This document shows, piece after piece, positions 1 through 63,193 of a stretch of DNA of 63,193 bases. Location of the stretch: the NCBI GenBank assembly GCA_015066975.1, contig SVNI01000002.1:1-63193 (forward strand), read 5' to 3'. Numbering within the stretch: the stretch's first letter is position 1; each line of letters begins with the position of its first letter. The notes under the pieces are model-generated. The model was not told where the DNA came from, searched no databases, and was given only the letters and a program-made list of their open reading frames with translations. The position numbers were made by a program, and so were the translations under genes. This stretch comes from Ruminococcus sp. Lineage in GTDB: Bacteria; Bacillota; Clostridia; Oscillospirales; Ruminococcaceae.

Positions 1-225
1 CTCTGTCGGTTCAGATTCTGTTTCTGTTTCGGATTCAGACTCTGTCGGTTCAGATTCTGTTTCTGTTTCGGATTCAGTTTCTGTCGGTTCAAATTCTGTT
101 TCTGTTTCGGATTCAGACTCTGTCGGTTCAGATTCTGTTTCTGTTTCGGATTCAGACTCTGTTTCTGTTTCGGATTCAGTTTCTGTCGGTTCAGATTCTG
201 TTTCTGTTTCGGATTCAGACGGAGC
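1..225 (-). repeat. SETETESEPTE linker repeat at contig edge
   Basis: This is the linker after the last visible ScaB cohesin, at least 74 residues of Ser/Glu/Thr/Pro repeats built from a short degenerate unit. The same unit fills 625-860 and 1258-1420. The sequence ends inside the repeat, so the true array length and the rest of the gene are unknown. Confidence 0.85.
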
Positions 226-3200
226 GATAACTTCAATCCAGCCGTTTTCGGTGAGAGGAGTCAGAACATTCATGTTGATGTCATAAACATCAAGACCATC
301 GAATGTCAGATTATACTTGCCAGGTTCAGTCGGAGCTGTGAAAGTTACATAGAATACAACCGCACCATCAGCAGGAATGATATTTTCAGCAGCACTGTAA
401 TTTGTGCCTGCAAATGTCATCTTGTCGATATTGGAAACGAAAGAAGTACCTGCATAAGCATCGCCGTTTTCAGAACCAGTAGCTACAGGGCCTGCATCCA
501 TGCCCATCTTCATGATGTAGCTGTTTAGACCGTTAACATCACCAGTAACAGTAACAGGAATTGTGACTGTAGCACCAGGTTCAACAGTTTCCTTGCCGAT
601 AATCCACATGCCAGCTTCGCCGATTTCAATCAGTTCTGTTTCAGTTTCTGTTTCTGTTTCGGATTCAGTTTCTGTCGGTTCAGATTCTGTTTCTGTTTCG
701 GATTCAGTTTCTGTCGGTTCAGACTCTGTTTCTGTTTCGGATTCAGTTTCTTTCGGTTCAGACTCTGTTTCTGTTTCGGATTCAGTTTCTGTCGGTTCAG
801 ATTCTGTTTCTGTCGGTTCAGACTCTGTTTCTGTTTCGGATTCAGACGGAGCGATAACTTCAATCCAGCCGTTTTCTGTCAGAGGAGTCAGAACATTCAT
901 GTTGATGTCATAAACATCCAGACCGTCAAATGTCAAGTTGTACTTGCCGGGTTCTTCCGGAGCTGTGAAGGTTACATAGAATACAACCGCATCATCAGCA
1001 GGAATGATATTTTCAGCCTTATCGGTGTTAGTGCCTGCAAATGTCATCTTGTCGATATTGGAAACGAAAGATGTACCTGCATAAGCGTCACCGTTTTCAG
1101 CACCTGTTGCTACAGGGCCAGCATCCATGCCCATCTTCATGATGTAACTGTTGATACCGTTCTTATCACCGGTTACGGTTACAGGAATTGTAACAGTTGC
1201 GCCGGGTTCTACAGTTTCTTTACCGATAATCCACATACCAGCTTCGCCGATTTCAATCGGTTCTGTTTCAGTTTCTGTTTCGGTTTCGGATTCAGTTTCT
1301 GTCGGCTCAGACTCTGTTTCTGTTTCGGATTCAGTTTCTGTCGGTTCAGACTCTGTTTCTGTTTCGGATTCAGTTTCTGTCGGTTCAGACTCTGTTTCTG
1401 TTTCGGATTCAGACGGAGCGATAACTTCAATCCAGCCGTTTTCTGTCAGAGGAGTCAGAACATTCATGTTGATGTCATAAACATCCAGACCGTCAAATGT
1501 CAAGTTGTACTTGCCGGGTTCTTCCGGAGCTGTGAAGGTTACATAGAATACAACCGCATCATCAGCAGGAATGATATTTTCAGCCTTATCGGTGTTAGTG
1601 CCTGCAAATGTCATCTTGTCGATATTGGAAACGAAAGATGTACCTGCATAAGCGTCACCGTTTTCAGCACCTGTTGCTACAGGGCCAGCATCCATGCCCA
1701 TCTTCATGATGTAACTGTTGATACCGTTCTTATCACCGGTTACGGTTACAGGAATTGTAACAGTTGCGCCGGGTTCTACAGTTTCTTTACCGATAATCCA
1801 CATACCAGCTTCGCCGATTTCAATCGGTTCTGTTTCAGTTTCTGTTTCGGTTTCGGACTCTGTTTCAGTAACAAGTTCAGTTGTTTCTTCAGCGGATTCA
1901 GATTCTGTTTCTGTTTCAGATTCAGTCGGAGCGACAACTTCAATCCAGCCGTTTTCTGTCAGAGGAGTCAGAACATTCATGTTGATGTCATAAACATCAA
2001 GACCATCGAATGTCAGATTATACTTGCCAGGTTCAGTCGGAGCTGTGAAAGTAACTTCAAATACAACTGCGCCGTCAGCAGCAACGAGATTCTGATTCTT
2101 GTCAGTATTTGTGCCTGCAAATGTCATCTTGTCGATATTGGAAACGAAAGAGATGCCATCATAAGCACTGCCGTTTGCAGCAGACTCTGCAACAGGGCCT
2201 GCATCCATGCCCATCTTCATGATGTAGCTGTTCAGACCGTTGACATCACCAGTAACAGTAACAGGGATTGTAACAGTAGCACCGGGTTCAACAGTTTCCT
2301 TGCCGATAATCCACATGCCAGCATCGCCGATTTCAATCGGTTCTGTTTCAGTTTCTGTCTCGGTTTCAGTTTCTGTTTCAGATTCTGTTTCTGTTTCAGT
2401 CGGAGCAACAACTTCAATCCAGCCGTTTTCTGTCAAAGGAGTCAGAACATTCATGTTGATGTCATAAACATCCAGACCATCGAATGTCAGATTATACTTG
2501 CCGGGTTCAGTCGGAGCTGTGAAAGTAACTTCAAATACAACTGCGCCGTCAGCAGCAACGAGATTCTGATTCTTGTCAGTATTTGTGCCTGCAAATGTCA
2601 TCTTGTCGATATTGGAAACGAAAGAGATGCCATCATAAGCACTGCCGTTTGCAGCAGACTCTGCAACAGGGCCTGCATCCATGCCCATCTTCATGATGTA
2701 GCTGTTCAGACCGTTGACATCACCAGTTACAGTAACAGGAATTGTAACTGTAGCACCGGGTTCAACAGTTTCCTTACCGATAATCCACATGCCAGCATCG
2801 CCGATTTCAATCGGTTCTGTTTCAGTTTCTGTCTCAGTTTCGGATTCTGTTTCAGTCGGAGCGATAACTTCAATCCAGCCGTTTTCTGTTTCGGGAGTCA
2901 GGACAGACATATTGATGTCATAGATATCCAGACCGTCAAATGTCAGATTATATTTGCCGGGTTCAGTCGGAGCTGTGAAAGTAACTTCAAATACAACTGC
3001 GCCGTCAGCAGCAACGAGATTCTGATTCTTGTCAGTATTTGTGCCTGCAAATGTCATCTTGTCGATATTGGAAACGAAAGATGTACCTGCATAAGCACTG
3101 CCGTTTGCAGCAGATTCTGCAATAGGGCCTGCATCCATGCCCATCTTCATGATGTAGCTGTTCAGACCGTTGACATCGCCTTCTACAGTAACAGGGATTG

Positions 3201-6200
3201 TAACAGTAGCACCGGGTTCAACAGTTTCCTTACCGATAATCCACTTGCCAGCGGAGTCCGGAACAACAGATTCAGATTCTGTTTCTGTTTCAGATTCAGT
3301 CGGAGCAACAACTTCAATCCAGCCGTTTTCTGTTTCGGGAGTCAGGACAGACATGTTAATATCATAGATATCCAGACCGTCGAATGTCAGATTATATTTG
3401 CCGGGTTCAGTCGGAGCTGTGAAAGTAACTTCAAATACAACTGCGCCGTCAGTAGCAACAAGATTCTGATTCTTGTCAGTATTTGTGCCTGCAAATGTCA
3501 TCTTGTCGATATTGGAAACGAAAGAAGTACCTGCATAAGCACTGCCGTTTGCAGCAGATTCTGCAACAGGGCCTGCATCCATGCCCATCTTCATGATGTA
3601 GCTGTTCAGACCGTTGACATCACCTTCTACAGTAACAGGGATTGTAACAGTAGCACCGGGTTCAACAGTTTCCTTGCCGATAATCCACTTGCCAGCGGAA
3701 TCCGGAACGATAGATTCTGATGTTTCTTCAGTCGGAGCAACAACTTCAATCCAGCCGTTTTCTGTTTCGGGAGTCAGAACATTCATGTCGATGTCGTAAA
3801 CATCCAAACCGTCGAATGTCAGATTATACTTACCGGGTTCAGTCGGAGCAGTAAAGGTGACTTCAAATACAGTTGCGCCGTCAGCAGCAACGAGATTTTC
3901 GCTCTTGCCGTAGTTTGTAGCTGCGAAAGTCATCTTATCCGTATTGGAAACGAAAGCTGCATCTGCATAAGCATCACCAGCCTGAGCACCAGTCGGATTC
4001 GGGCCTGCATCCATGCCCATCTTCATCATATAGCTGTTGAGACCGTTGACATCACCAGTTACAGTAACAGGGATTGTAACAGTAGCACCAGGTTCAACAG
4101 TTTCCTTGCCAATAACCCATTTTCCGGCAGATTCTACAGGCTTCTTGTCCTTAACTTTAATCCAGCCATCTTCTGTCTGCGGAACAAGCTGAGTCATGTT
4201 GATATCTTCAAGGTCAATATCAGCAAACTTCAGATTATAGAGCGTACCAGGAGCAGCATCGTTTGGAACTTTGAATTCCATGTAGAATACATCACCGTCA
4301 GCAGCGATAATATTTTCATTCTTGCTGGAATTTGTACCGCCGAATGTCAGGTTCTTGAGATTTTTCTGGAGACCGAGTTCTGCATAAGCATCACCAGCAG
4401 AAGCACCTGTCAGTTCAGGACCTGCATCCTGAGTAATCTTGACAGTGTAGCTGTTCAGGCCGTCAGTATCGCCCTGAACGGATACCGGAACTTTAACAGT
4501 ATCGCCGGGTTCTACTTCTTCTTTGCCGATAATCCACTTGGCAGAAGTATCTTTCTTATTATGAACAAATTCTGTTTCAGATTCATCAGTATCGCCAATG
4601 ACTTCAATCCAGCCTGCTGTAGTCTTAGGAATGAGCTTGACCATTTCAGCATTGTAGACTTCAAGAGTCTCGAAATCAATCATATACTTGCCGGGTTCGG
4701 TCGGAGCTATAAATCTAACAGCGAATACTTCTCCATCACCGGTAACATTTTCACTACCTTCTGTGAAGCTTGTACCTGCAAATGTTCCTTTGCTTACATT
4801 TCTTGCAAAGCTGAAGACATCCATACGGTTGCCTGCGCCCTTGATGGTAACAGGACTGTCGAATGTAAGTTTTGTAAGATAGCTGTTAAAGCCGTCTGTA
4901 TTGCCGTTTACACTGATATCGAGTACGACTTCTGCGCCGGGTTCTACAGTATCGTGACCGATAATCCATTCTGTATCAACAGCTTTTTCCTGCTGAACGA
5001 ATTCAGTTTCTTTAACTTCTTCAGTTTCTGTTACCTTTTCAGTTTCGGTTTCAGTAACTTTTTCTGTTTCAGTTTCTGTCACATCTTCACCGCCGGGAAT
5101 GGTGATAGAACCAGCAGTCAGTGTCAAAGAAGGCATCAGATTTTCTTTTGCTTCATTGGAGAAAATCGGATAGTAATCATCAGTTGTGGCAGTATCAAAT
5201 GTTACTTTGTATACAGTACCGGGGGTATAGGTTACACCTTCCTTTGGCAGGAATGTGAAAGTCAAAGCAGATGCGCCGTCTTTGCACTGGTCGTCGCCGA
5301 GGTCAGCAGTACCCTGAATTGCAAGAGAAACAAAGCCTCTTTCCGTATTCGGAACAACAGCCTGTACTCTGGAGTAACCGCCGCCGTTTCTAATGCCGTC
5401 GCATACGAACGGGCAATCCGGGTCATCCAGTGTCTTGCCGTCAATCAGCAGACGGAACTGTACACCATAAGTACCGGGGTCATTATAAACTCTGACAGGA
5501 ACATCAACATAGCTGTCTTCGTTGCTTGCATCCGGGTCAGCGAATTCTACATCATCCACTTTCCAAGTATAACCATCACTGACAGCAGGTGCATCTGTTG
5601 CAGCTTCTGTCGGTGCATTTGTCGGAGCTTCTGTAGAAACTTCTGTCGGAGCTTCTGTAGCAGTCTCAGTAGTATCCGGTTCACCGCCGGGAATGGTGAT
5701 AGAACCAGCGGACAGCGTCAGAGACGGCATCAGGTCTTCTTTCGCTTCATTGGCGAAAATCGGGCTATAGCCGTCAACCTTAGTAGTATCGAATGTTACC
5801 TTGTACGTAGTACCAGGTGTATAGGTTACACCTTCCTTAGGCAGGAGAGTAAAAGTCAAAGCAGCCGCGCCGTCCTTGCACTGGTCATCGCCGAGGTCAG
5901 CAGTACCCTGAATTGCGAGAGAAACCAAGCCCATTGCAGTATTCGGAACAACAGCCTGTACTCTGGAGTAACCGCCGCCGTTTCTGATACCGTCGCATAC
6001 GAACGGGCAGTCAGGGTCATCAAGGGTCTTGCCGTCAATGAGGATACGGAACTGTACGCCATAAGTACCAGGGTCATTATAAACTCTGACAGGCACATCG
6101 ACATAGCTGTCTTCATCGCTTGCATCTGGATTTTCAAATTCTACATCATCAATCTTCCAGGTATAGCCTTCGGAAGCTGTTGCAATGACTGCATCAGCCG

Positions 6201-6294
6201 GAGAAAGGGCATTTAAAGCAGAAGCCGGGAGTGCGCCAACGGACATGGAAGCACACATGCACAACGCTGTCAATGCAGATAATATTCTCTTCAT
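1..6294 (-). CDS. scaB: ScaB-like giant scaffoldin, 3' end outside window
   Basis: Secreted structural protein of the cellulosome that binds dockerin-bearing partners through cohesin modules. The start at 6294 has an AAAGGA ribosome site ten bases upstream and is followed by a signal peptide (about residues 1-28, MKRILSALTALCMCASM...). The frame stays open to the window edge, so at least 2,098 residues. Two N-terminal cohesins (about 5690-6168 and 5092-5575; 'VDVPVRVYNDPGTYG' start, 'GSITIPGG' end) are nearly identical to the cohesin of the neighbouring ScaA. Ten further modules of a second type follow at about 4597-4975, 4157-4545, 3742-4130, 3313-3700, 2870-3250, 2412-2810, 1937-2325, 1425-1820, 855-1245 and 230-620 (WIIGKETVEPGATV start, ENGWIEV end). 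Linkers are Glu/Thr/Ser-rich (SETETESEPTE). R. flavefaciens ScaB also carries two cohesin types and binds ScaA dockerins; known versions have seven to nine cohesins. The C-terminus, where an anchoring dockerin would be expected, is not in the window. Confidence 0.85.
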   Translation of the reverse strand, partial: MKRILSALTALCMCASMSVGALPASALNALSPADAVIATASEGYTWKIDDVEFENPDASDEDSYVDVPVRVYNDPGTYGVQFRILIDGKTLDDPDCPFVCDGIRNGGGYSRVQAVVPNTAMGLVSLAIQGTADLGDDQCKDGAAALTFTLLPKEGVTYTPGTTYKVTFDTTKVDGYSPIFANEAKEDLMPSLTLSAGSITIPGGEPDTTETATEAPTEVSTEAPTNAPTEAATDAPAVSDGYTWKVDDVEFADPDASNEDSYVDVPVRVYNDPGTYGVQFRLLIDGKTLDDPDCPFVCDGIRNGGGYSRVQAVVPNTERGFVSLAIQGTADLGDDQCKDGASALTFTFLPKEGVTYTPGTVYKVTFDTATTDDYYPIFSNEAKENLMPSLTLTAGSITIPGGEDVTETETEKVTETETEKVTETEEVKETEFVQQEKAVDTEWIIGHDTVEPGAEVVLDISVNGNTDGFNSYLTKLTFDSPVTIKGAGNRMDVFSFARNVSKGTFAGTSFTEGSENVTGDGEVFAVRFIAPTEPGKYMIDFETLEVYNAEMVKLIPKTTAGWIEVIGDTDESETEFVHNKKDTSAKWIIGKEEVEPGDTVKVPVSVQGDTDGLNSYTVKITQDAGPELTGASAGDAYAELGLQKNLKNLTFGGTNSSKNENIIAADGDVFYMEFKVPNDAAPGTLYNLKFADIDLEDINMTQLVPQTEDGWIKVKDKKPVESAGKWVIGKETVEPGATVTIPVTVTGDVNGLNSYMMKMGMDAGPNPTGAQAGDAYADAAFVSNTDKMTFAATNYGKSENLVAADGATVFEVTFTAPTEPGKYNLTFDGLDVYDIDMNVLTPETENGWIEVVAPTEETSESIVPDSAGKWIIGKETVEPGATVTIPVTVEGDVNGLNSYIMKMGMDAGPVAESAANGSAYAGTSFVSNIDKMTFAGTNTDKNQNLVATDGAVVFEVTFTAPTEPGKYNLTFDGLDIYDINMSVLTPETENGWIEVVAPTESETETESESVVPDSAGKWIIGKETVEPGATVTIPVTVEGDVNGLNSYIMKMGMDAGPIAESAANGSAYAGTSFVSNIDKMTFAGTNTDKNQNLVAADGAVVFEVTFTAPTEPGKYNLTFDGLDIYDINMSVLTPETENGWIEVIAPTETESETETETETEPIEIGDAGMWIIGKETVEPGATVTIPVTVTGDVNGLNSYIMKMGMDAGPVAESAANGSAYDGISFVSNIDKMTFAGTNTDKNQNLVAADGAVVFEVTFTAPTEPGKYNLTFDGLDVYDINMNVLTPLTENGWIEVVAPTETETESETETETETETETEPIEIGDAGMWIIGKETVEPGATVTIPVTVTGDVNGLNSYIMKMGMDAGPVAESAANGSAYDGISFVSNIDKMTFAGTNTDKNQNLVAADGAVVFEVTFTAPTEPGKYNLTFDGLDVYDINMNVLTPLTENGWIEVVAPTESETETESESAEETTELVTETESETETETETEPIEIGEAGMWIIGKETVEPGATVTIPVTVTGDKNGINSYIMKMGMDAGPVATGAENGDAYAGTSFVSNIDKMTFAGTNTDKAENIIPADDAVVFYVTFTAPEEPGKYNLTFDGLDVYDINMNVLTPLTENGWIEVIAPSESETETESEPTETESETETESEPTETESETETESEPTETESETETETETEPIEIGEAGMWIIGKETVEPGATVTIPVTVTGDKNGINSYIMKMGMDAGPVATGAENGDAYAGTSFVSNIDKMTFAGTNTDKAENIIPADDAVVFYVTFTAPEEPGKYNLTFDGLDVYDINMNVLTPLTENGWIEVIAPSESETETESEPTETESEPTETESETETESEPKETESETETESEPTETESETETESEPTETESETETETETELIEIGEAGMWIIGKETVEPGATVTIPVTVTGDVNGLNSYIMKMGMDAGPVATGSENGDAYAGTSFVSNIDKMTFAGTNYSAAENIIPADGAVVFYVTFTAPTEPGKYNLTFDGLDVYDINMNVLTPLTENGWIEVIAPSESETETESEPTETESETETESESETETESEPTESESETETEFEPTETESETETESEPTESESETETESEPTE
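841..1858 (-). repeat. 567-bp tandem duplication of a cohesin module
   Basis: About 450 bases starting at 841 recur starting at 1408 with no difference that I could find by eye, giving an exact 567-bp (189-codon) period. The duplicated part covers a whole cohesin module and the start of its linker; only linker length differs beyond it. This points to very recent unequal exchange or gene conversion within scaB. Confidence 0.85.
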
Positions 6295-6342
6295 TGCACA
6301 TATTTCCTTTCTGAAATATTAAATTTTCAGGACTTTAAAACC

Positions 6343-6370
6343 GTGTTCAGGCGGAAAACCGCCTGAACAC
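6343..6370 (-). terminator. Stem-loop between scaA and scaB
   Basis: A perfect 12-bp stem (6343-6354 with 6359-6370) closes an AAAA loop. On the transcript strand it is followed by GG and only four T, so it looks like a leaky terminator or an mRNA-end stabiliser rather than a full stop. It lies 37 bases after the scaA stop and 49 bases before the scaB start. Confidence 0.7.
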
Positions 6371-6406
6371 AGCTTAACTTTTTTCGGAAAAATCCTGTGT
6401 GATGAA

Positions 6407-8146
6407 TTAGCCCTGGCTCGGCAGAGAAGCTACCAGACCAATCAGGTACTTCAGGATTTCAACAGAGTCCTGGCCGTTGAGGTCAGCTTCTGTGGACTTG
6501 CCTTCACCGGGAGTCTTGTTACCTGCGCAGTTTGCAACTTCAACCTGATATGCATCCAGAGCCTGGTTGTCATACTTGGTGAGGAATCTGTTCAGCATAA
6601 CAATGTCAACGAGTTCAACAGTGCCGTTCTTGTTAACGTCGCCGTAGAGGTAATCGCCAATCGGAGCGGGTTCTGTTTCAGTAGGTTCAGCTTCTGTTTC
6701 AGTAGGCTCAGCTTCTGTTTCAGTAGGTTCAGCTTCTGTTTCAGTAGGTTCTTCACCGCCAGGAATTGTGATAGAACCAGCAGCCAGTGTCAGAGAAGAC
6801 ATCAGGTCTTCCTTAGCTTCGTTAGCGAAAATCGGGTTGTAACCTTCAGACTTAACAGCATCAAATGTTACCTTGTACTTAGTGCCAGGTGTATAAGTTA
6901 CGCCTTCCTTAGGCAGTAATGTGAATACGAGAGCGGATGCGCCGTCCTTGCACTGGTCATCGCCGAGGTCAGCAGTACCCTGAATTGCGAGGGAAACAAA
7001 GCCCATTGCAGTATTCGGAACAACAGCCTGTACTCTGGAGTAACCGCCGCCATTTCTGATACCATCGCATACGAACGGGCAATCCGGGTCATCCAGTGTC
7101 TTGCCGTCGATGAGGATACGGAACTGTACGCCGTAAGTACCGGGGTCATTGTAAACCAGAACAGGCAGGTCAACATAGCTGTCTTCGTTGCTTGCATCCG
7201 GATTTTCAAATACTACGTCATCAAGCTTCCATGTGTAGCCGTCGATTACGGTCTGAGTTTCTGTTTCAGTCGGTTCAGCTTCTGTTTCAGTCGGTTCAGC
7301 TTCTGTTTCAGTCGGTTCAGCTTCTGTTTCAGTCGGTTCAGCTTCTGTGGTTTCTTCTTCGCCGCCAACAATGATGGTCAAACCTTCTGTTGTGCCAGGC
7401 TTGTACTGAGTTTCACCGTCGCTGATGAACAGATACGGGTTTTCACCGTAGGAGTTTACGATAGTGTCATTAAATTCGATTGTATAAGTACCAGCTGTGA
7501 TAGCATCATCCAAACCAATTGTGAATTCAGTCATCGGGAAAGCATCAGAAGTATCGCCGAGGAAGTTTGCGGTTAATACAGTCGGGCTCAGAACAGGTGC
7601 CCAGCTCCATGAGAAGCCGCTTACACCAGTCTTGAGTGCGCTTGCATCAACGTCTTCCTGTGTCATAACCATGGTGTTGCCATCATAGTTGCCTCTCTTG
7701 TAAATACCGAATGTATTTACAAACTGACCAATAGTTGCAGTTTTGCCGCCAGCATAAGTATAAGTGATTTCTTCATCACCAGGAACAGCAACGTCCAGTT
7801 TTGCATTACCAAGACCGAAATGAATCATTTCGCTGTCGGTTGTTACCAGACCCAGAACCTGCTGGATTGTCGGATTTTCAGTGGGCATAGAAACGTATGC
7901 ATCAATACCGAGCTTTGCACCGGCAGCATCAGCTGCGCTTGCGAATGTAACAGTCTTGCCGTCTTCAGATACTGTGAAATTAGCTGTCTGCTGCTGCTTT
8001 CCATCGGGGGTGTAATAAGAGGTCGGATTTGCCTTCAGATAGAATGTGATGTCGCTCTCATTGTAAACAGCAAATGCGGACATTACGCTTGCGGACATAC
8101 TTGCTACCATTGTAGCGGCTGTCAGTGCAGAAATTACCTTCTTCAT
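6407..8146 (-). CDS. scaA: ScaA-like adaptor scaffoldin (N-module, cohesin, dockerin)
   Basis: Secreted scaffoldin of 579 residues that should hold a dockerin-bearing enzyme on its cohesin and plug into ScaB through its own dockerin. It has a signal peptide (1-27), an N-terminal beta-rich module (about 28-265, ending 'GLTIIVGG', perhaps a diverged cohesin), and a Glu/Pro/Thr linker with EAEPTET repeats. A cohesin follows at about 305-465 ('VDLPVLVYNDPGTYG' to 'GSITIPGG'), then a second EAEPTET linker and a C-terminal dockerin from about 500 (GDVNKNGTVELVDIVMLNRFL). The second dockerin repeat (ADLNGQDSVEILKYLIG) is about four residues short in its calcium loop. The cohesin is almost identical to the first two of ScaB. 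A good AGAAAGGA ribosome site precedes the start. Order and domain plan match scaA of the R. flavefaciens sca cluster; only one clear cohesin is present. Confidence 0.82.
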   Translation of the reverse strand: MKKVISALTAATMVASMSASVMSAFAVYNESDITFYLKANPTSYYTPDGKQQQTANFTVSEDGKTVTFASAADAAGAKLGIDAYVSMPTENPTIQQVLGLVTTDSEMIHFGLGNAKLDVAVPGDEEITYTYAGGKTATIGQFVNTFGIYKRGNYDGNTMVMTQEDVDASALKTGVSGFSWSWAPVLSPTVLTANFLGDTSDAFPMTEFTIGLDDAITAGTYTIEFNDTIVNSYGENPYLFISDGETQYKPGTTEGLTIIVGGEEETTEAEPTETEAEPTETEAEPTETEAEPTETETQTVIDGYTWKLDDVVFENPDASNEDSYVDLPVLVYNDPGTYGVQFRILIDGKTLDDPDCPFVCDGIRNGGGYSRVQAVVPNTAMGFVSLAIQGTADLGDDQCKDGASALVFTLLPKEGVTYTPGTKYKVTFDAVKSEGYNPIFANEAKEDLMSSLTLAAGSITIPGGEEPTETEAEPTETEAEPTETEAEPTETEPAPIGDYLYGDVNKNGTVELVDIVMLNRFLTKYDNQALDAYQVEVANCAGNKTPGEGKSTEADLNGQDSVEILKYLIGLVASLPSQG

Positions 8147-8175
8147 AACTAATTAATTCCTTTCTGTTTGTTGGT

Positions 8176-8195
8176 CAGGCGTTTGTCGCCGCCTG
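8176..8195 (-). terminator. Small hairpin between scaC and scaA
   Basis: A 6-bp GC stem (8176-8181 with 8190-8195) sits in the 125-base gap between scaC and scaA. It has no T-run on the transcript strand, so it is more likely an RNA processing or stabilising element than a terminator. It shares the CAGGCG core with the hairpin before scaB. Confidence 0.4.
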
Positions 8196-8271
8196 CCGGA
8201 TGAAATAAAATTTTTTGAATTATGTCTCAACAAAAGATGTCAGAATTGGCGGACATTTTTAAAAGCTGTTA

Positions 8272-9081
8272 TCAGAGTGTTAACAGACCAACAATAGCCT
8301 TCATGATGTTCAGGGCATCGGAAGCATCCGGCTTGCCATCTTTATTGATGTCACCGTTAATCAGGCCCTGGCCTTCGAGGTTTTCCTTACCAAGAATAGC
8401 TTTATTGACTGTGATAACATCGAGAATATCTACGCTGCCGCTGAGGTCAGCGTCGCCCATGAGGGTAGTGCCTTCCGGTTCGGTATTGGGTTCACTGCCG
8501 ACAACAACAGCACCTGCGGAAGCTGTTACGCTGTAGTTTGTAATAGTTCCGTCAGAAGCCATGTTACCAATGTAGATTTCGGTATTGGGTGTGCCAGAAC
8601 CTTCATAGGTTTCACGGCTGATGCCCTTGATAGCAACATCATAAGTACCGTCTGCCACACCATCATTTACCTTACCGGTCAGTGTCAGGAAAGTGCCGTC
8701 TTTAGTTACCCAATAAGCAGTATCATCAAGAGCAACACCATAAGTAACAGTAACAGTACCAGCTACGGAATAATCTGCATCAAATACAGTCACGCCGTCG
8801 AAGCCTTCCTGAGCAGAAGCAGATGTGTTGACAATATCGCCAGCAGTTGCACCTGTAATGGTGAGAGCAGAAGCATCATAAGTCAGTTCAAATTCAGCAC
8901 CGCTGATACCAGCAGCCGGAACACCGGACAGCTTGACAGCCATTGTGAATTCAGAACCTGCAGCAGCCTCCACCTTATCAGCACTTACGGTAACGGAATC
9001 AGCAGCAAATACATTCATAGCAGAGAATGTTGCCAACATGGAAACGGCAGCCATTGCGGCAGCGATTTTCCTTACTTTCAT
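8272..9081 (-). CDS. scaC: ScaC-like cohesin-dockerin adaptor
   Basis: Secreted adaptor of 269 residues: signal peptide (1-26), one cohesin (about 28-190, with the typical 'GISGAEFELTYDASALTI' core strands and a final GAVVVG strand), a short linker and a C-terminal two-repeat dockerin (GDADLSGSVDILDVITVNKA, then GDINKDGKPDASDALNIMKAIVG). In R. flavefaciens ScaC binds ScaA-type cohesins through its dockerin and uses its own divergent cohesin to recruit a different set of dockerin proteins, so it changes the composition of the complex. Its cohesin differs clearly from both cohesin types of ScaB. It is the first gene of the minus-strand sca cluster, with a ribosome site (AAAGGAGG) and a promoter about 135 bases upstream. 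Confidence 0.85.
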   Translation of the reverse strand: MKVRKIAAAMAAVSMLATFSAMNVFAADSVTVSADKVEAAAGSEFTMAVKLSGVPAAGISGAEFELTYDASALTITGATAGDIVNTSASAQEGFDGVTVFDADYSVAGTVTVTYGVALDDTAYWVTKDGTFLTLTGKVNDGVADGTYDVAIKGISRETYEGSGTPNTEIYIGNMASDGTITNYSVTASAGAVVVGSEPNTEPEGTTLMGDADLSGSVDILDVITVNKAILGKENLEGQGLINGDINKDGKPDASDALNIMKAIVGLLTL

Positions 9082-9216
9082 AATGTCTTTCCTCCTTTAA
9101 TTTGTTTGGAAAAATTTAAGATTAATAAAAAATATACGCATATATAACAGGGAATTTCTTTGGATTGCACCCCAATTATATTCTGTGACAGGACTGCCCC
9201 ATATCTACTTACTGTT

Positions 9217-9245
9217 ATTATAGGACAAAATATCACATAAGTCAA
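9217..9245 (-). promoter_or_regulatory. Promoter of the sca cluster
   Basis: On the minus strand TTGACT (9240-9245) is followed 17 bases later by TATAAT (9217-9222). It is the only clear promoter seen upstream of scaC and leaves an untranslated leader of about 130 bases. No further strong promoter is visible before scaA or scaB. Confidence 0.8.
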
Positions 9246-9545
9246 GAGAATTTCTTACATTTTGTACAAATTGCCAAAAACAATATACGCTCTTTGTGCA
9301 AACTGACAATAAGCTGATTTTTTTGTTCAGTATCTGGCAGATTTGCACATAAATATATAAAACGTTTTCTGTTTCAGGCATTCCGCGGAAATCTCTCTGT
9401 CATTTAATATTATACACTATTTTTTTTTAAAAGTAAAGGGTTTTTCTGTGATTTTTTGAAAATCATGGTTTTACACAAATTTCGGGTCAGCAATTATAAA
9501 GTTCTCACAAAGGCTGGGATTTTTTAAGGTTTTTTCAACCTTTTT
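9246..9545. other. AT-rich intergenic region upstream of scaC
   Basis: No gene is visible in this stretch. It holds a palindromic TTTGTACAAA (9261-9270) about 16 bases upstream of the scaC -35 box, a related TTTGTGCAAACTG about 30 bases further on, and a short hairpin with a plus-strand T-run near 9527. The 14 bases around 9258-9271 recur upstream of the GH5 cellulase gene (52476-52489). Confidence 0.5.
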
Positions 9546-10817
9546 TCATTCTTCCTGTTCGGTTTCAGAATCCGTTTCCTCATTCTGGGAATTTGCGGTA
9601 TAATTCCGGCGGAATTCTTCGGGAACATTTTCTTCCACGATAGTATCAATGACTTCCCAGCTCCATTTTTTATAGCTTCCGCCGGAAGTATGGGGCAGGT
9701 AATGTGACTGAATCATCCTGTCTTTATAAGAATCATAAGGAAAAGTTCTCACGTTGGTCATATCCGTTTCATACTGCGTGATGACAGGGGTCAGACCGAC
9801 ATCTTCGATAGTGATATTGCCGTCATTGTCACGGCAGATATGAAACTCTCCCAGACCGCCGACCATGTTGAAATTATCCGTCTGTCCGGAAATGACATTT
9901 CCCAGCGAATAGAATACAAAGCCTTTTGAGCCGTCTGCTCTGGTGAGATATTCCATTGTCTGGAGGGTATGTGAACCCGTGCCGAGAATGACATCTGCGC
10001 CCCAGTCTATCATTTTCTGTGCCAGTTCTTTCACAGAATCATCCACAGTATGCGTATCCGTTGCGCCCCAGTGCATGGAAACAATTACACAGTCCACCTG
10101 CTGAGAAAGCTCCTGAATTTGCATCTGCATCAGACTGCTGTCGCCAATATACGGCACTATCATTTCACTTTCTTCCGGCAGAACGCGTTCGTTCGTATGC
10201 TCTGTATAGCCCAGAAACCCGATTTTCAGGCCGTCTTTTTCGACAATACGGTAATTCTGCATATCTTCCTGATTCCGGTATGCACCCAGAACCGTCACTT
10301 CCGGATAGTCTTCCTGAAGCGCATCCCAGTAATCAAGCGTATACTCCAGACCTTCTGCACCTTTGTCGAGCACGTCACTGTTTGCCATATTGAAAATGTC
10401 AAAGCCCATATCTGCCAGATTATACCCCAGCTCCACAGGCGAATTAAAATTCACTCTTGTGCCGGAAAGTTCCAGTTTTCCGTTGCAGATAAGCGTTTCC
10501 TGATTGATAAAAGCCAAATCCGCCTTAGCGATTCTGTCAGCAATTTCATCATAACAATAATGAAAATCATATACAATGCCGTCTGCCGCATGTGCAGAAG
10601 CTGTTTTATAAACACAGGTGTGAATCAGGTTGTCTCCTACTGCCGCGAAGCTGACATCCGCCTTCTGAAAAGCGGGTTCTGTAGGGGGTTCTGTTGTTTC
10701 GGGGATGCCGATTTCGGCAATATCAATCACATGATTTGCATCTTGGTTTTGCAGATTTGCACAGCCTGTCAGGGATACTGCCACGACTGCCAGCAGAGCA
10801 ATTAACTGATGTTTCAT
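9546..10817 (-). CDS. CapA/PgsA-family lipoprotein (metallophosphatase fold)
   Basis: Predicted lipoprotein of 423 residues. The lipobox 'LTGCAN' follows a short signal sequence, then a CapA-type domain begins near residue 55 ('FAAVGDNLIH', 'FINQETLI', 'NMANSDVLDKG', 'VSMHWGATDTH', 'GADVILGTGSH', 'GFVFYSLGNVI'). These match the CapA/YwtB family of metallophosphatase-like proteins linked to poly-gamma-glutamate and capsule formation; the 'H(W)G' and 'GSH' motifs are the usual metal ligands. The start at 10817 is chosen because it has an AGAAAGGA ribosome site and a signal peptide; the longer frame to 11000 would cross its own promoter. No capsule or pgs genes are adjacent, so the substrate is unknown. 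Confidence 0.8.
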   Translation of the reverse strand: MKHQLIALLAVVAVSLTGCANLQNQDANHVIDIAEIGIPETTEPPTEPAFQKADVSFAAVGDNLIHTCVYKTASAHAADGIVYDFHYCYDEIADRIAKADLAFINQETLICNGKLELSGTRVNFNSPVELGYNLADMGFDIFNMANSDVLDKGAEGLEYTLDYWDALQEDYPEVTVLGAYRNQEDMQNYRIVEKDGLKIGFLGYTEHTNERVLPEESEMIVPYIGDSSLMQMQIQELSQQVDCVIVSMHWGATDTHTVDDSVKELAQKMIDWGADVILGTGSHTLQTMEYLTRADGSKGFVFYSLGNVISGQTDNFNMVGGLGEFHICRDNDGNITIEDVGLTPVITQYETDMTNVRTFPYDSYKDRMIQSHYLPHTSGGSYKKWSWEVIDTIVEENVPEEFRRNYTANSQNEETDSETEQEE

Positions 10818-10860
10818 AGTTATTTCCTTTCTGATTTTCGGAAAAATTCCGGTTATTTCC

Positions 10861-10889
10861 AGTATACCACAAATTTTTTCAAAATGCAA
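10861..10889 (-). promoter_or_regulatory. Promoter of the CapA-like gene
   Basis: TTGCAT (10884-10889), a 17-base spacer and TATACT (10861-10866) on the minus strand, about 45 bases before the start codon. It lies in the gap shared with the divergent ger operon. Confidence 0.7.
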
Positions 10890-10966
10890 CAGTTTTTTCA
10901 GATTCTCCTGAAAGAACCGTATAATTTTTTCAGAACCGGGCATGTTAAACGCAGGAGGCGAACGGC

Positions 10967-12424
10967 ATGACAAAAGAAAGCAAAAATATTTCCGGCACAC
11001 TGGAAGAAATCCTTGCCGAAATCCGGCAGATTTGCGGAAACAGTTCTGACATCCTCATCAACCGGATAACTATCGGCGGAATTCCCTGTGCAGTGCTTGG
11101 CTGTGAGGGCATGTTATCCACCGCGGTCATGAGTGAAATGATTATCGAACCTCTGACAGATATTCCGGCACAGTCCGACAGCAGCTCTTTATTTCAGTAT
11201 ATCCAGAATTATTTATTATTATCCCTCGACAGACCCCTTGTCCGGAATTATGAAGATTTGTTCCGGCTGTTATATTCCGGATTTGCCGTTCTGGTAGCAG
11301 ACGGCGGTCAAAATGCATTAGCCTACGGTGTACAGGGCTATGACAAGCGCAGTGTCAGCGAACCATCCGGAGAAGCCAACCTCTATGGTGCTCACGACGG
11401 CCTGACAGAAGTCGTGCGGACAAATATGTCACTCATCCGACGGAGAATGAAAACTCCTCTCCTGAAATTCGAGCTTTCCACAGCTGGAAATCTCAGTCAG
11501 ACAGATATCTGTCTTTGCTGGATGACCGACCGGGTTCCCCCGCAGTTCATCCGGCAGATAAAAAAAGAGCTGGAATCCACAGAACTGGATACTGTCTTAT
11601 CTTCCGGCTATTTACAGCCGTTTCTGGAGAAATGCCGGGGCAGTCTGTTCGACAGTGTAAGCCTGAGCCAGCGTCCGGATGTACTCTGTTCCAAACTTCT
11701 GGAAGGCCGGATTGTCCTGCTGATTGACGGCACACCGTTTGCGCTGGTCATCCCGAAATTATTTATTGAAAATTTCCAGACTCTGGATGATTATAATCAC
11801 AAGCCCTATTATGCGGCATTCAGCAGATGGGTCAAATACGGCGCATTCCTGACAGCGATTCTGCTTCCGGCCTTATATATTGCCGTGAGTATGCATCATC
11901 CGGAATTACTGAACAGCACACTAGTCCTGATTCTGACAGATGCCGAAAAAAAAGCCCCCCTGTCACTTCCGACAGAAACGGTTTTTGTTCTTCTTATGTA
12001 TGAAATCATTCGTGAAGCAGGTCTTCGTCTGCCGAAATCCGTCGGCGGTGCGGTCAGTATTGTTTCCGGCCTGATTATCGGAGATGCGGCAGTATCATCA
12101 GGCCTAATCAGCACACCCATGCTGACTATGACAGCGATTTCGGTCATTTCCGGATTTGTCACTCCTGACCTCAATGCCCCGATTACGGTTATGAGATTAT
12201 TATTCATCCTTGCCGGAGGATTATGGGGCTTATTCGGAATTGGTCTGCTTGGGATGGCTGTGCTTTACAATCTCTGTGCAACAGAAACATTTGGTTTTCC
12301 GGTCACAGCACCGCTTGCGCCGTTCTACCGGCGGGCAATGCGTGATGTTGCAACAAGAGTGAATTTCCACCGGATGCAGCTAGGTAATTTCACTGTGGAG
12401 GAATATCATGAGCAGAATTCATAA
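10967..12424 (+). CDS. gerAA: Spore germination receptor subunit A (GerAA family)
   Basis: Membrane subunit of a germinant receptor located in the inner membrane of the spore. The 485 residues show the family layout: a soluble N-terminal half ('FIRQIKKELE', 'GRIVLLIDGTPFALVIP' near 245-265) and a C-terminal half with several membrane segments from about residue 285, including 'LRLPKSVGGAVSIVSGLIIG', a typical GerAA stretch. The start has an AGGAGG site. It overlaps the next gene by 17 bases, and the three ger genes form a tight A-B-C operon. It lies divergently from the CapA-like gene. In Bacillus such operons are transcribed in the forespore; I could not assign a forespore sigma promoter here. 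Confidence 0.92.
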   Translation: MTKESKNISGTLEEILAEIRQICGNSSDILINRITIGGIPCAVLGCEGMLSTAVMSEMIIEPLTDIPAQSDSSSLFQYIQNYLLLSLDRPLVRNYEDLFRLLYSGFAVLVADGGQNALAYGVQGYDKRSVSEPSGEANLYGAHDGLTEVVRTNMSLIRRRMKTPLLKFELSTAGNLSQTDICLCWMTDRVPPQFIRQIKKELESTELDTVLSSGYLQPFLEKCRGSLFDSVSLSQRPDVLCSKLLEGRIVLLIDGTPFALVIPKLFIENFQTLDDYNHKPYYAAFSRWVKYGAFLTAILLPALYIAVSMHHPELLNSTLVLILTDAEKKAPLSLPTETVFVLLMYEIIREAGLRLPKSVGGAVSIVSGLIIGDAAVSSGLISTPMLTMTAISVISGFVTPDLNAPITVMRLLFILAGGLWGLFGIGLLGMAVLYNLCATETFGFPVTAPLAPFYRRAMRDVATRVNFHRMQLGNFTVEEYHEQNS

Positions 12425-13421
12425 TCATCAGTTAGCCGCAATATTATTTTTATCCGGCGCATGGTCAGTGATATGCATTCCCTCACTTTACGGCAACAGT
12501 CAGATGCTTTCGACAGCAGCTGCCTGTCTGATACAGATTTTGCTGTGTCTGCCGATGCTGGCACTTTATCCGGGGACGTTCTCGAATCAGATAAAATCCA
12601 ATAAAATTCTAGGTGTAATATATATTTTATTTTTTCTGATATGCGGTGCAAACGGCTTTTCACAGCTCTGGGAAGCAGCACCGCCCCAGCTTCTTCCGGC
12701 ATCCGGAAAACTGACCGCTTCCGTACTGATAGCACTGACGTGCTTCTACACCAGTTCTGCAGGACTGAGAGCTACCGCAAGAGCCGCGCCCATCGTCATG
12801 AGTCTGTTTGTAATTTCTGTTATCGTGCTGATTCTCGGCGCATGGCGCAGAGCCGACCTCAGCAGAATTTCTCTCCAGACAGATAATTTTCTGCCGGGCA
12901 TCCGGACGTATTTTTCTCTGAGCGGTGAACTTGCCGCTGTCTGGATATTATCAGACACTATCCAGAATCATAAAAATATCGCTGTGAACAGCTATTTAAT
13001 CGTTAAAGCACTGTTCTGCATTCTGATTTTATTTTTCAGCATTACCGCCGGAGGCAGATTAATTCATCTGAATGGCTATCCGTTTTTTACTCTGACAGCA
13101 CTTTCCCAGCCCCTACAGGGACAAAGAGCTGATGCTTTATATATTCTGGTGTTCGTGATGCTTCATATCATGCACACAACTCTGCAAACCGGAATTGTTG
13201 AGCATATTTCAGAGCAGATGTATCCCATTACGGAAAAATGGTCTGCGCCGGTATCGCTGATTTTCATGCTGATTCTGGCCTATTTCTTCAAGAGTGCCGT
13301 TCTCGAAAATATCATCTTCTGGGCACTGCCTGTGCTGACTGTCATCATTCCGCTGATTCTGCGAACCCGGCAGTTTCTTAGAAACATCCGCAAAAAGGAG
13401 CATTCGTATGAAATTTCTTAA
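12408..13421 (+). CDS. gerAB: Spore germination receptor subunit B (GerAB family)
   Basis: Integral membrane protein of 337 residues with about ten hydrophobic segments, of the amino-acid/polyamine/organocation transporter-like GerAB family. In characterised receptors the B subunit forms much of the germinant-binding pocket. Its start overlaps gerAA by 17 bases with a GGAGG site inside gerAA, and its end overlaps gerAC by 14 bases, which points to coupled translation. Hydrophobic runs such as 'VIMSLFVISVIVLILGAW' and 'LIFMLILAYFF' fit membrane spans. The ligand cannot be told from sequence alone. Confidence 0.88.
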   Translation: MSRIHNHQLAAILFLSGAWSVICIPSLYGNSQMLSTAAACLIQILLCLPMLALYPGTFSNQIKSNKILGVIYILFFLICGANGFSQLWEAAPPQLLPASGKLTASVLIALTCFYTSSAGLRATARAAPIVMSLFVISVIVLILGAWRRADLSRISLQTDNFLPGIRTYFSLSGELAAVWILSDTIQNHKNIAVNSYLIVKALFCILILFFSITAGGRLIHLNGYPFFTLTALSQPLQGQRADALYILVFVMLHIMHTTLQTGIVEHISEQMYPITEKWSAPVSLIFMLILAYFFKSAVLENIIFWALPVLTVIIPLILRTRQFLRNIRKKEHSYEIS

Positions 13422-14307
13422 ACTTTCCGTAATTGGCTTGTGTCTGCTCTTTACCGGATGCAGTTCTGAAACAATTTCCGACAGACTGTATACACAGGCA
13501 ATTGGCCTGACCTGCAATGGAAAATTAAGCTTCTACACACAGGATTTCAATCAGAATCTGACCGCCCCTGTAGAAGGCATCAGCATTGCAGAAGTGCTCC
13601 GTCAGGAAGAATCCGCAAACGGCGGAAAAGTTTTTATCGGCCATACGGAATTATTATGCCTTGACGGCACATGCACCCTCAATCCGGCGGAAGAATTATT
13701 ATTTCAGAACGGACTTTCTCCGGCCTGTAAGGTACTCTATGCCAAGCCGGAAGAATATTTTCAGACTCCCGATAATGCCGGGCTGATTCATCAAATCCGC
13801 ATGTCGGAACAGAACGGATTGTTAAGCACTACCGAACTCGCCACGGCTCTGAACGAATGGCACGGCATCTGGGAAACGGCTCTGCTCCCCGTTCAGAAAC
13901 CCGGTCAGAGCGTTCCTTCATTGGTACTGCTCCACAAAGACGGCAGATGTACGGAACTTTCCGATTTCGCTGTCAAAGGCATGTACTGGCTCAGAAGAAA
14001 TACAGGCGATTTCAAAATGACACTCCAGACTCCTGACGGCGAACAGGAAACGCTAATCCGGAGCTGTCGGACAGAAAAGCAAATCGAAAATCAGAAAATA
14101 AATTATCATGTCATTGTCAGAACCGGAACACCGGAATTAAACGGCACTCTGCAAAGGCTTATCGAAAAGCAGTGCATCTGCGCGATTGATGAAATGCTTT
14201 CTGCAAAGGCGGACGTGATAGGCATACAAGACCTGCTTGAAAATGCCGGCATCAAGCCCGAAAAAGACATGCCTCTGACGATTCAGCTTTCCGTGACAGT
14301 GCAGTAA
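13408..14307 (+). CDS. gerAC: Spore germination receptor lipoprotein (GerAC family)
   Basis: Lipoprotein subunit of 299 residues. The N-terminus has a signal peptide and a lipobox ('LLFTGCSS'). Further motifs fit the family: 'YTQAIGLTC', 'GGKVFIGHTELLCL', and a late helix-rich part ending in 'IQLSVTVQ'. It is shorter than the roughly 370 residues common in Bacillus, mainly because the C-terminal domain is trimmed. It closes the gerA operon, with no fourth ger gene. After it, 80 bases without a gene separate it from the convergent genes at 14388. Confidence 0.85.
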   Translation: MKFLKLSVIGLCLLFTGCSSETISDRLYTQAIGLTCNGKLSFYTQDFNQNLTAPVEGISIAEVLRQEESANGGKVFIGHTELLCLDGTCTLNPAEELLFQNGLSPACKVLYAKPEEYFQTPDNAGLIHQIRMSEQNGLLSTTELATALNEWHGIWETALLPVQKPGQSVPSLVLLHKDGRCTELSDFAVKGMYWLRRNTGDFKMTLQTPDGEQETLIRSCRTEKQIENQKINYHVIVRTGTPELNGTLQRLIEKQCICAIDEMLSAKADVIGIQDLLENAGIKPEKDMPLTIQLSVTVQ

Positions 14308-14387
14308 TTTTTATGTTTCATCCGGAAAGCGATATTTTTCAGGAACTTCAAGTTTTTTCAGTTCGTGATGTGTCCTGAATCGTAACA

Positions 14388-14570
14388 TTATATCATATAC
14401 CCCGAAATTTCCGTTTTTTTATTTACAGTATATGCCGAATCAAGAAGCCCCTGTCCGTCATCTCCAAGAATGACAATCACAAACATTTCAGGCAGTTCCT
14501 GAACGCTGGCGATATATTTTGCATTTTTTTCTTTGAGCACTATCTCACAAGCCTGTTCAAGCGTAATCAT
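14388..14570 (-). CDS. Small protein coupled to the acetyltransferase, unknown function
   Basis: A 60-residue protein (MITLEQACEIVLKE...) that I do not recognise with certainty; its size and pattern recall short YrhB/Imm35-like proteins. Its ATG shares one base with the TGA of the upstream acetyltransferase (TGATG), and the ribosome site AAGGAG lies inside that gene, so the two are translated together. No signal peptide or membrane segment is present. The alternative longer start at 14633 would lie inside the acetyltransferase and has no better ribosome site. Confidence 0.55.
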   Translation of the reverse strand: MITLEQACEIVLKEKNAKYIASVQELPEMFVIVILGDDGQGLLDSAYTVNKKTEISGYMI

Positions 14571-15187
14571 CAGAATAACTCCTTCTTGAGATAGACAGAA
14601 TCTTCTTCTGTAATTTTCCGGATAACTCTGCACGGATTTCCGGCAGCGAATACACCTGCCGGAATATCTCTTGTCACGACACTCCCTGCCCCGATGACAG
14701 AACCTTCCCCGATAGTCACCCCTCCGCAGACAGTAACTCCGCTTGCAAACCAGCAGTTATCCCCTATCGTGACAGGCTTTGCATATTCGAGGTCATATAA
14801 ATCGCCGTTCTCACGATATTTCATATTTCTTTCGGAATACAGAAGCGGATGTACCGGAGTCGCTATTGTGCAGTTAGGGCCAAAGAAAACATCATTCCCG
14901 ATTCTGACCGGACAGCAGTCCAGTACTGTAAAATTAAAATTCGCAAAACATCTGTCTCCAAACCATGTGAACTGCCCGTAATCGAACTGAATCGGCCCTT
15001 GCAGGTATAATTCCTTTCCGGCATGAGGAATTAATTCTTTCAGAATCTCTTTCCGGATTTCGGTTTCATCCTCGAACGTATCATTATATTTTTTAGAGAG
15101 AATATGCGCCTTTTTGCGCATTTCGGTTAATTCCTCGCCGGAAGCATCATAGAGCTTTCCGGCAATCATTTTTTCTTTTTCGGTCAT
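14570..15187 (-). CDS. Sugar O-acetyltransferase (maltose/galactoside acetyltransferase type)
   Basis: Cytoplasmic trimeric left-handed beta-helix acetyltransferase of 205 residues that should move acetyl from acetyl-CoA to a sugar hydroxyl. It begins with the Maa-type helical segment ('MTEKEKMIAGKLYD') and continues with hexapeptide repeats ('VRIGNDVFFGPNCTIATP', 'VTIGDNCWFASGVTVCGG', 'IGAGSVVTRDIPAGVFA'). The catalytic His is in 'TPVHPL'. The start at 15187 has an AAGGAG site; the ten residues before it in frame are not needed. The small gene downstream overlaps by one base. The acceptor sugar cannot be predicted. Confidence 0.9.
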   Translation of the reverse strand: MTEKEKMIAGKLYDASGEELTEMRKKAHILSKKYNDTFEDETEIRKEILKELIPHAGKELYLQGPIQFDYGQFTWFGDRCFANFNFTVLDCCPVRIGNDVFFGPNCTIATPVHPLLYSERNMKYRENGDLYDLEYAKPVTIGDNCWFASGVTVCGGVTIGEGSVIGAGSVVTRDIPAGVFAAGNPCRVIRKITEEDSVYLKKELF

Positions 15188-15213
15188 AAAAAAACTCCTT
15201 TTAGAATAACAAA

Positions 15214-15237
15214 ACACTCCGGAAGAATCCGGAGTGT
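15214..15237 (-). terminator. Terminator after zinc-ribbon/Sel1 gene
   Basis: A 9-bp perfect stem (15214-15222 with 15229-15237) and a six-base loop, followed on the minus strand by TTTT. It ends the gene at 15248-16291 just before the acetyltransferase start. Confidence 0.75.
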
Positions 15238-15247
15238 CTGAAATTAT

Positions 15248-16291
15248 TTACCGCTGATTCATAGTATACTTGATATGTTCAATAGCTGCCTGAGCGTAAT
15301 CGTTGACTTTTTCGGAGCTGTTGGCATCCAGTGCTTTCTGATACCATTCCAGAGCCTTTTCAGGCTGTGCGCGCATTCCGCCGCTGCCGTTCAGATAAAT
15401 TTCACCAATTGCAAGCTGAGACAGCACAAGACCCTTGTTAGAAGCTTCTGTATGCCATGCAATTGCTCTGTCAGGATTCTGCGGGAACGGATATGTACCG
15501 TTCTTATAACTGTCAGCTACCTGGAACATTACATGCAGGAGTACTTCTCTTTCCTTCTGTTCAAGAGTATCAATCTGACCCTTGATTTCACGCAGGAAAC
15601 TGAGCATACTAATCATGTAATTTTTAGTTCTGGGCTTGCCGAGGAATGTCCAGCTTCCCATTTCATCCATTTCGGAAACGGTGAAAATCGCATAATCTAC
15701 TAAATCATCCAGATTATCGCGGGCAGGTGCAGGAGAAGGGGCAGGCTTTGCCGGAGCAGGCTGTTCAGGGGCAGCGGCCGGAGCAGATGCCGTGGCAACA
15801 GGGTCAGCAGCCGGAGCAGGGACTTCTTCCGGAGCAGGCTTCGGAGCATTTGCCTTTTCAGTAGCGTGCGCCTTTTCCATACGTTCATAAACCAGATTAT
15901 CCTTTGCATTCGTAATCTGATTCATAAGTTCTCTGTAGCGAGCCTGTCTTCTTTCGTCGCCGAGGAAGCTTGCACGACGTTCCTGCATCAAAATATAATC
16001 CAGCATATGAATGCATCTTTCCATAGGTTCGATTGCTTCCATTTTAGGTGCCATATAGGCAATTTTTTCAGCGATAATTGAATACAGGAACATAGATTTT
16101 TCCATGTGTCTGTTATGTTCTTCAGATGTGCCGAGTCTGCCCTGACGATATTCTTCGTCAGCGAGTTCCTTGAGCTTTTCCACGCTCATTTTATCTGTGT
16201 CTTTACGCCACTGGTGCGCACCGCAGTTTTTGCAGCTTATCTGATTACTTGCCAGTCTTGCGCCGCAGCTATAACAAACTTTCTGTGCCAT
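15248..16291 (-). CDS. Zinc-ribbon and Sel1-repeat protein
   Basis: Protein of 347 residues with an N-terminal zinc ribbon (C-x2-C at 'CYSCG' and 'CKNCG', residues 6-24). A helical middle part follows, then an Ala/Pro-rich linker (about 145-190) and a C-terminal helical repeat region with Sel1/TPR-like units ('AIAWHTEASNKGLVLSQLA', 'ALEWYQKALDANSSE'). Such proteins usually act as protein-interaction scaffolds, but no partner is evident. There is no signal peptide, so it is probably cytoplasmic. It is a single-gene unit with its own promoter, an AAAGGAG site and a terminator. Confidence 0.75.
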   Translation of the reverse strand: MAQKVCYSCGARLASNQISCKNCGAHQWRKDTDKMSVEKLKELADEEYRQGRLGTSEEHNRHMEKSMFLYSIIAEKIAYMAPKMEAIEPMERCIHMLDYILMQERRASFLGDERRQARYRELMNQITNAKDNLVYERMEKAHATEKANAPKPAPEEVPAPAADPVATASAPAAAPEQPAPAKPAPSPAPARDNLDDLVDYAIFTVSEMDEMGSWTFLGKPRTKNYMISMLSFLREIKGQIDTLEQKEREVLLHVMFQVADSYKNGTYPFPQNPDRAIAWHTEASNKGLVLSQLAIGEIYLNGSGGMRAQPEKALEWYQKALDANSSEKVNDYAQAAIEHIKYTMNQR

Positions 16292-16355
16292 ATTGTAACT
16301 CCTTTACATACAGATGCATAAAATTTCAGATGCATCTTCAAAATTTATTAAGAAT

Positions 16356-16384
16356 ATTATAGCACAGGTACAGAAAAATTGCAA
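16356..16384 (-). promoter_or_regulatory. Promoter of zinc-ribbon/Sel1 gene
   Basis: TTGCAA (16379-16384), a 17-base spacer ending in TGTGC, and TATAAT (16356-16361) on the minus strand. Confidence 0.75.
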
Positions 16385-16491
16385 TGCCTTCCGGTGATTT
16401 TGTTATTTATCACTAAAATCATAAGTAAAATTTCGGCATTATTTACAAAAAAATCTGCCTTTCTGCGCACAACAGAAAAGCAGACGGGATT

Positions 16492-16635
16492 TTATACCGT
16501 CAGGCTTGTGACCAGTCCGACAATATATTTCATAAGTTTGAGGGAATCTTCGGAATCGGGCTTGCCGTTGAAGGCAATGGCTTTGATTTGTACTTTGTTG
16601 CGTTCTTCCTTTTTCAAATATTGAATATTTAAAAC
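16492..16635 (-). pseudogene. Dockerin remnant
   Basis: The minus-strand frame ending at 16492 reads 'NGKPDSEDSLKLMKYIVGL' followed by VTSLTV and a stop. This is the second calcium repeat of a dockerin and resembles the end of ScaC (GKPDASDALNIMKAIVGLL). No start codon, signal peptide or first dockerin repeat is present; the frame is blocked at 16636. A ribosome-site-like AAAAAGGAAG lies just upstream and a promoter-like element at 16638-16658. It looks like a dockerin gene that lost its body by internal deletion. The rest of the 16292-16749 gap holds no other gene. Confidence 0.6.
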
Positions 16636-16637
16636 TC

Positions 16638-16658
16638 ATTATACTCAAAAAAATACAA
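16638..16658 (-). promoter_or_regulatory. Shortened promoter-like element
   Basis: TTGTAT (16653-16658) and TATAAT (16638-16643) on the minus strand are only nine bases apart, too close for a working promoter. The surrounding 75 bases resemble stretches at 19035-19110 and, inverted, at 41050-41130. It may be a decayed promoter of the dockerin remnant. Confidence 0.35.
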
Positions 16659-16704
16659 GTACTTCCGGAAATTTCCTCCTGAAAATCTATTTTTCACACA
16701 AAAA

Positions 16705-16724
16705 AGCCCTGCCGAAGCAGAGCT
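16705..16724 (-). terminator. pckG terminator
   Basis: An 8-bp stem with one mismatch (16705-16712 with 16717-16724) around a CGAA loop, with T-runs on both strands. It lies 26 bases after the pckG stop. Confidence 0.8.
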
Positions 16725-16749
16725 TTTTGTATATTTTTTTAAATTTTGA

Positions 16750-18597
16750 TTACTTGTTCAGATTAGATTCAATCTTGTCCAGAACATCTCTGAGAGCCTG
16801 CGGAACACGACCGCCCTTTGCAGCGATATCTTCATCATAATATCTGCGCATTTCAGCGATTTCCTTCTTCCAGAGGTCAGCATCAACAGCAAGAAGCTTG
16901 TCCATAATTTCAGGAGTTACTTCATCTTCAATGCCTTCTGTGTTGATATCGCCCTTCTTAGGCAGATAGCCGATAGCAGTTTCATCAGCATCTACAGCAT
17001 CTTCGCATCTCTTGAGAATCCAGTCGAGAACTCTCATATTGTCGCCGAAGCCCGGCCAGATGAAGTTGCCGTTTTCGTCCTGCTTGAACCAGTTTACGTT
17101 GAAGATTTTCGGAGCTTTGTCGCCGAGAGTTTCGCCCATTTCGAGCCAGTGTGCCCAGTAGTCGCCTACATTGTAGCCGATAAACGGTTTCATAGCCATC
17201 GGGTCATGTCTCAGAACACCAACTGCACCTGTTGCGGCTGCTGTTGTTTCAGAAGATACGGCAGAGCCCATGTAAGTACCGTGTGTCCAGTCAAAGGACT
17301 GATATACCAGCGGAGTGGTAGAAGCTCTTCTGCCGCCGAACACGATTGCAGAAATCGGCACACCGTCAGGATTATTGAATTCCGGAGACAAGCAGGGGCA
17401 GTTTTCAGCCGGTGCTGTGAATCTGGAGTTCGGATGAGCCAGTGTCTTCTTCTTGCCGGTTTTTGCGTCAACTTCGTTAGTATATTCTACACCGTTCACC
17501 TTGTTGCCAGTCCATTCAGTCGCATTGACAGGAGCTTCCTTTGTAAGCTTTTCCCACCAAACTGTATTATCATCATTGTTCAGAGCAACGTTTGTGAAGA
17601 TAGCGTTCTTCTTGGTAGCTGCCAGAGCATTGTAGTTAGACTTTTCGTTAGTACCCGGAGCAACACCGAAGAAGCCGTTTTCGGGGTTGATAGCGTACAG
17701 TCTGCCATCCTTGCCGGGCTTGAGCCATGCGATATCATCACCGACTGTGAATACTTTGTAACCTTTCTTTGTATAAACTTCCGGCGGAATCAGCATAGCC
17801 AGATTGGTCTTACCACAAGCAGACGGGAATGCTGCACAAACATACTTTGTATCGCCGTCGGGCTTCTGAACGCCCAGAATCAGCATATGTTCAGCCATCC
17901 AGCCTTCATTCTTGCCCTGGAAAGATGCAATACGCAGAGCGAAGCACTTCTTGGACAGAATTACATTGCCGCCGTAAGCGGAATTGATAGACCAGATTGT
18001 ATTCTCTTCCGGGAACTGTACGATATAACGCTTTTCAGGGTCAACATCAGCCTTAGAGTGCAGACCTCTTACAAAGTCGTTGGAATCGCCCAGCTTATCG
18101 AAAGCAGCCTTGCCCATTCTTGTCATGATATTCATATTCAGAACAACGTAGATAGAGTCTGTCAGTTCCACGCCGACTTTGGAAATCGGAGAAGTCACAG
18201 GTCCCATGCTGTAGGGGATAATATACATGGTCTGACCCTTCATAGCACCGTCATACATAGGACGGAGCATAGCCTTCATTTCTTCGGGGTCCATCCAGTT
18301 GTTAGTAGGGCCTGCATCTTCCTTTGTCTTTGTACAGATAAAAGTTCTGTCTTCTACGCGGGCAACGTCATTCACAGCAGTTCTGTGATAGAGACAGCCG
18401 GGGAGCTTTTCTTCGTTGAGATGCCACATTTTATTGGGGTCTCCATCCGGAAGAGAAGTTACTTCTTCTGTGAGTTTGTCGAGCTGTTCTTTAGAACCGT
18501 CAATCCATACAACCTTATCGGGTTTGCACAGGTCAATCATTTCCTGTACCCAATCCAGCACTTTCTGGTTTGTGGTCAGTGCGCCTTCTAATGCCAT
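16750..18597 (-). CDS. pckG: Phosphoenolpyruvate carboxykinase (GTP)
   Basis: Cytoplasmic enzyme interconverting oxaloacetate plus GTP with phosphoenolpyruvate, CO2 and GDP. The 615 residues match the GTP-dependent family over the full length. The nucleotide P-loop is 'FPSACGKTNLAML' (about residues 270-282), which has the reactive Cys typical of GTP enzymes, followed by 'GDDIAWL' for metal binding and 'NPENGFFGVAPGT'. In succinate-forming Ruminococcus the enzyme runs toward oxaloacetate, fixing CO2 and conserving energy as nucleoside triphosphate; that direction is inferred from the likely organism. It is a single-gene unit with a strong AAGGAGG site, promoter and terminator. Confidence 0.96.
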   Translation of the reverse strand: MALEGALTTNQKVLDWVQEMIDLCKPDKVVWIDGSKEQLDKLTEEVTSLPDGDPNKMWHLNEEKLPGCLYHRTAVNDVARVEDRTFICTKTKEDAGPTNNWMDPEEMKAMLRPMYDGAMKGQTMYIIPYSMGPVTSPISKVGVELTDSIYVVLNMNIMTRMGKAAFDKLGDSNDFVRGLHSKADVDPEKRYIVQFPEENTIWSINSAYGGNVILSKKCFALRIASFQGKNEGWMAEHMLILGVQKPDGDTKYVCAAFPSACGKTNLAMLIPPEVYTKKGYKVFTVGDDIAWLKPGKDGRLYAINPENGFFGVAPGTNEKSNYNALAATKKNAIFTNVALNNDDNTVWWEKLTKEAPVNATEWTGNKVNGVEYTNEVDAKTGKKKTLAHPNSRFTAPAENCPCLSPEFNNPDGVPISAIVFGGRRASTTPLVYQSFDWTHGTYMGSAVSSETTAAATGAVGVLRHDPMAMKPFIGYNVGDYWAHWLEMGETLGDKAPKIFNVNWFKQDENGNFIWPGFGDNMRVLDWILKRCEDAVDADETAIGYLPKKGDINTEGIEDEVTPEIMDKLLAVDADLWKKEIAEMRRYYDEDIAAKGGRVPQALRDVLDKIESNLNK

Positions 18598-18664
18598 AAT
18601 AAAAAACCTCCTTGATTATACCTGTATTTCTGTGAAATACAGTTGTCATTTTTCTGACATTCTT

Positions 18665-18693
18665 ATTTTAGCATAAACTGAAAAATTTGTCAA
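18665..18693 (-). promoter_or_regulatory. pckG promoter
   Basis: Consensus TTGACA (18688-18693), 17-base spacer ending TATGC, and TAAAAT (18665-18670) on the minus strand. This is a strong promoter, fitting a central metabolic gene. Confidence 0.85.
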
Positions 18694-18760
18694 TAGTTTG
18701 TTGCCCATTACACAAAAAATACACGAAAATTTCAGAAAGCAATAAAAAAGAAAAGCTCCA

Positions 18761-19018
18761 TTAAAAAAAGAAAAAGCCAAATATAAAAAATGTCAGTCCC
18801 AAGGTAATAAAATGATGTCTTGTTTTTATCTTCTGAAATACATATACAACAAAACTGAGTGCTGTTAAGATTCCAAATCCTGTAGGCAAAAATACCAAAA
18901 ACGGAAAAAATACAGCAACAATAGAAAAAACAACATAACCAATCGCTGAGAATATCATGAATTTAATACTATTGGCACATAAATCCCTCATTTCTATTTT
19001 ATTTTGGTTAATCAGCAT
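18761..19018 (-). CDS. Small membrane protein, unknown
   Basis: An 85-residue reading frame starting MLINQNKIEMRD with three hydrophobic segments (about 20-40, 42-58 and 67-85, ending in a run of Phe). It has basic residues between spans and no family I recognise. The promoter-like element upstream (near 19040-19060) and a weak GGG ribosome site support expression only modestly. It lies between pckG and the LRR gene, and its AT-rich codons differ from its neighbours, so it may be recent or spurious. Confidence 0.4.
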   Translation of the reverse strand: MLINQNKIEMRDLCANSIKFMIFSAIGYVVFSIVAVFFPFLVFLPTGFGILTALSFVVYVFQKIKTRHHFITLGLTFFIFGFFFF

Positions 19019-19103
19019 AACCCATTTTTCATTATAATACTCAAGAAAAAAATACAAGTGTTTTGGAGAAACTTGTCAGAAGAATCTGTTTTATGCACAA
19101 AAA

Positions 19104-19123
19104 AGCTCTGCCGGAACAGAGCT
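19104..19123 (-). terminator. Terminator after the LRR protein
   Basis: A 7-bp stem extended by A-T pairs (19104-19110 with 19117-19123), with T-runs on both strands; it lies 17 bases after the stop of the LRR gene. Confidence 0.75.
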
Positions 19124-19139
19124 TTTTTTATAATTATTA

Positions 19140-21536
19140 TCAACCGAAATTTTTCTGCATGAATTCCGCAAAGTTAGCAACTTCACCAGAACCTTTCTGA
19201 GCGGCAAACTTCAGCAGAAGTGCTGCATCATTGGCAGTCAGTTCGCCGTTACCATCAATATCCGGCATGATATTCTTATATTGGATATCGGGATTAATTT
19301 CACCGGATTCTGTAGAAGGCTGGTCAGGTTCAGTTGGATTGGTTTCTGTCGGCACTTCCGGCGCACCGTCAATCAGTGCGAAATTGTAGCCATAAGTTTC
19401 AGCATAAGCCTGTGCTTTGGAATCCGCATACCCGTAGATAGTGCCGTCTTCCATGACAGGGAGCGTGGTCTTATCCTCTGCAAGTGTGCAGGTATCATTC
19501 CGGACAATGGCCGTTTTCAGAGCAGTGCCGTTAAAAGCCCCTTTTTTGACAGTCGTTACGCTTTCCGGAATATCGATTGCTGTCAGTGCTTTGCAGTCTG
19601 CAAAGGCATCCCGACCAATAGTTGTAATGCTGTCGCCGAGCGTTACACTTGCCAGAACCGAACAGCCCTGGAATGCACCATAATTCGACCATGAATCATT
19701 TCCCTCGATAGAAGTTACACTATCCGGAATCTTAACGGATTTCAGGCTTGTACAGCCGTAGAATGCGCCGTATCCGATTTTGGTAATTCCCTCATTGAGT
19801 GTCAGGCTGGAAAGGCTTGTGCATCCGTTGAAAGACCAGATGCCGATTGTCGAAACATCACCGATAACCAGTGTTTTCAGTCCGGTACAGCCGGCGAAAG
19901 CACTTTCCCCTGTAGAAGAAACACTATCCGGAATTGTAACAGCAGTCAGTGCCTGACAGTTTTTAAAAGCTTCCTGATTAATATTCACAACCGTATCCGG
20001 AACTGTGAAATTGGTCAAAGAAGTACAGCCAGAGAAAGCTCCCCTGTCGATAGTCGTCAGATTATTGCCCAAATCCAGAGTTTTCAGAGAAGTACACCCT
20101 GCAAAAGCTTCCCGGCCGATAGTATTCATACCGTTTCCGATAGTCACATCTGTCAGACGGGTACAGCCCTGAAATGCACCATAATTCGACCATGAACTGT
20201 TGCCTTCGATAGAAGTTACAGAATCCGGAATCGTCAAAGATTTCAGACTGGTGCAGTTATGAAATGCACCATAGCTGATTTTGGTAATCCCCTCACTGAG
20301 ATTCAGTGTCGTGATGCCAGAGCATTCATTGAATGCCCAAATACCAATAACTGCCGAACTGCCGATAGAAACAGTTTTCAGTCCGGTACAGCCGGAAAAG
20401 GCACTTTCACCAATTTCAGCCACTTCATCCGGAATTGTGAGAGAAGTCATGCGCTCACAGCCTTTGAAAGCTTCGATTCCGATAGAAGTCACACTTTCCG
20501 GAAGAATAACATCATTCAGGGCAGTACAGCCGGAAAAAGCACTTTTCTTGATAGTTTTGACAGCATTTCCAAGCGTTACGGTTTTAAGGCTGGTACAGCC
20601 GGCAAATGCGGAACGTCCGATAGTAGCTGTGCCATTGCCGACAGTGACTTCTGTCAGGCTGGTGCAGTACTGAAATGCACCATAATCCGACCAGGAGTCA
20701 TTACCGTCAACAGATGTCACACTGTCCGGAATGCTGAGTGTTTTCAGGCTGGTGCATTTCTGAAATGCGCCGTATCCGATTTCGGAAATGCCTTCATTCA
20801 GAGTCAGGCTTGTAAGTCCTGTACAGCCGTTGAATGCCCATGGCTGAATTTTAACTAAACCATTGATTTCAGCGGATTTCAGACCGATACAGCCGGAAAA
20901 TGCACTTTCACCGATTTCAGTCATGGTATCCGGAATTGTGACAGATGTCAGACTTTCGCAAGACTTGAAAGCAGATTCGCCGATAACGGTCACTCCAGAC
21001 GGCAGAACAAAATCTTTCAGGGCAGTACAGCCGGAAAAAGCTTCTTTCTTGATAGTTTTCAATCCGCTTCCGAATGTAACATTCTTCAGCGCAGTACAGC
21101 CTGCAAATGCAGAACGTCCGATAGTTTCCACACTGTTTCCGACAGTCACATCTGTCAGGCTTGTGCATCCGTAGAATGCGCCGTAATTCGACCAGGAATC
21201 ATTACCGCCGATATACGTTACACTATCCGGAATGATGACAGATTTCAGGCTGGTGCATCCGGAAAATGCCTGTGCTTCGATAGTTGTTACCGGAAGGCCT
21301 TCAATTTCGGAAGGAATCGCCACTTCACCGCTGACGGAAGCATCTGCTTTATAGATAGTTACATAACCCTCTGTATCATAAAGCCGATAAGTTAAACTTT
21401 CATAAGTACCCTCTGTATAGCTTGCCGCACTGACCGTGAGCGAAACTTCTGAAAGAACAGATTCCGGCAGAACTGCCGCACCAGTCATCAGCAGACAAAA
21501 TGCCGACAGAACTGCAAGTGTTTTTCTCAATTTCAT
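19140..21536 (-). CDS. BspA-like leucine-rich-repeat secreted protein with half dockerin
   Basis: Secreted protein of 798 residues: signal peptide (1-25), then about 28 LRR_5/BspA-type repeats (pattern 'SLKSVTIPDSVTSIG..AFxGCT'). A linker ('PTETNPTEPDQPSTES') and a C-terminal calcium repeat 'DIDGNGELTANDAALLLKFA' follow. Only one dockerin repeat is present, whereas a normal dockerin has two. The LRR part is built from a supermodule of exactly 167 residues (501 bp) repeated three times, each marked by the insert 'NDSWSNYGAF'. BspA-like proteins bind host or bacterial surfaces or matrix proteins; here the dockerin-like end suggests cellulosome or cell-surface attachment. The start at 21536 has GGGAG ten bases upstream; a start at 21557 is possible but has no ribosome site. 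Confidence 0.88.
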   Translation of the reverse strand: MKLRKTLAVLSAFCLLMTGAAVLPESVLSEVSLTVSAASYTEGTYESLTYRLYDTEGYVTIYKADASVSGEVAIPSEIEGLPVTTIEAQAFSGCTSLKSVIIPDSVTYIGGNDSWSNYGAFYGCTSLTDVTVGNSVETIGRSAFAGCTALKNVTFGSGLKTIKKEAFSGCTALKDFVLPSGVTVIGESAFKSCESLTSVTIPDTMTEIGESAFSGCIGLKSAEINGLVKIQPWAFNGCTGLTSLTLNEGISEIGYGAFQKCTSLKTLSIPDSVTSVDGNDSWSDYGAFQYCTSLTEVTVGNGTATIGRSAFAGCTSLKTVTLGNAVKTIKKSAFSGCTALNDVILPESVTSIGIEAFKGCERMTSLTIPDEVAEIGESAFSGCTGLKTVSIGSSAVIGIWAFNECSGITTLNLSEGITKISYGAFHNCTSLKSLTIPDSVTSIEGNSSWSNYGAFQGCTRLTDVTIGNGMNTIGREAFAGCTSLKTLDLGNNLTTIDRGAFSGCTSLTNFTVPDTVVNINQEAFKNCQALTAVTIPDSVSSTGESAFAGCTGLKTLVIGDVSTIGIWSFNGCTSLSSLTLNEGITKIGYGAFYGCTSLKSVKIPDSVTSIEGNDSWSNYGAFQGCSVLASVTLGDSITTIGRDAFADCKALTAIDIPESVTTVKKGAFNGTALKTAIVRNDTCTLAEDKTTLPVMEDGTIYGYADSKAQAYAETYGYNFALIDGAPEVPTETNPTEPDQPSTESGEINPDIQYKNIMPDIDGNGELTANDAALLLKFAAQKGSGEVANFAEFMQKNFG

Positions 21537-21577
21537 AATAAATATTCTCCCTTTCATGAATTAAAATCTCTGGTTTT

Positions 21578-21605
21578 ATTATAACACATTTCTGGAAATA
21601 TGCAA
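21578..21605 (-). promoter_or_regulatory. Promoter of the LRR gene
   Basis: TTGCAT (21600-21605), a 16-base spacer and TATAAT (21578-21583) on the minus strand. Confidence 0.7.
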
Positions 21606-21655
21606 GAAAAATAATAAAATTTCTTCCAGAATTCTGCATTATTCACAAAAATTTC

Positions 21656-22378
21656 TTATCTTCCCAGATAAGTTTCTATACTCTCCGAACCGCCAGCCCC
21701 GACATAGGCAGTATACCCCAGAAGCAAAGTAGCGTCATAAGAATTGACATTTCCATCTTGATTCAAATCCGAAAAACTTCTCTGCATTCTGGTGAGCACA
21801 CCTGTTCCCCCCGCGCCGATACTGGCAGAATCCGACAGAATCAGAGAAGCATCTTCAGAATTGATAACATCATCTCTGTTGATATTTCCATTTGTATACA
21901 TGGGGCTCAATCCGATACCATCTGTAAAAAGCTGTACCCAATAATAAGTACCGCTGTTGTAAGCCACTCCCACCCCCATAGCATGATAATTATCATTTAA
22001 GATATTGGCACGATGGCCAGAAGAATTCATCCAGCCATTCATGACATCCGCTTCGGTCGAATAGCCGTAGGCAATATTCTCCCCGACATACATATAAGTT
22101 GCACCAACCTCATAAACAACTTTATATCCGGAAGTACCATCCGGGCGGGTATGCGAAAAATTAGAAACAATCTCCTTTGCACGGATATCTGCCGCCTGAT
22201 TCAGCAATGCCGATTCGTACAGAATTTCTTTTCCCTGTACGGCGCGCTGTTCATTCACAAGCATGATAACTTCATCTTTTTTATCCTGATACTCCTCTGC
22301 ATTGACAGAAGAAATCATAACACCGGAAAGCAGAACTGTACTTGAGAGCAATGCCGAAACTATCTGTTTGATTTTCAT
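21656..22378 (-). CDS. CAP-domain secreted protein with dockerin
   Basis: Secreted protein of 240 residues: signal peptide (1-27), a CAP/SCP domain (about 35-155: 'LVNEQRAVQGKE', 'HTRPDGTSGY', 'GENIAYG', 'NSSGHRANILN', 'GVGVAY') and a C-terminal dockerin with two repeats ('NINRDDVINSEDASLIL', 'DLNQDGNVNSYDATLLLGY') separated by a long insert. Each repeat is followed by a GAGG turn. The CAP His and Glu cluster (H in HTRP, E in GENIA, H in GHRA) is intact. The molecular role of bacterial CAP domains is mostly unknown; the dockerin places it on the cellulosome. It sits 24 bases after a second CAP-dockerin gene, so the two probably form one operon. Confidence 0.9.
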   Translation of the reverse strand: MKIKQIVSALLSSTVLLSGVMISSVNAEEYQDKKDEVIMLVNEQRAVQGKEILYESALLNQAADIRAKEIVSNFSHTRPDGTSGYKVVYEVGATYMYVGENIAYGYSTEADVMNGWMNSSGHRANILNDNYHAMGVGVAYNSGTYYWVQLFTDGIGLSPMYTNGNINRDDVINSEDASLILSDSASIGAGGTGVLTRMQRSFSDLNQDGNVNSYDATLLLGYTAYVGAGGSESIETYLGR

Positions 22379-22402
22379 AAAAAGCCCCCCTGACTTGATA
22401 AT

Positions 22403-23689
22403 TTACGATATACTGAAATATTCATAAATTGTTTTCTCACCGCCTGCACCGACATAAGCGGCATACTGGAGAATCATAGAAGCATCAGCGGAATTGTCTG
22501 TTCCATCACGGCTGACATCAGCGCGTTTCTCCTGGTCATCGCTAAAGAAGCCCCAGCCATATGCGCCTTTTGTTGCAGCATTTTTGAGAATCTGGGAAGC
22601 ATCAAGCGCATTGACTTCATTGTTATAATCGACATCACCAAGTCCCTGAACAACCGTTTGTATCGGTTCGGAAGTTGTTGTTTCCGGAGTGGTCTGAGTT
22701 GTCGTTGTGGTTGTCGTTTCCGGAGTAGTCTGAGCTGTTGTTGTGGTTGTCGTTTCCGGAGTGGTCTGAGTTGTCGTTGTGGTTGTCGTTTCCGGAGTAG
22801 TCTGAGTTGTTGTTGTGGTTGTCGTTTCCGGAGTAGTCTGAGTTGTTGTTGTGGTTGTTGTTTCCGGAGTAGTCTGAGTTGTTGTTGTGGTTGTTGTTTC
22901 CGGAGTGGTCTGTGTTGTAGTTGTTGATGTTGTTTCCGGAGTGGTCTGTGTTGTAGTTGTTGATGTCGTTGCCGGAGTGGTCTGTGTTGTAGTTGTTGAT
23001 GTTGTTTCCGGAGTTGTCTGCGTTGTGGTTGTTGATGTCGTTTCCGGAGTTGTAGTAGTAGTCGTAGTCGTGGTTGTTTCTGTAGTGGTAGTAGTGGTAG
23101 TAGTGGTTGTCGTTGTTGTAGTTGTTGTCGTTGTAGTAGTTGTTGTCGTTGTAGTTGTCGTTTCTGTCGTCTCTGTTGAAATAGATTCGCCGGTAGCATC
23201 CACAAATATAGCATCCCAGTAAAGCACACCATCTTTTTCTGCAACGCCTACACCTATGAAGTGACTGCTCGAATCCATAATTCTAGGTCTTTCGGTTGCG
23301 GATTTTAACCAGCGAGCCATCAGTTCATCTGCCGTGTTGTCACCGTATCCGATATTCTCGGCAGCCATTGTAAACTGTGCGCCAACTTCCAGCAGAACCA
23401 TCAGGCCATAATCTCCATTCGGACGGAGATAAGAAAAGTTTGTTGTCAGTTCCTTTGCGCGTGTAACTGCCGCCTGCGTGACTTTCGGCGATTTGGTAAG
23501 CGGTGAAAGTCCTTGTTCTGCACGAGCCTGATTTATCAAGTTGATGAGTTCATCAGCCTCTGTTTCATAGGCAGCACTGACTGTTATCGGCGCGGAAAAC
23601 GGCTCGGTATTACGGACAGCATTTGCCGATATGCCCGAAAGCAGTACCCCTGCCGAAAGCAGTACTGCTAAACTTTTTGTAATCTTCAT
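22403..23689 (-). CDS. CAP-domain protein with long Thr linker and dockerin
   Basis: Secreted protein of 428 residues: signal peptide (1-25), a CAP domain (about 40-165: 'LINQARAEQGLSPL', 'YLRPNGDYG', 'AENIGYGD', 'SSSHFIGVGVAE'), then a linker of roughly 175 residues made of Thr runs and the unit TTTTTTQTTPET. A two-repeat dockerin closes it ('GDVDYNNEVNALDASQIL', 'DVSRDGTDNSADASMILQY', then GAGG). The Thr-rich linker is probably O-glycosylated and extended; that is inference. The start at 23689 has AAGGAGG; the frame upstream to 23800 crosses the promoter and is not used. The CAP histidine of 'HTRP' in the neighbour is replaced by Leu in 'YLRP' here, so the two domains may differ in activity. 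Confidence 0.88.
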   Translation of the reverse strand: MKITKSLAVLLSAGVLLSGISANAVRNTEPFSAPITVSAAYETEADELINLINQARAEQGLSPLTKSPKVTQAAVTRAKELTTNFSYLRPNGDYGLMVLLEVGAQFTMAAENIGYGDNTADELMARWLKSATERPRIMDSSSHFIGVGVAEKDGVLYWDAIFVDATGESISTETTETTTTTTTTTTTTTTTTTTTTTTTTTTTETTTTTTTTTTPETTSTTTTQTTPETTSTTTTQTTPATTSTTTTQTTPETTSTTTTQTTPETTTTTTTQTTPETTTTTTTQTTPETTTTTTTQTTPETTTTTTTQTTPETTTTTTAQTTPETTTTTTTQTTPETTTSEPIQTVVQGLGDVDYNNEVNALDASQILKNAATKGAYGWGFFSDDQEKRADVSRDGTDNSADASMILQYAAYVGAGGEKTIYEYFSIS

Positions 23690-23731
23690 AAAAAAATCCT
23701 CCTTGTATTTCAGATATAACATCCTGATTTT

Positions 23732-23760
23732 ATCATAGCAGATAATTTCTAAAAAGACAA
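23732..23760 (-). promoter_or_regulatory. Promoter of the CAP-dockerin pair
   Basis: TTGTCT (23755-23760), a 17-base spacer ending TCTGC and TATGAT (23732-23737) on the minus strand. Confidence 0.6.
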
Positions 23761-23857
23761 GTGTTTTTTGATAATTTCTGAAAAAATCTGCTGTCTGCAC
23801 AAAAGAAGTTTGGATAGTTATACTATTTCTTACAAAAAAATTTGTACGGACAGGGTA

Positions 23858-23886
23858 TTGACAAAATCAGAATTCTATGTCAAAAT
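23858..23886 (+). promoter_or_regulatory. dusB promoter
   Basis: TTGACA (23858-23863), a 17-base spacer and CAAAAT (23881-23886), 32 bases before the dusB start. It runs divergently from the CAP operon. Confidence 0.65.
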
Positions 23887-23918
23887 AGAAGTAATTTCAA
23901 AACAGGAGAGTTTTCATT

Positions 23919-24896
23919 ATGAAGAAGATAAATATCATGGGTTTTACACTGGCACAGACGGCGGTACTCGCACCAATGGCCGGAGTAGCAGATACTTCTT
24001 ATCGGCAGTTATGCGCCGAAATGGGCGCGGTGATGACCGTCAGTGAAATGATTTCCGCAAAAGGTCTCTGCTATGACAGCAAGGGAAGCGCGGAACTCTG
24101 CCGGATTTCTGATGCTGAACGGCCTATGGGTCTGCAACTGTTCGGCAGTGAGCCGGAATTTATCGCAAAAGCTGTAAATCTCATTCAGGAATATCAGCCG
24201 GACTGGATTGATTTGAATATGGGCTGTCCCGTTCCGAAAGTTGTTAATACCGGCGCAGGTTCGGCATTGATGAAAACACCTGAACTCGCTGAAAAATGCA
24301 TTCAGAGTGCTGTGAAAGAATCTTCCGTTCCGGTAACGGTCAAGATGCGTATCGGCTGGGATGCAGAACATATCAATGCTGTAGAATTCGCGCAGATGTG
24401 CGAATCTGCCGGGGCATCGGCATTAACAGTTCACGGCCGGACAAAACAGCAGTTATATTCCGGAAATGCGGACTGGTCAGTTATCAGGCAAGTTAAACAA
24501 GCTGTAAAGATTCCGGTTATCGGAAACGGGGACATTAAAAATGCTTCTGACTGTCAGAGGATGTATCAGGAAACTGGTGTGGATTTAGTAGCTGTCGGCC
24601 GGGCAACTTACGGAAATCCGTGGATTTTTAAAGAAATCACGGCATTTTTTGAGAATCGGGAATATATTCCGCCGACTCCGGAAGAACGAATGCAGATGAT
24701 GCTCAGGCATATCCGCATGATACTGGCACACAGTCAGAAACCGTCTCATTTAGCCATTCGGGAAGCAAGAAAACATGCTTCATGGTATCTGACGGGCATG
24801 AAGAATGCAGCATCTTTCCGGGCAAGATGCTATCAATTGAATTCTTATGAAGATGCGCAGAAAATGGCAGAAGATTTCCTGAAAGTCAATCTGTAA
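23919..24896 (+). CDS. dusB: tRNA-dihydrouridine synthase
   Basis: Cytoplasmic FMN enzyme that reduces uridine to dihydrouridine in tRNA using NADPH. The 325 residues have the Dus hallmarks: 'LAPMAGVADTSYRQLC' at the FMN-binding N-terminus, 'DLNMGCPVPKV' with the catalytic Cys, 'VKMRIGWD', 'LTVHGRTKQQ', 'VIGNGDI' and 'VGRATYGNPW'. A helical C-terminal domain follows. It starts with an ACAGGAG site and has its own promoter. It is followed after 21 bases by a DUF1648 gene that may be cotranscribed. Confidence 0.93.
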   Translation: MKKINIMGFTLAQTAVLAPMAGVADTSYRQLCAEMGAVMTVSEMISAKGLCYDSKGSAELCRISDAERPMGLQLFGSEPEFIAKAVNLIQEYQPDWIDLNMGCPVPKVVNTGAGSALMKTPELAEKCIQSAVKESSVPVTVKMRIGWDAEHINAVEFAQMCESAGASALTVHGRTKQQLYSGNADWSVIRQVKQAVKIPVIGNGDIKNASDCQRMYQETGVDLVAVGRATYGNPWIFKEITAFFENREYIPPTPEERMQMMLRHIRMILAHSQKPSHLAIREARKHASWYLTGMKNAASFRARCYQLNSYEDAQKMAEDFLKVNL

Positions 24897-24917
24897 AGTA
24901 TATCAGGAGAACGAAAC

Positions 24918-25856
24918 ATGAACAGAAAATGTCTTATGATACATCGGATATTATTATTCATCAGTATTCTGATACTGATGACAAGCCTTGTATTCTATCT
25001 GATAAAATGGAACAGCTTTCCGGAAGAAATCGGCGTACATTTTGGCGCAGACGGCCAGTATGATGTTATCGCTTCCAGATTTTACGGATTCTATCCGCAT
25101 ATTGTAGGTGGGATTCTTATCGCCGGATTTGCATTCACTAATTTTCTGATTCGCCGAAAAAGCACCGGACTGCATCTCAGTGAGGCAGGCGAACAGCATT
25201 TCAAAACGGAATTATGCCTGACACTGGATTGTCTTTCTGTTCTGCTGAGTCTGTTTTTCGCCAACTGGTCAAGATGCGTTTCGTTGCAGATTCCTTTGAA
25301 TATCAACTTTATGGGAAATCTGGAGCTTGTCATGATGACAGCCGTGACAGCAGGCATTATTTCAGAAGTTATCACCTGCCGGAAACACAAGATACAGCAG
25401 GAACATGCTAAAAATTCCAAAACAGCGCATTCTGTCTGCCGTCTGATCGCATGGCTTCTGACCTTCGGAAGCGCAGGAATTCTTGCTGTCGCATGGGAAC
25501 GCTTTCCCGGTGATGAGGAACTTTATTTCAATCCGGAGTATTACGGACTGGCTTATTTTTCAAATCTGGATACTTTTCTTGACAAGCGGTTTTTATTAAT
25601 TCCTCATGTTCTGATTTTTATTCTGCTGACAGTTCTGGAAATCATATCTGTAAAAGCCGTGAAATCAAACAAAAACGCACTTGTTTCTTTAACTGACAGG
25701 CTGAAACTGACAGGCAGTCTTTTCTTTTTCTGGTGGAATCTGGTACTTATGTCAGAAATGAGTATTGGTATTTTTTCAGTCGCTCTGTTTGTCTGTCTGT
25801 ATGTGCTGTTTTTTACCATTTATCTGAAAAGAAAAAAATCAGAATCTGCTGTCTGA
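24918..25856 (+). CDS. DUF1648-type membrane protein
   Basis: Membrane protein of 312 residues with about seven hydrophobic segments. The N-terminal part carries the DUF1648 pattern after the first span ('WNSFPEEIGVHFGADGQYD'), which is seen in SdpI-like and predicted transport or immunity membrane proteins. No catalytic motif is present. It follows dusB by 21 bases with a CAGGAG site. Function is unknown; SdpI-type immunity is one possibility, but no toxin gene lies nearby. Confidence 0.7.
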   Translation: MNRKCLMIHRILLFISILILMTSLVFYLIKWNSFPEEIGVHFGADGQYDVIASRFYGFYPHIVGGILIAGFAFTNFLIRRKSTGLHLSEAGEQHFKTELCLTLDCLSVLLSLFFANWSRCVSLQIPLNINFMGNLELVMMTAVTAGIISEVITCRKHKIQQEHAKNSKTAHSVCRLIAWLLTFGSAGILAVAWERFPGDEELYFNPEYYGLAYFSNLDTFLDKRFLLIPHVLIFILLTVLEIISVKAVKSNKNALVSLTDRLKLTGSLFFFWWNLVLMSEMSIGIFSVALFVCLYVLFFTIYLKRKKSESAV

Positions 25857-25913
25857 AAAACTGTATTTTTTGCCCCTTTCCGGTTATACTGATTCCAGAA
25901 AGGGGTTTTGTAC

Positions 25914-26594
25914 ATGACAATTGTCCTGATACGTTCATTGATTTTATATCTGATTGTGTCATTTTCTATCCGGCTCATGGGAAAGCGTCAGCTCGGAGAG
26001 CTACAGCCTTCGGAACTTGTTGTCACAATCCTGATTTCCAATATTGCCACGCTTGCCCTTGAAGATATTGAAATTCCGCTTCTGCATGGCGTGCTTCCGA
26101 TTCTCGCGCTGGTCTGCTATGAAGTACTTGCTTCCTGGATTTCGCTCAAATCGATTAGATTCCGGAGATGGATTTCAGGCAGTCCGAAAATCATCATACA
26201 GAACGGCATTATCGACCAGGAAATGTTAAAAACTCTGCGTTTTTCCGTGGATGACCTGATGACTGCCCTCCGTATGAGTGGTGTGTTTTTTATCGAAGAA
26301 GTACAGTTTGCGGTTGTCGAAACAAACGGCAGTGTTTCAGTTTATCAGAAGTCAGCCTATCAGCCGTCTGAAAAACAGGATATGAATGCTGTTCAGCCGT
26401 GCTGTGACCCTCCGCAGACAATTGTTGCAGACGGCAAGCTTCGGGAAAAAACGCTTTCTGAAATCGGTCTTGACAAACAGTGGCTTGAAACTGTTCTGCA
26501 TCGGGAAAAAATCAGCATCAAAGATATTTTTCTGCTGACAGCAGATAAATCTTCAAAGTATCAAATTATTCCCAAAGGAGTGACTGCTTCATGA
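25914..26594 (+). CDS. DUF421 (YetF/YcaP-type) membrane protein
   Basis: Membrane protein of 226 residues with two to three N-terminal spans and a cytoplasmic C-terminal domain typical of DUF421: 'RLMGKRQLGELQPSELVVTIL' in part, 'LLHGVLPILAL', 'IIIQNGIIDQEMLKTLRFSVDDLMTALR' in part. In Bacillus the related YetF/YrbG/SpoVAE-linked proteins are tied to spore and membrane physiology, but no biochemical role is firm. The start at 25914 has GAAAGGGG eight bases upstream. It overlaps the DUF4363 gene by four bases (ATGA), a pairing seen in many Clostridia. Confidence 0.82.
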   Translation: MTIVLIRSLILYLIVSFSIRLMGKRQLGELQPSELVVTILISNIATLALEDIEIPLLHGVLPILALVCYEVLASWISLKSIRFRRWISGSPKIIIQNGIIDQEMLKTLRFSVDDLMTALRMSGVFFIEEVQFAVVETNGSVSVYQKSAYQPSEKQDMNAVQPCCDPPQTIVADGKLREKTLSEIGLDKQWLETVLHREKISIKDIFLLTADKSSKYQIIPKGVTAS

Positions 26595-26968
26595 ACCGCT
26601 GTAAAGTCAGTATCTGGATTCTGCTGGGTTTGATTCTGTTATGCATGTTTTCGATTGCAGAATTGCAGATACAATGCCGGGAAGCTCTTGCACTTGTGGC
26701 AGAAATTGAATCTGCTGTTGATGAAAACAATACAGAACAGGCACTTCTCGCTTTCGACAATCTCGAACAGGACTGGAAACATTATCATGACATCAACGGC
26801 GTTTTTGTCAACGGAAGTGAACTGGACTCTATCCGGGAAATCATGTCCGGCCTGAAACCGCTTCTTGAGGATGAACACCCTGAAGTCCGCGCTGAACTTC
26901 AGAAAATGAAACATCTGATTCTTTCCGTCTATGAAGAAGAACTCCCCGAAATCTGGCATATTCTGTAA
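26591..26968 (+). CDS. DUF4363-type membrane-anchored protein
   Basis: Protein of 125 residues with one N-terminal membrane anchor ('VSIWILLGLILLCMFSIAEL') and a helical extracytoplasmic domain ('NLEQDWKHYHDINGVFVN', 'LLEDEHPEVRAELQKMKHLI'). The pattern and the coupling to a DUF421 gene fit DUF4363. The start overlaps the upstream stop by four bases and has an AAAGGAG site. Function is unknown; it probably forms a membrane complex with the DUF421 protein. Confidence 0.75.
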   Translation: MNRCKVSIWILLGLILLCMFSIAELQIQCREALALVAEIESAVDENNTEQALLAFDNLEQDWKHYHDINGVFVNGSELDSIREIMSGLKPLLEDEHPEVRAELQKMKHLILSVYEEELPEIWHIL

Positions 26969-26972
26969 CAGG

Positions 26973-27002
26973 AAAGCTCCCTGATTTTCGTCAGGGAGCT
27001 TT
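26973..27002. terminator. Bidirectional terminator
   Basis: A perfect 12-bp stem (26973-26984 with 26991-27002) between the converging DUF4363 and HD-domain genes. It ends on both sides with AAA/TTT, so it can serve both strands. Confidence 0.85.
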
Positions 27003-27006
27003 CTGG

Positions 27007-27561
27007 TTATGCATAAACAGGCTCGGCCTCAAAATCCAGTTCCGGAATTTCCGTGTGAATTTTGCCTTCCAGCATGTGAATGACATGTTCCAGCGAATAC
27101 AGATGCCAGATTTCACTTGCGGCACAACATTTATCAGCAATCGTGATGATATAGCTTTCTTTATATTTCGGGAACGGAAAACTCAGCGGAAACATGTGTT
27201 TGCGGATAATATCACGTTCAATTTTATTCAGGCTGAATTCTTTTTCGGCATTCTTAAGAGCCACTATCGGATGACGGAATGTATGAAACTTGCAGGCTGT
27301 TTCCTTATCATGCCAGTCATACAGAAAGAAATCATGAAGCAGACACCCCCGGACAAGACTTTTCTTATCTATCTTTTTAATATGTAATACTTTGGCAATT
27401 CTCAATGCCATGTATGCCACACAGATAGAATGTGTAAAACAGTCTGTATTCCCGTGCTGCATAAAATTCCGTTCCGACTGCATATTTGGTGAACGGAGAA
27501 TATCTTCACCATATTGCAGAACCTGCTCGGCAAGTGATTTGTCAGCTTTGATATACCACAT
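27007..27561 (-). CDS. HD-domain protein
   Basis: Cytoplasmic protein of 184 residues with an HD-type metal-binding phosphohydrolase domain: 'HSICVAYMALRIAK' (first His), 'LVRGCLLHDFFLYDW' (the HD pair) and 'IADKCCAAS' (late Asp). Also seen is 'FHTFRHPIVALKNAEKEF', typical of a clostridial subgroup of uncharacterised HD proteins. The substrate is unknown; relatives act on phosphoesters or nucleotides. The ATG at 27561 is preferred because it stands ten bases from AAAGGA; the one at 27570 is too close to it. Confidence 0.8.
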   Translation of the reverse strand: MWYIKADKSLAEQVLQYGEDILRSPNMQSERNFMQHGNTDCFTHSICVAYMALRIAKVLHIKKIDKKSLVRGCLLHDFFLYDWHDKETACKFHTFRHPIVALKNAEKEFSLNKIERDIIRKHMFPLSFPFPKYKESYIITIADKCCAASEIWHLYSLEHVIHMLEGKIHTEIPELDFEAEPVYA

Positions 27562-27613
27562 ATCCCCCATATCCTTTCTTTTTGGATTTCAGATTTATTT
27601 TTCTGTACTGTAT

Positions 27614-27642
27614 ATTATACATCAGCAGATAGAATTTGTCAA
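27614..27642 (-). promoter_or_regulatory. Promoter of HD-domain gene
   Basis: Consensus TTGACA (27637-27642), a 17-base spacer and TATAAT (27614-27619) on the minus strand. Confidence 0.85.
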
Positions 27643-27659
27643 GCCTGTAAGCAGAAGAA

Positions 27660-27687
27660 ACACTCTGACAGGGTTCTGTCAGAGTGT
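27660..27687 (-). terminator. Terminator overlapping the AI-2E transporter stop codon
   Basis: A 12-bp perfect stem (27660-27671 with 27676-27687). The stop codon of the transporter (27679-27681) lies inside the stem, so translation runs into the hairpin. A T-rich tail follows on the minus strand. Confidence 0.8.
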
Positions 27688-28899
27688 AACTGTTTCTTTA
27701 GGTTCTGAAAGTTCGGGTTCTTCTTCGGGAAGTGCTTCGATTTCTTCGGAAAGCACTTCTTTTTCCTGACGGATTTTCTGAAGCCACGGCAGAAATTTTT
27801 CGCCGTAGAGCATATCCACAACGGCAATGACCGGAATTGCAAGGAGAATTCCCAGAATGCCGAACATTTTTCCGCCCAGAATAATCGAAACCAATGTCAG
27901 CACGGGAGACAAGCCCAGCGAATTACTGAACAGCTTTGGCTTGATGACGTAGCCATCCATCGCTTGCAGAATCACAGTGAAAATCAGGAAATACAGCGCA
28001 TGAACCGGATTTGTCAGAAGCAGAAGCACTCCGCCGATTGCTCCTCCGATAAGAGGGCCGAATGTCGGCAGAAGATTTGTCATACCGACTATCAGCGAAA
28101 TCAGAGTGATATTCTGCATTCCGAAAATTGTCATAAACAAAGCGTTCGCAATGCCGATAATACAGGCATCCAGCAGACTGCATCCGATATACTGAATAAA
28201 AATAGCATGGCACTTGCTCCAGAATTTATTCTCAGATTCTATTTTACTTTCAGAAATCAGGGCATTTCTCAGGCGGTCAAAAGCTCTGCGCAGATTTTTC
28301 TTGGCCATCAGGAAATACACCGCAATCACAAAGCCAATGATGATATTAAACAGAGAAGACCCAATATCTCCTATTTTGCCCATGACGGAAGTAAGTGTAT
28401 TTTTCAGTCCGCCGAATACCGTACCAATAAACTGGTCAATATATTCTGAAATCTGGGGCAGTTCGATATTCAGTCCGGATAAAATCTGTATCTGGTCTGT
28501 ACTGGTCAAATTCTTAATCAGTTTTTCTACATTCTTATAATAAGTATTATAGTTATTGATGATTCCTGTAATACTGTTGGTAATGGCTGGCACAACCATC
28601 AGCACCAGCAACGTCAGCAGAACAATCACACACCCGACAGAAAGAATTACCGAACAGGCATGACGGCTTTCTTCTTTCTTTACTTTCTTGAAAATAGTTT
28701 TTTGAAAATAATTCGACACAGGATTCATCAGATAAGAGAAAATACAGCCTATCACCACAGGAGAAAATACCGACCAGAGCGAGCCGAGCCATCCGAAAAA
28801 AATTCCGATATGCGAAAGTGCCATATATAACACAACAGCAGAACAGGTTGCAATGCTGTAAGCTGCCCATTTCTGCTTGGCAAACTCTTTGAATTTCAT
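27679..28899 (-). CDS. AI-2E family transporter (PerM/YdiK type)
   Basis: Polytopic membrane protein of 406 residues with about seven to eight spans in the family arrangement: two N-terminal spans, a long extracytoplasmic helical part (about 100-165), then 'FVIAVYFLMAKKNLRRAF' and a C-terminal block with 'NLLPTFGPLIGGAIGG', 'QAMDGYVIKPKLFSNSLGLSP' in part, and 'GILGILLAIPVIAV'. Members export small molecules or act in Na+/H+ exchange; the substrate is not predictable. A Glu-rich cytoplasmic tail ends the protein. It is a single-gene unit with a strong promoter, ribosome site and terminator. Confidence 0.88.
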   Translation of the reverse strand: MKFKEFAKQKWAAYSIATCSAVVLYMALSHIGIFFGWLGSLWSVFSPVVIGCIFSYLMNPVSNYFQKTIFKKVKKEESRHACSVILSVGCVIVLLTLLVLMVVPAITNSITGIINNYNTYYKNVEKLIKNLTSTDQIQILSGLNIELPQISEYIDQFIGTVFGGLKNTLTSVMGKIGDIGSSLFNIIIGFVIAVYFLMAKKNLRRAFDRLRNALISESKIESENKFWSKCHAIFIQYIGCSLLDACIIGIANALFMTIFGMQNITLISLIVGMTNLLPTFGPLIGGAIGGVLLLLTNPVHALYFLIFTVILQAMDGYVIKPKLFSNSLGLSPVLTLVSIILGGKMFGILGILLAIPVIAVVDMLYGEKFLPWLQKIRQEKEVLSEEIEALPEEEPELSEPKETVTL

Positions 28900-28931
28900 A
28901 AAATCCCCCTTCTTGATTTATTTCCAGATGT

Positions 28932-28960
28932 ATTATAGCACAGAAATTTCATTCTGTCAA
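28932..28960 (-). promoter_or_regulatory. Promoter of the AI-2E transporter gene
   Basis: TTGACA (28955-28960), a 17-base spacer ending TGTGC, and TATAAT (28932-28937) on the minus strand. Confidence 0.85.
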
Positions 28961-28979
28961 GAACTACAATAAAAATAAA

Positions 28980-29009
28980 CTGCTCCGGCCGGAAATCCGG
29001 CCGAAGCAG
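28980..29009 (-). terminator. groESL terminator
   Basis: GC-rich 13-bp stem with one mismatch (28980-28992 with 28997-29009), then a T-rich run on the minus strand. It ends the groES-groEL transcript 18 bases after the groEL stop. Confidence 0.85.
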
Positions 29010-29027
29010 TGAACATTGCAATTCGGA

Positions 29028-30662
<1,635 letters not shown>

Positions 30663-30682
30663 CTATCTGAAATAAAAATAAA

Positions 30683-30982
<300 letters not shown>

Positions 30983-31007
30983 CTACAAAAAATTCTGTTT
31001 GCAGTTT

Positions 31008-31034
31008 TTAGCACTCTCTTTCGTTGAGTGCTAA
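31008..31034 (-). promoter_or_regulatory. CIRCE operator (HrcA site) of groESL
   Basis: A perfect CIRCE inverted repeat, TTAGCACTC-N9-GAGTGCTAA, lies between the promoter and groES. HrcA is the known repressor for this element and is released on heat stress. hrcA itself is not in the window. Confidence 0.97.
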
Positions 31035-31038
31035 TTCT

Positions 31039-31066
31039 ATTTTACCAGCTTTATCAGAAAAATCAA
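31039..31066 (-). promoter_or_regulatory. groESL promoter
   Basis: TTGATT (31061-31066), a 16-base spacer and TAAAAT (31039-31044) on the minus strand. CIRCE begins five bases downstream, so HrcA would cover the transcription start. Confidence 0.8.
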
Positions 31067-31184
31067 GTGTATTTTGAAAATTTTTCTAAAATTTGTTGCT
31101 ATGCATAAAAATGTTGATAATTTTAATAAAAATATAACAAATTTTACGGAAACTGAAAATTCATGTGCTTGCTTAATTTACCGT

Positions 31185-31241
31185 TTATTCATCATTTATT
31201 CACATAATATTCATATAATCCATGAACAAATCATGTATAAT
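31185..31241 (+). promoter_or_regulatory. PHO-box-like direct repeats and -10 box before the response regulator
   Basis: Three copies of (T/A)TATTCA start at 31185, 31196 and 31207, an exact 11-base spacing, followed by TATAAT at 31236-31241. OmpR/PhoB-family regulators bind direct repeats with this spacing. The position next to the -35 zone suggests that the downstream regulator controls its own operon. The rest of the 31067-31306 stretch is AT-rich with no gene. Confidence 0.5.
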
Positions 31242-31306
31242 TATTATGAGGGATTTTAAATTTTTTTGAATTTCTTAATTTTTATCAAAAAAGGAGTGCT
31301 CGCTTT

Positions 31307-32005
31307 ATGGCTCTAGAAAAAGTATTAGTCGTAGATGACGACCAGAATATCTGTGACCTGCTGAGAATGTATCTCGAAAAGGAAGGCTACAGTGTCATTA
31401 TCTCAAATGACGGCAAGGAAGCCGTCGTCAAATTCAATGCATTAAACCCCGATATTGTTCTTCTGGATGTCATGCTTCCTTCTATGGACGGCCGGGGGGT
31501 CTGCCGTGAAATCAGAAAAATCTCCAATGTACCGATTATCATGATTTCAGCCAAAAACGAAACATTTGATAAAGTCCTCGGTCTGGAACTCGGCGCAGAT
31601 GACTATATCTCAAAGCCTTTTGATGCAAAGGAAGTTATCGCAAGAATCAAGGCTGTTGCAAGGCGCATGGGCACGAACAATGCCGAACCTGAAACCAAAG
31701 AAGTCCGCTATGACAAACTGGTTGTCAATATGACACGCTATGAACTGCGCGTCAATGACAAAGTGCTTGATACCCCTCCGAAAGAACTGGAGCTGTTATT
31801 CTATCTGGCATCCAACCCCAACCATGTCTACACCCGTGACCAGCTTCTTGATGAAGTATGGGGCTTTGAATACTACGGCGATTCCAGAACCATTGACGTG
31901 CATATCAAGAGACTGCGCGAAAAGCTCGCCGACGTGTCTCCGCACTGGGCTTTGAAAACCGTCTGGGGCGTTGGCTATAAATTTGAAGCTGATGAAGAAT
32001 CCTGA
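31307..32005 (+). CDS. Response regulator, OmpR/PhoB family
   Basis: Cytoplasmic DNA-binding regulator of 232 residues. The receiver domain (about 5-120) has the acidic pair 'VDDDQ', the phosphorylated Asp in 'IVLLDVMLPSMDGRG' and the conserved Lys in 'DDYISKPF'. The C-terminal winged-helix domain (about 135-230) shows 'TPPKELELLFYLASNPN' and 'SRTIDVHIKRLREKL'. It is cotranscribed with the kinase (14 bases apart) and an HtrA protease (15 bases further on), which suggests a cell-envelope stress or WalRK/PhoPR-like role. The start has AAGGAG. Confidence 0.93.
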   Translation: MALEKVLVVDDDQNICDLLRMYLEKEGYSVIISNDGKEAVVKFNALNPDIVLLDVMLPSMDGRGVCREIRKISNVPIIMISAKNETFDKVLGLELGADDYISKPFDAKEVIARIKAVARRMGTNNAEPETKEVRYDKLVVNMTRYELRVNDKVLDTPPKELELLFYLASNPNHVYTRDQLLDEVWGFEYYGDSRTIDVHIKRLREKLADVSPHWALKTVWGVGYKFEADEES

Positions 32006-32019
32006 ATCCCGGAACAGTT

Positions 32020-33459
32020 ATGAAATTATTCAGCAATCAGAAAAACAGCGCGATTTCCCAGGGCTACCTGAAACTGTCCGGCGGTCTGCTTCTGCTTGGC
32101 ATTCTGCTGACGGGCGTTATCATGATATGCAGTGCTGTGGCTTCTTACCGGGATACGATTGAAACGGCAATCCGGCAGAACTGTGAAGCATTGGTATCCA
32201 ACATCAAAGAAGTCTACACTTCGCCGGATGATATGCCCAGCGTTGAAATTCTTAAGCTTGTCCGCACAGCCGAAATCGAATACGGCTACGATATGTTTCT
32301 TTATGACGAATCCGGAAAAGAAATCTATCCCGGCCAGAGCAGTGAAACCAATATTCTGACCCCTGCGGTGCGGTCTTATCTGTCCAAAGATGATTTTATT
32401 CAGATTGGCTATTATACATCTGATGCATCAGAAGCACAGATATGCTGTGCTGTGCGCTTCTACATGGAAGACAAAGAAGAAAATGTCTCCCAGTATTATC
32501 TGGCCTCTGTCAGCAATGCCGGAATGGTGCAGGAATACAGCATGATGCTGACAAGAAACCTGATTCTCTGTCTGCTGATTGTCACTTTGCTGTTTATGGC
32601 AATTTTCCATATCGGCGCAAGCAAACTGGATGACCAGCTTGATGAAATCACAAAAGTGGCGAATCAGTATGCCGAAGGTGAATTCTCCAACCGTGTCAGC
32701 CTTCCGGAACAGGCCAATCTGTATCCTCTTGGCTGTACCCTCAACCGGATGGCCGAATTTATCGAACAGAACGAAACTACCAGAAGAAATTTCGTGGCCA
32801 ACGTTTCCCACGAACTCCGCACCCCTATGACAACTATTGCCGGATTTGCAGACGGCATCCTTGACGGTACAATTCCGCCGGAACAGCATAAAAAATATCT
32901 GAAAATCATCACAGAAGAAATTCACCGTCTGAAAACGCTTGTGCAGTCCATGCTGAACCTGACCAAATTCGAGGCCGGTGAAATGCAGATTCACCTTGCT
33001 GAAACAGATATTGCCAAACTGCTGATTCGTACTGTCCTGATGTTTGAAAAGCGCATCAATGACAAGCATGTAGATGTCGAAGGGCTGGAAGATGTCTCTC
33101 TTATGCTCCATGCGGATGAAGACCTGATGTTTCAGGTATTATACAATCTGATTGAAAATGCTGTCAAATTCGTCAACGAAGGCGGTATTATCAGTTTCCA
33201 GCTCTATACAGAAGACAAAACTGCACATATCTGCATCAAGAACACCGGCGAAGGCCTTGCTGACGATGAACTGCCCCGGATTTTCGACAGATTCTATAAA
33301 ACCGACACTTCCCGCAGTCAGGACAGAACAGGGCTTGGTCTCGGTCTGTCCATTTCCCGGAAAATCGTACATCTGCATCAGGGACATATCATTGTCAAGA
33401 GCGTAAAGGGCGAATATACTTCTTTTGAAGTCCAGATACCTGTAGAACTCAACAATTAA
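32020..33459 (+). CDS. Sensor histidine kinase
   Basis: Membrane histidine kinase of 479 residues. It has an N-terminal span (about 22-45), an extracellular sensor domain of some 120 residues, a second span ('LILCLLIVTLLFMAIFHIG'), a HAMP linker ('VANQYAEGEFSNRV'), a HisKA domain with the phospho-accepting His in 'NVSHELRTPMTTI' and an ATPase domain with 'NLIENAVKF', 'NTGEGLADDE' and 'GLGLGLSIS'. All catalytic boxes are intact. Its partner is the regulator just upstream. What it senses is not evident. Confidence 0.93.
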   Translation: MKLFSNQKNSAISQGYLKLSGGLLLLGILLTGVIMICSAVASYRDTIETAIRQNCEALVSNIKEVYTSPDDMPSVEILKLVRTAEIEYGYDMFLYDESGKEIYPGQSSETNILTPAVRSYLSKDDFIQIGYYTSDASEAQICCAVRFYMEDKEENVSQYYLASVSNAGMVQEYSMMLTRNLILCLLIVTLLFMAIFHIGASKLDDQLDEITKVANQYAEGEFSNRVSLPEQANLYPLGCTLNRMAEFIEQNETTRRNFVANVSHELRTPMTTIAGFADGILDGTIPPEQHKKYLKIITEEIHRLKTLVQSMLNLTKFEAGEMQIHLAETDIAKLLIRTVLMFEKRINDKHVDVEGLEDVSLMLHADEDLMFQVLYNLIENAVKFVNEGGIISFQLYTEDKTAHICIKNTGEGLADDELPRIFDRFYKTDTSRSQDRTGLGLGLSISRKIVHLHQGHIIVKSVKGEYTSFEVQIPVELNN

Positions 33460-33474
33460 CACCAAGGTGATTTT

Positions 33475-35016
33475 ATGGAAGAAAACAATCTGCATCCTGA
33501 AAAGCCGTCTGTTCCGGAAACCTCCTCTCCGCCTGTGCCGGAACAGACACCAGCTTCTGAAACTCCCGAAATTCCGGACATACCGGAAGCACCGGATATT
33601 CCCCCGATACCGGAAGCACCGAAGATTCCGTCTTTTTCACAGCCGTTTCCGCAGAGACAGAACTATCCCCCTCCTCCGGCATATCCGCCGAATTACGGCT
33701 ATCCGTCGCAGCAGCAGATACCTCCGCCGTCATATTACGGCAATTATCAGACCCCGAATTATTACCAGCAGCAGCCTTATCAGTATTATCCCTATTCTCC
33801 GAACTATATGCCTCCGCCGCCGCAGAAAGCCGCACCCGTGACCCCTCCGGCCGAACCCATTCCCATGAACCGGAAAATTCTTGTCATGTGCTGTGTGCTT
33901 GCGGCTATGATTTTTCTGCTATGTCTGTACTGTATTATCTCGGATGTCATGCACGGCGCATTGAATCAGGACACTGTCTCCAATACAGTGATTCTTCAGA
34001 CACAGGAAAAGCCTGAACTGAATCCGGAAGATGAAAATGTCACTTCTGATGGCGAATACACTGTCCGGGGCGTGGCCGAACTTGTCAAGCCTTCTATCGT
34101 AGAAGTCTATGTCTATGACCAGAATCACAATCTTGCCGGAACAGGTTCAGGCATTATTATTTCAGAAGACGGCTATATCATCACGAATGCGCATGTTGTG
34201 CAGGGCAGTGATTATTCTGTGTCGCTGGATGATGAAAGCGAATATTCCGCACAGCTTATCGGCAGTGACAACAAGACAGATTTAGCGGTACTGAAAATCA
34301 ATGCCAGTCATCTGACCCCTGCGGTGCTTGGTGATTCTGATGAAACTTATGTTGGGGAAACGGTAGTTGCTATCGGCAATCCAGCCGGACTTGCAAACAC
34401 AGTTACAAAAGGCATTGTATCTGCGATTAACAGGCAAATCCGCTCACAGAGCAGCAGTTTCCGGATGGAATGCATCCAGACGGATGCTGCCATCAGTCCC
34501 GGAAACTCCGGCGGTGCGCTGGTCAACATGTACGGGCAGGTTATCGGCATTACTTCCTCGAAGTATGCTTCCCAGTATGAAGGCACTTATGAGGGGCTTG
34601 GTTTTGCCATCAGCATGAATCAGGCACTTCCCATTGTGCAGGATTTAATTGAAAATGGCTATGTTTCCGGACGTTTCCGCATTGGCATTGTATTCATGCC
34701 TACCAGCAATGAATATGCTGCACAGCAGTTTCAGGAAACTTTTGGCGAAGCACTTCCTTCTGAACTTGATAACTGTATCTGGGTAACGGAAATCAGTCCT
34801 GACTGCGATATTGCAAATACAGATATTCAGGCGAATGATTTCATTTTGAGCTTCAATGGTCAGGATGTTTCGGATTATGACAGTGTACTTGAAGTACTTG
34901 ACGGCTGTCAGGGCGGTGATACTGTCACAGCGCACTGTGCCCGGTATGAAAAAGGCCATATTGTCTATTATGACATCAGCTTCAAACTTGAAAAAGATAC
35001 TTCCGGAAATTATTAA
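33475..35016 (+). CDS. HtrA/DegP-type membrane-anchored serine protease
   Basis: Protease of 513 residues facing the outside. A Pro-rich cytoplasmic N-terminus (about 1-125, with PPP and Tyr/Gln runs) precedes one membrane span ('ILVMCCVLAAMIFLLCLYC') and a trypsin-like domain. The catalytic triad is visible: His in 'ITNAHVVQG', Asp in 'DNKTDLAVLKI', Ser in 'SPGNSGGALVN'. A PDZ domain follows (about 400-500). It is the third gene after the two-component pair, so envelope protein quality control is the likely task. A second HtrA gene lies at 58532. A terminator follows 13 bases after the stop. Confidence 0.93.
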   Translation: MEENNLHPEKPSVPETSSPPVPEQTPASETPEIPDIPEAPDIPPIPEAPKIPSFSQPFPQRQNYPPPPAYPPNYGYPSQQQIPPPSYYGNYQTPNYYQQQPYQYYPYSPNYMPPPPQKAAPVTPPAEPIPMNRKILVMCCVLAAMIFLLCLYCIISDVMHGALNQDTVSNTVILQTQEKPELNPEDENVTSDGEYTVRGVAELVKPSIVEVYVYDQNHNLAGTGSGIIISEDGYIITNAHVVQGSDYSVSLDDESEYSAQLIGSDNKTDLAVLKINASHLTPAVLGDSDETYVGETVVAIGNPAGLANTVTKGIVSAINRQIRSQSSSFRMECIQTDAAISPGNSGGALVNMYGQVIGITSSKYASQYEGTYEGLGFAISMNQALPIVQDLIENGYVSGRFRIGIVFMPTSNEYAAQQFQETFGEALPSELDNCIWVTEISPDCDIANTDIQANDFILSFNGQDVSDYDSVLEVLDGCQGGDTVTAHCARYEKGHIVYYDISFKLEKDTSGNY

Positions 35017-35029
35017 TCTTTTTTATTTC

Positions 35030-35055
35030 AATCCCTGTGTTTCCGCACAGGGATT
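35030..35055 (+). terminator. Terminator of the regulator-kinase-HtrA operon
   Basis: A 10-bp stem (35030-35039 with 35046-35055) followed by GTTGTTTTC. Confidence 0.8.
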
Positions 35056-35107
35056 GTTGTTTTCTACAAAAAATTATATATTTTTTATGAAATATTTTCC
35101 GTTTTTA

Positions 35108-35136
35108 TTGACTTTTCTTTGAAAAAGCAGTATAAT
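35108..35136 (+). promoter_or_regulatory. Promoter of the EAL protein gene
   Basis: TTGACT (35108-35113), a 17-base spacer and TATAAT (35131-35136). Confidence 0.8.
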
Positions 35137-35158
35137 AAAACTATCAAGCCATAAGCAG

Positions 35159-37534
35159 ATGCGGCTGAATGTTTATGGCATTCCAAATCAAGATAGGGGG
35201 ATACTGCCATGCCGCTGGTGCACGATTATGCAAAATAATAAAAATCTCATACTTTGGGTAGAATTACTCTTTGCCCTGCTTTCTCTCTGGGTGCTCCTGA
35301 TGGTCCCGTCTTATCCAGAATATGTTATGGCTGTTCTGCGTATCTATATCCTGAGTATGATTGTCCTGACAGTTTCGCTTGTGCTTGTTGTCAGACGCTA
35401 CCAGAGCCAGCACAGCTCTGTGGATATGAACCGTATCTTCGATATGGTAGACCGGATTGAAGAACCTGCTTTTATCTGGGCTTCTGATTTGTCCATGATG
35501 TACGGCAATCATGCTATGAATGAACTGCTCAACATTCCGGAAGATGATACCGGAAGCCATGCACTGGAACTGAACCGCTTTTTTCATGATATCGGAATTA
35601 GTCCCAAAGAGGCTGCCGAAATTATGAGCAGCCGGACATATCCGACAGGCATTCAGACTTCACCGGATAAAAAACGCTATATCAGTTGGTCTACTTCCCT
35701 GATGATGCAGAATAAAGTCACTTCTCTGTATTTTTCCGTTGGCTTTGAAACGACCCAGCTTGAAGAAGCCAAGCAGTCTCTCAGCGAAAAAACAGAAACC
35801 CTTGCTGTTTCTGAAAATCGCTATGCCCTTTCTATGAAGCTTTCCGGTGTGGGTTTCCTGCTCTGCGAGACGATTCACAACGGCTGTTATGATGAATACT
35901 ATGTCTCCAAAGAAGCACAGGAATTTCTCGGCATTGAGAAAGACCATATTTCATTTCATGAATTCCGCAAAAAAATTTACGTCGCTGACAGATATAAATT
36001 TGATAATTATATCCACGAGCTGGAACATCCCGACCCCAGTCAGGAACCTGTTCCCCGTGTTATGGAACTGCGCATTCATCCCGAAATGAGCAAGCCTTTC
36101 ACATGGTATGCCTATCACTATCATGCGAATCTGTTCGATAAGAGCGGTATCCCGATTGTGGGCGGTGCGCTTGTTAATATTGCAGAAGAAAAAGAAAAAG
36201 ATGCCCAGCTTGAAAAACTCGCCTATCAGGACGAAATCACAGAAATCTCCAATCGCAAGAAGCTTATCGAATACGGTACAGAATGCTATACTGCCTATGA
36301 AAAAGAACATAAACCCTATTGGGTCATGGTTCTGGATATTGACCGTTTTCATCTTATCAATGACTCCTGCGGTTATGAAAGCGGAAACAAGCTTCTTCGG
36401 GAATTTGCTTCCATCCTGTCCAAATATCAGGACCAGGGCAAACAGGACAAGCCCGGACTGGCCGCCCGTCTTGGTGCGGATAACTTCGCCCTCCTGATGC
36501 ATGACTATGAAGACGATTCCCTTCCGGCGCACAAACTTGAATTAATCCGGAAAGACTTTGCAAGGCTGGAATCCGGTGAATTTGCTTCGCTTTCCCTGAC
36601 TTGCTCCGCCGGTGTCGCCCACCTTCCCAGAGACGGCAAAAGCTTTGAAGAAGTCCTTGAACATGCCGAATTTGCCCTCACTATCAACAAGGGTGAACTT
36701 TCCTATATGATGGGCTATGATGCTGAAATGCATCAGGAAATTCTGCATCAGGGCGAAATGGAAAAATCTCTTTCTGATGCCATTGAAAATCATCATCTCC
36801 AGCTTTACTACCAGCCGAAATTTGACCTTCATACAGAGAAAATCATGGGTGCAGAAGCTCTTATCCGCTGGATAAAGCCCGACGGCACAATGATTTCTCC
36901 GAACGTCTTTATTCCGATTGCTGAAAAATCCGGCATGATTTCTGATATCAGCAATTTTGTACTTCAGGAAGCATGTCAGCAGACAGGCGACTGGCAGAGA
37001 GAAGGCCTTTCTCCTATTGTCATGTCCATCAATTTTGCTTCCGGTGATTTCTATCAGGCGAATGTCTGCGAAATTGTTCAGAACGAACTTGACAAAGCCG
37101 GACTGGAAGCAAAATATCTCGAACTGGAACTGACTGAACGTCTCGCCCTTGGTGACATTGACTATACTATCGACCAGATGAATGCGCTCCGTGCTATGGG
37201 CATTCTGCTGGCAATGGATGACTTCGGCACAGGCTATTCTTCTTTAAGCTATATTCAGAGACTGCCTTTGACTCTGCTGAAACTCGACCGTTCTTTCATC
37301 ATTGAGATTGAAACGGATTCTGTAGCACAGGTTATTGTTTCGGCGGTTATCAAGATTGCCAAATCCATGAATATGGAAACTATCGCTGAAGGTGTCGAAT
37401 ATGAAAATCAGTCTAAAATCCTGAAAGATATGGGCTGTGACTATATTCAGGGCTATCTGTACGGAAAGCCCATGCCGGCGGAAGCTTTCCGGAAGCGTCT
37501 GCAAATCAACACTTACGGAAAGGAAGTGGATTAA
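35159..37534 (+). CDS. c-di-GMP phosphodiesterase with degenerate GGDEF domain
   Basis: Membrane signalling protein of up to 791 residues: two N-terminal spans (about 30-75), PAS-like regions (about 90-350), a GGDEF domain (about 375-530) and an EAL domain (about 545-790). The cyclase site is lost: 'RLGADNFALL' replaces GGDEF. The EAL site is complete ('GAEALIRW', 'ELELTER', 'MDDFGTGYSS', 'LLKLDRSF', 'AEGVE', 'QGYLYG'), so it should cleave c-di-GMP, with the dead GGDEF as a possible GTP sensor. Start choice is open: the ATG at 35159 has no ribosome site, and the ATG at 35228 would give 768 residues and overlaps a short upstream ORF. c-di-GMP control of surface attachment is a plausible role, by inference. 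Confidence 0.88.
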   Translation: MRLNVYGIPNQDRGILPCRWCTIMQNNKNLILWVELLFALLSLWVLLMVPSYPEYVMAVLRIYILSMIVLTVSLVLVVRRYQSQHSSVDMNRIFDMVDRIEEPAFIWASDLSMMYGNHAMNELLNIPEDDTGSHALELNRFFHDIGISPKEAAEIMSSRTYPTGIQTSPDKKRYISWSTSLMMQNKVTSLYFSVGFETTQLEEAKQSLSEKTETLAVSENRYALSMKLSGVGFLLCETIHNGCYDEYYVSKEAQEFLGIEKDHISFHEFRKKIYVADRYKFDNYIHELEHPDPSQEPVPRVMELRIHPEMSKPFTWYAYHYHANLFDKSGIPIVGGALVNIAEEKEKDAQLEKLAYQDEITEISNRKKLIEYGTECYTAYEKEHKPYWVMVLDIDRFHLINDSCGYESGNKLLREFASILSKYQDQGKQDKPGLAARLGADNFALLMHDYEDDSLPAHKLELIRKDFARLESGEFASLSLTCSAGVAHLPRDGKSFEEVLEHAEFALTINKGELSYMMGYDAEMHQEILHQGEMEKSLSDAIENHHLQLYYQPKFDLHTEKIMGAEALIRWIKPDGTMISPNVFIPIAEKSGMISDISNFVLQEACQQTGDWQREGLSPIVMSINFASGDFYQANVCEIVQNELDKAGLEAKYLELELTERLALGDIDYTIDQMNALRAMGILLAMDDFGTGYSSLSYIQRLPLTLLKLDRSFIIEIETDSVAQVIVSAVIKIAKSMNMETIAEGVEYENQSKILKDMGCDYIQGYLYGKPMPAEAFRKRLQINTYGKEVD
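35209..35238 (+). other. Possible 9-residue upstream ORF (MPLVHDYAK)
   Basis: An AGGGGGA site seven bases before an ATG at 35209 opens a nine-codon frame that ends across the alternative EAL start at 35228. It could couple translation to that start, or be chance. Confidence 0.3.
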
Positions 37535-37536
37535 TT

Positions 37537-38196
37537 ATGACAGAAAAAACATTAAAGCCTGCACCTGCCTACACACTCGGCGAGGAGATATTCAATTCTG
37601 TTTCACACGGTGTAGGGGCACTTCTGGCGATTGCCGGATGCATTATCCTGATAGTATTCTGCCATATGAACAGAGGCGTGATAGAAATTGTTTCGGCCTC
37701 AGTGTTCGGCGCATCCATGATTATTCTCTACACGATGTCAACGCTGTATCATGCGCTGACGAATCCGAAAGCAAAAAGAATTTTTCGAATTTTCGACCAT
37801 GACACTATCTTCCTGCTGATTGCCGGAACGTATACGCCATATGCACTCTGCTGTATTAAACCGTTATGGCTGGGCATTACTATCTTATGCGCTATCTGGG
37901 CGGCTGCGGCGGTAGGAATTACGCTTTCTTCGATTAATCTTGAAAAATTCAGTAAATTTTCAACAGTCTGCTATGTCATCATGGGCTGGGCGATAGTATT
38001 TGCCATCAAGCCGTTATATGAACAGCTTCCGGCAATCAGCCTGATTATGCTGATTGTCGGCGGACTGATGTATTCCGGAGGGGTATATTTCTACAAGAAG
38101 AAATCAGTCAAATATTTTCATTCTATCTGGCATCTGTTTGTTCTCGCCGGAACGATAATGCACTTCTTCTCGGTGTTCTATGCAATTGCATTTTAA
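37537..38196 (+). CDS. Hemolysin III / PAQR-family membrane protein
   Basis: Polytopic membrane protein of 219 residues with seven spans. Family marks are 'EEIFNSVSHGVGALLA' near the start, 'STLYHAL' with the first metal-type His, 'FDHDTIFLLIAGTYTPYAL' and the late 'HSIWHLFVLAGTIMHFFSV'. In PAQR proteins these His and Asp residues bind zinc and are linked to hydrolase-like activity; in bacteria the role is unclear and true haemolysis is doubtful. It starts two bases after the EAL gene stop with AAAGGAAG inside that gene, and overlaps the next gene by 17 bases, so the three may be one operon. Confidence 0.9.
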   Translation: MTEKTLKPAPAYTLGEEIFNSVSHGVGALLAIAGCIILIVFCHMNRGVIEIVSASVFGASMIILYTMSTLYHALTNPKAKRIFRIFDHDTIFLLIAGTYTPYALCCIKPLWLGITILCAIWAAAAVGITLSSINLEKFSKFSTVCYVIMGWAIVFAIKPLYEQLPAISLIMLIVGGLMYSGGVYFYKKKSVKYFHSIWHLFVLAGTIMHFFSVFYAIAF

Positions 38197-38833
38197 GTGC
38201 CGTGTCTGCGGAAGTACGAAACTGATAAAACCTGACAGTCGTTATCAGTGCTTTCAGGATTACACTTACTGTCAGGCAGAATGGATGGATATGACACATC
38301 CCCTCCCGGAACTGGAAACGAATATCTTCTGGAGAAGTGATGAAATTCCGCAAATCGGAGAAAAGAGATTTTTAAAAATCAGGCATCCGTTCTGCGGTGA
38401 AACCGGGAAAAATTTCAGAACGCTTTTTCAGCCCGCGCTGTCCTCGGTGAACGGTATCGGCGAACCGCCCGAAGAACTGGAACAATCCGCTGTCGTGACC
38501 TGTCAGCTTGATGAAATTCTTGAAAAAAATGATTTCTGCGCATGGGTTTCCGTCACAGTCCGGGAAGTCCTTCTGCTTTCGGAATTATATCGGCATTATC
38601 CAGAACAGGTCAGCCCCGATTTATTTGAAAAATTTCAGGAACGTGGTTCTGCTGTGCAGACGTATCCATTTTCATGGCAGAACTGGGATTATGATTCATG
38701 GACAATGCAGGGTGATGTTGGTGAATGGAAATTGTTTTTCACTGACCCAAACGGAAAAAAACATTTAATTCTCCTGTATTACTGGGGAAGCTGTGATGAA
38801 ATACTCTATATCGGCAATATTATTAAATCTTAA
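38180..38833 (+). CDS. Unknown 217-residue protein with zinc-finger-like N-terminus
   Basis: No family recognised. The N-terminus has a possible zinc ribbon (C-x2-C in 'FKCRVCGST', then Cys in 'YQCFQDYTYCQAEW'). The rest is rich in Trp, Phe and charged residues ('SWQNWDYDSWTMQGDVGEW', 'LILLYYWGSCDEILYI') and has no membrane span or signal peptide. It overlaps the hemolysin III-like gene by 17 bases and ends 36 bases before pfkA. Cytoplasmic location is likely; function unknown. Confidence 0.65.
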   Translation: MQLHFKCRVCGSTKLIKPDSRYQCFQDYTYCQAEWMDMTHPLPELETNIFWRSDEIPQIGEKRFLKIRHPFCGETGKNFRTLFQPALSSVNGIGEPPEELEQSAVVTCQLDEILEKNDFCAWVSVTVREVLLLSELYRHYPEQVSPDLFEKFQERGSAVQTYPFSWQNWDYDSWTMQGDVGEWKLFFTDPNGKKHLILLYYWGSCDEILYIGNIIKS

Positions 38834-38869
38834 AATAATAAATTTTTTAAATCAAGGAGGAAACTCAAC

Positions 38870-39946
38870 ATGAAAAAACGTATTGGCATTTTAACCAGCG
38901 GCGGCGACTGCCCCGGACTGAATGCGACTATCAGGGGCGTAGTCAAAGCCTGCTATGAACGCTTCGGAGAAGATAATGTCCAGATTGTCGGCATTTCCAA
39001 CGGCTATTACGGACTGATTCACGGCCTTTGCAGAGATATGCAGCCTTCTGAATTTTCCGGCATTCTGACACAGGGCGGCACGATTCTCGGAACAAAGCGT
39101 CAGCCGTTCAAGATGATGACTGTCATCGGCGAAGACAACATCGACAAAGTCCAGAGTATGATTGATACCTACAAGAAACAAAAACTCGACTGTCTGCTGA
39201 CTCTCGGCGGAAACGGCACACACAAGACCTCTCATCTGCTTTCAGAACACGGCCTGAATGTGATTGGACTTCCAAAAACGATTGATAATGACCTTTACGG
39301 TACAGATGTGACATTTGGTTTTCATACGGCTGTGGATATTGCCACAGATGCCCTTGACAGACTGCACACCACTGCTGCAAGCCATTCCCGAATTATCGTT
39401 TGTGAAATCATGGGCAACAAGGCCGGCTGGCTGACACTCTATGCAGGCATTGCAGGCGGTGCAGATATTATCCTGCTTCCCGAAATCCCTTATGATATTG
39501 ATAAAGTTTGTGATGCCGTTGTCAAGCGCGCACAGAAAGGCAAGACCTTCTCGATTCTGGCCGTTGCCGAAGGTGTCAATAATACCGAAATTGCAAAGCT
39601 CAAAAAGAAAGAGCGAGAAAAATATCACGCTGAAAACGGCAACGACACAGCTCGTATCGCGGCACAGATTCAGTCAAGCACCGGAATCGAAGCCCGTGTC
39701 TGCGTACCCGGTCATATGCTTCGCGGAGGTTCGCCGAGTGCATATGACAGACTGCTTGCCACACAGTTTGGTGTTCATGCAGCAAAGCTCATTGCAGAAG
39801 AAAAATTCGGCCGTACTGTGGCTTATGTCAATGGACAGGTGACCTCCAATAAACTGGCTGACATTGCCGGAAAGAAAAAACTCGTCGAACCCAAGGGACA
39901 GGAAGTCCAAACTGCCCGTGACCTTGGCATTTCTTTCGGAGACTGA
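38870..39946 (+). CDS. pfkA: 6-phosphofructokinase (group III type)
   Basis: Glycolytic enzyme phosphorylating fructose 6-phosphate. The 358 residues contain 'ILTSGGDCPGLNATIRG' (phosphoryl donor loop), 'LLTLGGNGTHKTS', 'LPKTIDNDLYGTD' with the catalytic Asp, 'IMGNKAGWLTLYAG' and 'MLRGGSPSAYDR'. In E. coli numbering, Gly104 (GGNG) is the ATP-type residue, while Lys124 (PKTIDND) is found in PPi enzymes and in actinobacterial group III ATP enzymes. ATP is therefore the better guess, but not certain. Asn replaces the usual Asp103. The gene has a strong AAGGAGGAAA site and its own terminator. Confidence 0.92.
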   Translation: MKKRIGILTSGGDCPGLNATIRGVVKACYERFGEDNVQIVGISNGYYGLIHGLCRDMQPSEFSGILTQGGTILGTKRQPFKMMTVIGEDNIDKVQSMIDTYKKQKLDCLLTLGGNGTHKTSHLLSEHGLNVIGLPKTIDNDLYGTDVTFGFHTAVDIATDALDRLHTTAASHSRIIVCEIMGNKAGWLTLYAGIAGGADIILLPEIPYDIDKVCDAVVKRAQKGKTFSILAVAEGVNNTEIAKLKKKEREKYHAENGNDTARIAAQIQSSTGIEARVCVPGHMLRGGSPSAYDRLLATQFGVHAAKLIAEEKFGRTVAYVNGQVTSNKLADIAGKKKLVEPKGQEVQTARDLGISFGD

Positions 39947-39957
39947 CTTTTTAGAAG

Positions 39958-39990
39958 CAAGGCTTTCTGTATATCGTACAGAAAGTCTTG
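39958..39990 (+). terminator. pfkA terminator
   Basis: A 14-bp stem with one G-T pair (39958-39971 with 39977-39990), then TTTTCC. Confidence 0.85.
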
Positions 39991-40078
39991 TTTTCCGTGA
40001 TTTTGCGCTTGCATAGTTTTGTATATCTTCTACAAAAAAAACATATATTTTTAGCGTGAACATAGAATGAACAGATAG

Positions 40079-40126
40079 TTGACAAACTATAAAAAATGTG
40101 CTATACTTAAATAAGATTGTTAATCT
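40079..40126 (+). promoter_or_regulatory. DegV gene promoter with small palindrome
   Basis: TTGACA (40079-40084), a 17-base spacer ending TGTGC and TATACT (40102-40107). A palindrome AGATT-GTT-AATCT at 40114-40126 covers the expected transcription start and could be an operator. Confidence 0.7.
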
Positions 40127-40160
40127 GCGTTTATTTTTTGACTTGAGAGGAGCTATTTCT

Positions 40161-41015
40161 GTGGAAGAAAAAATTGTAGTTACTTATGACAGCGGTCTTG
40201 ACGTAGACCCTGAAATTGTAAAGAAATATAATATCAAAAAACTCCCTGTTATCATCAAGCTGGGCGTGAATGAAACCCTTGATGACGGCAGTATTGCACC
40301 TGATGAAATTATTGAATATTTCAAGCAGGAAAATGACCTTGCCGTAACTGCACCCCCGACAGTGCAGGATATTTTCCGTTTTTTTACTAAATTTGCACAT
40401 ATGGGCTATACTGTCATTCATATTTCTACATCCTCAAAATTATCTTCATCGTTTGAATATGCAAAGTCTGCCGCTGAAAGCTTCAATAAAATTCACGTTA
40501 TCGACAGCAAGGCATATTCTGTCGGCGGTATGCCGATTATTCTGAAAGCTGCTGAAATGGTTGAGGAAGGCCGTCGTTCTGAAGAAATTGTAGAACAATG
40601 CACAAATCTTGCCAACAGAATCAAAATGTATGTGCTGATTGGCAATGTAAAATATGTACACACCAGCGGACAGATTAGCTTCGGAAAGAACGCACTGCTT
40701 TCACTGCTCGGAAGAATTCCGTCTGTTTCAATAGAAGACGGTTATTTCTATGTCCAGAAAAATTATCCCAACAATCTGGAAAAAGCGGCTATTAAATTCG
40801 TAGATGATATTCTCAAAGATGCAAGAGGACTTGACAGAAGTCATTTCTATCTGGGGCACACCGGAATTTCTGATTCTATTCTGGAAGACTGCCGGAAGGA
40901 AGTCAATCAGGTATCTGATTTTGACAGCGTTACGACACTTCGCTGCGGATGCAGTACGACGACGCATTATGGTGACAGCGGTCTGCTTCTAGCATGGGTT
41001 GAAAAAGAAGCATAA
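40161..41015 (+). CDS. DegV-family fatty-acid-binding protein
   Basis: Cytoplasmic protein of 284 residues. DegV/FakB proteins bind a fatty acid and present it to the FakA kinase for phosphorylation. Family marks are 'VVTYDSGLDVDPEIVKKYNI' in part, 'TAPPTVQDIFRFF', 'VIHISTSSKLSSSFEYAKSA' in part, 'VIDSKAYSVGGM' and the late 'YLGHTGISDSILEDC'. The start is a GTG with GAGAGGAG eight bases upstream; the longer frame from 40098 would begin inside the promoter. Substrate chain type is unknown, and fakA is not nearby. Confidence 0.88.
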   Translation: MEEKIVVTYDSGLDVDPEIVKKYNIKKLPVIIKLGVNETLDDGSIAPDEIIEYFKQENDLAVTAPPTVQDIFRFFTKFAHMGYTVIHISTSSKLSSSFEYAKSAAESFNKIHVIDSKAYSVGGMPIILKAAEMVEEGRRSEEIVEQCTNLANRIKMYVLIGNVKYVHTSGQISFGKNALLSLLGRIPSVSIEDGYFYVQKNYPNNLEKAAIKFVDDILKDARGLDRSHFYLGHTGISDSILEDCRKEVNQVSDFDSVTTLRCGCSTTTHYGDSGLLLAWVEKEA

Positions 41016-41037
41016 TCTTTTCCATAATTCAAATAAA

Positions 41038-41059
41038 AAGCTCGGCTGCTGCCGGGCTT
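41038..41059 (+). terminator. Terminator of the DegV gene
   Basis: A 9-bp stem with one mismatch (41038-41046 with 41051-41059), followed by a run of T. Confidence 0.85.
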
Positions 41060-41190
41060 TTTTTGTACATAAAACAGATTTTTCCGGCGAATTTTGCCGA
41101 ACTGCTTGTATTTTTTTTTGAGTATAATAGAATTAAACATTCAACAGTTGCATATTGAAACTATACTCAGGCAAGAAAGCAGGGGATACC

Positions 41191-41275
41191 ATGCATAGGA
41201 ATCATTGGTGCTTTGCTGGTCATATTAATGCTGATTGATACCATCAGCGATATTGTTTCCAGCTTTTTTGGCTGA
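41191..41275 (+). pseudogene. Possible broken small hydrophobic peptide gene
   Basis: An ATG at 41191 with AGGGG upstream leads only to a 15-codon frame. One base further, the frame reads 'IGIIGALLVILMLIDTISD' followed by IVSSFFG and a stop at 41275, a typical single-span peptide. One extra base after the ATG would explain the break. It lies behind a promoter-like element (TTGTAT and TATAAT near 41107-41130). Confidence 0.4.
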
Positions 41276-41318
41276 AAACGGAAATAAATTATATTTATAT
41301 TAAAAGGAGTGAATCCAC

Positions 41319-41396
41319 ATGAAGGGTATATTGATTTTAATAATTATTGTTTTAATTTTGCTGATTATTTTAAAAATTCTTTCTTTTTTCCATTGA
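41319..41396 (+). CDS. 25-residue hydrophobic peptide
   Basis: A tiny frame (MKGILILIIIVLILLIILK, then ILSFFH) with a good AAAGGAG site nine bases before its ATG and a strong terminator 13 bases after its stop. It is a single membrane span with Lys near each end, the look of small membrane regulators or type I toxins. No antisense RNA could be identified by eye. The 41016-41447 gap holds only this, the broken peptide at 41191 and two terminators. Confidence 0.5.
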   Translation: MKGILILIIIVLILLIILKILSFFH

Positions 41397-41408
41397 TTAC
41401 ATATAAAA

Positions 41409-41437
41409 ACTCCTCCCCGGTCAAAACGGAGAGGAGT
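41409..41437. terminator. Bidirectional terminator
   Basis: An 11-bp stem with one mismatch (41409-41419 with 41427-41437). T-runs flank both sides, so it serves the small peptide gene on plus and the DUF1846 gene on minus. Confidence 0.85.
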
Positions 41438-41447
41438 TTTTTTGGCT

Positions 41448-42917
41448 TCAGGAAAATTTCGGTTCGCAGGTCAGGTTCACACCCAGCCGTTTGAAAATTC
41501 TTTCATCCACAGCAGAAAGAATTACCGTCGAATGCACTTCGCAGCCCCAGAGCTTTGAAATCTGTTCCATTGCCTTTGCAGCATTTTCATCCGTCGTTGC
41601 ACAGATGGAAAGCGCAAGCAAAGTTTCATCCGTATGAAGACGCGGATTCTGATTCCCCAGATGATGCGTTTTCAGGTTCTGAATCGGCTCGATAACATGG
41701 GGCGACATCAGCAGAACTTTATCTTCCAGCCCGGCAAAATATTTCAGTGCATTGAGCAGAAGTGCGGAACAAGCACCCAGCAGTTCGGAAGTTCTTCCGG
41801 TGAGAATTGTACCGTCAGGCAGTTCCATTGCCGCTGCCGGTTCACCTGTCTGTTTTTCCTTTTCGAGTGCAGAGGCAACAACTTTTCTGTTTTCTGCACT
41901 GATTCCGGCCTGTTTCATGAGCAGTTCCAGCTTATAGACTTCTGCTTCTGTAGAAGTGCCTTTTTTTCGTCCGCATAATGCGGTATAATACCGGCGGATG
42001 ATTTCTTCTTTTGCGGCTTTGCATACGGCTTCATTATCAATAATACAGTTCCCGGCCATATTCACGCCCATATCTGTAGGCGATTTGTAGGGCGATTCGC
42101 CAAGGATTCTGTCAAACATGGCATTCAGCACGGGGAAGATTTCAATATCGCGGTTATAATTGACTGTTGTTTTATTATAGGCTTCCAGATGGAACGGGTC
42201 AATCATGTTGACATCATTCAGGTCAGAAGTTGCCGCTTCATACGCAATATTCACCGGATGGCGGAGCGGAATGTTCCAGATAGGGAACGTTTCAAACTTT
42301 GCATACCCGGCATTGACTCCCCTCTTATGCTCGTGATAAATCTGAGAGAGGCAGGTAGCCATTTTTCCGCTTCCGGGGCCCGGTGCTGTGACAACGACCA
42401 GTTTTCTGGAAGTCTGGATATAATCATTCTTTCCGTAGCCCTCGTCGCTCATGATAAGTTCCAGATTTGACGGATACCCCTTGATAGAATAATGATGATA
42501 CACATTCACGCCGAGTGCTTCCAGACGGCTCTGGAATGCATCTGCCGTGGGCTGATGTTCATATCTGGTGAGCACGACACTGCTTACATACAGGCCGATT
42601 TTGGTAAAAATATTGAATAATCTGATGACATCCACATCGTAAGTAATGCCCAAATCTCCGCGGACTTTATTTTTCTCGATATCGCCTGCATTGATGACAA
42701 TGACAATTTCTGCTTCGTCTTTCAGTTGCAGGAGCATCTGCAATTTGCTGTCCGGCTTGAATCCGGGCAGTACCCGTGATGCATGATAATCATCAAACAG
42801 CTTTCCTCCGAATTCCAGATAGAGCTTATCGCCGAAATGTGCAATTCTTTCCCGGATATGCTCAGACTGCATTTTCAGATACTTGTCATTATCGAAACCA
42901 ATTTTTCCTGAACTCAT
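41448..42917 (-). CDS. DUF1846 family protein
   Basis: Cytoplasmic protein of 489 residues matching DUF1846 along its length: 'KIGFDNDKYLKMQSEHIRER' near the start, 'VIVINAGDIEKNKVRGDLGI' in part, a P-loop-like 'TAPGPGSGKMATCLSQIYHE', 'GVNMAGNCI' and 'KTHHLGNQNPRLHTDETLLA' in part. The family is widespread in anaerobic Firmicutes, and its biochemical role is not established. The start at 42917 is supported by an AAGAAGGGA site and the family N-terminus. Single-gene unit. Confidence 0.9.
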   Translation of the reverse strand: MSSGKIGFDNDKYLKMQSEHIRERIAHFGDKLYLEFGGKLFDDYHASRVLPGFKPDSKLQMLLQLKDEAEIVIVINAGDIEKNKVRGDLGITYDVDVIRLFNIFTKIGLYVSSVVLTRYEHQPTADAFQSRLEALGVNVYHHYSIKGYPSNLELIMSDEGYGKNDYIQTSRKLVVVTAPGPGSGKMATCLSQIYHEHKRGVNAGYAKFETFPIWNIPLRHPVNIAYEAATSDLNDVNMIDPFHLEAYNKTTVNYNRDIEIFPVLNAMFDRILGESPYKSPTDMGVNMAGNCIIDNEAVCKAAKEEIIRRYYTALCGRKKGTSTEAEVYKLELLMKQAGISAENRKVVASALEKEKQTGEPAAAMELPDGTILTGRTSELLGACSALLLNALKYFAGLEDKVLLMSPHVIEPIQNLKTHHLGNQNPRLHTDETLLALSICATTDENAAKAMEQISKLWGCEVHSTVILSAVDERIFKRLGVNLTCEPKFS

Positions 42918-42955
42918 AATAGCAAAATCCCTTCTTAAAAAAATTCTCATCTTCT

Positions 42956-42984
42956 ATCATATCATAAATTCAGACAAAATGCAA
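42956..42984 (-). promoter_or_regulatory. Promoter of the DUF1846 gene
   Basis: TTGCAT (42979-42984), a 17-base spacer and TATGAT (42956-42961) on the minus strand. Confidence 0.65.
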
Positions 42985-43001
42985 GAGGAAAGCTGAAAAA
43001 A

Positions 43002-44732
<1,731 letters not shown>

Positions 44733-45986
44733 TTATAATTTCACAGTATTCTGTTCCGGAATACCGCCGTTCATGTAGAAATTCTTCAGCAGAACAAGCG
44801 AACATCCTCCCAGAAAATCTGTTTTGCCCTCGACACTGCTGCAAACCAGCCGTTCTGCAATATCATCACTGGCAAATTCTTTAACATATCTTTTGAAACT
44901 TGCAAAGCCTTTTTCGCTCAGTTCAAAATGATGCAGTACCACTGTCTGTGCCTGAAAACAACAGACTAAATTATGCAGAAGCACACTCCAGTCCTGCATG
45001 ATTTCGTTCACAACAGCTTCGCACCGGGTATCGCCGGAAGAAACCGCCTGATACATCTGTTCCAGTGTTACGCGCTCGATATAGCCGTCAGTGGCAGAAT
45101 ACAGAAACGGTGTCCGCTCTTTGCTGTAGACTTCGGCGATTCTTGCCTGCATTGCCTGTACCGAAAGCTGTGCCCTGACCGAACCTGCCGGATAGCTGTC
45201 CTGCTGTCTTCCGCCCGGCCTTACAATACAGCGTTCTGTCAGATAACTGTATGTCAGATAATCTTTTTCTGATTTTTCCGCTCTCAGCAAAGCAATATGA
45301 ATATGGCTTCCCAGATGCAGATAGACATGATTTGCATTTGCCTGAAGACTGCCTCTTTGCAGGTCGGCATTTGCAAGTGCCTGTAACCAGACGGCATTTC
45401 CGCAGAATACCGGCGGTATCTGTGAAAAAGAAGCCAAGGCCTTTGTCAGTTCTGTGAAATCCAGAATTCCGTCTTTATAGAAAACGCGCATTCTGCCAAT
45501 CATAATCGGCATGACACCTACGCCAAGACCTAAGACTTCTTTTTTCGTCAGACAGCTATTGCTCATCATATGTTCTGATGATGTGACAATAAACTGTATG
45601 ATTTCTTTCCGGCTGGTATGCTCGTTACAGCTCATGACGGTCTTATCCAGAATTTCCATATGCATGGTACATAATCCGACTGTCACTTCCTGCTCGCTGA
45701 TGACTGCGCCGAGGATAAATCTGTAATTGGCATTGATATCTAATAAAATTTTTCTTCTGCCCTTAGGCAGTCTGTTATCTTGCTGATTCTGATAGGGTGC
45801 TTCACCGATTTCCATCAGTATGCCTTCTTCAATCATGGCATTGGTAATTTGTGTGATGGAAGCACGGGTAATTTGTAGTTTCTGAGACAAATCTACTCTG
45901 GAGACGGGGCCGGCCTCCCAGATGGTACGAAGCACCTGCATTCTGTTGATTCTTTTCAGGTCTAATTTGCTGATTCCGCTCTGCAT
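44733..45986 (-). CDS. ROK-family transcriptional regulator (NagC/XylR type)
   Basis: DNA-binding protein of 417 residues. An N-terminal MarR-like winged helix (about 10-70: 'LRTIWEAGPVSRVDLSQKLQ' in part, 'TRASITQITNAMIEEGIL') is followed by a ROK sugar-kinase-like domain ('FILGAVISEQEVTVGL', 'GLGVGVMP'). The usual zinc motif C-x-C-G-x2-G-C is absent (the region reads 'RPGGRQQDSYPAGSV'), and the ATP-site DxGxT is not kept, so it should only sense a ligand and not phosphorylate it. Many such proteins control sugar-use genes, but no sugar operon is adjacent. Confidence 0.85.
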   Translation of the reverse strand: MQSGISKLDLKRINRMQVLRTIWEAGPVSRVDLSQKLQITRASITQITNAMIEEGILMEIGEAPYQNQQDNRLPKGRRKILLDINANYRFILGAVISEQEVTVGLCTMHMEILDKTVMSCNEHTSRKEIIQFIVTSSEHMMSNSCLTKKEVLGLGVGVMPIMIGRMRVFYKDGILDFTELTKALASFSQIPPVFCGNAVWLQALANADLQRGSLQANANHVYLHLGSHIHIALLRAEKSEKDYLTYSYLTERCIVRPGGRQQDSYPAGSVRAQLSVQAMQARIAEVYSKERTPFLYSATDGYIERVTLEQMYQAVSSGDTRCEAVVNEIMQDWSVLLHNLVCCFQAQTVVLHHFELSEKGFASFKRYVKEFASDDIAERLVCSSVEGKTDFLGGCSLVLLKNFYMNGGIPEQNTVKL

Positions 45987-46027
45987 AGTATCGTTCCTTT
46001 CCGGGCAGGATTTTTATTATCTTTATC

Positions 46028-46056
46028 ATTATAGCATATTTTCGAAAAAAAAGCAA
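46028..46056 (-). promoter_or_regulatory. Promoter of the ROK regulator gene
   Basis: TTGCTT (46051-46056), a 17-base spacer ending TATGC and TATAAT (46028-46033) on the minus strand. Confidence 0.75.
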
Positions 46057-46071
46057 GTAGGATTTTAGGCA

Positions 46072-46974
46072 TCATTTTTCTGTTTTCTGTGCAGGGTTGA
46101 CATGTATCATGATATGCTTGACATCCTGAATTTCCTGTTCGACATTATCATGAATCCGGTGAGCGATTTCGTGTGCTTCTGCAAGGGTCATCTGTCCGTC
46201 GGCGGAAATTTCCAAATCAACATAAATACGGTTTGCGAAAGTTCTGGTTTTCAGCAGGTCAATGCTGATAACGCCTTCCTGCTTCATGATACAGTCACGG
46301 ATACGGGCTTCGGTTTCCTTGTCACAGGCTTTGTCGACCATCTGATTGACGGCATCCCTGAAAATTTCATACGCTGTCTTGATGATAAAAATACAGATGA
46401 CAAGACATGCCGCCGGGTCGAGTATCTGCAAGCCGTGCCGTGCGCCTATGATACCTATCAGTGCGCCTACCGAAGAAAGCGAATCGCTTCTGTGATGCCA
46501 TGCATCTGCCATCAGTGCGCCGGAATGAATCCGGACGGCATAATATCTGGTATACCAGTACATGGCTTCTTTCATGATAATTGACAGGATGACTGCTGTC
46601 AGTGAGAAGATTCCCGGCTGGATGACAGTTTCTGCTTTTCCGGATATGATAGTCTCAAATGCCTGATGGCCTATCAGACAGCCTGTCAGCAGCAATAGCA
46701 CTGACAGCACTATCGCCGCGACACACTCCAGCCGTTCATGACCATAGGGATGGTCAGCATCTTCTTCTTTGGATGAGAGCTTCACACCGACAATCACAAT
46801 CACAGAACTCACCAAATCCGAAGCCGAATGTATGCCGTCACTGACGAGTGCCGACGAATGTGAAATGATTCCGGCAAGTATTTTCAATACCGAAAGTACT
46901 ATGTTCCCGATAATACTGACAGCCGAAACGCGGACAGCAATTTCTGTCTGTTTGTTTTTCTGCATAATTTCCAT
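46072..46974 (-). CDS. Cation diffusion facilitator (metal efflux) transporter
   Basis: Membrane antiporter of 300 residues exporting a divalent metal such as Zn, Mn or Fe in exchange for protons. It has six spans with the CDF metal site in span 2 ('SSALVSDGIHSASDLVSS', the H/D pattern) and span 5 ('ADAWHHRSDSLSSVG'), plus the cytoplasmic C-terminal domain ('IYVDLEISADGQMTLAEAHEIA' in part, 'HIMIHVNP'). The metal-site pattern is D-x3-x-D in span 2 and H-x3-D in span 5, as in Zn transporters. The start at 46974 has AGAGGTG; the longer frame lacks a ribosome site. Confidence 0.9.
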   Translation of the reverse strand: MEIMQKNKQTEIAVRVSAVSIIGNIVLSVLKILAGIISHSSALVSDGIHSASDLVSSVIVIVGVKLSSKEEDADHPYGHERLECVAAIVLSVLLLLTGCLIGHQAFETIISGKAETVIQPGIFSLTAVILSIIMKEAMYWYTRYYAVRIHSGALMADAWHHRSDSLSSVGALIGIIGARHGLQILDPAACLVICIFIIKTAYEIFRDAVNQMVDKACDKETEARIRDCIMKQEGVISIDLLKTRTFANRIYVDLEISADGQMTLAEAHEIAHRIHDNVEQEIQDVKHIMIHVNPAQKTEK

Positions 46975-47063
46975 GGCATTCACCTCTGTTTGTGTAGATA
47001 CTGTCAAATATATGCAGATATTTTCCGGATATACATAGAAAACAGATAGTATCATTTTCAAAA

Positions 47064-47095
47064 AGATTCCCCCCGACGGAATCAGGGGGGAATCT
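47064..47095 (-). terminator. Terminator of the surface-protein gene
   Basis: An 11-bp perfect stem with six C-G pairs (47064-47074 with 47085-47095), followed on the minus strand by TTTTT. Confidence 0.88.
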
Positions 47096-47119
47096 GCATT
47101 TTATAATGAATCAGAAAGA

Positions 47120-47992
47120 TTATTTCTTTCTCTTTACCACAGCAGCACTTGCCAGCAGTGCAGCAGCAGCGGCTGTGCCTGCGGCAGCAGGAATATTTGC
47201 AGAATCACCTGTTTTCGGGGATTCTGTCTTGCCGTTGGATGCGGTTGTAGATTTGGTTGTTGTAGTAGCCTTTGTAGTAGTTGTGGTTTTCTTTGTAGTA
47301 GAGCTGGAAGCGGATTCCGTAGAGGAAGCATCTGCTTTCATGCCGTTCATGTAAACGGTCTTTTCAGCACTCCATGCGCCGTAAACTCTCTTTCCGTCAA
47401 CGACTTTGAATGCTCTTACTTTGATAGTTTCTTTATAAGGAACAGAACCGGCTGTCTGATAAGATGTACCCTTTACATCAAATGCATAGGAAGTAGGCGT
47501 ATCAGAATCGCTTGCTTCTACAGTAGTTCTGTATACCTGATAGCCTTCTGCACCGTCTACAGCTTTCCAAGAAACGACTGCGGTAGAGCCGTCAGCACCT
47601 TCTACTGTAGATACGGTGAAATCACCAAGTACCGGAGCTGCAAGGTCGCCGGAAACTTTTTCTGTTGTCACTGGCTGTGTTTCAGTAGATGCTTTTGTAT
47701 CATCCTCTGTAGGGACAGTTTCTTTTTCTGTTGCGCTTGTTTCTTCTTCAGAAGTTTCTTCCGGAGCTTCTGTTTCAGGTTCTGTTTCTTCAGGAGCAGA
47801 AGTTTCTACAGGGGGAGCATCTGTTTCCTGTACCTGCTGCTGAGTAGGTTCAGGAGCTTGTGTTTCTTCTGCAACAGGAGCATCTGTGGCAGGTGCGTCT
47901 GTTTCTGCATCTTCTGCGCTGACGGAAATTGCTGTCATGCTTGCTGCCATAGCGAATGCCATCAGGGCAGATGTAATTTTTTTATAATTCAT
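47120..47992 (-). CDS. Sortase-type surface protein with Fn3-like domain
   Basis: Exported protein of 290 residues: signal peptide (1-26), an acidic Thr/Pro/Glu-rich stalk (about 27-115), a fibronectin-III-like domain (about 118-210, 'AVVSWKAVDGAEGYQVYRT', 'IKVRAFKVVDGKRVYG'), a Thr/Lys/Ser-rich region and a C-terminal sorting signal: 'SPKTGD', a hydrophobic stretch, then KRKK. SPKTG is a variant of LPXTG, so a sortase should fix it to the cell wall. No sortase gene is in the window. It may carry or display other proteins; a role in fibre binding is only conjecture. The start has an AAGGAGG site. Confidence 0.82.
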   Translation of the reverse strand: MNYKKITSALMAFAMAASMTAISVSAEDAETDAPATDAPVAEETQAPEPTQQQVQETDAPPVETSAPEETEPETEAPEETSEEETSATEKETVPTEDDTKASTETQPVTTEKVSGDLAAPVLGDFTVSTVEGADGSTAVVSWKAVDGAEGYQVYRTTVEASDSDTPTSYAFDVKGTSYQTAGSVPYKETIKVRAFKVVDGKRVYGAWSAEKTVYMNGMKADASSTESASSSTTKKTTTTTKATTTTKSTTASNGKTESPKTGDSANIPAAAGTAAAAALLASAAVVKRKK

Positions 47993-48062
47993 AAAATAAT
48001 TCCTCCTTACTTATGATGCATACTAACTTGATTCTGAATTATTTTTAGTATGTTTATCTAAT

Positions 48063-48091
48063 ATTATAGCAAATCGGAACAGAAATTACAA
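48063..48091 (-). promoter_or_regulatory. Promoter of the surface-protein gene
   Basis: TTGTAA (48086-48091), a 17-base spacer ending TTTGC and TATAAT (48063-48068) on the minus strand. Confidence 0.7.
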
Positions 48092-48170
48092 GGCTTTTTT
48101 GTTTAAGATGCAGAAAATCCTGAAAAATTGTACTTTCTGCATAAATTTCGGAGTTGTTTTTCTACAGATT

Positions 48171-49088
48171 TCATATCAAAATTTCGTAAATTATCATCAT
48201 CAGGGGCATTGTTGCGATAGAAAACAGCGTTGTTACCCCGAATATTTCTGATGCATAAGCGGCATTTCTGTGATAATTCAGGCACTGCATGGTACAGATT
48301 GCCGCACTCGGCGCGGCGATAGCGGCGAGCACTGTCATCTCGACTGTTTTATCAAATGGAAACAGCCGGAAAGCTAATATCGACAGCACCGGAATCAATA
48401 ATAATTTCAGAAAGCAGATATAAAATATTCTTGTTTTCCGGAATACGTTTAATAAATCCGTCTGGATAATCGTTGCGCCGGCAACTATCATGGCAAGCGG
48501 TGTGTTCAGACTGCCGATTTCTTCAAACGTTTCGGCAACAACAGAAGGAAGCTCTATCTGTAGGAAAAATAATATCATGCCGATAACAATTGCGATAATT
48601 GCAGGTGAACGGAGCACTTTTCCCAGCGATTTCAGAGACTTTTCCCCTGACATCTGCATGACTCCGTGAGACCATACCAGCGCATTGAATACCGTCAGGA
48701 ATGCCGTCAGATAAAATACACCGTCATAGTCAAACATGGCCTTGACTAACGGAATTCCCATAAATCCGCAGTTGGAATAAATACACGAGAATCTTTCAAT
48801 AACTGTTTCACGGCCTTCTTTCTCTCTGATGCTTAAATAAGCAACCGCCATTGCTATGCTATATGCTATCAGGGATAAAATAAACGTCCGCCCCAGATTC
48901 CGCACAAGTTCCGGTTTATATTCTTTCTGATAAGCCATCAGAATCACTATTGGGTTCACAATTTTCAGCACCAGTCCCGAAATCTGATTCACGCTCTCTT
49001 TTGCTACTAAATTCAGTTTAAAGCACAATGCGCCGACCAGAATCAGAATAAACATGATAACTGCCTGATGCAATACAATTCCTGCCAT
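48171..49088 (-). CDS. AEC-family transporter (auxin efflux carrier type)
   Basis: Membrane transporter of 305 residues with about ten spans. Family marks are 'VGALCFKLNLVAKESVNQIS' in part, 'NCGFMGIPLVKAMFDYDGVF' in part (the NxGxxGxP crossing motif), 'MIVAGATIIQTDL' and the late 'APSAAICTMQ'. In bacteria such carriers move organic acids such as malate or malonate; the substrate here is unknown. The start has GAGGTG. Confidence 0.87.
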   Translation of the reverse strand: MAGIVLHQAVIMFILILVGALCFKLNLVAKESVNQISGLVLKIVNPIVILMAYQKEYKPELVRNLGRTFILSLIAYSIAMAVAYLSIREKEGRETVIERFSCIYSNCGFMGIPLVKAMFDYDGVFYLTAFLTVFNALVWSHGVMQMSGEKSLKSLGKVLRSPAIIAIVIGMILFFLQIELPSVVAETFEEIGSLNTPLAMIVAGATIIQTDLLNVFRKTRIFYICFLKLLLIPVLSILAFRLFPFDKTVEMTVLAAIAAPSAAICTMQCLNYHRNAAYASEIFGVTTLFSIATMPLMMIIYEILI

Positions 49089-49203
49089 AAATCAACACCT
49101 CATGTTTCATGATAACACAGAATTCCACAAATTGCAACCGGATTCCTGACTTTTGGAAATCAATACAGTTTTTCAGAAAAACAGATTAAAAAATCAAACA
49201 AAA

Positions 49204-49227
49204 AAGAGACAGCCGGAACTGTCTCTT
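49204..49227 (-). terminator. Terminator after dpaB
   Basis: A 9-bp perfect stem (49204-49212 with 49219-49227), then TTTTTTG on the minus strand. It lies six bases after the dpaB stop. Confidence 0.85.
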
Positions 49228-49232
49228 GCTTC

Positions 49233-49820
49233 TTATATCTGTAATACAGCAGGCTGAATCTGCTTTCCCTGCATGGCATTGACGAGTGTATCTGCTGTTC
49301 TGGTGAAATCTGCCACCAGAGAAGTCGGCTTTTTCTGAGCATCATCCTGCCGGAGCGGTACAAAATAATAATGCTTCGCATTTGCCAGCATTCCGATATT
49401 TTTCAGCGTTCCGGCAAGCGAATCATTCGAGGCAACTGCCAGTATCACAGGCTTCTGACTTCTCAGATGCGACTTGACCGCCATTGTGACAGGCGTATCA
49501 GTAATGCTCCAGGCGAGCTTTGCAAGCGTATTGGAAGTACACGGCTCGACAAGCATCATATCCGTCATTTGTTTAGGCCCTATTGGTTCGGCATCTTCAA
49601 TACTGCAAATGACTTTCCGCCGGGCGATATTCTCCAGACGTTCGCGCATTTCTGAAGCTTCTCCGAATCTTGTTGAAATACCGGACGCATTCCACGACAT
49701 GACCGGAATCAGTTCTGCTCCGCAGGAAACCAGATATTCCGCCTGTGCAAATGCCTGCTTGAACGTACAGAAAGAACCTGTCATGGCAAAGCCGATTTTC
49801 AGATTTTCTAAATCATGCAT
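49233..49820 (-). CDS. dpaB: Dipicolinate synthase subunit B
   Basis: Flavoprotein-like subunit (SpoVFB) of 195 residues for dipicolinic acid synthesis, the Ca-chelating spore-core compound. The flavodoxin-type fold is visible in 'IGFAMTGSFCTFKQAF', 'VEPCTSNTLAKLAWSITDTP' in part and 'ILAVASNDSLAGTLKNIG'. It overlaps dpaA by eight bases; the ATG at 49820 stands seven bases after AGGAGG and is preferred to a TTG at 49826. With dpaA it marks the organism as able to make true endospores. Confidence 0.94.
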   Translation of the reverse strand: MHDLENLKIGFAMTGSFCTFKQAFAQAEYLVSCGAELIPVMSWNASGISTRFGEASEMRERLENIARRKVICSIEDAEPIGPKQMTDMMLVEPCTSNTLAKLAWSITDTPVTMAVKSHLRSQKPVILAVASNDSLAGTLKNIGMLANAKHYYFVPLRQDDAQKKPTSLVADFTRTADTLVNAMQGKQIQPAVLQI

Positions 49821-50691
49821 CCGCAATCCTCCTTTCTTCTAAGATATGGAGAATGGTTTTGGCAATGATTTCTCCGGCGGTGACGGGTGCGGTTTTCCCC
49901 GGAAGCGAAAGTGCCCAGACGACTCTTCTGCCGAGTTTCTGTGCGGATTCCCAGTCGATTCCGCCGGGCTTGGAAGCCAAATCCAGAATCAAGGCATCTT
50001 TCCGGATTTTTTTCAGAACCGCTTCTGTCACTACTTTCGCCGGAACAGTGTTGCAGATAACATCAAAATTTTCTGCACATGCTTCCAGTTCTCCGAAGGA
50101 GATGCTCTGACAGTTTGCCATTTCGGCTTTTGCCCTTTTGACAACATCACGCGCCGAAACTGTGACATCTGCGCCCATGGCATGAAGTGTAGATGCCAGT
50201 CTGCTTCCGATTCTGCCGAATCCCAGAATCAGAACCTTGCTTCCGTAGATGGTGCAGGGCATTTCTTCCAGCATCATCTGAAGTGCGCCTTCTGCCGTAG
50301 GGACGGCATTTCGGGTGCTGAGTTCCTCACGGGCTAAGTAATCGACTGTTTCGATTCCGGATTCTTCAAACAATGCTTTCGATTTGCCGAATTTTCCGCC
50401 CAAAACTACTGCGCCGGGTTTGAGACGGGAAATCAGGCCTTTCAGAGAAATATTGCTCTGACTGAACGGTGCGTTGACTAATACGCCGTCATCAGAAACG
50501 GGCATCGGGAGGACAAGAATATCACACATTGGCAGGCCATCTGCGGTAGATTCGATTAATTTCACATGTTCCGGAACAATCTGACGGGTAAAGCCAACGG
50601 CATAAGTTTCAAATTTTTCTGCCAGGACAGACGCTGTATAACCAAAGCGCAAATCACCGCCGGCAACCATAACTGTTTTCTGACTGTTCAT
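49813..50691 (-). CDS. dpaA: Dipicolinate synthase subunit A
   Basis: NAD(P)-binding oxidoreductase subunit (SpoVFA) of 292 residues that converts a lysine-pathway intermediate to dipicolinate in the mother cell. Family motifs are 'VMVAGGDLRFGYTASVLAE' and the Rossmann loop 'VLILGFGRIGSRLASTLHAM', with 'ILDLASKPGGIDWESAQKLG' in part near the end. The ATG at 50691 has AAGGAG eight bases upstream; the ATG six bases earlier is too close to that site. It is placed 55 bases after a three-gene coupled group and may be read from the same transcript. In Bacillus this operon needs sigma-K; no such promoter could be assigned. Confidence 0.94.
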   Translation of the reverse strand: MNSQKTVMVAGGDLRFGYTASVLAEKFETYAVGFTRQIVPEHVKLIESTADGLPMCDILVLPMPVSDDGVLVNAPFSQSNISLKGLISRLKPGAVVLGGKFGKSKALFEESGIETVDYLAREELSTRNAVPTAEGALQMMLEEMPCTIYGSKVLILGFGRIGSRLASTLHAMGADVTVSARDVVKRAKAEMANCQSISFGELEACAENFDVICNTVPAKVVTEAVLKKIRKDALILDLASKPGGIDWESAQKLGRRVVWALSLPGKTAPVTAGEIIAKTILHILEERRIADA

Positions 50692-50745
50692 TTGCATCAC
50701 TCCTTTATGGCAGGATATGCGCAAATGCAATTTTTGTGACGGAAA

Positions 50746-51180
50746 TCAGGTGAAAGGTGAATTCCCTTCCGGTGGGTAACTGCCGACGGCATACCAGCAG
50801 AGAACGGGAAGATTTAGTTTCTGATATTCTTCCATTCCGTCCGGCTGATTCAGATTTCTGATTTCTTTATGAGAATACAGTGCATATTGCAGATTTCCCT
50901 GTTCATCGCAGACGATGGCATAATAATTATCATCAGAAAAATATTCTGAAACCGGGGCATCTGTACATGTTCCGGAAGATGTTGTCAGGGTATGTCCGTC
51001 TTTCTGCCATACTTGTGAAGCATAATAAACTGTCTTCGCTTTTACTTCCAGAGATGAAAAATTCAGTCTTGCGTAATAACGCAAATAAGCGCACCAGCCA
51101 AGCAGGAGAATAATCAAAAATATCACAATTCTCCTGACGATTCTGAAAATGTTTCGATTCTGTACTTTTTCAGATTTCAT
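50746..51180 (-). CDS. Membrane-anchored protein, unknown
   Basis: Protein of 144 residues with one N-terminal span ('IVIFLIILLLGWCAYLRYY') and an outside domain ('VWQKDGHTLTTSSGTCTDA', 'YYAIVCDEQGNLQYALYSH'). No family recognised. Its ATG overlaps the stop of the HAD-like gene by four bases with GAGGTAAA upstream, so translation is coupled. It lies between that gene and dpaA. Confidence 0.65.
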   Translation of the reverse strand: MKSEKVQNRNIFRIVRRIVIFLIILLLGWCAYLRYYARLNFSSLEVKAKTVYYASQVWQKDGHTLTTSSGTCTDAPVSEYFSDDNYYAIVCDEQGNLQYALYSHKEIRNLNQPDGMEEYQKLNLPVLCWYAVGSYPPEGNSPFT

Positions 51181-51644
51181 GAAAATTTACCTCTTTTCTG
51201 AATCTGCGCTATGATATTTTCTGTCCAGTGTTCGTCATTTTCCTGAATCAGATAAACTCTGAATCCGTAATATTTCCCGTTTTCCAGAACAGAGATATCA
51301 TCATCAATATGCAAATCTATCCGGTAATGCGAGGGATATTTCGAGGGCATAGCTTCGGCTTTGTTTGCCTGTACTTCTTTTGCATGACGTGCCCCGTTGA
51401 CAACTTCATCTATCTGAACATGATAATGCCGGAACAGATTCCGGATGTATCTTTCAGACCGGAACGAAGTCGTATAAATCCAGACTTCCGCTCCGTGTTC
51501 ATGCAGATATTGCATCAGAAAAACTGTTCCGGCTCTGAGTCTGTCCGGATAGAATGCCGAAAACGGAAAGTTTAATTCCGGTTCGGCTTCTGTTTTTTCG
51601 GGATTGATAAACAAAGTATCATCCAGGTCAAAAGAAATTCTCAA
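51177..51644 (-). CDS. HAD-superfamily phosphatase-like protein
   Basis: Cytoplasmic protein of 155 residues with HAD motifs: 'FDLDDTLFINP' (nucleophile and acid Asp), 'YTTSFRSERYI' (Thr/Ser motif II) and 'LHIDDDISVL' (late acidic motif). It probably dephosphorylates a small molecule; the substrate is unknown. It begins with TTG, whose last two bases are the TG of the upstream stop TGA, giving a two-base overlap and tight coupling. Confidence 0.78.
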   Translation of the reverse strand: MRISFDLDDTLFINPEKTEAEPELNFPFSAFYPDRLRAGTVFLMQYLHEHGAEVWIYTTSFRSERYIRNLFRHYHVQIDEVVNGARHAKEVQANKAEAMPSKYPSHYRIDLHIDDDISVLENGKYYGFRVYLIQENDEHWTENIIAQIQKRGKFS

Positions 51645-52288
51645 TCTTTTTCTGCCTCTTCCTCATTCCGGAATTCAGGGTCAGGAATACCTCTTACTGT
51701 ATGATACAACAGATGTGTCGCACCAGTGATGCCCATAAACCCGGTATTGATACATAGTGCATAATTATTCTTATCATGCCAGTTTCCGCCTGTATTGATA
51801 TTATAAAACTTTTCACGACGGCTGTCAATTTTCGGCAGAAGTGTATCAATTTCGCGTTCTGTTACATGATATGTCTGCTGTGCATAGGCTAATCTGAATG
51901 CTTTCGGTGCATAGATAAATGTACTGAATTTATAGGGATTGTCCCGGAGAATCCAGTTGGCACATCTGCCGACAATGACACAGCTTCCCTGTTCAGCAAG
52001 TTCTCTGATAATCTGTGTTTCGGTAATATACAGCTTGTCTGAAACAGGAAGATTATCTTCCATAGTGCGTGACGGGTTGGAATTCAGCAGTAATGTATAT
52101 AAAAAGCTTTTTGGTGAAGATTCTTCTGCGCCTTCCAGCTTGGCAACTGGTACGTCAAGACGTTCTGCCGCCATTTCCAGTATTTCATGATTATAGAACG
52201 GAATACCCAGTTTTTCGGCAACGCTTTTTCCGACAACACTGCCTCCGCTTCCATATTCTCTTTCGATTGTAATGATAGGGTGTTTCAT
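51641..52288 (-). CDS. Cytidylate kinase-like family protein
   Basis: Cytoplasmic protein of 215 residues with a P-loop-type N-terminus ('ITIEREYGSGGSVVGKSVAE'), followed by 'IPFYNHEILEMAAE' and 'GSCVIVGRCANWIL'. This matches the cytidylate kinase-like family common in gut Firmicutes, which is distinct from Cmk. True substrate is unknown. It has an AAGGAG site and heads a coupled three-gene group. Confidence 0.85.
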   Translation of the reverse strand: MKHPIITIEREYGSGGSVVGKSVAEKLGIPFYNHEILEMAAERLDVPVAKLEGAEESSPKSFLYTLLLNSNPSRTMEDNLPVSDKLYITETQIIRELAEQGSCVIVGRCANWILRDNPYKFSTFIYAPKAFRLAYAQQTYHVTEREIDTLLPKIDSRREKFYNINTGGNWHDKNNYALCINTGFMGITGATHLLYHTVRGIPDPEFRNEEEAEKD

Positions 52289-52328
52289 CTGATTACACGC
52301 TCCTTATTGTAATTTTAGTTTTGAAAAT

Positions 52329-52360
52329 CAGCCTGATTCTCGTTTGTGAAGAACAGGCTG
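52329..52360 (-). other. Hairpin in the leader of the cytidylate kinase-like gene
   Basis: CAGCCTG pairs with CAGGCTG (52329-52335 and 52354-52360), with further pairing inside the loop. On the minus strand it is followed by ATTTTC. It could be an attenuator or mRNA-stabilising stem. Confidence 0.4.
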
Positions 52361-52609
52361 TCATTTTTTAATCTATGTAATTTCTTGAAAAAATAGACTA
52401 TAAAAACATTATATCATATTTTAGATAAAAAAGCACTAGCATTTTTGAAAAAAATAGCCTTTTTATAAATTTCTGCATTTTGTACAAATCCGATGCTTTG
52501 TTTTTATGCAAATTGAAAAATTTAAAATTTTTTCAAATATTGCTGGAAATCTGGAAAAGGATATGCTATAATAAAGGCAGTTATTACTTGGGAAAGGGGT
52601 TATACTCTC
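52361..52609. other. AT-rich divergent intergenic region
   Basis: No gene seen. It holds a TATAAT on the minus strand near 52410 for the kinase-like gene and a TGCTATAAT near 52563-52571 for the GH5 cellulase. CATTTTGTACAAAT at 52476-52489 also occurs upstream of scaC. Confidence 0.5.
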
Positions 52610-54688
52610 ATGAATTTTCACAAACTGACAGCATTTCTGCTTTCTGCCGTAACATTCTGCACCTGTATGACAGGCTGTGCCGGAAAACAGCAGGATGCTT
52701 CCGCCGGCGGACAGACCACTGCACAGAACATGGAACAAACCGAAACGCTGCCTGAAACTTTGGCAGAATCCCTTGCAGAACCGCTCGCCGAAACTGAACC
52801 GCCAACCACAGAACATGTCAGTCCCAGAGAAGAAATCACCATTCAGTCCGGTGTTCAGAAAGATTATACAGATGTGGTTCTGAATCATGACACAAATAAA
52901 ATTTATCCGATTTCGCTCAGTGAGTTTATCCGTTCAGGCGATACTATCCAGAAATTTATTTTTGAATTCGAGGCAGACGGCAATATCGGTTCGTATCAGG
53001 GCGGATGCGGTATTTCTGTAGATGAAAAATGTAAGGCCGCGACGGATGATTACTGGTATCAGTCACAGGATTTCACTGTTCCGGCTGACGGAAGCTATGT
53101 CAAAGTTGTCTGGGATGTGCCTTCTGAAATTCAGGATTATATCAGTCCTAAAGGCAAGCTTCAAATCGGCTACTGGTGGGGAGATGTCGAGAATGTCAGT
53201 CTGAAATATGTCACCTGCTGTTATACCAGAACAGCGCAGATTCCTGTAGATGATACTGCCAATCTTTCTATCCGGCAGAATATGGACTATGATTCCAACA
53301 GAACACTGAAAATTCCGCTTGCTGATGTACTGGAAGAAGGCTGGATTCCGCAGGCAGTCACATTTCAGGTCAGTGCAAACCAGCCGTTTGGAAAACTCAA
53401 TGCCGGATACCGCATCCGTACCGGAGAAGATGACTGGTATGAAAGCAGTACTGCTTCTGTCTTTACTGACAATACACAGGAGAATCTGACATGGCTGATT
53501 CCTGATAATATAAAATCCAGCATTTTGGCTGATACAGATTTGGAATTTGAATATTTCTGGAGTGAATCACAGCAAATCAAGTTGGAGTCGGTTACTGTAA
53601 AGTACAGCTACGGTCTGGGCGGTCAGTATTCTTCCAGTCTCTCTAATGCAGAAGAAATTCAGGTTGCTTACCAGAATGATGATGCACAGAAAATCGTCAA
53701 AAGTATCAAAGTCGGCTGGAATTTGGGAAACTCCCTCGACTGCTATGATATTACATGGAGCGTTTCTGATTTTGAAACTGCATGGGGCAATCCCAAAACG
53801 ACCAAACAGATGATTGATACTGTCAAATCTGCCGGATTCAATGCCATCCGGATTCCGGTTTCGTGGACAGACCATCTTGACAGTGACGGCAATATCGACA
53901 GCTTATGGCTGAAACGTGTTCAGCAGGTAGTTGATTATGCAATGGATAATAATTTATATACTATCCTGAATATGCATCATGATGATTATACATGGCTGAC
54001 ACCTATTTACTATAAAGAAGAAGAAGTCACGGAAAAATATATCAAAGTCTGGTCGCAGATTGCTGACAGATTCAAGAATTATGATACCAAACTACTTTTT
54101 GAAGGCCTGAATGAACCCCGTATTGTCAACAGCGACAACGAATGGACAGGCGGTACTGCGGAAGAACGTGATGTAATTAATCATCTGCTTCAGATTTTTG
54201 TTGATACTGTGCGGAATTCCGGCGGAAAAAACAGCATGAGGACACTCATCATCACCACACAGGCCGCTTCTATTTCAGAAAATTCCCTGAACGGACTTGT
54301 TGTTCCGGATGATGATAATCTGATTCTCTCGATTCATAACTATGCGCCTTGGAAATTCACCAGCTATGACTTCCCCGAAAATGCCGAATTCACACAGTCT
54401 GACAAAGAGGAACTCAATTATGAATTCGATATGCTCTACAGTCGTTTTGTTTCCAGAGGTCTGCCTGTCATTATCGGCGAATTCGGCGCGGAAAACAAAA
54501 ACAATACCGAAGCCCGTGCCGCCTATTATGAATACTATATCAAAACGGCTGCCGAAAAAGGCATTCCCTGCTTTATCTGGGATAACAACACCGCCGAAGG
54601 CGAAGGCAGTTACGGTATTCTGAACCGTTCTGACTGTTCCTGGTATTTTCCCGAAATTACAGAAGCCATTCAGAATGCCGTCAAGTAA
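52610..54688 (+). CDS. GH5 endoglucanase lipoprotein with two N-terminal modules
   Basis: Lipid-anchored glycoside hydrolase of 692 residues acting outside the cell on beta-1,4-glucans. Lipobox 'MTGCAG' at residue 24, an acidic linker, two tandem beta-sandwich modules (about 75-205 and 210-345, each ending near 'LKYVTCCY' and 'ESVTVKYSYG', probably carbohydrate-binding) and a GH5 domain (about 365-690). The GH5 part shows 'VGWNLGNSLDCYD', 'AIRIPVSWTDH', 'LNMHHDDYTW', the acid/base Glu in 'FEGLNEPR' and the nucleophile Glu in 'IIGEFGA'. There is no dockerin, so it is held on the membrane and not on the cellulosome. The exact substrate (cellulose, xyloglucan or mixed-linkage glucan) is not settled. 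Confidence 0.92.
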   Translation: MNFHKLTAFLLSAVTFCTCMTGCAGKQQDASAGGQTTAQNMEQTETLPETLAESLAEPLAETEPPTTEHVSPREEITIQSGVQKDYTDVVLNHDTNKIYPISLSEFIRSGDTIQKFIFEFEADGNIGSYQGGCGISVDEKCKAATDDYWYQSQDFTVPADGSYVKVVWDVPSEIQDYISPKGKLQIGYWWGDVENVSLKYVTCCYTRTAQIPVDDTANLSIRQNMDYDSNRTLKIPLADVLEEGWIPQAVTFQVSANQPFGKLNAGYRIRTGEDDWYESSTASVFTDNTQENLTWLIPDNIKSSILADTDLEFEYFWSESQQIKLESVTVKYSYGLGGQYSSSLSNAEEIQVAYQNDDAQKIVKSIKVGWNLGNSLDCYDITWSVSDFETAWGNPKTTKQMIDTVKSAGFNAIRIPVSWTDHLDSDGNIDSLWLKRVQQVVDYAMDNNLYTILNMHHDDYTWLTPIYYKEEEVTEKYIKVWSQIADRFKNYDTKLLFEGLNEPRIVNSDNEWTGGTAEERDVINHLLQIFVDTVRNSGGKNSMRTLIITTQAASISENSLNGLVVPDDDNLILSIHNYAPWKFTSYDFPENAEFTQSDKEELNYEFDMLYSRFVSRGLPVIIGEFGAENKNNTEARAAYYEYYIKTAAEKGIPCFIWDNNTAEGEGSYGILNRSDCSWYFPEITEAIQNAVK

Positions 54689-54698
54689 ATCTATACAG

Positions 54699-54726
54699 AA
54701 AAATCTCTGTTCCGGCAGGGATTTTT
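54699..54726 (+). terminator. GH5 gene terminator
   Basis: An 11-bp stem with one G-T pair (54699-54709 with 54716-54726), followed by CTTTC. Confidence 0.8.
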
Positions 54727-54760
54727 CTTTCGGCTTTTTTGCAGAAATTTCAAAAACTAC

Positions 54761-54789
54761 TTGCTATTATACAAAAAATCTGCTATAAT
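54761..54789 (+). promoter_or_regulatory. corA promoter
   Basis: TTGCTA (54761-54766), a 17-base spacer ending TCTGC and TATAAT (54784-54789). It gives an untranslated leader of about 145 bases before corA. Confidence 0.8.
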
Positions 54790-54830
54790 TAATATGATTT
54801 CTTTTTTAATCTCAGGAGGTGAGTTTTATC

Positions 54831-54899
54831 ATGAGTACAGACCCGTTCGGGCGAGCGGAATCTCTCAATTGCACAGACGGTATCTGCATCAGAATGTAA
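54831..54899 (+). CDS. 22-residue leader peptide upstream of corA
   Basis: A short frame starting MSTDPFGRAESLN and ending CTDGICIRM with a very strong AGGAGGT site ten bases before its ATG. It stops 42 bases before corA. Codons near its end contain ACAGACGG (54873-54880), the exact complement of CCGTCTGT (54912-54919) in the hairpin before corA. Ribosome position on this frame could therefore choose between two RNA folds. Salmonella corA also has a leader peptide (CorL), but the sequence is unrelated. Confidence 0.65.
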   Translation: MSTDPFGRAESLNCTDGICIRM

Positions 54900-54910
54900 T
54901 CAGAAATTTT

Positions 54911-54932
54911 GCCGTCTGTATAGAAAGGCGGT
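54911..54932 (+). promoter_or_regulatory. Possible attenuator or ribosome-site hairpin of corA
   Basis: GCCGTCT (54911-54917) can pair with AGGCGGT (54926-54932), hiding the corA ribosome site AAAGGCGG, and is followed by ATATTTTTT. The rival fold pairs 54873-54880 with 54912-54919 and frees that site. This two-state design is read from the sequence; its trigger (Mg2+ or leader translation) is inference. Confidence 0.55.
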
Positions 54933-54941
54933 ATATTTTTT

Positions 54942-55865
54942 ATGATTCATTTTTATCAGACACAGGGTAACCATGTCCATCCGCTGAATGTTCCTGTTCC
55001 GGGATGCTGGATTTCTGTCATTGACCCGACAGCGCAGGAAGTACAGCAGTTAATCGAGGGCTACGGTCTTGACAGCGGTTTTGTGCGTTCTTCCCTTGAC
55101 GAAGAAGAATCTTCCCGTATTGAGCGAGAAGACGACCAGACACTGATTATCGTAGACACGGCTATGTCCGAAATCCAGACAGAAGAAACAATTCTGTTCT
55201 ATACTGTGCCTTTAGGCATTATTATTACAAAAGACTATGTTTTCACTATCTCTCTGAAAGATAATCAGGTGCTCCGGGATATGGCTGACGGCCTTGTCAA
55301 GGGCGTACAAACCAGAATGAAAACCCGGTTTGTCATGCAGTTGCTTCTCAGAATTACATCTATTTACTTACAGGACTTGAAGCAGATTGATAAAACTTCC
55401 TACGTCATGGAACAGAAACTCAGTTCTGCCATGAAAAACAAAGAATTAATCCAGATGCTGGAACTTGAAAAATCTCTGGTTTATTTTTCCACTTCCCTGA
55501 AAGCTAATGAAGTCACTATTGAAAAATTACTCCGAGGCAGAACTATCAAGCTTTATGATGAAGACCAGGATTTACTGGAAGATGTTCTGATTGAAGTCCG
55601 GCAGGCTATCGAAATGAGCAATATCTATTCCGGCATTATTTCCAGCATGGTAGAAGCATTCGGTTCTGTGATTTCCAATAATCTGAATATCGTCATGTGG
55701 AGACTGACGGTTGTGACTATCATCATGTCCATTCCGACAATGATATTCAGTTTTTACGGCATGAATACGGCACATCTGCCTGTGCCGGATACATGGTTTC
55801 CGACATTGATTTCTATTGTGAGTACGGGTGTTGTTTCCTATTTCATGCTGAAAAATAAAAAATAA
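54942..55865 (+). CDS. corA: CorA-family magnesium/metal transporter
   Basis: Pentameric membrane channel of 307 residues for Mg2+ (or Co2+/Ni2+/Zn2+). A long cytoplasmic N-terminal domain with helices is followed by two C-terminal spans; the first ends with the signature 'YGMNTAHLPVP' (GMN motif). Family motif 'LDEEESSRIEREDDQTLI' lies near residue 45. Its start is preceded by a leader peptide and a hairpin covering the ribosome site. Confidence 0.94.
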   Translation: MIHFYQTQGNHVHPLNVPVPGCWISVIDPTAQEVQQLIEGYGLDSGFVRSSLDEEESSRIEREDDQTLIIVDTAMSEIQTEETILFYTVPLGIIITKDYVFTISLKDNQVLRDMADGLVKGVQTRMKTRFVMQLLLRITSIYLQDLKQIDKTSYVMEQKLSSAMKNKELIQMLELEKSLVYFSTSLKANEVTIEKLLRGRTIKLYDEDQDLLEDVLIEVRQAIEMSNIYSGIISSMVEAFGSVISNNLNIVMWRLTVVTIIMSIPTMIFSFYGMNTAHLPVPDTWFPTLISIVSTGVVSYFMLKNKK

Positions 55866-55882
55866 ACGGCATTTTTTACATC

Positions 55883-55911
55883 TTGACAAAATTTCAGTTC
55901 TGCGCTACAAT
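55883..55911 (+). promoter_or_regulatory. Promoter of the SGNH-dockerin gene
   Basis: TTGACA (55883-55888), a 17-base spacer and TACAAT (55906-55911). A 6-bp inverted repeat (ATATCC and GGATAT) follows in the leader near 55918-55936. Confidence 0.75.
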
Positions 55912-55970
55912 GAAGTCATATCCGTTATCCGGATATTATAAAAAATATTTCAAGATGGAGGATTTATTTT

Positions 55971-57329
55971 ATGATGAAAAAATATATGCGGTTTCTCACT
56001 GCTGTCTCTGCTGTCGCCATGATACTGAATCCCTGCGCTCTGCTTCCGGTACATGCTGAACACGTTCAGAAAATCGTCATTCTGGGAGACAGCATCGCTA
56101 CCGGAAAAAGCCTTGCAAAGGATGAAAAATCCTATGTCGATTTGCTAGAAGAATATACAAATATTCATGTGCAGAATTTCGCTCAGGATACTTACACCAC
56201 CGGCGATATTCTCTCCTGTATGCAGACTGCTCAGGTTCAGCAGGCACTCGCTCAGGCGGATGTCATCTGCATCAATGCCGGAGAACATGACATCATGGAC
56301 GGATTTCTTCTCACTGCCGATTCTTTTATGAAAGAATTCGCCTTTGAAAAATTTACAGATGTATTTCAGGCAAATCTTCCGGATTACGGCTTCACAGATG
56401 AAAATGACCTGATTCCCTATGCCAACGAAATGGCCTCTGCTATCCGCGCCAATCAGAAAACCGCCGGAGAAAATATTCTGCTCATCAATCAGGAACTTGA
56501 AAAATATCCTGATGCAAAAATCATCTACCAGACGGCTTATAACATGCTGGATACGCTTGATTTTATCGACACGCTTTCCGCTAAAAGAAAATCTGCTTAC
56601 AACGGCATTCTGAATCCTGCAAAAACAACTCTCAAAACCTATCTTAATGATAATATCACACAGTTTGCACAGGAACACGAAAGCTGCATCCTGATAGATA
56701 CCTGCACCGGATTTTCCGGAAATGCATGGCAGTATACCAATCTGTATGATTTGGAACTGAACCCCACAGCTTCCGGTCATGCATGGATTGCAGATACTAT
56801 CATCAAAGAAGCAAATCTTTCCAGAACCGGAGATGTGAATGCAGATACCTCTGTCAATGCTTCTGATGCTGCCAATGTTCTTCAACATGCCGCCAATATC
56901 GGCGCAGGCGGAAACGGGCTTTTCAATGATGATGAACTGAAAGGCGCAGATGTGGACGGTGACGGCACTGTCAATTCCCGTGATGCTTCACAGATTCTGA
57001 TTTATGCCGCCTGGGAAGGTTCTGGTAAACACTATTTTTTTCTGAAAGCTGATGAGTCAGAGCTGGCTGACCCTGACCCCACTCAGCCCACTGATACTGA
57101 ACTTGCTGACCCCGACCCTACTCAGCCTACCGATACCGAACTTGCTGACCCCGACCCTACTCAGCCTACCGATACCGAACTTGCTGACCCCGACCCTACT
57201 CAGCCCACTGATACTGAACTTGCTGACCCTGACCCTACTCAGCCCACTGATACCGAACTTGCTGACCCCGACCCTACTCAGCCTACCGATACCGAACTTG
57301 CCGACCCTGACCCCGTTCAGCCGGTCTGA
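55971..57329 (+). CDS. SGNH/GDSL hydrolase with internal dockerin and C-terminal repeats
   Basis: Secreted protein of 452 residues: signal peptide (1-29), an SGNH-fold esterase domain (about 32-275: block I 'VILGDSIATGKS', block III position 'INAGEHDIMDG' and block V 'LNPTASGHAWIAD' with the catalytic His) and a two-repeat dockerin (about 282-352, 'GDVNADTSVNASDAANVL', 'DVDGDGTVNSRDASQILIY'). A tail of seven 13-residue units (ADPDPTQPTDTEL) completes it. Block III has Glu where family members usually have Asn, which may change activity. Typical substrates are acetyl or other esters on plant polysaccharides. The tail after the dockerin is unusual, since dockerins normally end the protein. Confidence 0.86.
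   Translation: MMKKYMRFLTAVSAVAMILNPCALLPVHAEHVQKIVILGDSIATGKSLAKDEKSYVDLLEEYTNIHVQNFAQDTYTTGDILSCMQTAQVQQALAQADVICINAGEHDIMDGFLLTADSFMKEFAFEKFTDVFQANLPDYGFTDENDLIPYANEMASAIRANQKTAGENILLINQELEKYPDAKIIYQTAYNMLDTLDFIDTLSAKRKSAYNGILNPAKTTLKTYLNDNITQFAQEHESCILIDTCTGFSGNAWQYTNLYDLELNPTASGHAWIADTIIKEANLSRTGDVNADTSVNASDAANVLQHAANIGAGGNGLFNDDELKGADVDGDGTVNSRDASQILIYAAWEGSGKHYFFLKADESELADPDPTQPTDTELADPDPTQPTDTELADPDPTQPTDTELADPDPTQPTDTELADPDPTQPTDTELADPDPTQPTDTELADPDPVQPV
57058..57326 (+). repeat. 39-bp in-frame repeat array
   Basis: Seven units of about 39 bases encode ADPDPTQPTDTEL, the last one shortened. The units are nearly identical, so the number may vary between strains. Confidence 0.9.
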
Positions 57330-57370
57330 ACCCCTAATAAAACTATTTTCATGCAATCCGAGGTGTAATC

Positions 57371-58336
57371 ATGCAGTCTGTACAACATCCTGAATCTCCT
57401 GTCATCTATCTGGTAATTCCCTGCTATAACGAAGAAGATGCCCTTCCCGTTACTGCTCAGAAATTAACTGAAAAAATGAATTCTCTCATGCAGACAGGAA
57501 AAATTTCCAAAGAAAGCCATATCATTCTCGTCAATGACGGCTCAAAAGACAGAACATGGCAAATTATTGAAAAACTCCATAATGAAAATCCTCTGTTTTC
57601 TGGTGTCAAACTCTCCCGGAACTGCGGACATCAGTCTGCTCTGCTCGCCGGAATGATGACTGTCCGCAATGAATGTGATGCTATCATCTCCATGGATGCC
57701 GATTTGCAGGACGATATCAACGCCATTGACGCTATGGTAGAAAAATACTGCGAAGGCTGTGAAATCGTCTACGGTGTCAGAAGCCAGCGTGAAACCGATA
57801 CGGCTTTCAAACGCGGTACGGCACAGGGATTCTATAAGCTCATGAATCACATGGGGGTCGAGCTGGTCTATAATCATGCCGATTACAGACTCATGAGCCG
57901 TCGTGCGCTCGAAGAACTTTCCGAATATGAGGAAGTAAATCTGTTTCTCCGCGGATTAGTCCCCATGATTGGCTTCAAAACGGCAGAAGTCTACTATGCC
58001 CGTGCTCCCCGTATGCAGGGGGAATCCAAATATCCGCTCCGGAAGATGCTCAATTTTGCATTTGAGGGAATTACTTCACTTTCGGTGAAGCCTATCCGGA
58101 TGATAACAGGCTTAGGCTTTGCGATTTTCATTGTCAGCATCATTATGCTGATTTATATCCTGATACGGCATTTTACAGGGCATACCGTTGACGGCTGGTC
58201 ATCTACGGCGGTTTCCGTGTGGGCTATCGGCGGATTGCAGATGCTCAGTATCGGGGTTGTCGGTGAGTATATCGGCAAGATTTATCTCGAAACCAAACGC
58301 AGACCGCGTTATCATGTCGAAACATATCTGAAATAA
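57371..58336 (+). CDS. GT2 glycosyltransferase (polyprenyl-phosphate sugar transferase type)
   Basis: Membrane-bound family 2 glycosyltransferase of 321 residues. The catalytic domain (about 8-230) shows 'VIPCYNEEDALPVT', 'ILVNDGSKDRTW', 'KLSRNCGHQSALLAGM', and the metal-binding DxD in 'SMDADLQDD'; 'ADYRLMSRRALEELSEYEE' in part is typical of the DPM1/GtrB-like group. Two C-terminal spans follow (about 245-270 and 280-305). It likely loads a sugar onto undecaprenyl phosphate for wall or surface glycosylation, perhaps of Thr-rich linkers (inference). It starts 41 bases after the SGNH gene and ends before a terminator. Confidence 0.9.
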   Translation: MQSVQHPESPVIYLVIPCYNEEDALPVTAQKLTEKMNSLMQTGKISKESHIILVNDGSKDRTWQIIEKLHNENPLFSGVKLSRNCGHQSALLAGMMTVRNECDAIISMDADLQDDINAIDAMVEKYCEGCEIVYGVRSQRETDTAFKRGTAQGFYKLMNHMGVELVYNHADYRLMSRRALEELSEYEEVNLFLRGLVPMIGFKTAEVYYARAPRMQGESKYPLRKMLNFAFEGITSLSVKPIRMITGLGFAIFIVSIIMLIYILIRHFTGHTVDGWSSTAVSVWAIGGLQMLSIGVVGEYIGKIYLETKRRPRYHVETYLK

Positions 58337-58345
58337 TCAAAAAAG

Positions 58346-58369
58346 GCAGTTCTTCACACAAAGAACTGC
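58346..58369 (+). terminator. GT2 gene terminator
   Basis: A 9-bp perfect stem (58346-58354 with 58361-58369) followed by a run of T. Confidence 0.88.
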
Positions 58370-58433
58370 TTTTTTACATCTGATTTCCTTATAGTTTGCC
58401 CGATTCTTTCATGTTCTGTTTGAATTTCTGTCA

Positions 58434-58460
58434 TGAAATTATCACATTTCAGAGTATAAT
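58434..58460 (+). promoter_or_regulatory. Candidate operator and -10 box of htrA2
   Basis: The inverted repeat TGAAAT-N6-ATTTCA (58434-58451) ends just before TATAAT (58455-58460), covering the -35 zone where no good hexamer is seen. This could be a regulator site for the second HtrA gene. Confidence 0.45.
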
Positions 58461-58531
58461 TATACTTGTAAACAAAAAACAAACATCAGCAGAAAAAGCT
58501 GATATAATATAAACTGAAAGGATTGAGCGAT

Positions 58532-59959
58532 ATGTTTGATAACAATAATAACAAGAATAACTATGAGGGCTACCAGAATGATTACAACGATTTCTATAAT
58601 GCTCCGGACAGCAATTATGTAGATGTAAATTTCAATTCTGACCCGAATCAGAATCCTAACAATAAGAATAACGGCGGTAAAAAATTCCTGAAAGTTGTTG
58701 CAGCAGTCGCTGCCTTAGCAGTCGTTTCAGTTTCTTCCGTCGAAATGTACAAATTGTTCGGCAAGGATAATTCCAACTGGACTTCTTCTGAAAGTGAAGC
58801 AAGTATTACCCGTGATGCAAGCAGCCTGACAGATTCTTCTGTAGCATCTTCCAGCACATCTTCTGAAAGTTCTTCTTCCACTGCTTCGGTAAATTCCACA
58901 GCAAACTGGATTAATATGGCCGCTCCCGAAGATGCTCTCAGCATTCCGGATATTGTGGAAAAGGCTGTTCCCTCTGTAGTAGGTATCAGTGCCGTATTTG
59001 AATATACACCCTCTGCACAGAGTTACTGGGGCTTTGGTTTCTATAACTACGGCGGAAACAACGGCACTACACAAACACAGCAGATAACCGGTACAGGCAC
59101 AGGCATTGTCATGACAGAAGACGGCTATATCATCACAAATGCGCACTGCGTTTATGATAACGAGTCAGATTATAAATGCGGTAAAGCCGTCAGCGTCAGC
59201 GTTGTGATGGGTGATGATACCGAAACAGAATATGAAGCACAGGTTGTCGGCTATGACCTCGAAACTGACCTCGCTGTCCTCAAGATTGATGCAACTGGGC
59301 TGACTCCTGCTGAATTCGGCAACAGCGACGACCTGAGAGTCGGTGAACTGGTGATTGCTATCGGCAATCCGCTGGGCTTTGAACTTCAGAACACAGTTAC
59401 CTGCGGTATTGTTTCCGCTCTGAACCGTGAAGTAACCATCAATGAAAAAGATATGACTCTGATTCAGACAGATGCTGCTATCAATTCCGGCAACTCCGGC
59501 GGCCCTCTGCTGAACGGCTACGGTCAGGTTGTCGGCATCAACTCCGCGAAAATGTCTTCCACTTACGGAAGCGCAAGCGTAGAAGGTCTGGGCTTTGCCA
59601 TCCCGATTAGTGATGCCAAGGAAATTATTGAAGACTTAATCAACAACGGCTATGTGACTGGCCGTCCGCAGTTCGGTATTACTGGTGTTACTGTAACCGA
59701 ATCTGATGCAGAACGTTTCAGTATGCCGCAGGGTGTTTATGTCTATGGTGTGACGGAAGGCAGTGCCGCTGATGATGCAGGTATTCGTCAAGGTGACATC
59801 ATCACCGCTGTGGAAGGCACAGAAACCCCTGATATGGACACTCTCAACGAAGTCAAGAACCAGTACAATGCCGGCGATACTATCACTATCACCATCTACC
59901 GTTCCGGCGAAACACTGGATTTACAGTTGACTTTGCAGGAAGTCCGTCAGGAAGATTAA
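58532..59959 (+). CDS. HtrA/DegP-type serine protease (second copy)
   Basis: Membrane-anchored protease of 475 residues facing outside. An Asn-rich cytoplasmic N-terminus (about 1-50) precedes one span ('FLKVVAAVAALAVVSVSSV'), a Ser-rich linker and a trypsin-like domain with the triad His in 'ITNAHCVYD', Asp in 'ETDLAVLKI' and Ser in 'NSGNSGGPLL'. One PDZ domain follows (about 385-470, 'GVYVYGVTEGSAADDAGIRQG' in part). It differs from the HtrA at 33475 in its anchor and linker. The ATG at 58532 has AAAGGA; the TTG nine bases earlier is too close. Single-gene unit with terminator. Confidence 0.93.
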   Translation: MFDNNNNKNNYEGYQNDYNDFYNAPDSNYVDVNFNSDPNQNPNNKNNGGKKFLKVVAAVAALAVVSVSSVEMYKLFGKDNSNWTSSESEASITRDASSLTDSSVASSSTSSESSSSTASVNSTANWINMAAPEDALSIPDIVEKAVPSVVGISAVFEYTPSAQSYWGFGFYNYGGNNGTTQTQQITGTGTGIVMTEDGYIITNAHCVYDNESDYKCGKAVSVSVVMGDDTETEYEAQVVGYDLETDLAVLKIDATGLTPAEFGNSDDLRVGELVIAIGNPLGFELQNTVTCGIVSALNREVTINEKDMTLIQTDAAINSGNSGGPLLNGYGQVVGINSAKMSSTYGSASVEGLGFAIPISDAKEIIEDLINNGYVTGRPQFGITGVTVTESDAERFSMPQGVYVYGVTEGSAADDAGIRQGDIITAVEGTETPDMDTLNEVKNQYNAGDTITITIYRSGETLDLQLTLQEVRQED

Positions 59960-60002
59960 ATTACGCTATTCCCTTATTCTAATCTATATTCTCCTTACAG
60001 AT

Positions 60003-60036
60003 GCAGAAAGCAGGCAATTCGTTGTCTGCTTTCTGC
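60003..60036 (+). terminator. Terminator of the second HtrA gene
   Basis: An 11-bp perfect stem (60003-60013 with 60026-60036) followed by GTTTT. Confidence 0.88.
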
Positions 60037-60174
60037 GTTTTATGTGCTGAAACTTCTTTCCAATACTGGAAAAAATGGCCTGAAACGGTCATAAAGCACA
60101 GCAAATTTGTGCAGTTTCCCCAAAAATGCAAAGATTGTTCCAGCAATATTTTCAATTAAAATGATTTCAGGGGA

Positions 60175-60203
60175 TTGACAATCTCGAAATAATGTGCTAA
60201 AAT
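60175..60203 (+). promoter_or_regulatory. Promoter of the right-edge scaffoldin gene
   Basis: TTGACA (60175-60180), a 17-base spacer ending TGTGC and TAAAAT (60198-60203). The leader is about 140 bases and can form two small stems (near 60220-60237 and 60253-60273). The stretch 60037-60174 contains no gene; a TTTGTGCAG motif lies near 60105. Confidence 0.8.
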
Positions 60204-60347
60204 ATGTAGTATAAAAACGTTTCTGTATTACTATCAGAGTAATGCATAGGCGTTCTGAAAGCATGTCAGAAAGTATCTGCCTGATGTTTCCGGCATTGCT
60301 GAAAAGAATGTGCAAAAAATTCAAAAGAAGAGAGAGGTAATCTAACA

Positions 60348-63193
60348 ATGAAGAAGTCATTTCTGAACAGAGCAATGGCTGCTGCAATTGCAGTTCCGGT
60401 TGCTTTGTCACAAACTGTTCTGTTTGCTTCCTTTGCTGCTGGTGAAACAGCTACAACAGCTACAGAATCTACTGTTTTCAATATTGACACATTTCTTAAT
60501 GTTCCAGTAGAAAACAGCAAAGTTTCTCCTATCACACAGGTAGCAGACAACGGTGACACACTCGTTTATGAAAAGAATTCCATCTGGAACAGCAAACTGG
60601 CAACAGCGATGAACACGCTGGAAAGTACTAATCAGGCTTTGGATACTGAATCTGTTCTCAACAGCATTGGTTCTCTGGAAGGCAAATGGTACAAGGACAT
60701 TCTGGTAAAAGCAATTTCTGCCAATGCTGAAATCGCTGACCAGAAAATCACTGTTACTTTTGATGTGAACTTCGACGAAGAAGCACAAGACCTTCTGAAA
60801 GACGAAATGATTCGCATCATTGTTGGTGAAAATTCCACCCTTGATGAGAACATCGTAAAAGCTAACATAACTGCTGATGTTGCTGCTGATTCCTTCGGCA
60901 AAATCACTTTAACAATCGATACTGCTAATCTAAATGCTGACGGTTCTGTTTCTTATACAGTGAGTGCTGTAACAGATGCAGGCGAAATCAAGACTGTTGA
61001 AGCTTTTGATGCTTATCTCGACAGCAAAATTAAGGCTTACAGAGATGAATTAGTTGATGATGCTCAGCTCATTGTCGATTATTATCAGGAAAAACTTGAT
61101 GAAGCTTCCAGTGCTGCACTTGTTGCTAATTATCAGAAACAGCTTGATGATGCTCACTACCTGATGGAAACAGCTATTGACAAGATGGTCAATAACTACT
61201 ACAAACAGGAAAACAAGCTGACTAACAAGCTGACTAACCTGACCACTAAGGAATTCGCAGAACAGACCCAGTCTTCCTATGATGATGCACTGGCTGCTGT
61301 TTCCGGTCAGCTTTCTACTGCTAAGACAAAGATTCCGGATTCTGTTGATGCTCTGGTAAACAGTGCTACTGTCAACAAGGTTTATAACGAAGTACTGAAG
61401 CAGCTCAACAGTATTATTTCTGCTCAGGGCTACGCTATTGACGTAACTCTGGCTGATATCGCCAATGTTGCAAAGACTGCTGAAGAAGTAACTGTTACTG
61501 AAAGCCTTGTAAACGGCAAAGGCAGTATCTTTACAGAAGCTTATCTCGCTGATGTGCTTACAGAAGCTGAATCTGAATACTACTACAGCTACTTTGAAGA
61601 ACTGCTTGCCGATAAGCTCGCTGCTGAAAATAAAGAAATCAAGGACATCACAACCAAAAAGATGTATGAAGCCAATATCGGTGCAGATTACAGCACACTT
61701 TCTGGTTCTGCTGACCTCGCTATTAAGAGAATTATCACTGTAACTCTGGAAGATGTTCAGGAATCTACTGAAGAGTCAACAGAAGAATCCGTTGAAGACT
61801 CCACAGAAGAATCCGTTGAAGATTCTACTGAAGAATCTGTTGAAGATTCCACTGAAGAATCCGTTGAAGATTCTACTGAAGAATCTGTTGAAGATTCCAC
61901 TGAAGAATCTGTTGAAGATTCCACTGAAGAATCCGTTGAAGATTCTACTGAAGAATCCGTTGAAGATTCCACAGAAGAATCTGTTGAAGATTCCACAGAA
62001 GAATCCGTTGAAGATTCTACAGAAGAATCCGTTGAAGATTCCACTGAAGAATCCGTTGAAGATTCTACTGAAGAATCCGTTGAAGATTCCACAGAAGAAT
62101 CCGTTGAAGATTCTACTGAAGAATCCGTTGAAGATTCTACTGAAGAATCTGTAGAAGATTCCACAGAAGAATCCGTAGAAGATTCCACAGAAGAATCCGT
62201 TGAAGATTCTACTGAAGAATCTGTAGAAGATTCCACAGAAGAATCCGTTGAAGATTCCACTGAAGAATCCGTTGAAGATTCCACTGAAGAATCAACCGAA
62301 ATCAGTGAATATGGTCTCTGGTCTATCGGTACTGCTACCGTAGCTCCCGGCGAATCTGTTACAATTCCTGTAACTATCACAGGCGATAAGAACGGTATCG
62401 GTAGCTATATGGTGAAAATCGGCGCAGAAGGCGTTACCGCTACCGGCGCAGAAGTAGGCAATGCTTATACTGATTTAGCATTCGTTTCCAATCTGGATAA
62501 TCTGACTTTCTCTGGTACAAATAATGCCCTTACTGAAAATCTTCTTGCTGAAGATGGTGCTGTTGTATTCTATGTAACATTCACCGCTCCGGAAGAAGCT
62601 GGTACTTATGACTTGACATTCGACGGCTTTGAAGTTTATGATGTAAATATGACTGCTTTGAATCCTCAGACTGAAAACGGCTGGATTAAGGTTGTCGCTC
62701 CTGATGATTCCACAGAAGAATCCGTTGAAGATTCCACTGAAGAATCCGTTGAAGATTCCACTGAAGAATCCGTTGAAGATTCTACTGAAGAATCCGTTGA
62801 AGATTCCACTGAAGAATCTGTAGAAGATTCCACTGAAGAATCTGTAGAAGATTCCACTGAAGAATCCGTTGAAGATTCCACTGAAGAATCCGTTGAAGAT
62901 TCTACTGAAGAATCTGTAGAAGATTCCACTGAAGAATCCGTTGAAGATTCCACTGAAGAATCTGTTGAAGATTCCACTGAAGAATCCGTTGAAGATTCCA
63001 CTGAAGAATCCGTTGAAGATTCCACTGAAGAATCCGTTGAAGATTCCACAGAAGAATCCGTTGAAGATTCCACAGAAGAATCCGTTGAAGATTCCACAGA
63101 AGAATCCGTTGAAGATTCCACTGAAGAATCCGTTGAAGATTCCACTGAAGAATCCGTTGAAGATTCCACTGAAGAATCCGTTGAAGATTCCAC
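60348..63193 (+). CDS. Scaffoldin-like protein with ScaB-type cohesin, 3' end outside window
   Basis: Secreted protein, at least 948 residues, running off the right edge. Signal peptide (1-32). Residues about 33-470 form a mainly helical domain with coiled-coil-like stretches ('YRDELVDDAQLIVDYYQEKL', 'EFAEQTQSSYDDALAAVSGQ') that I do not recognise. Next comes an acidic array of about 22 octapeptides (STEESVED, residues 471-649), then one cohesin (about 650-785, 'GLWSIGTATVAPGESVTIPV' to 'ENGWIKV') close to the second type in ScaB, and a further array of at least 20 octapeptides. The cohesin should bind the same class of dockerin as the ScaB repeats, probably that of ScaA. Whether more cohesins or an anchor follow cannot be seen. 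The start has GAGAGAGG nine bases upstream. Confidence 0.82.
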   Translation, partial: MKKSFLNRAMAAAIAVPVALSQTVLFASFAAGETATTATESTVFNIDTFLNVPVENSKVSPITQVADNGDTLVYEKNSIWNSKLATAMNTLESTNQALDTESVLNSIGSLEGKWYKDILVKAISANAEIADQKITVTFDVNFDEEAQDLLKDEMIRIIVGENSTLDENIVKANITADVAADSFGKITLTIDTANLNADGSVSYTVSAVTDAGEIKTVEAFDAYLDSKIKAYRDELVDDAQLIVDYYQEKLDEASSAALVANYQKQLDDAHYLMETAIDKMVNNYYKQENKLTNKLTNLTTKEFAEQTQSSYDDALAAVSGQLSTAKTKIPDSVDALVNSATVNKVYNEVLKQLNSIISAQGYAIDVTLADIANVAKTAEEVTVTESLVNGKGSIFTEAYLADVLTEAESEYYYSYFEELLADKLAAENKEIKDITTKKMYEANIGADYSTLSGSADLAIKRIITVTLEDVQESTEESTEESVEDSTEESVEDSTEESVEDSTEESVEDSTEESVEDSTEESVEDSTEESVEDSTEESVEDSTEESVEDSTEESVEDSTEESVEDSTEESVEDSTEESVEDSTEESVEDSTEESVEDSTEESVEDSTEESVEDSTEESVEDSTEESVEDSTEESVEDSTEESVEDSTEESTEISEYGLWSIGTATVAPGESVTIPVTITGDKNGIGSYMVKIGAEGVTATGAEVGNAYTDLAFVSNLDNLTFSGTNNALTENLLAEDGAVVFYVTFTAPEEAGTYDLTFDGFEVYDVNMTALNPQTENGWIKVVAPDDSTEESVEDSTEESVEDSTEESVEDSTEESVEDSTEESVEDSTEESVEDSTEESVEDSTEESVEDSTEESVEDSTEESVEDSTEESVEDSTEESVEDSTEESVEDSTEESVEDSTEESVEDSTEESVEDSTEESVEDSTEESVEDSTEESVEDSTEESVEDS
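61759..62294 (+). repeat. 24-bp octapeptide repeat array, first block
   Basis: About 22 units of 24 bases encode STEESVED and form a strongly acidic linker. Synonymous changes vary between units. The antisense strand is also open across the array (a 207-residue frame), which is a side effect of the repeat. Confidence 0.92.
62707..63193 (+). repeat. 24-bp octapeptide repeat array, second block at contig edge
   Basis: At least 20 units of the same STEESVED repeat follow the cohesin and run to the window end. The sequence stops mid-unit, as expected if assembly failed in the repeat. Confidence 0.92.

Follow-up and report, generated by a model that had tools for sequence, protein, structure and literature searches.

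A CttA-type protein with a ScaB-type cohesin in its repeat linker: a putative adhesin/scaffoldin hybrid in a ruminococcal genome

A cttA-type gene in this genome encodes a ScaB-type cohesin flanked by two arrays of linker repeats. We think it likely that a cttA gene gained this cohesin within its repeat linker and that the product combines adhesin and scaffoldin in one surface-anchored protein, the binding functions of which are putative. CttA, ScaB, and ScaE are already known; the novelty is the cohesin within CttA. Our literature search found no description of a cohesin-bearing CttA in those portions of the papers that it covered. The stretch of DNA analyzed, referred to here as the window, comprises bases 1 to 63193 of contig C47 (124,576 bases) and comes from an uncultured relative of Ruminococcus from the gut, with a genome of 2.61 Mb in 179 contigs that is 96.5% complete.

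The reading frame of the cttA-type gene starts at position 60348 on the plus strand and is open for all 948 codons up to the window edge, which coincides with a run of 10 N's inside the gene. Past this gap, the frame continues unchanged to a stop at C47:64175, giving a protein of 1,275 amino acids that includes a few X's. The portion beyond the gap encodes 7 further STEESVED copies followed by an X module and a dockerin (XDoc). From N terminus to C terminus, the order is signal peptide (recognized by eye), N-terminal domain, STEESVED array, cohesin, second STEESVED array interrupted by the gap, X module, and dockerin. The features within the window are as follows.

60348..63193, plus strand: 5' three quarters of the cttA-type gene (open reading frame; the rest lies outside the window, to C47:64175)
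60348..60443, plus strand: signal-peptide-like start, MKKSF...VPVALSQT (alignment of 29 sequences; by eye)
60444..61757, plus strand: N-terminal domain, homologous to the N-terminal region of R. flavefaciens CttA (profiles, model)
60996..61247, plus strand: two-helix coiled coil in the N-terminal domain (model residues 185 to 268; alignment)
61776..62279, plus strand: STEESVED array 1, 21 copies (repeat count)
62304..62702, plus strand: ScaB-type cohesin (Pfam, PDB match, identity to the ScaB cohesins of the same genome)
62709..63188, plus strand: STEESVED array 2, 20 copies up to the scaffold gap (repeat count)

The signal-peptide-like start is the best-conserved stretch of the family in the alignment of 29 sequences. 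The gene and scaC share a contig, with 51 kb between the end of scaC and the start of the gene. A preliminary description of this DNA had proposed a secreted, scaffoldin-like protein of unusual plan, equipped with STEESVED arrays and encoded far from the sca cluster. The signal-peptide-like start, the two arrays, and the distance to scaC bear this out. The unusual plan also stands, with the addition of the XDoc end, which was invisible beyond the gap.

The linker contains 48 STEESVED copies in all. They are built from 11 different 24-base units, and every copy reads exactly STEESVED; the variation is therefore wholly synonymous, suggesting that the tether is under selection at the protein level. 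Among cttA-type proteins, the linker repeats vary by species (STEESVED, SES, SETETE, PTDET, DDTTST, and more) and the flanking domains are conserved. A single cohesin is seen in the gene; the true length of the gap in array 2 is not fixed by the assembly, and further modules, including cohesins, could hide there.

The segment at 62319-62693 matched the Pfam cohesin family at 41.1 bits (cutoff, 24.1). The cohesin was missing from the results of a Pfam scan of the whole protein, an omission probably caused by the effect of the repeats on the HMMER filters. The best PDB match was 5n5p_A (E, 4.7e-4), which is cohesin 5 of FD-1 ScaB according to the excerpted text of PMC5934362. Comparison with the ScaB encoded in the same genome gave identities of 55 to 61% to cohesins 5 to 12, 46% to cohesin 4, 38% to cohesin 3, and 25 to 27% to cohesins 1 and 2, in agreement with the earlier view that the cohesin is akin to the ScaB repeat type. 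Cohesins 5 to 9 of FD-1 ScaB are described as binding the ScaA dockerin in the excerpts of PMC5301203 and PMC5934362, and the C-terminal dockerin of ScaA may likewise bind the cohesin of the CttA-type protein. Alternatively, this could be an authentic cohesin with a specificity of its own that docks a different dockerin, on an enzyme, a protease, or another surface protein, rather than ScaA. The CttA cohesins of the window genome (G000) and of its sister genome G161 share, at five contact-equivalent positions, residues that none of ScaB cohesins 5 to 12 has there (CttA versus ScaB: 807, N/K; 811, S/A; 814, N versus T/Y; 852, E/D; 856, V/I). Further, of the 13 positions that correspond to cohesin-dockerin contacts in FD-1, 7 differ between this cohesin and cohesin 10 of the same genome's ScaB, although such a transfer of contacts is weak at only 26% identity to the reference, FD-1 cohesin 5. 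Nevertheless, the class is clearly that of ScaB cohesins 5 to 12, and position 811 is still small and not Lys, the Lys change being a specificity determinant reported in the available part of PMC5934362. We consider a separate specificity possible but doubtful, and we retain ScaA as the candidate partner.

The N-terminal domain comprises approximately 440 residues, over which no Pfam family scored above its cutoff. Of the 38 genomes examined in the genus, 31 (the source genome included) encode it; its mean column identity is 30% in the alignment of 29 sequences. A single-sequence search of a family sample found it in 3 of 148 genomes and 1 of 123 genera. A scan of named genomes yielded 32 loci, all from uncultured or metagenome-assembled organisms and many from the rumen or other herbivore guts.

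Profile comparisons linked this domain to CttA. We screened 80 genomes of the R. flavefaciens-type genus, 54 of which had a match to the Pfam family CttA_N (PF18244), and chose from them, not at random, 20 cttA-like stretches, one per genome, that had either a frame of ~700 to 870 residues or two XDocs close together. All 20 matched a profile of the N-terminal domain that included the signal peptide. We then applied a stricter profile of 29 sequences, with the signal peptide excluded, the single row from the R. flavefaciens-type genus removed, and the first 60 residues of each target cut. The E value was below 1e-3 for 19 of the 20 genes in the cttA position; it was 0.0036 for the remaining one, L163. 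Against the CttA of locus L162, the stricter profile scored 52.9 bits, with an E value of 1.7e-16 that refers to a small, local collection of frames; the maximum over 500 shuffles of this stretch was 3.7 bits. The XDoc of L162 is 99.5% identical to the 4wkz chain across 195 amino acids, and its ScaE matched 4iu2_A with an E value of 1.9e-131; L162 is therefore the CttA of R. flavefaciens FD-1 or of a very close strain. Profile-profile alignment (hhalign) gave a probability of 99.7 and an E value of 1.4e-25 over 356 columns, with a query that retained one row from the R. flavefaciens-type genus and a template in which 2 of the 16 rows were untrimmed at the linker. A sortase-signaled gene was found by motif at five of the six cttA loci inspected in that genus. 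Because direct BLASTP of the window N terminus against the L162 protein was not significant (best E, 0.70), the homology rests on the profiles and on gene order. By these sequence criteria, the kinship is remote but solid. The preliminary description had treated the N terminus as unrecognized and had allowed that it might prove to belong to a noncellulosomal family; its match is instead to CttA, with which gene order and the XDoc end agree.

Structure prediction for the window domain (30 sequences) gave a confident model with a mean pLDDT of 91.4 and a pTM of 0.83. The fold is mixed α/β and includes a two-helix coiled coil (model residues 185 to 268 of 438); it is not simply the helical domain that had been supposed. 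The length of the coiled coil differs widely among relatives; L107, which lacks a long one, was modeled with a pLDDT of 89.5 and a pTM of 0.84. Comparison of these two models with the PDB gave no match, to a carbohydrate-binding fold or any other, at an E value of ≤0.001. CttA is said to hold two carbohydrate-binding modules (CBMs) in the accessible text of PMC5301203, PMC4266597, and PMC4081043. The N-terminal model appears as a single unit by pTM, and a profile comparison of its two lobes did not reveal a duplication of the kind expected of two repeated CBMs. Since there is neither a solved match at that threshold nor a sign of repeated CBMs, the claim of cellulose binding is borrowed from the literature. 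The domain might instead be a stalk or an adhesin for a target other than cellulose, such as the host, other microbes, or other polysaccharides, with CttA-like cellulose binding failing in this genus. Its rapid divergence (72% identity between the window and G161 proteins, compared with 91% for the XDoc), the variable coiled coils, and the lack of a match to a solved carbohydrate-binding fold at that threshold would fit such a role. We regard it as rather unlikely, given the profile homology with CttA, the cttA position of the gene in relatives, and the description of CttA as cellulose binding in the same three sources.

The other end of the protein is also of CttA type. Its C-terminal 265 residues scored 24.8 bits against PF18244 (cutoff, 25), and in the genome search the gene reached 26.5 bits, above that cutoff. 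PF18244 has three places in the genome, namely, the cttA-type gene and a locus on contig C53 above the cutoff and a locus on contig C152 below it. The best solved relatives of the XDoc were 4wkz (E, 1.8e-5) and 4iu2 (E, 2.8e-5), the chains of which are named cellulose-binding protein; 4IU3, with the same chain as 4iu2, is the X module plus dockerin of CttA according to the available part of PMC7456326. The dockerin recognition segments of the CttA-type protein (NAADAASILKYAA and NAGDSASILKYAA) are similar to those of ScaB from the same genome (NANDAAIVLKYAA and NAGDSAFILKYAA). The C53 locus (minus strand, L085:7799-10834) encodes a third XDoc protein of 1,011 residues, composed of BspA-type leucine-rich repeats, a middle part with no domain assignment, and the XDoc.

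The product of the next gene (C47:64284-65258) is 324 residues long. It has a signal-peptide-like N terminus and a T/S linker, and its C terminus reads by eye as an SPKTG-hydrophobic-KKK sorting signal. The same sortase-signaled gene directly follows the cttA-type gene in all 12 loci with downstream sequence, this one included; a 13th complete cttA-type gene, L065, stops near a contig edge and is outside this count. As a single-sequence query, the window's neighbor found nothing useful. A profile of eight neighbor proteins matched ScaE among solved cohesins (2zf9_A; E, 2.3e-5) and, weakly, 4iu2_A (E, 0.067). With a predicted ScaE-type cohesin and a sortase signal, the neighbor can be classed as ScaE-like. 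Between the two genes is a very strong hairpin: the stretch of 111 bases there (C47:64175-64285; L025:4376-4486) has a folding energy of -32.9 kcal/mol and a z score of -5.5 relative to shuffled sequences. The hairpin might act as a terminator or an attenuator, permitting unequal expression of the two genes.

The sca cluster lies at the other end of the window.

1..6294, minus strand: scaB, cut by the contig end (last cohesin and XDoc most likely at C152:3-1505)
6407..8146, minus strand: scaA (domain scan; candidate partner)
8272..9081, minus strand: scaC, with cohesin and dockerin (marks the sca cluster)

The segment C152:3-1505 (L029:3-1505) begins with the scaB linker repeat, which is followed by a cohesin, an X module, and a dockerin; C152 therefore most likely holds the lost end of ScaB, and the assembly has probably broken scaB at its ESETETESEPTE linker, leaving it on two contigs. 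In their sequences, cohesins 1 and 2 of this ScaB resemble the ScaA cohesin, and cohesins 3 to 12 resemble the other type. The cttA-type gene is outside the sca cluster here, and the probable scaB end is not followed by a cttA-type gene. The published order is scaC-scaA-scaB-cttA-scaE, as given in the excerpt of PMC4081043. At locus L114, scaB with its XDoc is followed by a cttA-type gene and then by a gene for a ScaE-like sortase protein. In genome G184, one contig carries scaC, scaA, scaB (by eye, with N's in scaA), and the start of a cttA-type gene, and a second carries an XDoc end with a similar linker and then a scaE-like gene. The cttA-type gene is thus in the cttA position, between scaB and scaE, in L114 and, over two contigs, in G184.

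Several other cohesin and dockerin genes are present in the source genome. A small protein encoded at C47:100609-101415 (L215:2610-3416; minus strand) combines a ScaE-type cohesin-like domain with a type I dockerin; similar small proteins occur in several relatives and are possible adaptors. On the minus strand of C5 (L026:4474-6768), a 764-residue protein contains leucine-rich repeats, a dockerin, and a cohesin, in that order. Window positions 55971-57329, near the cttA-type gene, encode a GDSL-lipase-like protein that carries a dockerin and a tail of PTDTELADPDPTQ repeats.

To place the cohesin among CttA-type proteins, we searched with a local cohesin profile with filters off. No cohesin was found in any of 29 other complete CttA-type proteins; the best hit was partial (E, 0.0027; 9.1 bits). 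This set comprised 12 proteins from the genus and, once three with split frames had been set aside from the 20, 17 from the R. flavefaciens-type genus. The two positives, the window protein and that of G161, scored 172 to 180 bits and are themselves members of the profile. A cohesin search of 12 relatives matched 10, and a close copy within the cttA-type gene was present only in G161, a sister genome from roe deer rumen with the same insertion (tree support, 100/100). Because cohesin-free relatives have the N-terminal domain, the XDoc, and the neighbor, the cohesin is the newcomer. The gain is not datable more closely, since the genes of the nearest neighbors are cut in the linker.

The converse origin, a second, reduced ScaB that lost most of its cohesins and acquired a CttA N terminus, would account for the ScaB-type cohesin and the ScaB-like XDoc. 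It is very improbable, since the XDoc is 42% identical to that of the genome's own ScaB against the 91% shared with G161 CttA, and since the N-terminal domain, XDoc, and scaE-like neighbor are common to relatives that lack the cohesin (the neighbor is present at 11 other loci, and 12 genes of the genus are cohesin free). We also considered an assembly artifact in which repeats joined a fragment of ScaB to a cttA gene. In its favor, 18 of the 31 family genes in the genus are truncated by a contig end, the break lying in the linker in 15 cases, and here there is an N gap within the gene. However, no N's interrupt the stretch that leads from the N-terminal domain through array 1 and the cohesin to the 20th copy of array 2, and STEESVED flanks the cohesin on both sides, whereas the scaB linker is different. 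The independent G161 assembly has an N-terminal domain, linker, cohesin, and further array on a single contig, with its XDoc end on another; its linker repeats are different, and its cohesin is 83 to 86% identical to that of the window. An artifact is therefore highly unlikely, and a cohesin gained by a cttA gene remains our preferred explanation.

From the observed domain order, homology, and gene order, we infer how such a protein might work. The CttA-type protein would be secreted. Its C-terminal XDoc would bind the cohesin of the neighboring gene's ScaE-like product, a protein that sortase would link to the cell wall. The acidic STEESVED arrays would serve as long flexible tethers. At the outer end, the N-terminal domain would, by homology, grip cellulose as is reported for R. 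flavefaciens CttA. The cohesin between the tethers would dock a partner that has a dockerin; the likeliest one is ScaA, together with its enzymes, which ScaB docks in the same manner. A single molecule would then unite substrate grip with enzyme recruitment on one anchor. The strongest version of this model, a ScaE-anchored adhesin turned scaffoldin that combines on one chain a cohesin of shifted specificity and a cellulose-gripping domain with a fold lacking a solved counterpart, is tentative, and we hold it to be unlikely in full.

A cohesin-bearing CttA would place grip, anchor, and enzyme dock on a single chain. The pair of sister species allows the gain of the cohesin to be compared with cohesin-free relatives, and the CttA N-terminal region now extends to a second genus, with a confident model.

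Ruminococcal scaffoldins lack a recognized cellulose-binding module in the parts of PMC2930009, PMC3672088, and PMC11557425 that were available, and in two of these sources CttA provides the grip separately. R. flavefaciens CttA likewise has a signal-peptide-like start, a homologous N-terminal region, a repeat linker, a C-terminal XDoc, and an adjacent scaE. The window protein differs from it in having a ScaB-type cohesin between two arrays, a long coiled-coil insert, and a locus 51 kb away from the sca cluster; its cellulose binding is putative. If the model holds, grip and recruitment on one polypeptide would be a function like that of the clostridial primary scaffoldins that bear a CBM, such as A. 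thermocellus ScaA (PMC11557425, in excerpt). Compared with those, the window protein has one cohesin and a sortase-linked XDoc-ScaE anchor (predicted), no CBM3 was found in it, and common ancestry of the N-terminal regions is not evident. The name of a putative scaffoldin of Ruminococcus sp. ERACg_42, "6x cohesin_I-CttA" (PMC7480376, in excerpt), joins cohesins with CttA; compared by name alone, its "CttA" is probably the Pfam X-module family CttA_N, which would imply a ScaB-like plan and not a CttA N terminus with one cohesin. ScaB, in R. flavefaciens and in this genome, is similar in cohesin class, XDoc type, and recognition segments. ScaB and the window protein therefore probably use the same ScaE anchor, which makes the scaB product a candidate co-user. 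The window protein differs from ScaB in having one visible cohesin instead of many, a CttA N terminus, and a separate locus.
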